Part shown: in pieces, positions 1 through 41,062 of the stretch | How positions within the stretch are numbered: position 1 is the stretch's first letter | Layout of the letters: each line of letters starts with the position of its first letter | Assembly: GCA_016189025.1 (NCBI GenBank) | Contig: JACPGS010000003.1 | Span: 1-41,062 of the forward strand | DNA: 41,062 bases | From: Candidatus Magasanikiibacteriota bacterium | GTDB taxonomy: Bacteria; Patescibacteriota; Patescibacteriia; Magasanikbacterales; GWA2-37-8 | Direction: 5' to 3' | The notes under the pieces: model-generated | What the model saw: the letters and a program-made list of their open reading frames with translations, nothing else | Told to the model about the DNA's origin: nothing | Databases searched by the model: none | Made by a program: the position numbers and the translations under genes

Positions 1-3000
1 GGCGTTAATTTCTCTTCCGGGCTGGTAAACAGCCGTTTAATTTGGGCCAATAAGGGATCAACCGACGGCAGCCGCAGAACGCTTTCCAGTTCATCGCGCA
101 GAAAACTCATAGTGCGCAGATATTCCACCATCTGGTCGCCCACTTCGGCCGTTAACTTCTGCCCGGCCGCGGTACGCAAGCCGGCCAGCTGCTCCTGGAA
201 CTGCGCCAGCAGATCTTCGGCGGCGCTCACCTCTTCTTTGGCCTGCTTCAGCCGGCGCATCCGCACCGCGTAGAATTTAACTTCTGCGGCGGCGCGGGTG
301 ATTACTGCCCGGGCGCTCCCCACGGCCTGCAGCTGGCCGGCGAGCGTCAAAATGTCATTAGTAGGCTTTAGCACGGTTTCGGTCAGCAAAGTATTCAGGT
401 CTTCGGTAACGCCCTCGGCTTTAATCGCCGTCAGGGAACTTTTGGCGTTCGCTAGCAGTAACCGCATTTCCTCCAGCTGCTCCCCGGCATCCAGCTTTAA
501 CCGCTTGGCCAGCGTGGCGGACTGGCTGATGGCGCGCTCGGCCTGCTGAATCCGCAGCTCCACCAGACGCAGGGCGCGCTGCAGATTAAGTAAGGATTGC
601 AGACGAGGCAGGGCGTCGTTAAGGGCCTGGCCCACCTCCGGCACCTCGGCCGCGATTTCCTGAATATCATCGTAGGTGGCCGCGGCCTTCACTTGTTTAA
701 TAATGTCCCGTGCCGCGGCTACCGTATCTTTAATGGCATCGTCCACCGTCAAGCCGGATTTTTCTAATTGGCTGATTTTTGTGTTAATAATGGCCAGGTA
801 GCGCTCAAAAATCCGGCTGTCCTGCTTTAGCTGGCGCAGGGCTCGCGCCGCTACCCGCGGGGCGAGAGTAGCGGTTTCTCCCTCTCCCGCCTCCTGCCGC
901 AGGTCGGTAATCTGTTCGCGGTATACCTGGAGCGCCGCGGCGCTGTCGGCCGTGCCTGGGGGCAGAGTCAATAATTTGGCTTTAATCGTTCTTAATTGTT
1001 TCTGATCAAGTTCGGCCTCGCCGCGCTTGACCGAAGAAGGCGCCACCACGACTGCGGGTGGCTGGTTGGGAACGACTGCGGGGGAGGGAGGAACCGCGCT
1101 AGGCGTTACGGGGACGGTGGAAGTGGGAATAGTAGAAGTGGCAACCACCGCCACGGCAGAGGTGGCCGGGGTGGCCTCGGCAGTAGGAATGACTACTGGC
1201 GTGGCAGCGGCGGTCGGAGTAGTGGCCGAGGTGGCAGCGGTACCGGTGCCAGAGGTAGTAGTAATGGTGGTGGTGGTGGCGGCGGTGGTGGTGGTGCCGC
1301 TGCCAGCGGCAGAGACTAACGTGTAAGTTTGGCTGGCGATTGGGATGGCACAATTGCTATCAAAACACGCTTTCAGGACATAGCCGCCGGGCAAAAAATT
1401 ATTATTAATGCCGAGGCCGAATGTCTGCGTAGAACCGCCGCTGCTAGAATTTAGCAATAAAGAAGTATCATCAGGTTTTCGCAGCCACATGTAAACATTG
1501 CTGGCGGAGCCCCCTGGCGAACAGGTCCAGGTATAATTTACGTAAGGATCAGTGCCAATAGTATAGGTCGTTTTACCGTCATTGAGGGTGAGAGTCAAAC
1601 TGGTACAGGAAACCACGCCGCCGCTGTAGGTGATGGAGTTTGATTCGGTACCGTTGGCCGAACAGGTGGTGCCGTCGCTATTGCAGCCGTAAACTTTATA
1701 CCGATAGCCGATGCCCTGGCTGACGCTTAAATCCTGATAAGAAGTGCTGGCGATATTGGTATACCATAGCTGGTAAATGCCGCCGCTCAGACTGCGCCAA
1801 ATAGTATATTTAGCGGCGCCGGAGGATGGCCAAGTGACCGAATTCTTGCCGACTACGGAAGAGGCGGTGACGGAGGCGGGCGGATTGGGCCCGCCGCTGA
1901 CCGGCACTACGGTAACGATGGGCTGATTGGAGCTTAAAGAGCACCCGGTTGCCGTGCAAGCATTCACCCGGTATTTATAGGTTCCGGCGGCCACCCCGCT
2001 ATGAATCCACGACGTGGCATTAGCCGCCAGGCCAAAACCTACTTGAGCTAAAATACTGCCGTCGCTGGCCAACTGGTAAACCCGGTATTCTGTTTCGTTC
2101 GCGGCGTTATCGCTCCAGCTTAAATTTACATTGGCGCCGCTCCCCGCCGCCGTTAGATTAGACGGCGTAGCCGCAAAAACGCTGGCCGTAAAAGTAATTA
2201 ACACGATGTTGGAATCAGCGGAACAGCCGGAAGAATTGCAGGCGTTGAGTTTGTATTCATGGGTGCCGGCGGTCAGGTTATAGTCAGTAATGCCCATTTG
2301 CGTTGAATTCGCTGAAAAATCAGCTTGCGTTGCCCGCCGCCAGCTGGTTTCGCCCGCTGGCCTGGTATAAAGCGTGAATCCGGTTTCGTTAGAAGAATTA
2401 TCCGACCAGGTAAAGTTAACCGACAGGCCGGTGCCGCCGTACTGGTAGCCGGAGAGGCCGGGGGCCGCCGGGACATTGCTAACGCTTGGCGTGGTGGCGC
2501 TGACCGGACTGGTCGGCGCCGAAACATTGCCGGCCGTGTTATAGCCGGCTACGGTATAACTGTAAGAGGTGCCGGCCGACAAACCGCTATCGCTGTAAGC
2601 ATTGGCAGTGGTATTGGTAAGGAACGAGCCGTTGCGATAAATTTTGTAACCGATATTACTGGCCGAGGCATCCCAGGAAAGATTAATGAGCGAAACCGAA
2701 ACGGCGGCGGCAGCCAGTCCGGCAGGAGTTGCCGGAGGAACAGCGGCGGACACGCTGAGCGGTGTAGACCAGGCCGTTTCTAATCCGGCTCCGAAATTTT
2801 CGCGCGCTTGTACTTTTACATAGTATCCGAATACCCCCGCCGGGGTGGCCGCGGTCCAGGTATGCGAAGCGGAAACCAGCGTGCCGCCCGGTTGCGGCGT
2901 GATCAATGACGTGGCCGTAACTGCCGAACCGTCTCCCCAGTCAAACACTGCCTGCACCTGGTCGCCGTCAATATCCGGGTAAAGAAAGGTTGAGTACTGG

Positions 3001-3524
3001 TAGGAAGTTTGCGTATTGACATTGCTGGGTCCGGTCGGCGTGGCCGGAACCGACGGCAAATGGTTCGCGTTATTGGCAACCGTCACGCTGATGCTGGTGG
3101 ACCAGTTGGCTGATTCCAGACCGGTCGCGTCTTTTTCCTTGGCCCGCACGGTATAGGTGCCCGGCGCCGACCAAGCATGCGCCGCAAATATAGTTTGGCT
3201 CCCTGACCCGGGGACCAGCGCGTAAAAAGGGCTTTCCCAGGCCGTCCCGTCGCCCCAATCCAGAATTAGTTTGACTTGATCGCCGTCCGGATCGGGCGCC
3301 AGAAAAGAAGCATAATTATACGTTACATTGGTGCGCGCCGATGCGGTGCCGGCCGGCCAGCCGGCCGGGGGCGGCGGATTGCCGCTGGTTTGCGCTAAGG
3401 CGGCCGGCGACGAAAAAAGAACTCCTTGCGGAATTTGCGAGAAAGAAAAAATAATCCCTATTACTCCCACTCCGGATAGCAACACCAGCGCGGTAAGTCG
3501 CTTCCGGAAGGAAAACTTATTCAT
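1..3524 (-). CDS. Giant secreted PKD/fibronectin-III protein with C-terminal coiled coil (partial, C-terminus off window)
   Basis: An open frame of 1174 codons runs off the left edge with no stop. The N-terminus (MNKFSFRKRLTALVLLSG) is a signal peptide or signal anchor. Two PKD-like domains follow, each with the WGDG signature (about residues 90 and 194). Next come four fibronectin type III repeats (about 245-640), an Ig-like segment (about 640-735) and a low-complexity Thr/Ala/Pro/Val linker (about 735-828). A long charged, Ala/Leu-rich helical region follows to the edge, probably coiled coil. I infer an exported cell-surface or adhesion protein; the exact role is unknown. The frame was checked at several points and shows no frameshift. 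A consensus promoter lies about 160 bp upstream. The Thr-rich linker is encoded by GT/GC-rich repeats that create spurious frames on the other strand. Confidence 0.85.
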   Translation of the reverse strand, partial: MNKFSFRKRLTALVLLSGVGVIGIIFSFSQIPQGVLFSSPAALAQTSGNPPPPAGWPAGTASARTNVTYNYASFLAPDPDGDQVKLILDWGDGTAWESPFYALVPGSGSQTIFAAHAWSAPGTYTVRAKEKDATGLESANWSTSISVTVANNANHLPSVPATPTGPSNVNTQTSYQYSTFLYPDIDGDQVQAVFDWGDGSAVTATSLITPQPGGTLVSASHTWTAATPAGVFGYYVKVQARENFGAGLETAWSTPLSVSAAVPPATPAGLAAAAVSVSLINLSWDASASNIGYKIYRNGSFLTNTTANAYSDSGLSAGTSYSYTVAGYNTAGNVSAPTSPVSATTPSVSNVPAAPGLSGYQYGGTGLSVNFTWSDNSSNETGFTLYTRPAGETSWRRATQADFSANSTQMGITDYNLTAGTHEYKLNACNSSGCSADSNIVLITFTASVFAATPSNLTAAGSGANVNLSWSDNAANETEYRVYQLASDGSILAQVGFGLAANATSWIHSGVAAGTYKYRVNACTATGCSLSSNQPIVTVVPVSGGPNPPASVTASSVVGKNSVTWPSSGAAKYTIWRSLSGGIYQLWYTNIASTSYQDLSVSQGIGYRYKVYGCNSDGTTCSANGTESNSITYSGGVVSCTSLTLTLNDGKTTYTIGTDPYVNYTWTCSPGGSASNVYMWLRKPDDTSLLLNSSSGGSTQTFGLGINNNFLPGGYVLKACFDSNCAIPIASQTYTLVSAAGSGTTTTAATTTTITTTSGTGTAATSATTPTAAATPVVIPTAEATPATSAVAVVATSTIPTSTVPVTPSAVPPSPAVVPNQPPAVVVAPSSVKRGEAELDQKQLRTIKAKLLTLPPGTADSAAALQVYREQITDLRQEAGEGETATLAPRVAARALRQLKQDSRIFERYLAIINTKISQLEKSGLTVDDAIKDTVAAARDIIKQVKAAATYDDIQEIAAEVPEVGQALNDALPRLQSLLNLQRALRLVELRIQQAERAISQSATLAKRLKLDAGEQLEEMRLLLANAKSSLTAIKAEGVTEDLNTLLTETVLKPTNDILTLAGQLQAVGSARAVITRAAAEVKFYAVRMRRLKQAKEEVSAAEDLLAQFQEQLAGLRTAAGQKLTAEVGDQMVEYLRTMSFLRDELESVLRLPSVDPLLAQIKRLFTSPEEKLT

Positions 3525-3628
3525 ATTCCAAAAAAGGGGTCGTCGCCTTATTGCTTCTATTCAAATCAAACCAGATTGCCCAGATGTTGGCTAACAAAAA
3601 TACCGCCCCACAGGGAAGTACGAAAGAT

Positions 3629-3663
3629 GAGAGTGGGGAAATCGATGGGATTCCGCCACTCTC
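3629..3663. other. Inverted repeat in the 5' leader of the PKD/FN3 gene
   Basis: GAGAGTGG at 3629-3636 pairs perfectly with CCACTCTC at 3656-3663, and the loop holds further GGAA/TTCC pairing. It falls inside the predicted ~150-nt leader of the minus-strand giant gene. It could protect or regulate the 5' end. There is no U-tract, so it is not an obvious terminator. Confidence 0.45.
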
Positions 3664-3681
3664 TTCATTCTTACGAAATAT

Positions 3682-3710
3682 ATTCTAGCACAAAAAAACG
3701 GATTTGTCAA
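3682..3710 (-). promoter_or_regulatory. Promoter of the PKD/FN3 surface protein gene
   Basis: On the minus strand TTGACA (3710-3705) is followed after exactly 17 bp by TAGAAT (3687-3682), a near-consensus sigma70-type promoter. The predicted start near 3675 gives a leader of about 150 nt. Confidence 0.75.
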
Positions 3711-3741
3711 ATCGGCGGAATAACCACGGGGTCGGCAGTGA

Positions 3742-4419
3742 TTATTCAAAAATCTGGCTTTTCAATTTTGCCGCCTCCTTAACAAAAAACTGCTTCCATT
3801 CTTGATGATTTATCGGCTTTAACATCCGAGGGAAGTCGCTCATCTGCACGGCTTCAGCAAAACGGGAGCCTAATTCTACCAAAGTAATATCCCAATCAAA
3901 TTTAGCCTTCGCCTGCATCAACAGATCTTCTAGATTCCATTGTTTGTCTCGGATAATAAAATACAAATCAACATAGTCGCGCGCTCGGGGTTTCATGACA
4001 ATGGTATGTACCTTATTGACCGCAATATCATAGACGCTATCAACCCAAAGATTTTTATACTTCATCCCTCGTTCAATGCGCGGAAAGGGATAATAATTAA
4101 AATCAACTTTAAGCGTAGTATTGTCAGTAAAACGCAAAAAACAGCTATAGAGCCCGTACACCTGTTTGGTTTCAATTCTTATTACGCCAAGCCTGGGAGA
4201 ATTTTTCTTCAAAAATTTCATTACGGCCATTTTATTCACCTCTTGCTGTTCGGTAAAAAAATCCAAATCCTCCGATAAACGATGATGCAAATAAAATTCG
4301 GACAATGCGGTGCCGCCGGCCAAATAATAACGATCAGCAAAATATTTTTCGCCAGCAATGGCGTCTAGCACGGTTCGCTGATGCGCCGTTAAAATAGTGG
4401 GCGCTTTTTTCGCGGCCAT
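3742..4419 (-). CDS. Nucleotidyltransferase, AbiEii toxin family-like
   Basis: The 225-residue protein has the AbiEii/nucleotidyltransferase pattern. A GGTALSEFYLHHRLSEDLDFF segment (about residues 35-56) provides the glycine motif and the SxDLDFF acidic metal-binding motif, and a VNKVHTIVMKPRARDYVDLYF segment (about 134-154) is the typical second half. Such enzymes transfer nucleotides to RNA or protein and act as type IV toxins or defence effectors. Its start overlaps the end of the upstream 74-codon gene by 31 bp, so the two are translationally coupled. The partner here is not a winged-helix AbiEi, unlike the second AbiE locus at 29.7 kb, so the regulatory logic may differ. The family call is firm; toxicity is an inference. 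Confidence 0.8.
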   Translation of the reverse strand: MAAKKAPTILTAHQRTVLDAIAGEKYFADRYYLAGGTALSEFYLHHRLSEDLDFFTEQQEVNKMAVMKFLKKNSPRLGVIRIETKQVYGLYSCFLRFTDNTTLKVDFNYYPFPRIERGMKYKNLWVDSVYDIAVNKVHTIVMKPRARDYVDLYFIIRDKQWNLEDLLMQAKAKFDWDITLVELGSRFAEAVQMSDFPRMLKPINHQEWKQFFVKEAAKLKSQIFE

Positions 4420-4613
4420 AAAAGGAACTCTAAATAAGCCCGATAGCGCGGGTCAATACGATTTTGAAGTTGAGGCCAATAAGTGCGCACCTCGCGCTCG
4501 TTAAGCTTTTCTCCGGCGGAGCCATAATTTATCAGCTGCTCCAGCCGCCAGATTTGGTAGCCCTTGGGATCGGCGCGTTTGAATTGTTTTTCGTCCACGG
4601 ACCAATTATACAT
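4389..4613 (-). CDS. Small conserved partner of the AbiEii-like nucleotidyltransferase
   Basis: A 74-residue soluble, charged protein (MYNWSVDEKQF at the start) precedes the nucleotidyltransferase and overlaps it by 31 bp. A promoter lies 29 bp upstream. I do not recognise a named domain. Its position, size and coupling make it a candidate antitoxin or adaptor for the downstream enzyme. This is inference from context only. Confidence 0.65.
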   Translation of the reverse strand: MYNWSVDEKQFKRADPKGYQIWRLEQLINYGSAGEKLNEREVRTYWPQLQNRIDPRYRAYLEFLLWPRKKRPLF

Positions 4614-4641
4614 AGGCGCTTTGACTCTTTAATTTTCTCTT

Positions 4642-4670
4642 ATTCTACCATATCTTAAGATAAAAATCAA
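4642..4670 (-). promoter_or_regulatory. Promoter of the small gene/AbiEii-like pair
   Basis: TTGATT (4670-4665), 17-bp spacer, TAGAAT (4647-4642) preceded by TGG, on the minus strand. The -35 overlaps the last codons of the preceding coiled-coil gene. Confidence 0.65.
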
Positions 4671-5170
4671 TCATCTCCTCCCCCCGCCTCAACCGCCGCC
4701 GGGGCAATACCGAGTTCCTGAACAATGGCTTGAACCCGGCGATTGGCCTCTTGGCTGATCTGTTCGGCGCTCCAGTCGGGATTTTCTTCCTGAATACCGC
4801 GACGCTCTTCGGCAAGGAGCGCTTGCTCTAAATCGCGCAGTTCGCTATGTAGACCGTCTAATTTACGACGCAGCTGCGCCAGGCGTTCTTCGTCGCCCGC
4901 TACCGAAGGGACAGCGCCGCCAGAGGAGAGCCCCAGCTGCGCCCGAATCGCCGCCACGGCCGCCACTACTTGCTGCATATTGGCGATGATATTCTGAATC
5001 AGATTTTTGGTGTTCTTAATCTCGCGGCTGGTTTGCTCCATCCGCTCGCGGGCAGCGAATTTTTTATCCGTTTTTTCGGCCTGCTTCTCCTTGGCCTCCG
5101 CGCTTAACTCGGTTGCTTCGGCATAATGGCGCCGCGGTAGCCGATCGGCGGTTGTCTCGGGCTGATACAT
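4667..5170 (-). CDS. Coiled-coil hypothetical protein
   Basis: The 167-residue protein is rich in Glu, Lys, Ala, Gln and Arg. It has two heptad-like stretches (about residues 20-75 and 95-135) and no signal peptide or membrane segment, so a cytoplasmic coiled-coil protein is likely. The C-terminus is Ala/Gly/Asp-rich. I cannot assign a function. The start is preceded by an extended -10 element only 9 bp upstream, implying an almost leaderless mRNA. It ends just inside the -35 of the next transcription unit. Confidence 0.7.
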   Translation of the reverse strand: MYQPETTADRLPRRHYAEATELSAEAKEKQAEKTDKKFAARERMEQTSREIKNTKNLIQNIIANMQQVVAAVAAIRAQLGLSSGGAVPSVAGDEERLAQLRRKLDGLHSELRDLEQALLAEERRGIQEENPDWSAEQISQEANRRVQAIVQELGIAPAAVEAGGGDD

Positions 5171-5179
5171 ACTGATGGT

Positions 5180-5188
5180 ATTGTAGCA
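5180..5188 (-). promoter_or_regulatory. Extended -10 promoter giving a near-leaderless coiled-coil mRNA
   Basis: TGC-TACAAT on the minus strand, with TACAAT at 5185-5180. The start codon follows after 9 bp, so the predicted leader is only about 2-3 nt. No convincing -35 is visible. Confidence 0.5.
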
Positions 5189-5266
5189 TACCCTCTGCTA
5201 ATCCGCCCCCCCCAGACGCCTATTGACTGCTGTTTTATATCTTCAAAGTTATGCACACCTCCCGGC

Positions 5267-5296
5267 TTGACAATTTCCCGTTTTTGGCGTTATATT
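5267..5296 (+). promoter_or_regulatory. Promoter of the 727-residue secreted protein gene
   Basis: TTGACA (5267-5272), 18-bp spacer, TATATT (5291-5296). The predicted start near 5303 gives a leader of about 40 nt. Confidence 0.7.
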
Positions 5297-5341
5297 ACCC
5301 CCTCGTTAATTGTCAGACGCCTTAATAATCTTCTCTAATCT

Positions 5342-7525
5342 ATGGGAAAATTTACCCCGGAAACCAGCATAAATAAAGAAAAAACCAGGGAGTGGCACAG
5401 CAAAAAATCACGCCTCGGAGCAATAACGGTATTAACGCTCGGTCTCGGCCTAGCCGCGCTGATTCATGCTACTCCAGCGCAAGCAGCAGTATGTACTTTT
5501 ACCGATCCCTATGATACTCAAGACTTCCAGGGGCCGTATAATTGGGATTGCCACCGCGTTCCCGGGTCTACCGATGATGCCATTATCCCCCAAGGGAAAG
5601 AAACCACTCTCAACGACAACCGGGAGCTCGCCACGCTGGTAGTTGATGGCAGATTGACAGTATTTGCCGATGCCTCTACTACTCTGCTCCGTGCTAATAC
5701 TATTACTATTCATCCTGGCGGATCAATGACCACGAAGAACTCAACCGTGGAAGCGCTGCAAACACTTACCAACCAAGGATTATTATTTGTAGATACCGGC
5801 AACAATCAAATAATTACGGAGCAACTAATTAATGAAGGCCAAATGTCATTGGTAGATAATGCGGGTCCGGAGTTTACTTTACCTCCGGTTAATAGATTAC
5901 CACAGTTAAAAATTAAGCAGGGGCTAATCAATCAAGGAATCATCAACGGCGGAAAAGGCGCAATGGAATTGCTGGGCACCTGGACTAACCAAGGACAATT
6001 CAATGCCGGAGAGGGACTAGTGCGATTTAATGGTAGGGACGTATCACAATCTGTCCCGGTCGGCACCTTTTATGATTTGTTAATTACTAACCAGGGAGGG
6101 GAAGTAACCAGCGCCGGTGATGGGAAGATTGTGGTAAATAACGAATTGATTGTCCAATCGATCAATAGTCATGATGTTATTGGAGGCAAACCGACCAGCT
6201 TCGCTCCGACCGCGTCGCTTCTGGCAAAATATACTACTATTAGTGCCGCCACTCTAAAAATTATTCAAACGTATGCTGATTTAGGGGATGTTGCCCTCAC
6301 TGGGTTATTCTCTGGATTTCGCCTTTCCGGCGTAATTGATGGCCAGTTGGTGGTAGGCAAAAACGGAATCGTGGAAATGAATAATTTTTCTAATTCCGGC
6401 CGATTATACCATTCCAATCCGCTAGGCACGGTAAAAATAAAAGGTAACTGGGTCCAAGAACCATTCTACGACTGCGGCGGACCTCCTAGCTCGGATCCAG
6501 AATACTACGCGGGTGGGCTGCTGATTTTAACAGGGGCGGTTGATCAAACCATTCCCTGCGCCCGGGCCGGAGTTGGCTCGATTGCGCAATTAATTATTGA
6601 TAAACCCGCCGGCAGTAAAGTTGATTTATCCGATGATCTTAGCCTCACTGACGCGGTAACCCTCCAGGGAGGGACGTTCCGTTCGCGCGGACACACTATT
6701 TACTTATCGGGAAACTGGACGAACCAGGGCGGCATCTTTGATAGCGGCAGCGAACGCGTCTATATCACTCCTAGCCAACTGCCCACGCAAAGCCTGAAAG
6801 GAGAGAAAAATTTCTATGATCTGGTAATTGACAAAAATAACGGCGGCGAAGTGGCAGTGGCTGGCGAAACAATCGTCAACCATCAGCTGTACCTGAAGAC
6901 TGGCGGCGCTCCGAAAACCAATTTGGTGGTCCGCGCTCCGTTTACCGTGCGCGGCCAAACAATAGTGCGCCCCAACAATATAATTTCAGTAGCCGACGGA
7001 CAAACCTGGACGGCGGAAGGGACGATTGCCAATGAAGGGCTCATCATACCCGAAACCCGCCGCAGTCAGATTGTGCACCGCGCCGAAGCAGTGCAGTTTA
7101 CCGATGCGAACGGACAATCGGTCAGTTCGTATGCGGCGGTGAATAAAAAAGTTACCGCTTACTTGACCGTCCACGACACCAATCGCAATCTGGACGGCAC
7201 TAAAGTAGAAACCGTTACCGTGCCGGTGTGGGTGGAAAAAGATGGCCAGCCGGAAGCGCGGCGGATGGTGCAGTTGACCGAAACTACCGCGGCATCGGGG
7301 ATTTTCCGCGCTGCCGAAACCTGGCCGGTAAATAACAAAAAAACCGTTATCGTAACCAAAGAGCGCCGCCGCAATAAACCTTGCCGTCCCAATGATGCGG
7401 AGTGCTTTGATACTACCTATGAAGTCGTGAAGGAAGTGGTGGTGCCAGTCCGGCTGGTAGTGCATTATACTGATCCGCTTGATTCCACCGAATCCACCAA
7501 AGTGGCGGTGGCGGTGAATTTTTAA
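5342..7525 (+). CDS. Secreted repeat (beta-helix-like) cell-surface protein
   Basis: The 727-residue protein has a long n-region and a signal peptide ending near ATPAQAAVC (about residue 48). The body consists of repeated short units of the type LxNQGxI, GTWTNQG and GNWTNQGG, typical of right-handed beta-helix or polymer-forming surface proteins. The C-terminal ~130 residues contain an Ig-like module of the form [14 protein letters not shown] with a later [11 protein letters not shown] motif, resembling bacterial surface repeat domains. I infer an exported adhesin or envelope-layer protein; no enzyme motif is seen. It is a single-gene unit bounded by a near-consensus promoter and a strong terminator. 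Confidence 0.8.
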
Positions 7526-7564
7526 TCGCATTTCCAACAACAATAAAGCGCTCAATCCTAACCT

Positions 7565-7595
7565 AACACCCGCCCATAATTTGGGCGGGTGTTTT
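7565..7595 (+). terminator. Rho-independent terminator after the secreted repeat protein
   Basis: AACACCCGCCCA (7565-7576) pairs perfectly with TGGGCGGGTGTT (7582-7593) around a short loop, and the run of T continues to 7595. Confidence 0.85.
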
Positions 7596-7607
7596 ACTGT
7601 TTACCTT

Positions 7608-7633
7608 CCCCCACCAGCGCGCGCTGGTGGGGG
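7608..7633. repeat. Perfect 26-bp GC palindrome upstream of ruvB
   Basis: CCCCCACCAGCGC (7608-7620) is followed directly by its exact reverse complement (7621-7633). It may be a second terminator or a structured start of the ruvB leader; its T-tract is only three bases. Confidence 0.6.
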
Positions 7634-7673
7634 GTTTACTGCTCTCTGCTTCTATACTACAATACCCTCCGTT

Positions 7674-8705
7674 ATGCCAGAAGATAATTTCCCCGATGAA
7701 CGGCTGGTGGAGCCGGCAGCGACGACCGACGAAGTAGTGCTGGATTTGACGCTGCGCCCCCGCCAACTTATTGACTTCATCGGCCAGGAACAAATTAAAG
7801 AGACCCTAAATATCTCTATTCAGGCCGCCCAAAAACGCCGCGAGCCCCTGGAGCATATTTTGCTCTATGGCAACCCGGGGCTCGGCAAAACCACCTTGGC
7901 CCACATTATTGCCCGCGAAATGCAGGGGCCGATTACGGTAACGGCCGGGCCGGCTTTGGAGAAGGTGGGGGATTTGGCGGCGATTCTTTCTAACCTGCCC
8001 TCCGGCGGCGTGTTGTTTATTGACGAAATCCACCGCTTGAACAAATCAATTGAGGAGGTGCTGTACCCGGCCTTGGAAGATTATTGTCTGGATATTGTGC
8101 TTGGTAAAGGTCCGGCGGCGCGCACCATCCGGCTGCCGCTAAACCGCTTTACTCTGATTGGCGCTACTACTAGATTATCGCTCCTCTCCGGGCCCCTGCG
8201 CGACCGGTTTGGCCATACTTTCCACCTTAATTTTTATGAGCCAGGGGAGCTGGAACAAATTCTGCGGCGCAGCGCCGGCATCCTTGGCGTAGCGCTGGAC
8301 GAAACTTCCACCGCGCTGATTGCCAGCCGCTCGCGGCGCACTCCGCGCATTGCCAACCGCCTGTTAAAGCGGGTGCGCGACGTGGCCGAGGTGGAGGGCA
8401 AGGGCGCCGTAACTACCGCGATTGCGGAGCGGGCGCTCTCGCTCCTTGGCGTTGATACCCTGGGGCTGGATGCCGCGGACCGGCGGTTGCTCGTGGCGCT
8501 CATTGAAAAATTCCAGGGGGGGCCGGTGGGGTTAAACACGCTGGCCGCGGCGATTGCCGAAGAAATAGAAACGATTGAAACGATTCACGAACCGTTTCTG
8601 ATGCAACTAGGACTGTTAGAGCGCACCCCGCGCGGCCGCAAAGCCACCGCGGCGGCTTATGCGCATCTGGGTTTGGCAGCGCCCAAAATCCAAACCTTGC
8701 TCTAA
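7674..8705 (+). CDS. ruvB: Holliday junction branch-migration ATPase RuvB
   Basis: The 343-residue protein matches RuvB along its length. The N-terminal lid carries [19 protein letters not shown]. Walker A is [11 protein letters not shown] (about residues 61-71), Walker B is [10 protein letters not shown], the sensor/arginine-finger region is [18 protein letters not shown], and the C-terminal winged helix ends in [11 protein letters not shown]. RuvB hexamers drive branch migration of Holliday junctions with RuvA, which is not in this window. The start at 7674 is preferred because the frame open upstream runs into the preceding terminator and palindrome; it also gives the usual family length. 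Confidence 0.95.
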
Positions 8706-8724
8706 AAATTTAATTACTAAAAAT

Positions 8725-9201
8725 ATGTCCGCCAAATCTCTTCCTAAAGAAACTATTGTGGGCACCGGGCCAGAAAGACCGGGCACGGCAACTCCAGGCG
8801 CTAAACTAAAGGAAAGACCGCAGGAGCCGACCGCGCCGTCTACTGACCCTAAAGAAATGAGGCGCCAGTGGCTTTACCAAGACATTATTAAGGGATTGGG
8901 CGAGTTTAAAAATAAGACTTGCACCCTTAAAGAAATCGCCGCCCAAATTTCTTTCCTCAAAGCCTCCTTGCTTAATCAATATAACGCTCAATTTGCCGAG
9001 GCGGCCGAGCGGGGCGACAGCGTAATGGAAGTGCAGGGACAAAACATTCCCTGCCAGATAAAAATCGGCGACCGGGTTGAGGCAGGGGAAATTGTATTGC
9101 TTAAATCAGCGCGCACCAAACGCCTGGACCTGATGGTTTACCCGGTGGAAATCTGGCAAAAAATTCTGGAAGCAAAAACTTTGAAGGTAGAGATGGAGTA
9201 G
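8725..9201 (+). CDS. Hypothetical protein downstream of ruvB
   Basis: A 158-residue soluble protein starts 19 bp after ruvB; an in-frame upstream ATG lies inside ruvB and is less likely. The first ~45 residues are Pro/Thr/Gly-rich and probably disordered. The rest is mixed alpha/beta, with a helical segment (about 50-95) and a beta-rich part containing IKIGDRVEAGEIVLL, which resembles a small barrel or lipoyl-like turn. I do not recognise the family. It shares the ruvB transcript and ends before a bidirectional terminator. Confidence 0.7.
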   Translation: MSAKSLPKETIVGTGPERPGTATPGAKLKERPQEPTAPSTDPKEMRRQWLYQDIIKGLGEFKNKTCTLKEIAAQISFLKASLLNQYNAQFAEAAERGDSVMEVQGQNIPCQIKIGDRVEAGEIVLLKSARTKRLDLMVYPVEIWQKILEAKTLKVEME

Positions 9202-9223
9202 CTACCTGGCGAAAATTAAAAAC

Positions 9224-9245
9224 CTGCCCGAGCGGGCAGATTTTT
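9224..9245. terminator. Bidirectional terminator between the ruvB and efp units
   Basis: CTGCCCG (9224-9230) pairs with CGGGCAG (9233-9239). A run of T follows on the plus strand (9241-9245), and a run of A precedes it that serves as the U-tract for minus-strand transcription from efp. Confidence 0.8.
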
Positions 9246-9265
9246 AATATGGGAAAAGCCGAAAT

Positions 9266-9826
9266 CTACGCCCGCGCTGAATATTCACCAGTTTCCGTAT
9301 TCACTAAAATTTCTTCGCCCTCTTTAATAAAAATCGGCGCCTGAATTTTTAGCCCGTTATCCAGCACGACTTCTTTGGTAACATTGCCGGAGGCTGAATC
9401 GCCTTTCACCGCCGGCGGCGCTTCTGCCACCGTATATTTAACTTTCTTGGGGAGGGCCACTGATACTGCCCGCCCTTCGTACAGGCCCACCACCACCTCA
9501 ATTCCTTCTTTCAGATATTTGGCCTCATCCCCCAACAAGCCGGCGTCCAGCTCCAGCTGTTCATAGCTCTGCATATTCATAAAAGCGTAAGCCGGGCCGC
9601 TTTGATACAGATACTGCATGGTGATGAATTGCACTTCCACAATATCCACGGCCTCGCCGCTTTTGTAGGTAACTTCAATCACCTTGCCGCTGCCCAGGCT
9701 CTTCATCCGGGTGCGGGTAAAGGCCGCCCCTTTGCCGGGGTTGACATGCTGAAATTCCACCACTACGTACAAGTCGCCCTGGTGGCGGATTACTACTCCT
9801 TTGCGGATGTCAGAGGTAGAAAGCAT
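9266..9826 (-). CDS. efp: Translation elongation factor P
   Basis: The 186-residue protein has the three-domain EF-P length. The N-terminal KOW-like domain starts at MLSTSDIRKGVVI and carries NPGKGAAF. The Lys at about residue 32 aligns with E. coli EF-P Lys34, the beta-lysylated residue, which supports a lysine-type rather than arginine-type EF-P. EF-P relieves ribosome stalling at polyproline. The start was placed at the second Met because family members begin there, 2 bp from the stop of epmA. The pair is therefore coupled with the modifying enzyme and ends at the bidirectional terminator. Confidence 0.93.
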   Translation of the reverse strand: MLSTSDIRKGVVIRHQGDLYVVVEFQHVNPGKGAAFTRTRMKSLGSGKVIEVTYKSGEAVDIVEVQFITMQYLYQSGPAYAFMNMQSYEQLELDAGLLGDEAKYLKEGIEVVVGLYEGRAVSVALPKKVKYTVAEAPPAVKGDSASGNVTKEVVLDNGLKIQAPIFIKEGEEILVNTETGEYSARA

Positions 9827-9828
9827 AA

Positions 9829-10872
9829 TTAATTTTGCTGCTCCCACTGGTCGCCGAGGGTGTGAAAAATAACTTCCTCAATGCCGCGGGCGCCGGTGAA
9901 TAATAATACCATACGATCAATTCCCAAGGCAATACCCGCTGCCGGCGCCGGAATGCCGGAGCGCAGGGCGGCAATAAAATCCTGGTCCACGGCCCAGGTG
10001 GGCTTGCCTAACTTCTGCCGGTGCGCTTGGTCTGCCTCTAAACGCCGGAGCTGCTCCTCGGCATCCAGCAGCTCGCCAAAGGCGTTGGCGATTTCTACTC
10101 CGCCGATATATAACTCAAAACGTTCGGCGTAGCGCGGGTCGCGGGGAGAGAGCCGCGAGAGCGAAGCCATTTGACTGGGATAATCGTAAACAAACAAGGG
10201 TGCCTCCCGGCCTAACCGGGGCTCAATTTTATCCAGAAAAATCTTGAAAAAAATGTCTTCGTAAGCATCGCCGGCGGTTACCGCATAGCCGCGCGCCCGG
10301 GCAAATTCAGCCAATGCTTCGCGGGTAAGCAGGTTATTTAAATCCGCGTCCAACCATTCCTGCCACAGCGCGCGCATGGTTTTTTTCTTCCAGGCACCCT
10401 TGACTGATGTGCTTTCCCCCGAGATCCCGACGGTCGGCGCCCCTAACTTTTCCCCGATCGCCTTAAACAAGCCTTCGGTATCATCCATTAACTCGGCCAA
10501 GGTGCCCGGCGCCCGGTACCACTCCAGCAGGGTAAACTCCGGGTGGTGCAAACCGCGGATATCTTCGCCGTCACGAAAGGTTTTGGTAATTTCAAAAATC
10601 CGCGGGAAACCGGCGGCCAGCAATTTTTTTAAACTATATTCCGGGGAGGTATGAAGCTGGAGCGGATATGGCGCGCCCGCGGCATCCTGCAGCGTTAACG
10701 ACACCGGATTAAGATACGGCTCCTGGCCGGCGTGGCGCACCGCGAGCGGGGTCTGCACTTCGGCGAAATTACGCGACCAAAACCATTCCCGCACGAGGCG
10801 CAGGATTAGCCAGCGCTGTTCCAGCAATTGCCGCGCCCGCGGATTGTCGCGCAATTCACGCCAGGAAACCAT
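9829..10872 (-). CDS. epmA: EF-P--(R)-beta-lysine ligase-like class II lysyl-tRNA synthetase paralogue
   Basis: The 347-residue protein is a class II LysRS catalytic domain without the N-terminal anticodon-binding OB fold. Motif 2 lies in FEITKTFRDGEDIRGLHHPE and motif 3 in GIALGIDRMVLLF; EWYR and EFTLLE segments are typical of GenX/PoxA/EpmA. EpmA attaches (beta-)lysine to the conserved EF-P lysine, and here it lies 2 bp upstream of efp, which fits that role. EpmB (lysine 2,3-aminomutase) is not in this window. The start at 10872 is chosen because the longer frame has an unrelated upstream extension. Confidence 0.88.
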   Translation of the reverse strand: MVSWRELRDNPRARQLLEQRWLILRLVREWFWSRNFAEVQTPLAVRHAGQEPYLNPVSLTLQDAAGAPYPLQLHTSPEYSLKKLLAAGFPRIFEITKTFRDGEDIRGLHHPEFTLLEWYRAPGTLAELMDDTEGLFKAIGEKLGAPTVGISGESTSVKGAWKKKTMRALWQEWLDADLNNLLTREALAEFARARGYAVTAGDAYEDIFFKIFLDKIEPRLGREAPLFVYDYPSQMASLSRLSPRDPRYAERFELYIGGVEIANAFGELLDAEEQLRRLEADQAHRQKLGKPTWAVDQDFIAALRSGIPAPAAGIALGIDRMVLLFTGARGIEEVIFHTLGDQWEQQN

Positions 10873-10952
10873 AAAGAAGTACCTAAAATAGATTAAAATC
10901 CGCCCACGCCTAATTTTAGAGCGGGGCGGACTGGTGTTTGGCCAACTATTCC

Positions 10953-11030
10953 TTAACCCAAACACTCACACTGTGAACATTTTTCGCCTGACTGATGGGC
11001 ATGCCCACATTGGGAGCAGGTATTATCCAT
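10953..11030 (-). CDS. 25-residue zinc-ribbon micropeptide
   Basis: A 25-codon frame encodes MDNTCSQCGHAHQSGEKC followed by SQCECLG. It has two CxxC knuckles (Cys5/Cys8 and Cys18/Cys21), an extra Cys23 and His10/His12, so one Zn2+ site is plausible. It lies between rpsR and the epmA-like gene, on the same strand and probably in the same operon as the ribosomal protein genes. No name is known to me. The dense Cys/His pattern, the ATG start and the clean stop argue against chance; translation itself is unproven. Confidence 0.6.
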   Translation of the reverse strand: MDNTCSQCGHAHQSGEKCSQCECLG

Positions 11031-11108
11031 AAACAAATTATTATTTTGATTAACCGACCTTTAGTCTATTTCGGAGCTACCGCGATTATCCTATTGTCAG
11101 CTCTTTCC

Positions 11109-11333
11109 TTAACGCGCCAAATACGGCATCAGGCCGCACTCGCGGGCGCGCTTAATGGCGCGCGCCACCGGGCGCTGGTGCTTGGCGCACAAGCCAGAGC
11201 GCCGGCGCGGCGCAATCTTTAAGTACGAAGATACAAAATGGCGCAGGGTAGCCACGTCCTTGTAGTCCACCACGGCGCGCGGATTGGTGCAATAGTGGCA
11301 GGCTTTGGGTTTAGTTTGGTTCGCCGTTGCCAT
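11109..11333 (-). CDS. rpsR: Small ribosomal subunit protein bS18
   Basis: The 74-residue protein carries the S18 core (VVDYKDVATLRHFVSSYLKI, then RRRSGLCAKHQRPVARAIKRAR). Cys12, Cys15, Cys49 and Cys66 fit the zinc-binding version of S18. It binds the 30S platform next to S6. Gene order rpsF-ssb-rpsR is the classical bacterial arrangement. Confidence 0.96.
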   Translation of the reverse strand: MATANQTKPKACHYCTNPRAVVDYKDVATLRHFVSSYLKIAPRRRSGLCAKHQRPVARAIKRARECGLMPYLAR

Positions 11334-11367
11334 ATATTTTTTAAGCAGGGGAGATTTAGGGCGGGGA

Positions 11368-11844
11368 TTAAAAGGGAATATCTTCTACTTTGATCTCTTC
11401 TTCCACCACTTCCTCGGGAGGCGCTGCGACCGGGGCGCCTACCGCCGCCGTTACCCCCGGAGCGCCCGGGCTGCTAGGCGAAGGCGCCGCCCTGCCGGCC
11501 GCTCCCCCGCCGGCCGGGGGCGCATCCAGCATAATAAAATTATCGGCAATTATTTCGGTGCGCCAGCGCTTAATGCCGTCGGTGCCGGTCCATTCGCGCG
11601 TCTGCAGCCGGCCCTCCAGATAAACTTTGCTCGCTTTGTGCAGAAACTGACCGGCGGTTTCCCCGATTTTCCCCCAGGCCACTACCGCCGAGAATTCGCT
11701 CTGCTTTTGGCGCGCTCCGGCGGCGTCGGTCCATTGCCGGCTGGTGGCGACAGTAAAAGTACAGACCGAACGGCCGGAAGGCAGGCTTTTTAATTCCGGA
11801 TCGCGCGTCAGGCGTCCGATGAGCATTACTTTATTCAGGTCCAT
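11368..11844 (-). CDS. ssb: Single-stranded DNA-binding protein
   Basis: The 158-residue protein starts MDLNKVMLIGRLTRDPELK and has the OB-fold SSB core to about residue 105 (EFSAVVAWGKIGE, VYLEGRLQTREW). A Pro/Ala/Gly-rich disordered linker follows, and an acidic tail ends in EDIPF, the usual protein-interaction tip. It protects single-stranded DNA in replication and repair. It lies between rpsF (10-bp gap) and rpsR. Confidence 0.95.
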   Translation of the reverse strand: MDLNKVMLIGRLTRDPELKSLPSGRSVCTFTVATSRQWTDAAGARQKQSEFSAVVAWGKIGETAGQFLHKASKVYLEGRLQTREWTGTDGIKRWRTEIIADNFIMLDAPPAGGGAAGRAAPSPSSPGAPGVTAAVGAPVAAPPEEVVEEEIKVEDIPF

Positions 11845-11854
11845 AAAAACAAGG

Positions 11855-12382
11855 TTATACCGTCGGCGCCTCTCCGCTCCCGATCAGCTCCTCCAGTTTT
11901 TTGTTAATTGCCGCCAGGTCTGGTTCGGCCAAAGGCAAGCCCCTGGCCGCGGGCGGGGGAGGAGCCGAGGCCGCCGACGTTGGCGCCGCGGCCGCAGCGG
12001 AAACTACGGCGGCAGCAGTAACCGGAGCGACCCGCTCCCAGGCCGTAGCCGCCGGACGCGGCTCGGTGGTATAGGCAATATTTTCGCGTGCCGTTAAGTT
12101 TAAATTAAAGTAAGTGAGGAATACCCGCAACAGATCGCGCGACAGCCGCAAGCGCTCTACCAATTCTTGTACTTGCGTCGGCGCAGCGCTAAACACCACC
12201 GTAAAATAATAACCGTAGCGGATTTGGCGAATGGGGTAAGCCAGCCGATTTTTACCCAACGGGTGAAGCTCGGCGCTGTCGGCGATGCCCCGTACCGCCG
12301 CCGTCACTTCCTCGGCCCGTTTCCCGGACTCGGCTTCGGTTAGGGTGCCGGGGAGGATGAAGAATAATTCGTAAGTACGCAT
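11855..12382 (-). CDS. rpsF: Small ribosomal subunit protein bS6 with long Ala/Pro tail
   Basis: Residues 1-100 are a typical S6 (start MRTYELFFILPGTLTE; YPIRQIRYGYYFTVVF; LLRVFLTYF). At 175 residues it is longer than the usual 95-135; the extra part is an Ala/Pro-rich disordered stretch ending in a short helix. The first gene of the rpsF-ssb-rpsR operon, it has a near-consensus promoter whose predicted start lies only about 10 nt before the ATG, with no visible Shine-Dalgarno sequence. Confidence 0.93.
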   Translation of the reverse strand: MRTYELFFILPGTLTEAESGKRAEEVTAAVRGIADSAELHPLGKNRLAYPIRQIRYGYYFTVVFSAAPTQVQELVERLRLSRDLLRVFLTYFNLNLTARENIAYTTEPRPAATAWERVAPVTAAAVVSAAAAAPTSAASAPPPPAARGLPLAEPDLAAINKKLEELIGSGEAPTV

Positions 12383-12398
12383 AATTTAGTGCTGCCTT

Positions 12399-12428
12399 AT
12401 CCTATCAAATAACCCCCAAACCTGTCAA
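12399..12428 (-). promoter_or_regulatory. Promoter of the rpsF operon
   Basis: TTGACA (12428-12423), 18-bp spacer, TAGGAT (12404-12399) on the minus strand. The expected leader is about 10 nt. Its -35 lies only 14 bp from the adjacent MITE-like element. Confidence 0.65.
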
Positions 12429-12441
12429 TGCCATTGTAGTA

Positions 12442-12720
12442 GACCGTTGAAAAACTCTTTAGCGGCGCCTTAATTGTCATCCCCGCGAAAGCGGGGATCC
12501 AGCAACTTGGCTAATAAAAAGGCTGTTTATACTGGATTCCCGCTGGAGCTCCATCTTCATGAAGCCAAGGTTTACCCTCGTGGATTCCCGCTGGAGTTTA
12601 CCCTCGTGGATTCCCGCTTACGCGGGAATGACACGGGGGCGGGAATGACACGGGGGCGGGAATGACACGGGGGCGGGAATGACACGGGGGCGGGAATGAC
12701 AGACGAGTTTTTCAACGGTC
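12442..12720. mobile_element. MITE-like element (279 bp) with perfect 16-bp terminal inverted repeats
   Basis: GACCGTTGAAAAACTC (12442-12457) is exactly complementary to the other end (12705-12720). The interior holds REP-like palindromes (CCCCGCGAAAGCGGGG near 12481), several copies of a GTGGATTCCCGCT motif and a 17-bp tandem array, but no transposase. I infer a non-autonomous transposable or repetitive element lying between the divergent rpsF and pilB promoters. No clear target-site duplication was found. Confidence 0.75.
12623..12700. repeat. Tandem array of a 17-bp unit inside the MITE-like element
   Basis: Four perfect copies of CGGGAATGACACGGGGG (12623-12690) plus a 10-bp partial copy. 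Such arrays vary easily in copy number. Confidence 0.95.
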
Positions 12721-12760
12721 CCTGCAGCGCCGGGCCGATTTCCTCTCCGGCCCTAAAATA

Positions 12761-12769
12761 TGATATACT
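12761..12769 (+). promoter_or_regulatory. Extended -10 promoter of the pil operon
   Basis: TGA-TATACT with TATACT at 12764-12769 and no convincing -35. It lies 41 bp beyond the MITE-like element and gives a leader of about 25 nt to the pilB ATG at 12801. Confidence 0.5.
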
Positions 12770-12800
12770 ATCGGCGGCTTTTCCTCGTTATCTTTTAAAT

Positions 12801-14522
12801 ATGCCTTCGGATGCCGCACTGAAAAAAATTCTCAAGGAATACCGCTTTCCCGTAACGCGCGGACAGTTGCGCGCTGCGGCTTTAAAAGCCGCTAAAACCA
12901 AAAAATCTTTGGTGGATATTCTGATTGCCGAAGGGCTGATTGATGAAGAACAAATCTACCAAAAATTAGGCGCCTCCCTGGGCGCTCCCTTTATCGCCCT
13001 AAAAAATCGTGAGATTAAGCCGGAAATACTGAATTTAATCCCGCCGCCGGTGGCGGGCACGCATCAGGTAGTGGCGTTTGACAAAACCGCTACAGAAATC
13101 AAACTCGCCATGGTAGACCCTACCGATATCCAGACCATCGAATTTTTACGGCGCAAAACCGGGCTGGAACCTAAAGTCCATATTACTACTACCAGCGACC
13201 TGCGCGAAGCGCTGCGGCGCTACCATACCGCCCTGGAAGAAGAGCTGCGCGTAGTCCAGGAAGCGGGCGGCGAAGCGCTGCCGGGCGATCTGAAAAAAGC
13301 GGCGGAAGAGGTGTCGGTGGTTAACCTGGTCAATAGTATCTTGGAACACGCCGTGTACGAAAACGCTTCGGATATTCACATTGAGCCTACCGACCGCGAG
13401 GTAATCATCCGCTATCGGATTGACGGCATCCTGAATCCGGTAATGACGCTGCCCAAAAATCTCCAGAACGGGGTAACGGCGCGCTTGAAAATTCTCGCCA
13501 ACCTGAAGCTGGATGAACATATGGCCCCCCAGGACGGCCGCTTCCGCATTCAGGTGCAGGATGATAAGCTGGCTTTCCGCGTTTCCATTCTGCCGGTTTA
13601 TGACGGCGAAAAAATCGCTTTGCGCCTGCTCCACGAAGGGGTAAAGCCGCTGACGCTGGATGAGCTGGGGCTTTTGCCGGAGCCGCGCGCCCTGGTGGCC
13701 GAGGCCGCCAAAAAACCGCACGGCATGCTGCTGGTAACCGGGCCCACCGGCAGCGGCAAAACCACTACGCTCTATTCGCTGCTCGGCATTCTTAACCAGC
13801 CTGGGGTAAATATCTCCACCGTGGAAGACCCTATTGAATACCGGGTGCCGGGAGTAAACCAAAGCCAGGTCAACCCTAAAGTCGGCTTTACTTTTGCCAC
13901 TGGCCTGCGGGCTCTCTTGCGCCAGGACCCTAATATCATTATGGTCGGCGAAATCCGCGATCAGGAAACGGCGGAAATTGCCATGCATGCCGCCATGACC
14001 GGCCACCTGGTACTCTCTACCCTGCATACCAACGATGCAGCCACTACCTTGCCCCGCTTAACCGACATGGGCGTGCCGCCATTTTTGGTCGCTTTCACCT
14101 GCAATCTGATTGTGGCGCAGCGGCTGGTGCGGCGCATTTGCCCTTTTTGTACCAAAGCCTACCGGCTGGACCACGCCGCCGAAGCCGAACTCGCCAAAGT
14201 ATTTGACGTTAAAAAGCTGCCGGCCTTGTTCCGCGAACATCTGCCCAAGGAAGCAAAAAGTAAAGAGAACGAAGGGGCGTTTGCCCAGGGCACCGGCTGC
14301 CGGCGCTGCGGCAATAAAGGCTACAAAGGGCGCGTTGGCATCTACGAAGTGTTAAAAATTGACGAGGACATCACTCGACTGATTAACGAACGCCGCGCCG
14401 CTGACACCATCCGCGCCTATGCCAGAACCCATGGCATGCTCACGATGCTGGAAGACGGCTTGATTAAGGCTCGGATGGGGATTACCACCATCAGCGAAGT
14501 GCTGCGGGTATCCAAAGATTAA
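12801..14522 (+). CDS. pilB: Type IV pilus assembly ATPase PilB (GspE family)
   Basis: The 573-residue protein has an N-terminal T2SSE_N domain (about 20-150) and a C-terminal secretion ATPase. Walker A is GPTGSGKTTTLYS (about 315-327), the Asp box contains NIIMVGEIRDQETAEIA, and the His box lies in LVLSTLHTNDA. A tetracysteine zinc site (CPFC ... CRRC) near residues 450-505 marks a PilB/GspE assembly ATPase rather than PilT. It powers pilin polymerisation at the inner membrane. The ATG at 12801 is preferred because the upstream in-frame ATG lies in the MITE-like element and before the promoter. Confidence 0.95.
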   Translation: MPSDAALKKILKEYRFPVTRGQLRAAALKAAKTKKSLVDILIAEGLIDEEQIYQKLGASLGAPFIALKNREIKPEILNLIPPPVAGTHQVVAFDKTATEIKLAMVDPTDIQTIEFLRRKTGLEPKVHITTTSDLREALRRYHTALEEELRVVQEAGGEALPGDLKKAAEEVSVVNLVNSILEHAVYENASDIHIEPTDREVIIRYRIDGILNPVMTLPKNLQNGVTARLKILANLKLDEHMAPQDGRFRIQVQDDKLAFRVSILPVYDGEKIALRLLHEGVKPLTLDELGLLPEPRALVAEAAKKPHGMLLVTGPTGSGKTTTLYSLLGILNQPGVNISTVEDPIEYRVPGVNQSQVNPKVGFTFATGLRALLRQDPNIIMVGEIRDQETAEIAMHAAMTGHLVLSTLHTNDAATTLPRLTDMGVPPFLVAFTCNLIVAQRLVRRICPFCTKAYRLDHAAEAELAKVFDVKKLPALFREHLPKEAKSKENEGAFAQGTGCRRCGNKGYKGRVGIYEVLKIDEDITRLINERRAADTIRAYARTHGMLTMLEDGLIKARMGITTISEVLRVSKD

Positions 14523-14562
14523 GTCCCCCAATTTACCTGCTCGCCTACCTGTCTCGCCTACC

Positions 14563-14594
14563 ATCCTACAATCCTACAATCCTACAATCCTACT
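14563..14594. repeat. 8-bp microsatellite between pilB and pilC
   Basis: ATCCTACA three times, then ATCCTACT. It falls in the 80-bp gap of an otherwise tight operon. Confidence 0.9.
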
Positions 14595-14602
14595 CGTATT
14601 AT

Positions 14603-15700
14603 ATGCCCCCCACCGACAATCCGCCGCGCCCGAAGCTGACGCAACGGCTGCGGGAACGCTATACCCCTATCCGCTTCCGGGAAAAAATCATTTTCGTCTA
14701 CAATCTATACATCATGATCCGGGCCGGCCTTTCCATTGTGGCGGCGCTAAAAATTTTATCCGAACAAGTGGAAAACCCCAGGTTGCGCCGTATTGTTGGC
14801 GAAGTAAAAGCGCAGGTAGAAAAAGGCCGTCAATTGTCCGAAGTGTTGGCGGAATTCCCCAAACTGTTTCCCCCGGTTTATGTCAGCATGATTGCCGCCG
14901 GCGAAGCGGCCGGCAAAATGGAAACTGCCCTCTCGCAGGTGGCCTCCCAAATGAAAAAAACCCAGGAGCTGAAAAGCCGCGTGCGCGGGACGCTGGTTTA
15001 CCCGGCGGTGGTATTAACGGCCATGGTCGGCATCGGCCTGGAAATGGTTTTTTTTGTTTTGCCCAAAATCATCGTGATGTTTGAGGACTTTCAGGTCGGC
15101 TTGCCCCTGCCGACGCTGATTTTAATCAGTGTGGTGCGGGGCGGTCAGCGCTACGGGGTGTTTATTCTGCTGTTGCTGTCTGCCCTTATTGCCCTGGCAA
15201 TAGTAACTTTCCGGCGCCCGGGGCCGCGGCAGACTTTACACGCGGTTTGGCTGCGTCTGCCCATTGTGGGATCAATCAACACCAAACTCGGGCTGGCGCG
15301 CTTTACCCTTACCCTGTCTTCGCTCCTGGAGAGCGCCATTCCCATTATTGAAGCGGTAAAAATCTCGGCCTCGGTGCAGAATAATTTAATTTTTCGCGGG
15401 GCCTTGATTGCCGCGGCGGAACAGCTGAAAAAAGGGGTGACGCTCTCGGCCATCCTGGCGGAAAAACCTCGGTTATTTCCGCCCCTGGTAACCCAGATGC
15501 TGTTAGTGGGAGAAGAATCCGGCCAGGTGGAAACCATGCTGCGCGAATTGGCTGAATATTATGCTAATGAGGTAGATACCACCATGAAAAACCTGTCTAC
15601 CGTTATTGAGCCGGCCGTTATTCTGCTTCTGGGGTTCGGCGTAGCCGGCGTGGCGGTGGCCGTCATTATGCCTCTTTATACCCTGGCCCAGAGTTTTTAG
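14603..15700 (+). CDS. pilC: Type IV pilus inner-membrane platform protein PilC
   Basis: The 365-residue protein has the two T2SSF domains of PilC/GspF (residues ~30-150 and ~235-355). Each has the repeat pattern GxSLSxxLxxxPxLFPPxxxxMxxxGEExG (here MIAAGEAAGKMETAL and LLVGEESGQVETML). Three membrane segments are visible, including one at the extreme C-terminus. It anchors PilB and organises pilus assembly. Its TAG stop ends at 15700, directly before the insertion described next; without that insertion the pilM ATG would begin one base later. Confidence 0.93.
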   Translation: MPPTDNPPRPKLTQRLRERYTPIRFREKIIFVYNLYIMIRAGLSIVAALKILSEQVENPRLRRIVGEVKAQVEKGRQLSEVLAEFPKLFPPVYVSMIAAGEAAGKMETALSQVASQMKKTQELKSRVRGTLVYPAVVLTAMVGIGLEMVFFVLPKIIVMFEDFQVGLPLPTLILISVVRGGQRYGVFILLLLSALIALAIVTFRRPGPRQTLHAVWLRLPIVGSINTKLGLARFTLTLSSLLESAIPIIEAVKISASVQNNLIFRGALIAAAEQLKKGVTLSAILAEKPRLFPPLVTQMLLVGEESGQVETMLRELAEYYANEVDTTMKNLSTVIEPAVILLLGFGVAGVAVAVIMPLYTLAQSF

Positions 15701-15833
15701 TATGTTAGGACTTACGCGTTTGGCGCACTGCGTGCTCATATGCTCCGGTGCTCAACGCTGTATATCTGTATACAGCTTATTCCGCTCCTCGCTTTTTCCT
15801 TGCATTGCATCCAAACGCATAAGTCCTATATGT
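15701..15833. mobile_element. MITE-like insertion (123 bp) with 5-bp target duplication at the pilC/pilM junction
   Basis: Terminal inverted repeats TAGGACTTACGCGTTTGG (15706-15723) and its complement with one mismatch (15811-15828) enclose 123 bp. Direct repeats TATGT lie on both sides (15701-15705 and 15829-15833), as a target-site duplication. A perfect internal hairpin, GCTGTATA/TATACAGC, is present. There is no coding capacity, so this is a non-autonomous element moved by a transposase elsewhere. The right-hand TATGT contains the pilM start codon. Confidence 0.85.
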
Positions 15834-16927
15834 TACTAACTAACCCCTTCGCCGGGGCTTTCGGGCTGGATATTGGTGACTTGTCCCTTAAGTTAGTGCA
15901 ACTTTCCTATCTTCATTTACCATTTGCCTCGCCTCGCTTCCGGGTCACTGCCATCCGCACCGCCACTCTGCCCCCGGGCTATATTGTCAACGGAGAAATT
16001 CAACAACCGGAAATGGTGCGTCACAAAATATTACATTTGCTGGGCCGCGATGGCGTCAATAAGCCGATTAAATCCCGCTGGGTGGTAACGGCTTTGCCCG
16101 ATCCTAAAACTTTCCTTAAATTGATTACCTTGGAAATTCCGGCCGAAGAGCTGACCGAAGATGATGTGCTCTACCAGGCCAAACGCCATCTGCCCTTTGA
16201 TCTCTCCGAGGCTTATCTGGATTGGCAAATCGTGCCGGAAGATTCCACCGAGTCCGCCACGGCGGTGTTAATCGGCGCCGCGCCCAAAGTAATCGCCGAT
16301 TCCTATACCTATCTATTGGAATCGGCCGGCCTGGAAGCGCTGACGCTGGAAGTGGAGGCGGTGGCAATCGCCCGCACCCTCATTACCCGGGGCAAAACTT
16401 ACGAAGGGGAAGCGCGGGCCTTGTTAGACCTCGGCGCCACCCGCACCGGTTTAGTAATTTACGACCGGGGCAGCCTGCAGTTCGCTACCACTTTAAATTT
16501 CTCCGGAGAATTGCTTACTACGGCGCTGGCCCAAGAGTTAAAAATCGGCTACGAGCAGGCAGAAAAATTAAAAATTGAGCACGGCCTGTACGCTAGCGGA
16601 CCGCATCCGCGCTATCTGAAAGCGGTAACTCCTTTGGCCGAAGCCCTGGCAGCTGACCTGCAACGCGCCTTTACTTTCTACCGGGAACATTTCCCCGCCG
16701 GCAATCCGATTATGCACCTCACCATGTGCGGGGGGGTAAGCCATTTAAAAAATTTGTCGTCCCTCCTCTCTGCCAAATTAAAAATTTCCGCCGCCCCGGG
16801 CAATGCCTGGAAAAATCTGAATCACCAGCCAGTAACGGCCGAAGAACACCAGCGCGGGGCTGCCCTGGTGACCGCCCTGGGGCTGGCGTTGCGGGCCGCG
16901 GAAACCCCCGTTTCCTCTGCTGAATAA
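15830..16927 (+). CDS. pilM: Type IV pilus assembly actin-like protein PilM
   Basis: The 365-residue protein has the PilM/ATPase_4 layout. FGLDIGDLSLKLVQL near the start is the first phosphate loop, ALLDLGATRTGLVIY is the second, and MCGGVSHLKNL is the adenosine motif. PilM is a cytoplasmic ATP-binding protein that binds the PilN N-terminus. The start at 15830 is favoured because the longer frame is read from the inserted MITE-like element and is not homologous to PilM. Confidence 0.92.
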   Translation: MLLTNPFAGAFGLDIGDLSLKLVQLSYLHLPFASPRFRVTAIRTATLPPGYIVNGEIQQPEMVRHKILHLLGRDGVNKPIKSRWVVTALPDPKTFLKLITLEIPAEELTEDDVLYQAKRHLPFDLSEAYLDWQIVPEDSTESATAVLIGAAPKVIADSYTYLLESAGLEALTLEVEAVAIARTLITRGKTYEGEARALLDLGATRTGLVIYDRGSLQFATTLNFSGELLTTALAQELKIGYEQAEKLKIEHGLYASGPHPRYLKAVTPLAEALAADLQRAFTFYREHFPAGNPIMHLTMCGGVSHLKNLSSLLSAKLKISAAPGNAWKNLNHQPVTAEEHQRGAALVTALGLALRAAETPVSSAE

Positions 16928-16937
16928 CCACTTAAAT

Positions 16938-17486
16938 ATGTTCAACGTTCTCCTTAACCTGCTCTCGCCTTCCAAAAAAAATAAAGTTCTGAAACTGGCC
17001 AAGTTCCTTTTTATTAAAGAAAATCTGGAGCTGATTCTGTTGACCGCGGCGCTGCTGGGGATCATTTTTCTGGGCGGCTGGCTGATTTTGGTGGATGTCT
17101 TAAACGACCTGGCGCGCGGTACCGCCACCGTTAACGCCCGTTTCGCTGCTCTTAATCAAAATAATCGCATGCTCAATGCGGAAATCCGAGAATTTAATTT
17201 GACGAGCGAACGCTTCCGTCCGCTGGTGCCCTTATTGCTGCAAATTACCGCTACCCTGCCCCCGGCCGTGCGCCTCTCCGCGCTCGCTTATGACCGCACT
17301 GCCGCCCGCCTGGTTCTTTCTGGCACCGCGGCCACGCGCGAGGAATTGCTACAGTATCAAACTATTTTAAAAAATCTGCCCGCGGTGACCTCGGTAGTAA
17401 TGCCGACTTCACAGTTACTGCAACAAAATAACATTGATTTTGAGACGACGATATTTTTGACCAATGCCTCTAGCACCACGCCCTAA
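16938..17486 (+). CDS. pilN: PilN-like type IV pilus alignment protein
   Basis: The 182-residue bitopic protein has a cytoplasmic N-terminus, one transmembrane segment (about residues 30-55), a short coiled coil, and a periplasmic ferredoxin-like domain (LPPAVRLSALAYDR ... LVLSGTAATREELLQY) typical of PilN/GspL. It lies 10 bp after pilM and 3 bp before the PilO-like gene. Sequence similarity is weak, so the call relies on topology and gene order. Confidence 0.8.
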   Translation: MFNVLLNLLSPSKKNKVLKLAKFLFIKENLELILLTAALLGIIFLGGWLILVDVLNDLARGTATVNARFAALNQNNRMLNAEIREFNLTSERFRPLVPLLLQITATLPPAVRLSALAYDRTAARLVLSGTAATREELLQYQTILKNLPAVTSVVMPTSQLLQQNNIDFETTIFLTNASSTTP

Positions 17487-17489
17487 AAT

Positions 17490-18035
17490 ATGTTTCGTCT
17501 TTCTTTTGAAAAAAAATTGCTGCTGATAATTGCCGCTTTCGGCCTCGGGAGCGCGGCAATCATCAGCGCCGTAATTATTCCCACCATCCGGCAAATCCGG
17601 CAAATCAACCGGCAAACTTATGAACTGCGGCTGCTTTTGGAACGACAGTTTAATCGTACTTCCCAGCTGCGGATGTCCGCCGATCAAATCCGAACGGTGC
17701 AAGAGGGAACCGCCGCCTTTGCCCGTTACCGCTTCCAGCGCGGTGAAGCATTATCCCTCATTACCGGCCTGGAAGCGCTTTCTGCCCGTCATCGGTTAGA
17801 TCATACCATTGAACGCTCTAACCTGGACCAGCCGGACGCGCCCCGCCTTACTTTTGTTCTCACCACGGTAGGCACCCTGCCCGATACTTTGCGCTATCTC
17901 TCGGATTTGGAAACCTATCCTAAATTCCTCACGATAGAAACGCTGGACTGGTCCGCCCGCCCGTCCCCGGGGAACTCCCTCGCCCCGCCCCTTGTCAATA
18001 TGCGTTTAGCGCTGGCGCTGTATGTTAATCAATAG
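17490..18035 (+). CDS. pilO: PilO-like type IV pilus alignment protein
   Basis: The 181-residue protein has an N-terminal membrane segment (about 8-30), a coiled coil with repeated RQI units (about 30-60), and an extracytoplasmic alpha/beta domain, as in PilO/GspM. It follows pilN after 3 bp and overlaps the next gene by 14 bp. The name is assigned from topology and gene order. Confidence 0.75.
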   Translation: MFRLSFEKKLLLIIAAFGLGSAAIISAVIIPTIRQIRQINRQTYELRLLLERQFNRTSQLRMSADQIRTVQEGTAAFARYRFQRGEALSLITGLEALSARHRLDHTIERSNLDQPDAPRLTFVLTTVGTLPDTLRYLSDLETYPKFLTIETLDWSARPSPGNSLAPPLVNMRLALALYVNQ

Positions 18036-18381
18036 GAAAAAACCTCTGCTCCAATCGCTGCCATCGCTCTCGCTGTGGCGGTGGGTTAGTTTACTCCTAA
18101 TTGGCCTGCTGGTAGGAAGTTTAATGGCCAGCGCTTTATTTATTTACCAATATATCTGGCGCACGCTTAATGAGGCTAACTCCATTGTGGCGCTTCGCAC
18201 CGAATACGATTACGTGGCCGTGGACTGGGAGGGATTCGTGCGGGCGCGCGCGACCCTGCAAAGCAAACTGAATAAAACCGCCATCCCCCGCACGGTGCGC
18301 AATATCTTTGATTTTGCTTCGGCCACTTCTTCGCCGGCAACCAAAACTCCCCTGGCGCCCGCCCGCCGCCCGCGTCCTTAA
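18022..18381 (+). CDS. Small bitopic membrane protein of the pil operon
   Basis: The 119-residue protein has one transmembrane segment (about 17-45, WVSLLLIGLLVGSLMASALF) and a Pro/Ala/Thr-rich C-terminus. Its start overlaps the PilO-like gene by 14 bp, so it is translationally coupled. It resembles neither PilP nor PilQ closely; the absence of an outer-membrane secretin gene would fit a monoderm CPR cell. It is probably a pilus assembly accessory factor (inference). Confidence 0.7.
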   Translation: MLINRKKPLLQSLPSLSLWRWVSLLLIGLLVGSLMASALFIYQYIWRTLNEANSIVALRTEYDYVAVDWEGFVRARATLQSKLNKTAIPRTVRNIFDFASATSSPATKTPLAPARRPRP

Positions 18382-18402
18382 TACTTACCTCTCCTTAAGG
18401 TT

Positions 18403-19647
18403 ATGCGCTTATGGTTTGTGCTCGGACGCCAGCCGCTGCTGTCGGCCGCGGAATTGTTTGCGGTATTGGGGCCGTTGCCTCTCTCCGCTACCGATTACCG
18501 GCATCAGCCGCTGATTTTAAAATTGAATTTACCGCCCGCGGCGCCGGCGCCCCAGCAATTAATGCCGCGGCTCGGCGGCACCATTAAAATCGGCGAAGGA
18601 ATTGCCAGCAATCTGCCGGAAGGGAAATTACTGGAGCGGATGGGAAAAGAATTGCAAAAAATCAAGGGGAAGATTCATTATGGCATTAGCGGGTATGGCG
18701 ATCACCCGAGAGAAATAAAAGCCAAAACTATCGCCCGCTGGGGCAAAGAGATTAAACGCCGCCTGCAATCCGAAAGCCGGTCGGTACGCTATGTGTTCAA
18801 AAATGAACCGGCCTTATCTTCCGTTACGGTAACGCAGAATAAACTGACTGATAAAGGTAAAGAATTCCTCGTCTCCCTCTCCTCCGCCGAGGAGAGGGCA
18901 AGGGGAGAGGTCAGGTACGACCTGGCCCTCACCCGCGCCGTCCAACCGTTTAAGGAATTCTCTGCCCGCGACTATGGCCGCCCGGCGCGCGATGACCGGA
19001 GCGGCCTGCTGCCGCCCAAGCTGGCAATGATCATGATAAATCTGGCAGCCGGCCCGCGTTCGTCATTACGCCTGCTGGATCCGTTCTGCGGCTCCGGCAC
19101 TATCCTTACCGAAGCGTTGCTCCTCGGCCACCGCCAGCTGATCGGAGCCGACATTTCAGAACAGGCAATTCAAGATACCCAAAAAAATATTACCTGGATT
19201 GCTAACCAAATCGCGGGTCTCCCCTCCTCAATCGCCGATCTACCAATCCTTCCTGCTAATGTTACCGCGCTCTCCCAAAAAATACCTCCGGCCGCCGTGG
19301 ACGCCATTGTCACCGAACCCGCTCTCGGCCCGCCGCTCACGGGCAAGGAAAAAATTGCCCAAATAAAAAAGACGGCGCAGGAGCTTAACCGCCTTTATTT
19401 CCAAGCCTTCCGCGAATTTAAAAAAATCCTCTGTCCGGGCGGAGCGGTCGTCTTTATTTTTCCGCGCTTTTTGGTGAAAGGCGAATGGATTACTGTTTCC
19501 CCGCGCGTGGTGCCGGATATTGAAAAACTGGGATTTACGGTGGAGCCGCTGCTTCCTAAAGAACTGCACCCAGAACCATTCGGGCTGTATCACCGACCCG
19601 GGCAATGGGTAGCTAGAGAAATCTGGCGGTTTAGAAATTTCCGATAA
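18403..19647 (+). CDS. THUMP/UPF0020-type RNA methyltransferase (Trm11/TrmG10-like)
   Basis: In the 414-residue protein, an N-terminal THUMP-like region (about 1-150) precedes a Rossmann methyltransferase. SAM motif I is LLDPFCGSGTILTEALLLG (about 226-244), after the typical SARDYGRPARDD and LLPPKLAMIMINLA segments. The catalytic motif IV appears as TEPALGPPL rather than the usual DPPYG, as seen in some Trm11-like relatives. It probably methylates guanine N2 of tRNA or rRNA. A 24-bp palindrome adds an extra SLSSAEERARGEV segment in frame before the methylase domain. It is the last gene of the pil operon. Confidence 0.8.
   Translation: MRLWFVLGRQPLLSAAELFAVLGPLPLSATDYRHQPLILKLNLPPAAPAPQQLMPRLGGTIKIGEGIASNLPEGKLLERMGKELQKIKGKIHYGISGYGDHPREIKAKTIARWGKEIKRRLQSESRSVRYVFKNEPALSSVTVTQNKLTDKGKEFLVSLSSAEERARGEVRYDLALTRAVQPFKEFSARDYGRPARDDRSGLLPPKLAMIMINLAAGPRSSLRLLDPFCGSGTILTEALLLGHRQLIGADISEQAIQDTQKNITWIANQIAGLPSSIADLPILPANVTALSQKIPPAAVDAIVTEPALGPPLTGKEKIAQIKKTAQELNRLYFQAFREFKKILCPGGAVVFIFPRFLVKGEWITVSPRVVPDIEKLGFTVEPLLPKELHPEPFGLYHRPGQWVAREIWRFRNFR
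18875..18898. repeat. REP-like palindrome embedded in the methyltransferase gene
   Basis: CCCTCTCCTC (18875-18884) and GAGGAGAGGG (18889-18898) form a perfect 10-bp stem with a 4-nt loop, followed by an AGGGGAGAGG purine run. This looks like a dispersed palindromic repeat carried in frame inside a coding region. Confidence 0.7.
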
Positions 19648-19650
19648 ATT

Positions 19651-20409
19651 TTAATTCAACCATAGTCTGCCTACCAACTGCCCCACTAAATAGCCGACCG
19701 CGGCAGCGACCGTCGCCAGCAACACCATCTCTAAACCCGCCTTCCACCAGGACCGACGCGAATAACGGGTGGTGGCGACTCCCACCATAAATAGACCCAG
19801 GAGAGTAATGGCGATTGAGTAGGGGATCGCCCTGATCACCGAACCCCCCGCCAGATAAGGGATAAGCGGCACCGCCCCGCCCAAAATATAGGCAATGCCC
19901 ATGGCAATTCCGTTGCGCAAAGGCTCGGGCGGTTGGTCGGGAAATACTTTGAGTTCGCGATAAGCCATCTCCTGCAGAAACAAATTTTTATCCCGGGAAG
20001 CCGCCGCGGCCATCGGTTCGGCAAGCGCCCGCGGCCAACCGTCTTTTACATACATTCCAGCCAGCTCTTCCTGTTCTTCCTGCGGATATTGTTTTAGCTC
20101 GAATTGCTCTTCGGCTAATTTGCGCCGGTCAATGTCGCGTTCTGACTTATTGGAAAGATAAGAACCCACCGCCATGGAAAGCGACTCCACCGCTATCAAC
20201 ACCAGCCCCGAAAGCAATACGGTAAATTGCTGCTGGCTGGCTGCGGCGATTCCGGTCAGCGCTCCCAAGGTGGAAACCATCCCGTCTTCCATGCCAAATA
20301 CTACCTCGCGAATCAGCGCGGACCGGGGGGTATTTTGGTGATGGACAAAATCAGGACGATGATGATAATCCCTTACGCTCATAAATCCGGCCTGGTTAAT
20401 CTCCGGCAT
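19651..20409 (-). CDS. VIT/CCC1-family Fe2+/Mn2+ transporter
   Basis: The 252-residue membrane protein has the family signature LIREVVFGMEDGMVSTLGAL at residues 33-52, followed by four more hydrophobic segments. The cytoplasmic Glu-rich insertion (SERDIDRRKLAEEQFELKQY) is typical of the metal-binding linker. It likely exports or sequesters Fe2+/Mn2+. It overlaps the upstream ATPase gene by 14 bp; an internal Met at 20382 is an alternative start that removes the overlap. Confidence 0.85.
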   Translation of the reverse strand: MPEINQAGFMSVRDYHHRPDFVHHQNTPRSALIREVVFGMEDGMVSTLGALTGIAAASQQQFTVLLSGLVLIAVESLSMAVGSYLSNKSERDIDRRKLAEEQFELKQYPQEEQEELAGMYVKDGWPRALAEPMAAAASRDKNLFLQEMAYRELKVFPDQPPEPLRNGIAMGIAYILGGAVPLIPYLAGGSVIRAIPYSIAITLLGLFMVGVATTRYSRRSWWKAGLEMVLLATVAAAVGYLVGQLVGRLWLN

Positions 20410-21835
20410 TAGATCGTTTTTCTAGCAAAACATTTCCCTCTACCAAAAACACGCCCTCATTCTTCGCTGCTTTGATCATTTCCGGCGTAAATCCGCTTTG
20501 GCTGAATAAAATATAGTATTCTTTCCGATCATTTTTATTCCACTCCACTTTGTCCGCTTTCTTTTTTAGCTCTTCATAAATATTTATGCCCACCGGGCTA
20601 ACCGACCATTTGCACTCGCCAAAAATTATTTTCTTTTCCGAAGAATTTAACCCCACCACATCAATTTCCTGATTATTATCCCAATCACGCCCTACCCGTT
20701 CAAACGCAAAAATTTTATCCCGCCAGCCGATTAACAACTCCGCAGCCACTCGCTCATACGCCTGCGCAGTGATAGTTTTGAAACTAGAATTGATGGTGTC
20801 GTTATACTGTAAGCCGTTAAACATTTTTTCCAGCACATAATCATAATTGTCCATTTCCAAGTAGCTTTTGTAGGGAAAAATATACTGAAACCAAACCACA
20901 AAAAAATTATCGGAAATTTTATACAAACCCTTGCGCGATTTGTCCGGTTTGGCTTCGGTTACCGGCACCTCGCGCTCCACCAAGCGCAGATTGATCAGCA
21001 CGGAGAGATACTTGTTCGCGGTGGCTTTATCCAGCCCCGCTTCATTCACTATTTCGCTTAGTTTTCTTTTGCCCGTTGCAATCGCGCGCAAAATCGCTAA
21101 ATAATTTTTGGTTTCGCGCAGTTCTTCTTTAAGAGTGAATTCCACCTCGTTGTACAAAAAAGCGGTTTTGCTAAAAATCTTTTTTTTGATTTCACCAGAC
21201 AAATCTCCGCCACCCACAAACTGTTTAAGATATGCCGGCATGCCGCCGGTGATGGTATAAATATTAAGAAAATCAGAAAAATTCTTCTCGGGAAAAAATT
21301 GCCATGATTGCGAAAAATTTAACGGGTCAACTAAAATCTGGCCGGTACGGCGGCCAAACAGGGGGGCGCTCTGATTCAGCGTTTCCGATTCCATCATGGC
21401 GATGCTGGAACCGGACAAGATCAAAAAAATGTTGGTATTCTTCAAATACTCGTCCCAGCCCTTTTGAAAAAGGGAGCTGGTAGACTTATCGTTTTCCGTA
21501 AGATACGGATATTCGTCTATCGCCAAAACCAATGGTGTGGCGGTTGTTTTTGTTTTTAAATATGAAAAGGCTTCTACCCAGTCGCCAAAACCATTTTTGA
21601 TTAAAATATCATCCTTAAAGTAATTGCCGACTATTTGTCCCAGCTCTCGCAGCTGATCCATGGTTGTGCGTTTGTCGGCTAAAAAATAGAGCGCCGGTTT
21701 GTCTTTGATGAATTGTTTAATCAGTTCGGTTTTCCCAACGCGACGCTTGCCGTAGATAATAAAAAGCTGCGCGGTGTTTGACTGCCACTTTTCATTTAAC
21801 GTGCTTAATTCTTGTTCACGGTTGATAAACGGCAT
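20396..21835 (-). CDS. AAA-type ATPase with DUF234/PD-(D/E)XK-like C-terminus
   Basis: In the 479-residue protein, Walker A is IIYGKRRVGKTELIKQF (about 28-44), Walker B is PLVLAIDEYPYL, and sensor ILSGSSIAMME follows, as in the archaeal-type ATPase_2 family. A winged helix (about 265-330) and a C-terminal nuclease-like fold (EIDVVGLNSSEKKIIFGECKW) complete it. Many are solitary, mobile and possibly defence or toxin-like; the role here is unknown. It is driven by a strong promoter embedded in a palindromic operator and is coupled to the VIT transporter gene. Confidence 0.85.
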   Translation of the reverse strand: MPFINREQELSTLNEKWQSNTAQLFIIYGKRRVGKTELIKQFIKDKPALYFLADKRTTMDQLRELGQIVGNYFKDDILIKNGFGDWVEAFSYLKTKTTATPLVLAIDEYPYLTENDKSTSSLFQKGWDEYLKNTNIFLILSGSSIAMMESETLNQSAPLFGRRTGQILVDPLNFSQSWQFFPEKNFSDFLNIYTITGGMPAYLKQFVGGGDLSGEIKKKIFSKTAFLYNEVEFTLKEELRETKNYLAILRAIATGKRKLSEIVNEAGLDKATANKYLSVLINLRLVEREVPVTEAKPDKSRKGLYKISDNFFVVWFQYIFPYKSYLEMDNYDYVLEKMFNGLQYNDTINSSFKTITAQAYERVAAELLIGWRDKIFAFERVGRDWDNNQEIDVVGLNSSEKKIIFGECKWSVSPVGINIYEELKKKADKVEWNKNDRKEYYILFSQSGFTPEMIKAAKNEGVFLVEGNVLLEKRSNAGD

Positions 21836-21854
21836 ATTCTATAGTTCTTTGGTT

Positions 21855-21899
21855 AGTATACTTGTAAGTAGTATACCTTACGAGTATACTATTTGTCAA
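21855..21899 (-). promoter_or_regulatory. Promoter with overlapping palindromic operator for the ATPase/VIT unit
   Basis: TTGACA (21899-21894), 18-bp spacer, TATACT (21875-21870) on the minus strand. AGTATACTTGTAAG (21855-21868) and CTTACGAGTATACT (21877-21890) are inverted repeats with one mismatch, centred on the -10. GTATAC occurs three times. Repression by a dimeric regulator is likely. Confidence 0.7.
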
Positions 21900-22289
21900 T
21901 AGCGCCTTTTTTAATTTTTGGTTTTATACCCCGCTAGCCAAGCTGCGGGGAACCAAAAATGGGGGTTTCAAGGGGGGGTACCCCTTGGTGCGAACGCGGG
22001 GTAAATACCCCGCCGTGAATGGGGAGCAGCGAGCCGCAGGCGAGCGTTGAGGGGCGAGAGCGTAGCGGAGCCCCTCAAAAACGAGCGAGCGGAGCGAGCG
22101 AGTTTATTAGAAGCCCGCGAATACCCTGCGGCTTGCCGCAGGGTAAGCGGGCAAGTAAAAATTAATATGTCGGCGGAGCCGACTCCGCTACTAAAAAACC
22201 CGCCCAGATACCCTGCTCGCCTTAGGCGAGCAGGGTCGGGTTTATTATATCCGGCTCGCGCTGGCGCGCTTGACAAATAATGCCGTAGA
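21900..22289. other. Hairpin-rich spacer between the ATPase unit and ychF
   Basis: This 390-bp stretch has no credible gene but many hairpins. Two share a nested design: outer GCCCGC/GCGGGC (22113-22118/22147-22152) around ACCCTGCGG/CCGCAGGGT (22123-22131/22136-22144); and outer AACCCG/CGGGTT around ACCCTGCTCGCC/GGCGAGCAGGGT (22210-22236). Others are GCGGGGTA/TACCCCGC near 22000 and TGAGGGG/CCCCTCA near 22049-22078. The region may be repeat-derived. Confidence 0.7.
22193..22245 (-). terminator. Terminator of ychF
   Basis: On the minus strand a long nested hairpin (inner 12-bp stem at 22210-22236, outer CCCG/CGGG) is followed by a T6 run (complement of 22193-22198). It lies about 45 bp after the ychF stop. 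Confidence 0.75.
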
Positions 22290-23363
22290 TTACGCGATGT
22301 GAAAATAACAAACATCGCCATCCTGTACTTCGTATGCTTTGCCTTCTAGCCTCATTTTACCGCTCTCACGCAATTTTGCCCACCCGCCCACGGCAACAAA
22401 ATCCTGCCAGTTAGCAACATCAGCTTTAATAAAACCCTTAATAAAATCCGTGTGGATAACGCCGGCCGCCTCCGGCGCTTTGGTGCCGCGCTTTACCGTC
22501 CAGGCGCGCGTTTCCGGCTCGCCAGAAGTGAGGAAAGTAATGAGTTCAAGCAATTGATAACCCGCGCTAATCAATTTGTCTAACCCGGTTTGTTCCATTC
22601 CCGATTCTTTTAAATATTGTTTTGCTTCTTCCAGGCTTAAATCCGCCAGCTCCGCTTCCAGATTGGCGCTAATATACACATGCGGCGCTGTATCATCAAC
22701 CCTAGTTTCAAGTTTCATATTTCCAGTTTCATCAACATTCACCACGTACAACATCGGCTTCATGGTAAGCAGGTGGAGTTCTTTAACCAGTCTCATTTCA
22801 TCATCGCTCAAATCTAGCTCTCGGGCCGGTGCGCCGGCTTGGAGTTGGTCAAAAACTTTTTGAAACACATCAACCGCCGGCTGCCATTCCTTGGCGCCAG
22901 CGCCCTTAGCCGAAGTTTTAGCGGCTTTAAGGCGTTTCTCAACGGTCTGCAAATCCGCCAGCGCCAGTTCAGTATTGATAACGGCAGTGTCCTCGGCCGG
23001 GTCAATCCGATTATTCACATGAATAACATTGGTGTCGCTAAACGCCCGCACCACCTGAACAATGGCGTCTACCTCCCGGATGTGGGACAAAAACTTATTG
23101 CCCAGCCCCTGGCCTTCGGCAGCGCCTTTAACCAGGCCGGCAATATCCACAAATTCAATCACCGTCGGGATGATTTTTTGCGATTGCGAAACCACCGCCA
23201 ATTTTTGCAGGCGGTCGTCCGGCACCTCTACTACCCCTATATTGGGGTCAATGGTGCAAAAGGGATAATTGGCGGCATTGGCCTGCTTGCTGCGCGTTAA
23301 GGCGTTAAACAGGGTGGATTTGCCGACATTGGGCAAACCGACGATACCGAGGGAAAAAGACAT
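22290..23363 (-). CDS. ychF: Redox-regulated ATPase/GTPase YchF (Obg family)
   Basis: The 357-residue protein matches the ~363-residue family. G1 is GLPNVGKST (residues 9-17), G3 is [19 protein letters not shown], and the G4 variant is YVVNVDE. The TGS domain occupies the C-terminal ~80 residues. It is a ribosome-associated nucleotide hydrolase. It is transcribed alone from a TTGAAA-N17-TATAGT promoter and ends at a strong terminator. Confidence 0.96.
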
Positions 23364-23377
23364 ATTAACTGCCGCCT

Positions 23378-23406
23378 ACTATACACGGCGGCGGCTGACA
23401 TTTCAA
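23378..23406 (-). promoter_or_regulatory. Promoter of ychF
   Basis: TTGAAA (23406-23401), 17-bp spacer, TATAGT (23383-23378) on the minus strand, 15 bp before the start codon. The predicted leader is short (about 8 nt). Confidence 0.65.
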
Positions 23407-23421
23407 GCCAGCGACAAGCCT

Positions 23422-23449
23422 TTGACAGAAAATTTTTTTTTGGTATACT
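23422..23449 (+). promoter_or_regulatory. Promoter of tRNA-Ala
   Basis: TTGACA (23422-23427), 16-bp spacer with an extended TGG, TATACT (23444-23449). The tRNA starts 15 bp after the -10. Confidence 0.75.
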
Positions 23450-23464
23450 AATCCCGTTATTCAT

Positions 23465-23538
23465 GGGCCAATAGCTCAGCTGGCTAGAGCGCTTCCATGG
23501 CATGGAAGAGGTCCGGGGTTCAAATCCCCGTTGGTCCA
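23465..23538 (+). tRNA. tRNA-Ala (anticodon GGC)
   Basis: This 74-nt cloverleaf has acceptor GGGCCAA/TTGGTCC with the G3-U70 pair that identifies tRNA-Ala. The D arm is GCTC/GAGC. The anticodon arm is CTTCC-ATGGCAT-GGAAG (anticodon GGC, codons GCC/GCU), and the T arm is CGGGG-TTCAAAT-CCCCG. A73 is followed by CGC, so CCA is not encoded and must be added by a CCA-adding enzyme. Confidence 0.97.
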
Positions 23539-23545
23539 CGCACTA

Positions 23546-23575
23546 AAAACCCTGCACCGTACGGCGCAGGGTTTT
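23546..23575. terminator. Bidirectional terminator after tRNA-Ala and the 43-residue peptide gene
   Basis: AAAACCCTGC (23546-23555) pairs with GCAGGGTTTT (23566-23575), with CCG/CGG inside. It has T runs on both strands, so it can end both the tRNA transcript and the converging micropeptide mRNA. Confidence 0.85.
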
Positions 23576-23611
23576 GCCTATGCTAAAGTTTTCTGGCTAC
23601 TAGCGAGCAGC

Positions 23612-23743
23612 TCAGATCAAAAACACCGTGGGCAGCACCAACCCCATCACCCAGGCCATCCCGATGCTAAAAATCATTACTGCCAGCTGATGTTCAAGTT
23701 CCTTGAGTTTACCGTTGACGTGGCTTACCACCAAGGAAGGCAT
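23612..23743 (-). CDS. 43-residue single-pass membrane micropeptide
   Basis: A 43-codon frame begins MPSLVVSHVNGKLKELEHQL and ends with a hydrophobic stretch of about 22 residues (AVMIFSIGMAWVMGLVLPTV, then FLI). An amphipathic N-terminus plus one transmembrane segment suggests an inner-membrane micropeptide. It has its own promoter (TTGACT-N17-TATAAT) and ends before the shared terminator, so it forms a complete independent unit. The function is unknown. Confidence 0.6.
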   Translation of the reverse strand: MPSLVVSHVNGKLKELEHQLAVMIFSIGMAWVMGLVLPTVFLI

Positions 23744-23812
23744 AAATTTTAATTAATGAATTAATCGGCTCATTACGCTGCTAAAACGCCTATCTCATTG
23801 CCAACAAAACAT

Positions 23813-23841
23813 ATTATAACATACGCGAGGCCAAAAGTCAA
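23813..23841 (-). promoter_or_regulatory. Promoter of the 43-residue peptide gene
   Basis: TTGACT (23841-23836), exactly 17 bp, TATAAT (23818-23813) on the minus strand. The predicted leader is about 60 nt. Confidence 0.7.
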
Positions 23842-23981
23842 GGCGTCCTGGTTTGGGCTCGGGCACTACTAAGTTTTTGGTAGAGCTGGCAGCGAAGCAA
23901 CCAACAAGCGTATACCCCAAAGAGTAACAAAGAATACTAAACTGACGCTGGCAATATGCGATGATGATTATTCATAGGTAG

Positions 23982-26909
23982 TTAGGTAAGCTGCCCGTCA
24001 CCACCGGTAGCAGGAGGTGGCGCTGGGGGGGTGGCCGGCGATGATGGGGTAGTAATAGGCGGGAGTTGAGGCGGCGGAGAGGTAAACGGAGGAGCCGGTG
24101 ATACGGACGCCGCGTTTTTATACTGCAGGCGCACATCTACCGCCACATTAGCGGCTTCGGTACCCGACAGGTCAATGGTATCAGTGCGATGCGGCTGATA
24201 CTGCCCATGCTCATAAGTAACGTAATAAGGAGCATCACCGGCCAAAAAGTAGTAACGCCCGCGGCCATCAGTAATCTGGGTGCCTACCAATTTATTAAAC
24301 TGGGCGTTAAACAGCCGGGCAATGACGCGACCCACCGGATTTTTCTTGGCCGCATCATACACAATCCCCCAGCTCTTAATTTTGGCCGGCACAGCCAGGC
24401 GATGAAAAATCATAAAAAGCAGCAGGTGGACAAAAACCAATACACCCACATACCAGCGCGGCGAAACATAAAAAGAAATCAGGGTAAGGATAATGCCCAG
24501 CCAGGAAAGAGTTACCTGGGTAGTGCGGCCCACGCGTTGCCAAAATAGCCGACGCAGAGGGCGGGCTTCGCCGCTCGGGTCCAGGGGGATGTTGGCGGTA
24601 ATCACTGCATCGCGCTCCGAAGCGGCAATGGTTTCTCCGTGATAAATATCAGTGCGCCGGCCGTCGGTCTGGAAAGCCGAAAGCAGCTGCGAAGGGAATA
24701 CCAAACTGGCTTTGGCCACCTCAATTTTATAATTCCCCGGATTAACCACAAAAGCATACCGGCCGCGCCGGTCAGTAACCCGCGTCTGCAATACCCGGCC
24801 GCTCGCCGTATCAATCAGCCGCACTGTCGCCAAATCAACCGGCAGCTTATTCAGCGCGTTATACACCTGGCCCCATCCGGCGCGGCGGCGGCGGCCCAAC
24901 AAAAGCAGCGGCTGCAAAAACAGATAGCGCAAAAACGGCAATAAATCCACCCAGCCCACTACGGCCACGGTGCCGACGGCGGTCGCCACCACCACGCTCG
25001 GCGCCACCACGGTTTCCGCCGCTTTTTCTACTTTCGGGTTATCCGCGGCCTCGCTGGCCCGGGTGATTGTCCGTTTGCCTAAGGCTTTAGTTTTGGCCGC
25101 GACGTTTTGCGTTACGGCCACAATATTTTCGGCCAGGGTTTTGGTGGGGTCAATTACTGTCGCGAGCGGTGGCGGTTGGGCTACCAATTCCAGCGCTAGA
25201 TTAATGGTATTGTTGGCCACCGGAAAAGTCAGCGACTTACGCTCGTAATATCCGGCTTTAGTCACACGCAACTGATATTCCTCGTTCGGCACCACCCAGA
25301 CAAATAACCCTGATCCGTTGGTAGCTTGCGGATTGCGCTGACCGCTCGCTGATAAATCTACTAAACGTCCGCCCTGAAGCAATGCCACGGCAACCCCCAC
25401 CACCGGCGCGCCATCTGCGGTAATCTGCCCCCAAGGCAGGCTATTAATGACTACGGCCAAAGAATCAAACCGCCCCCCGCCATAATCAATCTCCAAATAA
25501 CTTTGGTGCGGCCCGACCCGCGGCGCTGTCAAATCGGCGCGATAGAGGCGGGCGGCAGGCTGATAGGCTAACCGGTGCCGCTCGTTGCCGTCTACTACTA
25601 GGGTAATACTCTGGGGCGCGGACAATAAAATTTCCTCCGGAACTACTACGGAAAGGGACGCTCCGGCCGGCAGCGTCACAGTGCCGTCACGCGACTCCAA
25701 ACGAATAGTCCCCCCGCCGCCGTACCACCCCAGGCGGGTCAAATCAATCCGGCGCGCGCTGCCTACGGTAGTCGCCGGCGGCGCATAAACCGCCCCGGGG
25801 GCAACCGCCGGGCCGGTAACCGGGCTGGCACCTGGCGCGGCCGGCGCAGTCACCGCGCAAGCGGCAAACCCCACGCAAGCCTGGTCATTGCAATCAGCTT
25901 GGCCGTTACCATCATCATCAACTCCGTTGTCGCACACTTCCGGAGCCGGAGCAGCAGGAGGAGTGATGGGAGCAACTGGCGCTTGACAGACCGTAGCCGT
26001 GGCACAATTGGCATCGGCGCAATCAGTCTCTCCATCGCCATCGTCGTCAATCTGATTATCGCACACTTCGGCAGGCGGCGCCGATAAACGCCGGCCGCTC
26101 GTTTCCACGCCGCCGCTCTCATTACCCGAAGTATCCGCGGAAATGACTAAGTAATAATAAGTGGTGTTGGCAGCGGCCGTGGTGTCAGTAAACCGAGTAC
26201 CACTCCCCTGGAATACGGCAGTGCCGTCGCTTCCCGAAGTCGGCGCGCGGCCGCGTTGGCGCACAATGCGCACGCCGCTAAAATCCGGCGCTACCGTAGC
26301 CGACGGATTCTGCCAAGAGAGTGCCAAGGCGCTGACGCTGGCGGTGAGCGTTAAATTGGAAACATCCGGCGGCGGTGTGCTGTCGGGCTGGGTGGTAAAA
26401 GTACGGTCGCTGCTCGCGCCCGAGTTCCCCGCCGCATCCGTAGAAATTACCTGGTAGTGATAGGTGGTAGCGGCGATTAAACCGGTCAGCGACAGCTGGT
26501 GGCTGGTAACGCGCGCTGCTTCGCTGGCGCTGCTGCCATATTGCGCGGTGCGGCCGTACAGCACTTGGCTGTCGGCCGGTTCATCGGTTTGCCAAACGAT
26601 CGAAGCGCCGGTTTCGGCAGGCGTAGCGCTGATGCCGGAAATTTGGGGTGGGGTAGTGTCAGCCGCCGCCGGCGGAGTGGTAGTGGTGGTGGTAGCAGTA
26701 GGGCCGGCCGGCGGCGACGCCGGGGGAGGAGGGGAAGTGCCGCCGCCGCCGCTTTGAATGCCGCCGCCCAAGGCCGGAATAGTCAAAGTAACGTTTAAGC
26801 TCTGCCCGCTGGTGTTAGTTTGGGCCAACACCGAAAACGGCAGGGCAAAAAATATGGCAATGGCCAGCCCCCAAATTAGCATTTTGCTTGGTCTGAATGA
26901 CTCCATCAT
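23982..26909 (-). CDS. Large membrane-anchored surface protein with FN3, Ca-binding-like and carboxypeptidase-regulatory domains
   Basis: The 975-residue protein has a signal peptide (about 1-29) and a Pro/Thr/Gly linker. Two FN3-like domains follow (about 88-275), then two Cys-flanked acidic repeats, CDNQIDDDGDGETDC and CDNGVDDDGNGQADC, likely Ca2+-binding. A carboxypeptidase-regulatory-like domain occurs near 490-575. Hydrophobic segments at about 640-665 and 775-820 are each followed by a CnaB/regulatory-like beta domain carrying VTDRRGRYAFVV or ITDGRGRYYFLAG. The tail is Pro-rich. It overlaps the upstream gene by 4 bp (ATGA), so expression is coupled. It is probably an envelope scaffold; no enzyme motif is seen. 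Confidence 0.8.
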   Translation of the reverse strand: MMESFRPSKMLIWGLAIAIFFALPFSVLAQTNTSGQSLNVTLTIPALGGGIQSGGGGTSPPPPASPPAGPTATTTTTTPPAAADTTPPQISGISATPAETGASIVWQTDEPADSQVLYGRTAQYGSSASEAARVTSHQLSLTGLIAATTYHYQVISTDAAGNSGASSDRTFTTQPDSTPPPDVSNLTLTASVSALALSWQNPSATVAPDFSGVRIVRQRGRAPTSGSDGTAVFQGSGTRFTDTTAAANTTYYYLVISADTSGNESGGVETSGRRLSAPPAEVCDNQIDDDGDGETDCADANCATATVCQAPVAPITPPAAPAPEVCDNGVDDDGNGQADCNDQACVGFAACAVTAPAAPGASPVTGPAVAPGAVYAPPATTVGSARRIDLTRLGWYGGGGTIRLESRDGTVTLPAGASLSVVVPEEILLSAPQSITLVVDGNERHRLAYQPAARLYRADLTAPRVGPHQSYLEIDYGGGRFDSLAVVINSLPWGQITADGAPVVGVAVALLQGGRLVDLSASGQRNPQATNGSGLFVWVVPNEEYQLRVTKAGYYERKSLTFPVANNTINLALELVAQPPPLATVIDPTKTLAENIVAVTQNVAAKTKALGKRTITRASEAADNPKVEKAAETVVAPSVVVATAVGTVAVVGWVDLLPFLRYLFLQPLLLLGRRRRAGWGQVYNALNKLPVDLATVRLIDTASGRVLQTRVTDRRGRYAFVVNPGNYKIEVAKASLVFPSQLLSAFQTDGRRTDIYHGETIAASERDAVITANIPLDPSGEARPLRRLFWQRVGRTTQVTLSWLGIILTLISFYVSPRWYVGVLVFVHLLLFMIFHRLAVPAKIKSWGIVYDAAKKNPVGRVIARLFNAQFNKLVGTQITDGRGRYYFLAGDAPYYVTYEHGQYQPHRTDTIDLSGTEAANVAVDVRLQYKNAASVSPAPPFTSPPPQLPPITTPSSPATPPAPPPATGGDGQLT

Positions 26910-27799
26910 ACTAATGGTCGTCGTCTGAGTTTAATCAAAAAACGAACAGCAAACGCGATCAAACCCAAAATAATTATCACTACCGGAGTAACAATTGCGG
27001 CCGGCAGATACCAGACTGACGTAGCGGCCCGCGCCTCCTGGCCGGTAACGCCGTAACGCACCCTGGCCTCCACCTGATACCAGCCGGGCAGACGGATAAA
27101 ATCCCCGGCGGCAAAGGTAGGCGTCAGGCTACGAGTAGCGCCCGCCAATAAACGATTGCCCAATGAAAGCGGCGCTTCTTTAAGCAGTCTTCCGCTCCAG
27201 GATTTAAATAATACTTGCCCGGTAATCGGCACGCTGACCGTACCGGCGTTTTCTAATACCAAAGTAAACGGCCACTGCCCTCCCGCCAGGGAAAGAGCGG
27301 CGCTGTTCCACTGTTTAATTGTTACCGCTTCTCGGACGATGCCGGTAATCTGTAGTTCCAATAGACTAACCGCCTGCACTGCCAACCCGATGGTAGCGCC
27401 AGGCGCTGCCGCTGGCGCCACCATTAATCCCAAATAATGCGGCGACCCGGGTTCAGCATCAGCCGGAATTTGCACCAGAAATTTCACCGCTCGCGTCCGG
27501 CGCGACGCTATCGTTATTACCGGCGCCTCGGGCGTCAGCCATTCTTCCGCCCGGTCCATACCCATCCCAAATACCGGCCGCCCCGTTTCGTCCTGAATCG
27601 CCCCCCAGACACTTAAAGAAAAACTCCGCTCTTGAGCCTCGGGATTAGTAACCTGAACTATTAAGATATGGCTGGTCCCGGGCGCGGCTGCTAATTTATG
27701 CCGCGCCGGGGAAATGGTTAAGGCCTGAGCCGGATAAGAAATTGAAAAAAAACTTACCGCTAAAACTGATATTACTATTCCCCTGAACAAAAAACCCAT
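26906..27799 (-). CDS. DUF916/WxL-interacting-like secreted membrane protein
   Basis: The 297-residue protein has a signal peptide (about 1-26, ending PAQALTISPAR). Two Ig-like beta domains, about 27-130 (VQVTNPEAQERSFSLSV) and 135-250, are followed by a C-terminal transmembrane helix (about 265-288) and a basic tail. This layout resembles DUF916/DUF3324 proteins that hold surface proteins at the cell wall in Gram-positive bacteria; the link is by architecture only. It is coupled to the large surface gene and preceded 3 bp upstream by structured element copy 1. Confidence 0.7.
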   Translation of the reverse strand: MGFLFRGIVISVLAVSFFSISYPAQALTISPARHKLAAAPGTSHILIVQVTNPEAQERSFSLSVWGAIQDETGRPVFGMGMDRAEEWLTPEAPVITIASRRTRAVKFLVQIPADAEPGSPHYLGLMVAPAAAPGATIGLAVQAVSLLELQITGIVREAVTIKQWNSAALSLAGGQWPFTLVLENAGTVSVPITGQVLFKSWSGRLLKEAPLSLGNRLLAGATRSLTPTFAAGDFIRLPGWYQVEARVRYGVTGQEARAATSVWYLPAAIVTPVVIIILGLIAFAVRFLIKLRRRPLV

Positions 27800-27802
27800 A
27801 AA

Positions 27803-27973
27803 ACTGCAGAAGAATTAAAAATACCAGTTAGCATTAGGGAGCGGCAGACGAGTATCTTTGGGCGCGCAATTTATGAGCACCCAAAGAGTGTCTGCCGCGA
27901 CCAACCAAGTGAGTTTCAGCAATAGCGATAGCGACTGGGCGGATAACGATTATCGTCAACATTCTTCTACAGT
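27803..27973. repeat. Structured repeated element, copy 1 (171 bp), in the leader of the surface operon
   Basis: Ends ACTGCAGAAGAAT (27803-27815) and ATTCTTCTACAGT (27961-27973) pair with one C-A (or G-U on the other strand) mismatch. Inside, CCAGT/ACTGG (27824-27828/27934-27938), GCGGCAGAC/GTCTGCCGC (27841-27849/27890-27898) and CTTTGGG/CCCAAAG (27856-27862/27880-27886) nest. Long unpaired strings are identical to copy 2. It ends 3 bp before the start codon of the DUF916-like gene. Confidence 0.75.
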
Positions 27974-27982
27974 CTTATATCA
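27974..27982 (-). promoter_or_regulatory. Possible extended -10 promoter at the edge of element copy 1
   Basis: TGA-TATAAG on the minus strand (TATAAG at 27979-27974). Transcription would start inside the terminal stem and run through the element into the surface operon. No good -35 is seen. Confidence 0.35.
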
Positions 27983-28067
27983 AACTGGATCCTCCCAAAT
28001 TATCAAAAATCAGCCGGCCTCAAGAGTCATTATTTTTGCTTTTATCCGCATCGCGATCAGCGCCCAA

Positions 28068-28700
28068 TCAAAAATTAGCGGACACTAAAAGCGAAACGGT
28101 CTGACTATAACTGCCTGGTGTACTAGCATCACTGCGCGAGGCCTTAAAGGCAAGAGTCACCCCGTCGCCGGCAATCGGCCGGCTGACCGAAGCCAGGGTC
28201 CGCCCGGTTACCGACACATCGCCAGTCACTACGCTATTGGTGCCGCCGACTGCCAAACCGTATTCCTCGCTCCCGGCGGTTACCTGCCCGTCCGCTACCG
28301 CCGCCGGCATAGTGCCGCTGACGCCGCTGATGGAGAAGGTATAGCCAGTAGGAGAAAAGGAGGTAATGGTGGCAACCGTGCTTACCGTATTCACGGCATT
28401 AGACTGGAGTGCGCCCAATTCAACCGACAAACTACTCATGCTGATGCTTAAGTCTTCCCGCACCCCGCCCTGATAACCAGCGCGGACCTCGTAGCTGGTA
28501 CTGGTAGAGGAACCGGCCGGAGCGTCAATCACGGTGTCCTGCAATTCATAGGAGGTACTGGTAGCTAAAGCCCCGCCGCCCAAACCAACGCTATCAGCGT
28601 AAATTGTATAAGAATCTGAACTCATAGCGCCGTAAGCCGTCAGCGGCGCTAAAATTATTATTCCCAAGCTCAAAAAAAATAGCCTTTTTGCGAAGTTCAT
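28068..28700 (-). CDS. Small secreted beta-rich surface protein
   Basis: This protein of about 210 residues has a signal peptide (MNFAKRLFFLSLGIIILAP ... YGA), then Ser/Thr/Gly-rich beta structure. Repeated SYTIYADSVGLGGG/SYELQD/SYEVRAGYQGG units precede a C-terminal module (VELGALQSNAVNTVSTVATI ... GYTFSISG). Such proteins recur beside DUF916-like genes, so it may be a substrate of that system (inference). An ATG at 28712 in the same frame is an alternative start. The gene lies between the two copies of the structured element. Confidence 0.75.
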   Translation of the reverse strand: MNFAKRLFFLSLGIIILAPLTAYGAMSSDSYTIYADSVGLGGGALATSTSYELQDTVIDAPAGSSTSTSYEVRAGYQGGVREDLSISMSSLSVELGALQSNAVNTVSTVATITSFSPTGYTFSISGVSGTMPAAVADGQVTAGSEEYGLAVGGTNSVVTGDVSVTGRTLASVSRPIAGDGVTLAFKASRSDASTPGSYSQTVSLLVSANF

Positions 28701-28742
28701 AAAGTAAATCATTCCGTCTGCCCGACTGATTTTCTATCCCTG

Positions 28743-28748
28743 ATTATA
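28743..28748 (-). promoter_or_regulatory. -10 element of the small secreted protein gene
   Basis: Perfect TATAAT (28748-28743) on the minus strand with only a weak TTATTT-like -35 at 17 bp. The leader is about 25-35 nt. Confidence 0.5.
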
Positions 28749-28837
28749 CTATATTCAAGTTAATTAAATAAGCGGCCGGGATGTGCATAACTTAATGCCG
28801 GGCTGCTGGTAAAAATGTGCTCATTGAGTTATCATAA

Positions 28838-28860
28838 ATATGTTTCCCAGGGAAACATAT
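28838..28860. promoter_or_regulatory. Perfect 23-bp palindrome
   Basis: ATATGTTTCCC (28838-28848), central A, GGGAAACATAT (28850-28860). The TGTTTC/GAAACA arms recall the parS-like sites downstream. It is probably a protein-binding site upstream of the small secreted protein gene. Confidence 0.6.
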
Positions 28861-28902
28861 ATGGTCTTGCGGTAGAAACCACGGGGTGTTAACTAAAATA
28901 AG

Positions 28903-29082
28903 ACTACAGAAGAATCGGAAAAACTGGTCAGCATCAGGGAGCGGCAGACCAGTGTCTTTGGGCGCGCACCCCGATTAAATCGGGAGAGCGCCCTATGAGT
29001 GTCTGCCGCGACCAACCAGGCAATCCCAGCAATAGCGATAGCGACCAGGCGGGAAATGATATAGTTGACATTCTTCTGTAGT
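28903..29082. repeat. Structured repeated element, copy 2 (180 bp)
   Basis: Perfect ends ACTACAGAAGAAT (28903-28915) and ATTCTTCTGTAGT (29070-29082). Inner stems are CTGGTC/GACCAG (28924-28929/29043-29048), GCGGCAGAC/GTCTGCCGC (28941-28949/29001-29009), GGGCGC/GCGCCC (28960-28965/28988-28993) and a CCCGAT/ATCGGG tip. Compared with copy 1, several pairs change on both sides, while GTGTCTGCCGCGACCAACCA and CAGCAATAGCGATAGCGAC are identical. No conserved reading frame was found. Confidence 0.75.
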
Positions 29083-29087
29083 TTCAA

Positions 29088-29103
29088 TGTTTGACGTGAA
29101 ACA
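29088..29103. promoter_or_regulatory. parS-like palindrome 1
   Basis: TGTTTGACGTGAAACA differs from the canonical ParB site TGTTTCACGTGAAACA at one base. It lies 9 bp before the start of the LAGLIDADG-like gene and 5 bp after element copy 2. Confidence 0.55.
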
Positions 29104-29112
29104 ATTAGGAAT

Positions 29113-29475
29113 ATGGAGCAAAAACAGCCAAAAATCTCACTTAATTTTATCGCTGGCATCATTAGCGTTGTTGGATCGTTCCTGTGGGTAAGGCAGGGTA
29201 AGCAAGTATTGCCGGTATTCCAGCTAAAAATGCAGGCAGAAAATAAACAGCTTTTAGAAATAATCAAAGCAAGGCTTGGTTTGCCAGAAAAAATTTATCA
29301 ATATGCCCACCAAAATCGGCACTATGCGCTTTTACTGGTAAGAAAACGCTCTTCTCTTGAAAAACTCATTATCCCGACTCTTAAAAACAAGCTCTACGGG
29401 CCAAAACAAGCCCAATTTAATCGCTGGATGGATAAATTCACTAAAGCAAAAGGTGATTCGTTACCGTCAAATTAG
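29113..29475 (+). CDS. Degenerate LAGLIDADG homing-endonuclease-like protein
   Basis: The 120-residue protein aligns with single-motif LAGLIDADG enzymes. FIAGIISVVGSFLW replaces the usual LAGFIDGEGSF, followed by VFQLKMQAENKQLLEIIKAR, a Y-rich strand, LEKLIIPTLKNK and a KQAQFNRWMD helix. The catalytic Asp and Glu of the motif are Ser and Val here, so nuclease activity is unlikely. It may be a domesticated DNA-binding protein. A short AGGA lies just before the ATG. It is bracketed by two parS-like palindromes. Confidence 0.7.
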   Translation: MEQKQPKISLNFIAGIISVVGSFLWVRQGKQVLPVFQLKMQAENKQLLEIIKARLGLPEKIYQYAHQNRHYALLLVRKRSSLEKLIIPTLKNKLYGPKQAQFNRWMDKFTKAKGDSLPSN

Positions 29476-29480
29476 ATAAA

Positions 29481-29496
29481 TGTTTAACATGAAACA
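29481..29496. promoter_or_regulatory. parS-like palindrome 2
   Basis: TGTTTAACATGAAACA differs from the canonical parS at two bases and begins 6 bp after the LAGLIDADG-like stop codon. Like the first site it is followed by ATT. Confidence 0.5.
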
Positions 29497-29560
29497 ATTG
29501 ATCATTGGTGTCTATCCCTGCCCCAATTTTATAGGCTACTTTTATGCGAACTTGGGTAAA

Positions 29561-29584
29561 TTTGTATACACTATTGTATACAAA
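29561..29584. promoter_or_regulatory. 24-bp palindromic operator-like site
   Basis: Perfect 10-bp arms TTTGTATACA and TGTATACAAA around CTAT. The same architecture recurs twice at 40.7-40.9 kb with a few changes. It lies between the LAGLIDADG-like gene and the AbiE terminator. Confidence 0.6.
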
Positions 29585-29624
29585 CCAGCCTGCCGAGGAG
29601 CTTATAGCGATAGAGGGAAGGGAA

Positions 29625-29651
29625 CAAAAAACTCCTACCAATAGCAGGAGT
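29625..29651 (-). terminator. Terminator of the AbiE operon
   Basis: On the minus strand ACTCCT (29651-29646) pairs with AGGAGT (29636-29631), followed by a T6 run (29630-29625), about 30 bp after the AbiEii stop. Confidence 0.75.
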
Positions 29652-29681
29652 GTTTGCGCCGATAGCAGGAAAAAGATGGCG

Positions 29682-30407
29682 CTACCCCCGCTCAATTGCC
29701 ATCAAATAATTCCGTAACAGAAAAATGGTTTCTTCCCGCAATTTTTTCCGCACCCATATTTTTTCTTTCGCATCCAAAAGCTCCCCTAACCCGCGCATTA
29801 TTTCATTGTCTTTTACCCGGGAAACTAAATCTATGCAGTCGCGCAAATGTTCGGCAATGCTCTTTTTTACTCTGGCTTCTACGGATTTTTTATCAAAACT
29901 CCAGTTATTTTTCGCAAAAAAATAGATGTCATAAATATCGCGCGGCACCATTTGTGGCCGTTCCGTCAAGGCAACTAATTTATTGGCAAACATATAATCA
30001 GGCTTGACTACCAACATCGGAGTACCCAATAGATCCCGAAATTCATAATGCTCTGGCAAATTAGCTTCTGCCGGGCGCACGTTAATCTCAATTTTTATAT
30101 TACGATCCTCTTTGCCATAGGACAAGAAAAAATATAAAGTAAAAAATTTGACGGCCTGATCTTTGATTGTACCGTACTGTTCAGCGATGCTCTCTATTTT
30201 AGAAAAAACCAATTCTTTATTTTTTTCCGTCGGATTCAATAAATCAAAATCCAAATCAACCGAAAACCGGGGAAGATTGTAAAAAAAATAAGCACAAGTA
30301 CCGCCTTTAAAACCTAAAAGCGGCGCCAATGAGGTGTCGGCATAGACATCTTTTAAGATTCTTCCCATTGTTGTCCGGTGTTTTTCTTTATCCAGAATCG
30401 TTGACAT
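29682..30407 (-). CDS. abiEii: AbiEii-type nucleotidyltransferase toxin
   Basis: In the 241-residue protein, the motif FKGGTCAYFFYNLPRFSVDLDFDLL (about 33-57) gives the KGGT and SxDLDFD signatures of the AbiEii/DUF1814 family. The second half contains KPDYMFANKLVALTERPQMVPRDIYDIYFF, the family's K-A-R-D-D region. It likely transfers nucleotides to tRNA acceptor ends or another target and causes growth arrest. It overlaps the upstream AbiEi gene by 20 bp, the usual type IV toxin-antitoxin order. Confidence 0.88.
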   Translation of the reverse strand: MSTILDKEKHRTTMGRILKDVYADTSLAPLLGFKGGTCAYFFYNLPRFSVDLDFDLLNPTEKNKELVFSKIESIAEQYGTIKDQAVKFFTLYFFLSYGKEDRNIKIEINVRPAEANLPEHYEFRDLLGTPMLVVKPDYMFANKLVALTERPQMVPRDIYDIYFFAKNNWSFDKKSVEARVKKSIAEHLRDCIDLVSRVKDNEIMRGLGELLDAKEKIWVRKKLREETIFLLRNYLMAIERG

Positions 30408-30969
30408 AATCCTGATAATATTTATCTAATCGCTTGATCAGCTGACGATTATTATATATTTTAACCAACTCAAAGCAAACCGGCCATTTTAACGGACGCA
30501 GATTGTCAAAGTAATATCCGGGGGCCAGATAAATCATATCCAAAAAGGCGCGCTCCGGCGTAGCGATGCTGATATTGCCGCTGTTTATTACTCCGCGAGG
30601 ATTATACAATACGACATCCTTTAACTTGCGAAAGGTATATTTATTGCCCTGGATTCTGATGTCTCTGGCCCAGGGGCCGGCAACAAAAATTGTTTCGTAG
30701 TACTGAAAAATCATTCCGGCATCGCGAAAAACCGTTTCAAAACTGATATACGACGGGGTGTAGAGGCTGGTGGCCAATTCTCTCGGATCATAATTTTTAT
30801 CTTTGGCAAATATGCCCCGAGTTAAGCGTCTTAAATAGCCTCGCTTAACACAATAGGCGACTCTATTTTTTAGCTTATTTTCATTAGTTTCCTGCCAAAT
30901 CAGCGCCAAATCCTTATAGTTTACAATCGTATTTTGGCTCTGATAAAGCAACTTTACGAAATTTTCCAT
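30388..30969 (-). CDS. abiEi: AbiEi-type antitoxin/transcriptional regulator
   Basis: In the 193-residue protein, an N-terminal winged helix (NENKLKNRVAYCVKRGYLRRLTRGIF, about 30-55) is followed by the AbiEi C-terminal antitoxin domain (SYISFETVFRDAGMIFQYYE; IATPERAFLDMIYL). The start at 30969 is favoured because the longer frame runs through the promoter. Antitoxins of this type repress their own operon by binding inverted repeats, and a 9-bp inverted repeat overlaps the promoter here. Confidence 0.88.
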   Translation of the reverse strand: MENFVKLLYQSQNTIVNYKDLALIWQETNENKLKNRVAYCVKRGYLRRLTRGIFAKDKNYDPRELATSLYTPSYISFETVFRDAGMIFQYYETIFVAGPWARDIRIQGNKYTFRKLKDVVLYNPRGVINSGNISIATPERAFLDMIYLAPGYYFDNLRPLKWPVCFELVKIYNNRQLIKRLDKYYQDYVNDSG

Positions 30970-30978
30970 ATTTGTAAA

Positions 30979-31034
30979 CTGGAAGTATGAAATATTACTA
31001 CTTCCAGTATACATTATTTGGTAACTCTTGTCAA
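30979..31034 (-). promoter_or_regulatory. AbiE promoter with operator
   Basis: TTGACA (31034-31029), 17 bp, TATACT (31011-31006). CTGGAAGTA (30979-30987) and TACTTCCAG (30999-31007) form a perfect 9-bp inverted repeat that covers the -10 edge and transcription start, an ideal autorepressor site. Confidence 0.8.
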
Positions 31035-31057
31035 GGTACTGTAAAAAACATAATCCG

Positions 31058-31468
31058 CTAGTTAAAAATCTTTTGCAATACGTCAGCCAGCTCAAGGCGG
31101 TTACGATACAAATATACCTTGGCCATTTTATTGCCCTTGATCATTGCGGAAAGCTTGTAAGTATTTTCACCCCAATAAAGGCAGCAAACGCGCTTGTTCA
31201 AATTGAGCGCCTGAGCGATTAAATAACCAACGCCCAGACTAGGTACCGTAACCTCTGCCACCACGACATCGCTAGTTTTGAGAAGCTCCAATTCACGATC
31301 ATGAATCTCTTCTTTGGTCAGATTAGTTTCGCCATAATCGGAAATAGTCTCATCCGCCACTTGTGCTGAAAGCACAGTGCCATATTTTTTCAACCCAGAA
31401 ACAATTTCACTATATTGCGGCTGATGAATACGCCCGCCGCGAATGGCACCGATAAAATATATATTCAT
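31058..31468 (-). CDS. DNPH1/Rcl-like 2'-deoxynucleoside 5'-phosphate N-hydrolase
   Basis: In the 136-residue protein, YFIGAIRGGR at the start forms the substrate loop. AEVTVPSLGVGYLIAQAL (about 70-87) holds the catalytic Glu and the SLGVGYE-like motif of the nucleoside 2-deoxyribosyltransferase/DNPH1 fold. It probably hydrolyses the glycosidic bond of deoxynucleoside monophosphates. Its start overlaps the end of the TrmB-like gene by 4 bp, so it is co-expressed with that regulator. Confidence 0.78.
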   Translation of the reverse strand: MNIYFIGAIRGGRIHQPQYSEIVSGLKKYGTVLSAQVADETISDYGETNLTKEEIHDRELELLKTSDVVVAEVTVPSLGVGYLIAQALNLNKRVCCLYWGENTYKLSAMIKGNKMAKVYLYRNRLELADVLQKIFN

Positions 31469-32274
31469 ATCCGTTTGTTAGAAAATAAACCCGTAGCATC
31501 TTTTGCCTGCGACCAAAATACATCAAAAATATTTTTTTGCATGGCAAATAATTTTTGATCTTCAATGAGCATGACTATCGGCTCGCGGCCAGCATAGGTA
31601 GTATACAGTATTTTACCATTATAGAGTTGCAGATCGACGATCTGGCCGGCGAGCGGGGTAGTGGCAAAACGAAATTGCGTAAAATCATTATCAGATAATT
31701 TTTTAATCTGCTCACTGCCAGGGGCATTTTCGGTTAGCAAAATTCGTTTAGGAATTTTTTTAGCAATGCGTCGGTTTTCGTGAGTTTCGCGTATCTCAAC
31801 GCCCGATTTTTTGGTAATTAAATCTACATAGGCATAGATAGTGTCCGGTTGGGTAATAAGAATATCTTCCAGCGCTTTTTGGTAGCCTCCCATGCCTTCT
31901 AATATCCGCACATCAGGCCGCTCAGCCGCCAGACGGTATTTTTCTTTGAGCTCCGGAATCAACTGGCGTACTGCCTGCGTGTCTTTGGAGAATTCTTGCT
32001 CTTTAGCAGCTAACAGATCATAGAGCCGCTCCGGGCTCTCGGCCACATAGACGGTGCGCCATTGCTCTTTTACGGCTGCTACTAATCCGCGACGGATCAG
32101 GTGATTTAATACATAATAGAGCATGGTGCGGGGGAGGGGGGAGCGAACCTGCAGTTCTTGCACTGTGCTTTTAGGGGAGCGCAGCATAGCGGCATACAAC
32201 TGCGCCTCATTTTCTCCTAAACCCAGCTTGGCAAGCGTCGCGACGATGCTATTTTTTGTTACCGGTTTTGGCAT
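31465..32274 (-). CDS. TrmB-family transcriptional regulator
   Basis: The 269-residue protein has an N-terminal winged helix (LAKLGLGENEAQLYAAML ... ELQVRSPLPRTMLYYVLNHL), a coiled coil (about 75-100) and an effector-domain-like C-terminal half (ILEGMGGYQKALEDIL). TrmB proteins are often sugar- or nucleotide-responsive repressors. It is coupled to the DNPH1-like gene and divergent from the MazG-like gene; the shared palindrome in the intergenic region is the probable binding site. Confidence 0.83.
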   Translation of the reverse strand: MPKPVTKNSIVATLAKLGLGENEAQLYAAMLRSPKSTVQELQVRSPLPRTMLYYVLNHLIRRGLVAAVKEQWRTVYVAESPERLYDLLAAKEQEFSKDTQAVRQLIPELKEKYRLAAERPDVRILEGMGGYQKALEDILITQPDTIYAYVDLITKKSGVEIRETHENRRIAKKIPKRILLTENAPGSEQIKKLSDNDFTQFRFATTPLAGQIVDLQLYNGKILYTTYAGREPIVMLIEDQKLFAMQKNIFDVFWSQAKDATGLFSNKRI

Positions 32275-32337
32275 ATGCCTATTTTAGCGATAAATTAGAG
32301 ATTGTAAAAAGTATCTTTACAAACTCCCCATCCATCA

Positions 32338-32376
32338 TTGACTAATAGTATAAATTATGCTATACTATGTGGTCAA
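32338..32376. promoter_or_regulatory. Overlapping divergent promoters with a shared palindrome
   Basis: Plus strand: TTGACT (32338-32343), 17 bp, TATACT (32361-32366). Minus strand: TTGACC (32376-32371), 18 bp, TATACT (32352-32347). The two -10 boxes are the arms of TAGTATA-8 bp-TATACTA, so the promoters occupy the same DNA and a bound dimer would block both. Confidence 0.75.
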
Positions 32377-32452
32377 TATCTGAATTGTGGATATGTATGA
32401 TAGATATTAACAGATGGCTCTTTACAACATACGGCTGCGGCTCGACTTTTTT

Positions 32453-32499
32453 GCCAGCCCGCTTTTTGTTCTTAAGTCAAGAATAGAAAATGGGCTGGC
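32453..32499. other. Inverted repeat in the leader of the MazG-like gene
   Basis: GCCAGCCC (32453-32460) pairs perfectly with GGGCTGGC (32492-32499) in a ~175-nt leader, and a further GGGCTGGC follows at once. Two possible pairings suggest alternative folds near the start region. Confidence 0.45.
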
Positions 32500-32548
32500 A
32501 TGGGGCTGGCCGAAGATTCCGCCGTGAGGCGGGGAAAGTGGCAAGAAA

Positions 32549-33304
32549 ATGACAAGGCTGAGTTTTGATCAGACCATGCGGGCGTGGCAGGAGCGTGAAC
32601 CGAGCCTGCCGGCACGTAATCTCCCCAACCGCTTCGCCGCAATGGCCGCGTGCATCAAGGCTTTCACGGCTCTCGCGCAGGCAGTGAAGAGCAATAAGTC
32701 ACAGCGCGTGCAGGGCGGACTGATGCGGGAATTCGTCCGGCTCCTCGCGCTCATGGTCTACCAGTACCCGCAGCGCAGCATTTCGCGCGGCATCGCTACG
32801 AACTACCCGCCGGGACCGTGCACTCGCTGTACCAAACTGCCGTGCCGGTGCCCGCCCGGCGAATTCAAATGGATCTGGCCTACCATTAAGCCCGAGTGGC
32901 TTCGCGAGTCAGTCTATTCGATCCAAGTGCGAATGCGCAAGACGTACCACGGCGGCAATATGCTAAATGGCGGCCGCTGGAACGTCTTGTCAAGGACGTT
33001 CCTGGAAATCCACGAGGCGCTGGACAACGACCTGCAGGACCTTGCCCGTGAAGTCGCTCTCCTCGCTGCCGGAGAAGTCAGCCGCCTCAACGCCGATCCG
33101 GACGGGAATCGCGATCAGGACGACCTCCTCCACAAGGATGTGGAGTTCGGTGATGTCGCGCTATGGCTTGCCGTGCTGGCGAACGCGCTCGACCTTGAAC
33201 TCGCGACCCACGCTGACCCGGCCTGGGACGCGACCAGGTTTGTCTACCCGGACGAAACTCCGCTCGCACGCGGTGAGTTTGAAGAAGCTGAGGCCAGTGA
33301 ATAG
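32549..33304 (+). CDS. MazG-like nucleotide pyrophosphohydrolase-related protein
   Basis: In the 251-residue protein, the C-terminal part (about 150-230) carries EFGDVALWLAVLANALDLEL, like the E-x2-D/GD-x-L-x2-L-x-N motif of MazG/dUTPase-type all-alpha NTP pyrophosphatases, with upstream HEALDNDLQD supplying more acidic residues. A CxxC-x4-CxC cluster (CTRCTKLPCRCP, about 91-102) suggests a zinc knuckle. Codon use is strongly GC-ended compared with neighbouring genes, hinting at transfer. The family call is by motif only. Confidence 0.65.
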   Translation: MTRLSFDQTMRAWQEREPSLPARNLPNRFAAMAACIKAFTALAQAVKSNKSQRVQGGLMREFVRLLALMVYQYPQRSISRGIATNYPPGPCTRCTKLPCRCPPGEFKWIWPTIKPEWLRESVYSIQVRMRKTYHGGNMLNGGRWNVLSRTFLEIHEALDNDLQDLAREVALLAAGEVSRLNADPDGNRDQDDLLHKDVEFGDVALWLAVLANALDLELATHADPAWDATRFVYPDETPLARGEFEEAEASE

Positions 33305-33323
33305 GATACGGATCCCGCCTTTT

Positions 33324-33363
33324 GGGGGCACGGGGGTCCGCAAGATACCAGCAGCGTGCCCCC
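33324..33363. terminator. Possible terminator hairpin after the MazG-like gene
   Basis: GGGGGCACG (33324-33332) pairs perfectly with CGTGCCCCC (33355-33363) just after the stop codon; the U-tract is missing. The minus-strand PBP gene ends nearby, where GCCAGCG/CGCTGGC around 33410-33430 could end that transcript. Confidence 0.4.
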
Positions 33364-33448
33364 TCCCAAATTTAACTTTCAATTTTGGTTGGAGGTTAAA
33401 TAAAGGAATACGCCAGCGACTAGGCGCTGGCCAGACGATGCCGGCATC

Positions 33449-36328
33449 TTATTCTTTCACTACTACCTCTAAATTTTTAGTATCCGTCCGCCCGTCGTTG
33501 CTGGTAAGCAGCGCCCGCAGAGTGTAATCCCCTGGCCCCGGGTGGCGGCGCCAGGTAAAGGTAAGCTGGCGGTTGAAGAGTTTGTCCTCGGCGTGATTAA
33601 AGGTATAAATCAGGCGCTCGCTGCCGTCGCTCCCCTGCAGATAAATTTTTATTTCCTTAGCATCCTCCCAGCGGAAAGGCGTCAAATACATTGCCCGGGG
33701 GAAATCATCAGCGCGCAGGGTAAGCGGCGAGCGATCCAGCCACTCTACCGTGGGCGGGTCAAACGGAGCAGACAATTCAAACTCTGTTTCGGCTACGGCG
33801 CTATTGCCCTGATCGTCGCTTGCGATGGCCTTTAGCCGATGGCTGCCCAGGGCGTGAGTGCGCAGATAATAAGTTAAACTAAACGGGAAACTACGCGAGA
33901 CGCCAATCGGCACGTTGTCTAATTCATAGCTCACCTGGAACACGCCCCGCGGCGCTGCGGCTTTAACGACAATAGTTAACTGGCGGCTGGCCAGGCGGCT
34001 GCCAGCCGCGGGAGTAATAATTTCCACGGTCGGCGTCAGCTCCGGGCTGCTGGTATCATATTCAGTCGGCGGATCAGACAATTCTACGGCGCGCCCCGCG
34101 GCCCGTTCGCGCTCTACCCATTCCTGCACCGCACGCTCCCAGTTTTCATACTGCGGATCGTCCGCCGGGTTGTCGGGCAGGGCCCCGCGCGGATCGTCGC
34201 GGCGCACATAATGCAGAATGTCGTGCGGCGGCAGATAAGTGCGGTATTCAATTAATGATTCCGGCGTGGAAGAAGTGGCGATTTTGCCGGAAATAGTATT
34301 AATCGGCAACACAATGCCGCCGTCGCGGCCGCGCAATACCGGCTTCTCCACCGGATCTTCCGGGGGGGCGGGAAATTGTTCCGGCGTGGTGCTGGCGAGC
34401 GCCGCTTTCATAAACCGATTCCAAATGATGCCCGCCAGTTTAATGCCGCCGGACTTCATGGATTTAGGCACCGGGCCGTTGCCGACCCAGACTCCGGCCG
34501 CGAGCTGCGGCACGTAGCCGAGGGTCCAGGCATCTTTGCGATTCTGGGTAGTGCCGGTTTTGGCGGCCACCGGACGGTCGGGCAAGATCAGATTATTGCG
34601 CGTCCCAAACACAAAGGCCCGCGCCGCATTGTCGCTTAAAACGCTGGTGGTAAGCGCGGCCAGCTCGGGTTTTACCGCTTCCTCGCCCGGGGTCTCTTTC
34701 CCTTCATAAAGAATAGCGCCGCTCGGGTCAGTCACCTTGAGAATTGCCGCCGGCGGACGGTAGTGGCCGCCATTGGCGAGCGTAGCATAACCATTGGTGT
34801 GCTCCAGCATACTTACTTCATAACCGCCGAGCACTAAGGTTAAATCCGGTTCAGCGGGAAAAGTAGAATAGCCAAACCGGCGCGCAAATTCTACGGTCTG
34901 CCGGCCGCCGACCAGATACATAGTTTTAACCGCCGGAATGTTAAGCGATCCCTGCAGGGCAGTGCGCATGGTAAGAAACCCTCGCTCTTTGTTGTCAAAA
35001 TTGCGGGGCTGATAACGGGCGCCGTCGCGCAAATCAAAATCAGTAGAAACGTCATAGAGCGTGGTAGCCGGGGTAAACCCGCGCTCCCAGGCCGCCGTGT
35101 AAACAAACGGCTTAAACGACGAACCGGGCTGCAGCCGGCCGTCTACCACCACATTGAATTGCCCGCCGATGGTTTCGTCGTTAAAATCGCGCGAGCCGAC
35201 CAGCGCCACAATCTGCGCGGTTTTTGGATCAATCGCTACCAATGCCGCGTTATTGGCGTCTTCTTCTTTGGCAAATTTGTTGCCGATTTCCGTAATGATA
35301 TTCTCGGCCAGTTGCTGCCTGGCAAAATCCAGAGTAGTAATTACGGTCAACCCGCCGGTCGCTACCAGCCGCTCGCCAAACCGATCCGCCAGCAATGACT
35401 CTACATAAGTAACAAAATGCGGCGCCGGAAAACTGGCCTGGCGCCGATACAGCCGGAGCGCTGACTGTTGCGCTTCTTCTTTTTGCGCGGCGGTAATGTA
35501 CCTTTGCTCGGCCATCAGCCGCAGCACCAAATCGCGCCGGTCGCGCAGGGCATTTAAGTTATTCAAAAACCGGCTGGGCGCTTTGGTCAGGGCCGCTAAA
35601 GCCGCGCCTTCGGCCAAAGTTAATTCTTTGGCTGGTTTGTGAAAGTAGCTGCGCGCCGCGGACTCCACCCCATAATTAGTGGAGCCATAGGAAACTTCAT
35701 TCAGATAAAAAGCGAGGATTTCGTCTTTGGTATATTTGCGCTCCAGGCGCAGCGCCAAAATCGCTTCCTTAACTTTGCGCCAATAACTGCGCTCGCTGCC
35801 GACCAAAGCGTTTTTAATCAGCTGCTGGGTGAGGGTAGAGGCACCGCCCGCGCCGGTGCGCCGGCCGATTAAATTATTAAAAGCGGCCCGGGCAATGCTT
35901 AAAGGCCGGATGCCGCGGTGCTCATAAAAATGTTTATCTTCCACGGCAATGGTGGCTTTTACTGCCCAGGGCGAAATGTCGGAGAGCGGCACAATGGTGC
36001 GCTTGGCATCTTGGTATACTTCGTAGAGCAATTGCTTGCCGGTGCGATCAAAAATTTTAGTGCTTTGCGCCACCTCGCGGGAAGTTAGCCGGCGCGGATC
36101 CGGCAATTCGCGTCCCACCCAGGCCGCTACCACGCTGCCGCCGATAAATAAAACTCCGGCTAAAAAAGCAAGGCGGCGAATTAGGCGCCGCCCGGAAAAC
36201 GGCGGGCGGTTGGAGCGCCGGGGCCGCTTGAACCAACCCCAAAAGACCCTGGCTCTTTTGGCTCCGGGGGGAGGCAGGTCGCCATACACCCGGCGCCGCC
36301 GACTTTTTTTTAATAAGGGAATTGGCAT
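33449..36328 (-). CDS. Penicillin-binding protein 1A (bifunctional transglycosylase/transpeptidase)
   Basis: The protein has about 959 residues, with a basic cytoplasmic tail and transmembrane anchor (about 50-75). The GT51 transglycosylase domain carries EDKHFYEHRGI and GGASTLTQQLIKN. The transpeptidase has SSFK in PGSSFKPF, SLN in GSLNIPAVK and KTG in AAKTGTTQNRKDAW. The C-terminal ~250 residues are Ig-like. It polymerises and cross-links peptidoglycan. The ATG at 36328 lies 7 bp after TATAAT, implying a leaderless mRNA; an upstream ATG precedes that promoter. It is divergent from the 3D-domain gene. Confidence 0.94.
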   Translation of the reverse strand: MPIPLLKKSRRRRVYGDLPPPGAKRARVFWGWFKRPRRSNRPPFSGRRLIRRLAFLAGVLFIGGSVVAAWVGRELPDPRRLTSREVAQSTKIFDRTGKQLLYEVYQDAKRTIVPLSDISPWAVKATIAVEDKHFYEHRGIRPLSIARAAFNNLIGRRTGAGGASTLTQQLIKNALVGSERSYWRKVKEAILALRLERKYTKDEILAFYLNEVSYGSTNYGVESAARSYFHKPAKELTLAEGAALAALTKAPSRFLNNLNALRDRRDLVLRLMAEQRYITAAQKEEAQQSALRLYRRQASFPAPHFVTYVESLLADRFGERLVATGGLTVITTLDFARQQLAENIITEIGNKFAKEEDANNAALVAIDPKTAQIVALVGSRDFNDETIGGQFNVVVDGRLQPGSSFKPFVYTAAWERGFTPATTLYDVSTDFDLRDGARYQPRNFDNKERGFLTMRTALQGSLNIPAVKTMYLVGGRQTVEFARRFGYSTFPAEPDLTLVLGGYEVSMLEHTNGYATLANGGHYRPPAAILKVTDPSGAILYEGKETPGEEAVKPELAALTTSVLSDNAARAFVFGTRNNLILPDRPVAAKTGTTQNRKDAWTLGYVPQLAAGVWVGNGPVPKSMKSGGIKLAGIIWNRFMKAALASTTPEQFPAPPEDPVEKPVLRGRDGGIVLPINTISGKIATSSTPESLIEYRTYLPPHDILHYVRRDDPRGALPDNPADDPQYENWERAVQEWVERERAAGRAVELSDPPTEYDTSSPELTPTVEIITPAAGSRLASRQLTIVVKAAAPRGVFQVSYELDNVPIGVSRSFPFSLTYYLRTHALGSHRLKAIASDDQGNSAVAETEFELSAPFDPPTVEWLDRSPLTLRADDFPRAMYLTPFRWEDAKEIKIYLQGSDGSERLIYTFNHAEDKLFNRQLTFTWRRHPGPGDYTLRALLTSNDGRTDTKNLEVVVKE

Positions 36329-36335
36329 GGTTGGT

Positions 36336-36341
36336 ATTATA
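36336..36341 (-). promoter_or_regulatory. -10 box of the PBP1A gene (leaderless transcript)
   Basis: Perfect TATAAT on the minus strand; the next 7 bp end at the A of the start codon, so transcription should begin at or next to the ATG. Confidence 0.6.
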
Positions 36342-36354
36342 CCCTCCCTTAACC

Positions 36355-36383
36355 TTGACAAAAAGGGGGTTCTATGTTATACT
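36355..36383 (+). promoter_or_regulatory. Promoter of the 3D-domain protein gene
   Basis: TTGACA (36355-36360), 17 bp, TATACT (36378-36383), near perfect. The start near 36390 gives a ~70-nt leader holding one strong hairpin. Confidence 0.8.
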
Positions 36384-36396
36384 AAACCTCTGTAAA

Positions 36397-36433
36397 AATC
36401 AAAAGGTACTCTATCGGGGTATCTTTTTTGATT
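36397..36433 (+). promoter_or_regulatory. Leader hairpin with U-tract (possible attenuator)
   Basis: AATCAAAAGGTAC (36397-36409) pairs with GTATC...TTTTGATT (36419-36433), with a T6 run in the 3' arm. It occupies most of the 3D-gene leader and could act as a conditional terminator or as a 5' stabiliser. Confidence 0.5.
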
Positions 36434-36461
36434 AAAAATTTGGCTAACCAACAACAAAAAT

Positions 36462-36995
36462 ATGAGTAAAATCCGCCAAACGGAAAACCGCGCCTTGACT
36501 ATTTTGGCTCTCTTGAGCTTAATTTTGCCTTACCCAGGGCTGGCCGCCCAGGGAACTGCTGTGTTTGCTGATACCAGCGAAAAAACCGACGGTAATGAGC
36601 TGGTGTTGCGGGAGGCGCCCGCCGGCAAGCTGATTCGCACCCCGGCGCGCGAACTGACAAACGAAACTAGCCCGGACCAAGTGGTGCGTGCCGTGATTAC
36701 TGCTTATACCAGCACCCCGGATCAGACTGATGACAGCCCATTTATTGCCGCCTCGGGCAAGCAGGTCTACGACGGCATGGTGGCCGCCAATTGGCTGCCG
36801 TTTGGGACTAAAATAAAAATCCCCGCCTTGTACGGGGACAAAATTTTTACCGTGGACGACCGCATGAACCCGCGCTATGGCCGGGGCCGTCTGGACATTT
36901 GGCTGAATACCCCCAGGGCGGAAGCCAAAAAATTCGGCGTCCAGCGCGTGGCCGTGGAAATTTACTATCCGGTAAAACAACTGGCCCGGCGGTAA
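36462..36995 (+). CDS. Secreted 3D-domain protein (cell-wall hydrolase-like)
   Basis: The 177-residue protein has a signal peptide (about 1-35; LTILALLSLILPYPGLAAQG). It ends in a 3D domain (about 78-172): VITAYTSTPDQTDDSPFIAA, GMVAANWLPFGTKIKIP and FTVDDRMNPRYGRGRLDIWL. The three Asp of the name (in the TDDS, DDR and LDIW contexts) are present. The domain occurs in MltA-type lytic transglycosylases and resuscitation-type factors. It lies divergent from PBP1A, which suggests joint cell-wall work. Confidence 0.88.
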   Translation: MSKIRQTENRALTILALLSLILPYPGLAAQGTAVFADTSEKTDGNELVLREAPAGKLIRTPARELTNETSPDQVVRAVITAYTSTPDQTDDSPFIAASGKQVYDGMVAANWLPFGTKIKIPALYGDKIFTVDDRMNPRYGRGRLDIWLNTPRAEAKKFGVQRVAVEIYYPVKQLARR

Positions 36996-37064
36996 TCTGG
37001 TTATCCCCAGCGGGACGCTCGACTGCCCGCCGCCGCCTTTTCCGGAATATCCCCCGGGTGAGTC

Positions 37065-37092
37065 TTGACACCTATTATAGTTATGGTACAAT
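37065..37092 (+). promoter_or_regulatory. Promoter of the 37.1 kb small RNA
   Basis: TTGACA (37065-37070), 16 bp ending in TGG, TACAAT (37087-37092): a -35 plus an extended -10. Confidence 0.7.
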
Positions 37093-37098
37093 GTTAAC

Positions 37099-37186
37099 GA
37101 AGGCTTTCGGCCGGTGGTTTATACAACCACGCTTAGCGGAAAGTCTTCCAAGAAAATCCGAACCATCATTCGGGTTTTTCTTTTTT
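37099..37186 (+). ncRNA. Predicted ~85-nt structured small RNA
   Basis: Directly after a strong promoter, GAAGGCTTTC (37099-37108) pairs with GAAAGTCTTC (37139-37148) as a 10-bp stem. It encloses the hairpin GTGGTT-TATAC-AACCAC (37114-37130) and GCTTAGC. A terminator follows at once. No open frame fits. I do not recognise the family. It could also act as a convergent antisense to the end of the minus-strand gene at 37185. Confidence 0.65.
37153..37186 (+). terminator. Terminator of the small RNA
   Basis: AAAATCCGAA (37153-37162) pairs with TTCGGGTTTT (37169-37178) with one U-G, followed by TC and a T6 run. Confidence 0.85.
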
Positions 37187-37598
37187 ATTTGTGGGGGAAT
37201 ATTGAGATAAGAAATTTTTGGTTGGTGCTTTTGTCCTCTTTGATTTGCACATAAAATACACCCTGATTTTGAGTGGCACCCAGGAAACGATGCAGAATCT
37301 CTGAACGTTTATTTGGATTTTCTTTGGCGGTGGGCGGAAATCGTGATTTTCGGATAAGTTCGATGGCACAGGGATAAAATCGTAGACGCCGCATGCGATC
37401 GTGCCAGTTGCGTTGATCATAAAGATGTTGCCAGTAAATATCCAAAAAAATTTTATCCTTGGCGAAAAAAGCCGACCTCAGATACGGCCGGCGTTTAGAC
37501 TTTTTTCTGATTTCATCATATAGGCCAAAGGCCTGCCGGCGAATTTCGCGGAAATCTGTGCCGCGCAGCGGTGTTGATTTTACGGGGTAAGCTTTCAT
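37185..37598 (-). CDS. Conserved small protein of unknown function (possible RelE/BECR-like fold)
   Basis: The 137-residue basic protein carries patterned motifs: RRPYLRSAFFAKDKIFLDIYW, LRFYPCAIELIRKSRFPP, NEILHRF-like SEILHRFLG and GVFYVQIKEDKSTNQKFLIS. The final beta-hairpin with a conserved Lys/Asn-rich turn recalls small RelE/barnase-like nucleases of mobile elements, but this is a weak inference. It lies 8 bp after comM and ends in the terminator of the convergent small RNA. Confidence 0.65.
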   Translation of the reverse strand: MKAYPVKSTPLRGTDFREIRRQAFGLYDEIRKKSKRRPYLRSAFFAKDKIFLDIYWQHLYDQRNWHDRMRRLRFYPCAIELIRKSRFPPTAKENPNKRSEILHRFLGATQNQGVFYVQIKEDKSTNQKFLISIFPHK

Positions 37599-37606
37599 AA
37601 ATATCC

Positions 37607-39118
37607 TTACTCCACCCGCGCCCGATATTGCACTGCCTCGGTAACGTGAGGAAGGGCAATATCAGCCTGGCCGGCTAAATCGGCAATAGTGCGGCTGACT
37701 TTAAGCAAACGATGATAAGCGCGGGCCGAGAGGCGAAATTCGCGCACAATTTTGCGCAAAAATTCCAGAGAATTCGCATCCAGCTGCACTTCCCGGCGCA
37801 AATCCGCCGGGCGCATTTCGCTGTTAGTCTGAATGCCGCGCTCGGCAAAGCGCAAGCGCTGCCGCGTGCGCGCCGCCTCTACCCGCGCTCGCACCGCCGC
37901 GGAATTTTCTGCCAACTGATGAGCCGAGAGTTCTTCAAATTTCACCCGCGGCACTTCTACGTGCAAATCAATCCGATCCAACAGCGGCCCGGAAACGCGC
38001 TTGCCGTAACGCTGGCGCTGCAGCGGCGTGCAGGAACAGAACCGCTCCGGGTCGGTGGCATAACCGCAGGGGCAGGGATTTTGGCTCGCTACCAAAGTAA
38101 AACGCGCCGGGAAAGTTACCGTGCCCTGGGCGCGCGCTACGGTAATTACCCCGTCCTCCAGGGGCTGGCGCAGACTTTCTAACACAAAACGCGAAAACTC
38201 GGGCAGCTCGTCCAGGAACAATACTCCGCGATGAGCCAGACTAATTTCGCCCGGTCGCGGCACCCGGCCGCCGCCGACCAGAGCCGCGCTGGAAGCGGTA
38301 TGGTGCGGGGTGCGGAACGGCCGGACGCGCACCAAGCCGCCGGTCAATAGTCCGGCCACGGAATAAATTTTAGTGACCTCCACGGTTTCGGAGTCGCTCA
38401 TCGCCGGCAAAATAGAAGGAAGCGACCGGGCGAGCAGGGTTTTGCCGGCGCCCGGGGGACCGGTCAGCAGCACATTGTGGCCGCCGGAGGCGGCAATCTC
38501 CAGGGCGCGCTTGGCAAACTGCTGACCGCGGATAAAAGCAAAATCCGCCTCGCAATGAGGCGCCGCTTCAGCTAAATTATCCGGCGCGGAAAAAGGAGCA
38601 ATCGGAATTTCCTGCTGCAGGTGGGCGACCAGCGCTCCTAAAGTAGATACCGGATAAATGATGAGGCCGGAGACTAAACTAGCTTCGACCGCGTCCGCCG
38701 CCGGCACAAACAAGCGGCGCCACCCCTGCGCCCGCGCAAACAATGCCAGCGGCAGTACGCCGTTGATATGGCGCACCGAACCGTCCAGCGCGAGTTCCCC
38801 CACAATTAGCGCGTCGCGGAGCTCCCAGGCATAGCCGTTGCTTAAGGCAATAATGCCGATCGCCATCGGCAAATCATAGGCCGCGCCTTCTTTGGGAATG
38901 TCCGCCGGCGCTAAATTAACGAGAATCCGAAAATTAAAAGGATAGATGAAGCCGGAATTTTTCAGGGCCGAATAAATGCGATGCGTGGCTTCGCGGATTG
39001 CCGGATCAGCGAGGCCCACAATGTGAAAATTGGTCTGGCCGCGGTTCAGGTCTACTTCCACCGTTACCAGCAGGCATTCCAGCCCCATCACCGCCGCGGA
39101 GTTAAGTTTAAGCACCAT
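37607..39118 (-). CDS. comM: YifB/ComM-family Mg-chelatase-like AAA+ ATPase
   Basis: In the 503-residue protein, the N-terminal Lon-like/ChlI domain (GLECLLVTVEVDLNRG; VGELALDGSVRHINGVLPLA) is followed by Walker A GPPGAGKTLLARSLPS (about 218-233), Walker B GVLFLDELPEF and the zinc-like CPCGYATDPERFCSCTP segment. ComM helps branch migration during natural transformation, which fits a cell with type IV pili. It stands in the dksA-lspA-comM minus-strand unit. Confidence 0.93.
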   Translation of the reverse strand: MVLKLNSAAVMGLECLLVTVEVDLNRGQTNFHIVGLADPAIREATHRIYSALKNSGFIYPFNFRILVNLAPADIPKEGAAYDLPMAIGIIALSNGYAWELRDALIVGELALDGSVRHINGVLPLALFARAQGWRRLFVPAADAVEASLVSGLIIYPVSTLGALVAHLQQEIPIAPFSAPDNLAEAAPHCEADFAFIRGQQFAKRALEIAASGGHNVLLTGPPGAGKTLLARSLPSILPAMSDSETVEVTKIYSVAGLLTGGLVRVRPFRTPHHTASSAALVGGGRVPRPGEISLAHRGVLFLDELPEFSRFVLESLRQPLEDGVITVARAQGTVTFPARFTLVASQNPCPCGYATDPERFCSCTPLQRQRYGKRVSGPLLDRIDLHVEVPRVKFEELSAHQLAENSAAVRARVEAARTRQRLRFAERGIQTNSEMRPADLRREVQLDANSLEFLRKIVREFRLSARAYHRLLKVSRTIADLAGQADIALPHVTEAVQYRARVE

Positions 39119-39155
39119 ACTTAAAACTGCTCCCCGACGATAATTAAAAATTTTT

Positions 39156-39686
39156 TCAATCCTTCAATCTTAATCTTTGACTTTTTAAGTAAAGGATTCC
39201 TCCCATCACTATCATCACATCGGCCAAATTAAATACTCCGGTAAACACTAACAAATAATCAACCGTGTGCTGGTAAAAAATCCGGTCGTAAAAATTAGAC
39301 AGGGCGCCGGTGATAATTAAGCAGTAAGCGATAAATAGTAAACAGTAATCAGTAAGCAGTAAACAGGGAAATGATTGGCTGCTCACTTTACTATTCGCTG
39401 TTGTCGGTTGTCTGTTTACTGATGTCTCCCGCCGCGCTGCTTTCCCTAACTGCCATACTTTCCCTATTAACACTCCCAAAATTACCACCGTTAGCACAAT
39501 CGTCACTCCATTCGGCACCGGCAAACTAAAAGCCACCCCCTGATTAAAAAACGGCTGCCAGCCCAACCAGCGGCCAACCAGGCGCGGGGCGCTACCCCCG
39601 CTGTTGGCCCAGAATTTTAACAGCCGATCCGCCAATAAAAAAAGCCCGTCCCCGACGAGCCAGGCAGCGCAAAATGGCGCGCGCAT
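39156..39686 (-). CDS. lspA: Lipoprotein signal peptidase (signal peptidase II) with in-frame repeat insertion
   Basis: In the 176-residue protein, the catalytic Asp pair is present in SNFYDRIFYQHTVDYLL and FNLADVMIVMGG, and the first membrane segment carries ADRLLKFWA. It cleaves prolipoprotein signal peptides. Between membrane segments 2 and 3 it has about 35 extra residues (TSVNRQPTTANSKV ... CLLLTDYCLLFIAYCLI), encoded by low-complexity AGTAAACAGTAA-type repeats and read in frame. It lies 9 bp after the dksA-like gene. Confidence 0.88.
   Translation of the reverse strand: MRAPFCAAWLVGDGLFLLADRLLKFWANSGGSAPRLVGRWLGWQPFFNQGVAFSLPVPNGVTIVLTVVILGVLIGKVWQLGKAARRETSVNRQPTTANSKVSSQSFPCLLLTDYCLLFIAYCLIITGALSNFYDRIFYQHTVDYLLVFTGVFNLADVMIVMGGILYLKSQRLRLKD
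39317..39430. repeat. Low-complexity repeat inserted within lspA
   Basis: Units of the type CAGTAAGCAGTAAACAG repeat from about 39320 to 39366, and the inverted copy CTGTTTACTG lies at 39412-39421, facing CAGTAAACAG at 39357-39366. The unit resembles dispersed intergenic repeats, here inside a gene. Confidence 0.7.
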
Positions 39687-39695
39687 ATCAAAAAA

Positions 39696-40106
39696 TTACA
39701 CCTCCTGGGTAATAGTTTTTTTACACTCCACGCAGGCGCTGGAGGTGGGCCGCGCCAACAGGCGCCGCTCTTCAATCGGCTGGTGGCAATACTTGCAAAT
39801 GCCGTAGCTGCCGTCTTTCAGCTGCTGCAGCGCCCGCTTCACGTCGCGCAACAGGCGCTCCAGGTCTTGCTCAATGGAAAGATTGGCCGCATATTCCGCC
39901 ACTTCGGCGGCATTTTCGTCATCCTTGTCGCCATAATCCGGGAAAGTGCTGTTAAAATCGTCGGCCACATGAGGATTCTTTTTGGTAAAACCGGCCAGCC
40001 CATGCTCCAGCTTGGCCTCCTCTTGCGACAGCAAGCCCTTGATTTTGCTTAAAAAATCAGCCGAAAAAACCGCGATGGACCGGGTAGCAGAAGAATTTTT
40101 GGGCAT
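39696..40106 (-). CDS. DksA/TraR-type C4 zinc-finger protein
   Basis: In the 136-residue protein, an N-terminal helical coiled coil (about 20-95, acidic) precedes a C-terminal zinc finger CKYC-x17-CVEC. Related proteins bind the RNA polymerase secondary channel and tune transcription, or belong to the YteA/TraR groups. The first gene of the unit, it has a TTGACG-N17-TATACT promoter. Confidence 0.88.
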   Translation of the reverse strand: MPKNSSATRSIAVFSADFLSKIKGLLSQEEAKLEHGLAGFTKKNPHVADDFNSTFPDYGDKDDENAAEVAEYAANLSIEQDLERLLRDVKRALQQLKDGSYGICKYCHQPIEERRLLARPTSSACVECKKTITQEV

Positions 40107-40144
40107 ATAGTTAATACCAAAGCTGGCACAACGGAACGGTCGGT

Positions 40145-40173
40145 AGTATACCGGCTGGCCTTCCCCCCGTCAA
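40145..40173 (-). promoter_or_regulatory. Promoter of the dksA-like/lspA/comM unit
   Basis: TTGACG (40173-40168), 17 bp, TATACT (40150-40145) on the minus strand. Confidence 0.7.
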
Positions 40174-40253
40174 GTCTATAAAATGAAATCATTAAAATTA
40201 TCTGTCTTTACCAAAATCTGTATAATCCGCTAAAATCCGCGTAATCTGTGTAC

Positions 40254-40305
40254 AAAAAAAGGCGAGGGTGCCACAAAATATATAATTTCAATGGTTCTCG
40301 CCTTT
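40254..40305 (-). terminator. Terminator of the ~370-nt RNA
   Basis: On the minus strand AAAGGCGAG (40305-40297) pairs with CTCGCCTTT (40266-40258), and T continues to 40254. A competing perfect hairpin AATTTCAA/TTGAAATT (40284-40291/40304-40311) holds the 5' arm in its loop and could oppose termination. Confidence 0.65.
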
Positions 40306-40625
40306 GAAATTGTCCGGGCGAGCACCGATTCGTCTAGCGACGAGCCGACTACAATCACCCTAGACAATAACCTCCGACCGCCTGAAAGGTAGTACCCCAG
40401 ATCAGTTTCCCCGATCTGGTCGGGGGCCCTGACTTTAATTGGGGATACCGAGCAAGAGGTGCGGAGTTACCCATAACGATCTGGAAACCAGGTCGTAAAT
40501 TCTCCCTGGGGGAAGAATAAAAAACGGGCAAATCCACACAATTTCTTGCCAAGCCTAGGTTCGGCATCGCCTACTGCTAGGCGGAAAGCAGTGATGGAGG
40601 TGTAGATTGCAAAAGAACAACTACG
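40254..40625 (-). ncRNA. Predicted ~370-nt structured non-coding RNA, family not recognised
   Basis: This is bounded by a perfect promoter and a terminator with a T7 run. On the minus strand there are hairpins GCCTA/TAGGC, ACGA-CTGG/CCAG-TCGT, CCAGATC/GATCTGG (competing with CCCCGA/TCGGGG), TCGTC-GCTA-GACGA and an outer TTGTC/GACAA. No credible gene is present. The size would fit tmRNA or RNase P RNA, but I find neither the tRNA-like end and tag of tmRNA nor the GAGGAAAGUCC core of RNase P, so I leave it unnamed. Confidence 0.65.
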
Positions 40626-40631
40626 TGATAT

Positions 40632-40660
40632 ATTATATCAAGTCTTAAAAATAGTGTCAA
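40632..40660 (-). promoter_or_regulatory. Perfect consensus promoter of the ~370-nt RNA
   Basis: TTGACA (40660-40655), exactly 17 bp, TATAAT (40637-40632) with an upstream TGA on the minus strand. This is the strongest promoter match in the window, as expected for an abundant stable RNA. Confidence 0.85.
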
Positions 40661-40745
40661 ATATTTGTCAAGGGTGAGGCTTCGGCTTGATTTTTTGCTT
40701 ATTTTAGCTAAAATATGTTTATCTGGCAAGAAAATCAGTAAAAAG

Positions 40746-40769
40746 TTTGTATAGACTAGTGTAGACAAA
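40746..40769. repeat. 24-bp palindromic repeat, copy A
   Basis: Arms TTTGTATAGA and TGTAGACAAA around CTAG. An identical copy lies 114 bp away (identity extends to 26 bp with the preceding AG), and a related site is at 29561-29584. Confidence 0.85.
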
Positions 40770-40817
40770 TTTTATTTTGGCTGATTTTAGCTAAATTTTA
40801 TCAAAAACCTGTCTGAA

Positions 40818-40858
40818 TTATCCCCAAAAAGTGCCACTTATACACCAAGTTATCCACA
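40818..40858 (+). promoter_or_regulatory. Cluster of DnaA-box-like 9-mers
   Basis: TTATCCCCA (40818-40826), TTATACACC (40838-40846) and TTATCCACA (40850-40858) are in the same orientation. The last is a perfect DnaA box. The flanks are AT-rich and contain TTAGCTAA palindromes. It may be an origin-like or DnaA-regulated site; dnaA itself is not in the window. Confidence 0.5.
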
Positions 40859-40859
40859 G

Positions 40860-40883
40860 TTTGTATAGACTAGTGTAGACAAA
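40860..40883. repeat. 24-bp palindromic repeat, copy B
   Basis: Identical to copy A and starts 2 bp after the perfect DnaA box. Confidence 0.85.
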
Positions 40884-40936
40884 CAATAAATTACTAACCG
40901 CTTATATCATGTAGAAAATCCTGAATAGTCAAGTTT

Positions 40937-41062
40937 TCAATGCACCACCTCGTTAATAACTTCGTTAGGACTTTTGTAGTTTAAACACTTCCTCGGCCGG
41001 TTGTTCAGCTTCTCTTGAATCTCGTAAATATCTCGGTCAGTCAGTTGGGATAAGTCGGTTTT
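40937..41062 (-). CDS. IS30-family transposase, C-terminal fragment (5' part beyond window)
   Basis: The 41 residues to the stop contain DIYEIQEKLNNRPRKCLNYK followed by SPNEVINEVVH, the typical end of IS30 transposases (the NNRPRK/GYKTP-like motif after the third catalytic residue). The N-terminal part and one insertion-sequence end lie outside. The other end should lie between here and the DnaA-box cluster. Confidence 0.85.
   Translation of the reverse strand, partial: KTDLSQLTDRDIYEIQEKLNNRPRKCLNYKSPNEVINEVVH

Follow-up and report, generated by a model that had tools for sequence, protein, structure and literature searches.

The window analyzed here (a stretch of 41,062 nt, taken in full, from a Candidatus Magasanikiibacteriota contig) contains a locus with the features of a stand-alone structured RNA gene, present as a single copy in the source genome (Table 1). 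An earlier note on this DNA had claimed a perfect extended promoter that drives a gene-free region dense in hairpins, and each of these elements was recovered. The promoter is found on the minus strand with every consensus position matched, the roughly 372 nt downstream of it hold no open reading frame exceeding chance length, and the predicted fold is more stable than that of all 100 shuffled sequences (-149 versus -110 kcal/mol; z = -6.3; equal stability in 0/100). The transcript would end at a GC-rich hairpin followed by a T-run at 40260-40254. We rejected a protein-coding reading, as the longest open reading frame of the RNA is no longer than those in shuffled sequences, and a comparison across homologs revealed no mutual resemblance among their longest frames. 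The locus therefore has its own promoter and terminator and no coding potential, the combination that we require of a stand-alone structured RNA. At the edge of the window, an open frame at 40937-41062 runs off the contig end; it found no match in Pfam, and we presume a similarity to the terminal part of an IS30-type transposase.

Table 1. Coordinates of the features discussed, as positions in the window.
Feature	Position	Strand	Remarks
Structured RNA gene, stand-alone, ~372 nt	40254..40625	minus	Start and end inferred from the -10 box and the T-run, respectively
Promoter TTGACA-N17-TATAAT with TG extension	40632..40660	minus	Consensus match 12/12
Core domain, a three-way junction of closing helix P1 with the P2-P3 and P4-P5 arms	40371..40600	minus	Alignments A1 and A4; covariation
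3' domain with conserved UCUCGCC-like segment and terminator hairpin, then T-run	40254..40370	minus	
dksA/traR-type zinc-finger gene, conserved neighbor	39696..40106	minus	Own promoter-like site at 40173-40145
Operator-like palindrome, proximal copy	40746..40769		
DnaA-box-like TTATCCCCA	40818-40826		
Exact DnaA-box-like TTATCCACA	40850..40858	plus	Between the operator-like palindromes
Operator-like palindrome, distal copy	40860..40883		
120-aa single-motif LAGLIDADG_1 protein	29113..29475	plus	Possible member of the same regulon
Palindrome, third copy in the window	29561..29584		Beside the LAGLIDADG gene

Conservation and structure of the RNA

A DNA search returned two weak matches over the same segment of the RNA, and the surroundings of both had the same promoter, conserved blocks and terminator layout, upstream of dksA. 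The homolog set was drawn from the regions upstream of dksA in genomes of the family, which gave 20 alignable homologs, ranging in length from about 290 to 380 nt across the family and nearly all retaining a TTGACA-17-TATNNT promoter. A covariance model of the RNA core (R1) scores 65.8 bits at the source locus (40379-40591) and finds matches in 20/25 family genomes; a diverged copy in G002 (L052), scoring 20 bits, brings the total to 21/25. When 381 genomes of the class were sampled, R1 matches passing strict filters were confined to this same family, with the caveat that these filters also lose the known diverged copy. The sole result of a pattern scan of genome contigs was a Candidatus Magasanikbacteria contig. 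Two family genomes (G006 and G008) have dksA without the RNA upstream, and in two others (G019 and G020) neither was found; these 4/25 genomes lack the RNA or it escaped detection in them, and it is therefore not indispensable throughout the family.

A three-way junction of helices P1-P4 is common to the 20 homologs, as are a 3' domain and a terminator hairpin. The RNA of the source genome has additional sequence inserted between P1 and P2. Inspected by eye, the outer pairs of P1 vary, reading CCTCC/GGAGG in the window and CCTTCC/GGAAGG, GTTTCC/GGAAAC or CATTCC/GGAATG elsewhere, and the helix also includes ACTGC/GYGGT. P2 is formed by CAAGAA/TTCTTG, P3 is a long GGATT/AATCC hairpin, and P4 is formed by GGTAWCCYC/GRGGTANTACC. 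An automatic RNAalifold structure of alignment A4, in which CTTG was paired with CAAG, was set aside in favor of this P1/P2 arrangement because a covarying P2 could be read among the sequences (CAAGGA/TCCTTG, GCAGT/ACTGC, CGGAGAA/TTCTCTG). In A4, which was built from sequence only, 17/32 core pairs were changed on both sides compared with 8.2 expected, and the covariation score was 0.305 versus 0.193, with neither the score nor the pair count reached in any of 500 shuffles. Every slid version of the core structure gave far lower covariation. Doubly changed pairs made up 12/13 of P3 alone and 6/7 of the terminator stem. Part of this signal can stem from the relatedness of the homologs, and the structure was derived from the very sequences in which the pairs were later counted, its P1/P2 arrangement partly by eye. 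As far as sequence comparison can tell, conservation with covariation marks this as a real structured RNA. Viral contigs contained four pattern matches; the region L107:7576-7722 has a weak R1 match (21.7 bits, with a good P4 and poor P2 and P3) that is probably due to chance and could also be a diverged relative, and L106 has a partial match of 14.8 bits.

Two kinds of alternative pairing had been proposed in the earlier note, namely a pair of mutually exclusive stems and a hairpin competing with the terminator. Both of the exclusive stems exist, but a switch between them has no support from covariation. The CCCCGA/TCGGGG hairpin sits within the conserved helix P4, and CCAGATC/GATCTGG would draw bases from that same helix (CCCC/GGGG); since the exact stems of the switch were also not seen among the homologs, the latter pairing is probably incidental. 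The complementarity of CTCGCC and GGCGAG on which the terminator competition would depend is real and kept in many homologs, but arms swapped between sequences did equally well in 56/500 trials, so that covariation does not support the competition. Both proposals were rejected as unsupported.

This result bears on the possibility that the RNA acts in cis on dksA as a leader or attenuator, in which sensing of a signal would cause the terminator to be bypassed and dksA to be expressed. Such a role would suit the position of the RNA, which in nearly every homolog precedes dksA in the same orientation, as well as the segment able to compete with the terminator hairpin, even though that competing pairing is the one without covariation support. 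The RNA ends in a terminator, however, dksA has a separate promoter-like site of its own in most genomes, a VIT-family gene intervenes between the two in one genome, and the distance in another is about 1 kb, for which reasons we consider a dksA leader unlikely. Another possibility is raised by short conserved stretches, such as UCUCGCC, that P1-P4 leave unexplained: these could be unpaired segments through which a regulatory RNA binds target mRNAs, the remainder of the molecule serving as a scaffold. Conserved helices extend through most of the RNA, however, beyond what base-pairing sRNAs usually need, and we regard this role as quite improbable.

Relation to known RNA families

The earlier note left open whether the RNA was a very divergent member of a known family or a new one, having found no signatures of tmRNA, RNase P, SRP or 6S RNA. 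Searches with Rfam 15 gave no match in the window at gathering thresholds and nothing convincing at E-values up to 5, and 16 homologous loci likewise had no match in the part that carries the RNA, permissive thresholds included. Weak permissive matches (PreQ1 and others) were discarded, being mostly on the opposite strand, far below the cut-off and chance-like in appearance. None of the models for RNase P RNA (RF00010), tmRNA (RF00023), SRP RNA (RF00169 and RF01854) and 6S RNA (RF00013) matches the locus; the tRNA-like domain and tag reading frame by which we would recognize a tmRNA were not found there. RNase P RNA and tmRNA, which are of similar length and have a housekeeping-type promoter and terminator, are instead both encoded at other loci of the source genome (G000:C11:10266-10718, 82.6 bits, E 8e-26, below the curated cut-off; and G000:C14:64169-64588, 129.5 bits). 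Taken together, the lack of any Rfam match, the presence of RNase P RNA and tmRNA elsewhere and the conserved, covarying structure support the second branch of the alternative, a new RNA. Literature searches uncovered no report of it.

We extended the search for SRP and 6S components to 24 relatives (genomes G000-G013 and G025-G034, many of them nearly complete). Neither the small nor the large SRP RNA model found a match in any of these, and the M-domain of Ffh (PF02978) was likewise detected in 0/24, compared with 14/14 control genomes. A motif scan of two completely read genomes, which lacked a positive control, identified no Ffh/FtsY-like GTPases. The order may thus be without a signal recognition particle, with the reservation that FtsY was looked for by motif only. 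SRP RNA was rejected as the identity of the RNA in the window, given that no model matched, that the domain IV pattern occurs just at chance level and that the Ffh M-domain is missing. The 6S RNA model also found nothing in the 24 relatives (0/24), but the same model misses 9/14 control genomes, and the absence of 6S RNA is therefore not proved.

A divergent 6S RNA, or another known housekeeping RNA missed by the Rfam models, would be in keeping with the size, promoter and terminator of the locus, and with neither 6S nor SRP RNA detected in the lineage, such a role could be vacant. Against this stand the missing Ffh M-domain, which makes an SRP RNA unlikely, the RNase P RNA and tmRNA already accounted for, and a distribution confined to one family. 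6S RNA, moreover, forms one long hairpin with little branching and a bubble at its center, in contrast to the covarying three-way junction observed here. We judge a missed known RNA to be very unlikely. The resemblance to 6S RNA is one of general type: both are stand-alone, have a strong promoter, are likely to be abundant and would act as folded RNA, but the new RNA has about double the length and is branched, where 6S RNA is a single bubbled hairpin. OLE and raiA-motif RNA (ModT), which were found by comparative genomics and function together with proteins or through complex folds (PMC9723947, PMC11706538), are likewise large, structured, stand-alone bacterial RNAs; the new RNA differs from them in size, fold, lineage and neighborhood, and has no Rfam match. 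It resembles the broad class of large housekeeping-like RNAs (6S, OLE, raiA), and belongs to none of those for which membership could be tested. Large structured RNAs that have no known relatives are seldom encountered, and genetics has hardly any access to the candidate phyla radiation.

Operator-like sites and candidate regulators

The operator-like sites upstream of the RNA promoter are copies of a 24-bp palindrome, TTTGTATACACTAGTGTATACAAA, which occurs at just six sites per genome in the two completely read genomes (1.22 and 1.02 Mb) and at none in shuffled genomes. The six sites are distributed over three loci: two at the RNA promoter, three at the promoter of a gene for a small HTH protein and one at a LAGLIDADG gene. 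Similar palindromes precede the RNA promoter in two copies at 19/21 loci and in one copy at 2/21; two of these 21 loci have one copy that is weak (6 mismatches). The distances between paired palindromes are mostly stepped (101-102, 112-115, 122-125, 134-136 and 148 bp, with 140 and 45 bp as exceptions), and the center of the proximal palindrome lies 15-16, 75-79, 87-88 or 97 bp from the -35 box. The best spacing period is 11.2-11.4 bp, slightly above 10.5, by a statistic that ignores shared ancestry. This stepping suggests phased binding, perhaps with looping. DnaA-box-like sequences are usually found near the palindromes upstream of the RNA. A replication origin at the RNA, which these boxes had suggested, was rejected: in G021 and G017, the GC-skew minimum and a DnaA-box cluster lie about 8-11 kb from the RNA, and the locus is therefore origin-proximal, yet not the origin.

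The gene with three palindromes at its promoter encodes an HTH_17/MerR-like protein of about 113 amino acids (G000:C25:41992-42506, L172; G021:C3:22155-22743, L152), the protein itself being encoded at about 42165-42506 of G000:C25. One of the palindromes in G000 stands immediately upstream of the start codon, where an autoregulatory site would be expected. We infer, in the absence of binding data, that this protein is the best candidate regulator of the RNA. In G000, a gene for an ECF sigma factor is located upstream of the HTH gene in divergent orientation.

Sequence comparison shows an RNA gene that stands alone, is conserved and covaries, and has a set of operator-like sites to itself. Its high expression, its action in trans, its partnership with protein and a control exerted by the HTH protein and DnaA are inferences made without expression data. 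We think it probable that the locus represents a new, lineage-specific family, comprising a trans-acting, housekeeping-like structured RNA under a dedicated and probably autoregulated DNA-binding controller and perhaps DnaA. The RNA would be abundant and act in trans as a folded molecule, most likely complexed with protein in the manner of 6S or OLE RNAs. Its level would be set by the dedicated HTH-type regulator, which would also control its own gene and may bind in pairs of dimers along a single face of the helix, looping being possible; DnaA is a possible further input. The covariance model, the fixed genomic place and the very small operator set name likely regulator and partner genes, and thereby make expression and binding directly testable.

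It could also be that the palindromes are bound not by the HTH protein but by the LAGLIDADG protein. Its gene, which is followed by one palindrome, has further copies at G021:C4:138801-139397 and G017:C5:9666-10245. Judged by eye, the usual catalytic acid of the LAGLIDADG motif seems to be replaced in the copies from the window and G017, so that the protein may bind DNA as a regulator and not cut it. A link between the homing-endonuclease fold and gene regulation is known from WhiA-type LAGLIDADG regulators (PMC3781837, PMC11701221), with which the protein in the window shares this fold; in contrast to these, it is a single-motif protein of only 120 amino acids, and a regulatory role is suggested solely by the neighboring palindrome. 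A bolder reading, which we hold to be improbable, is that the RNA forms the core of a lineage-specific ribonucleoprotein that takes over part of an SRP- or 6S-like global task in an order without detectable SRP or 6S RNA, and that it shares a three-locus regulon with its own regulator and a domesticated homing-endonuclease-like protein. Positions 29682-31095 of the window contain a gene for an AbiEii-type nucleotidyltransferase and a preceding open reading frame, a possible type IV toxin-antitoxin pair.
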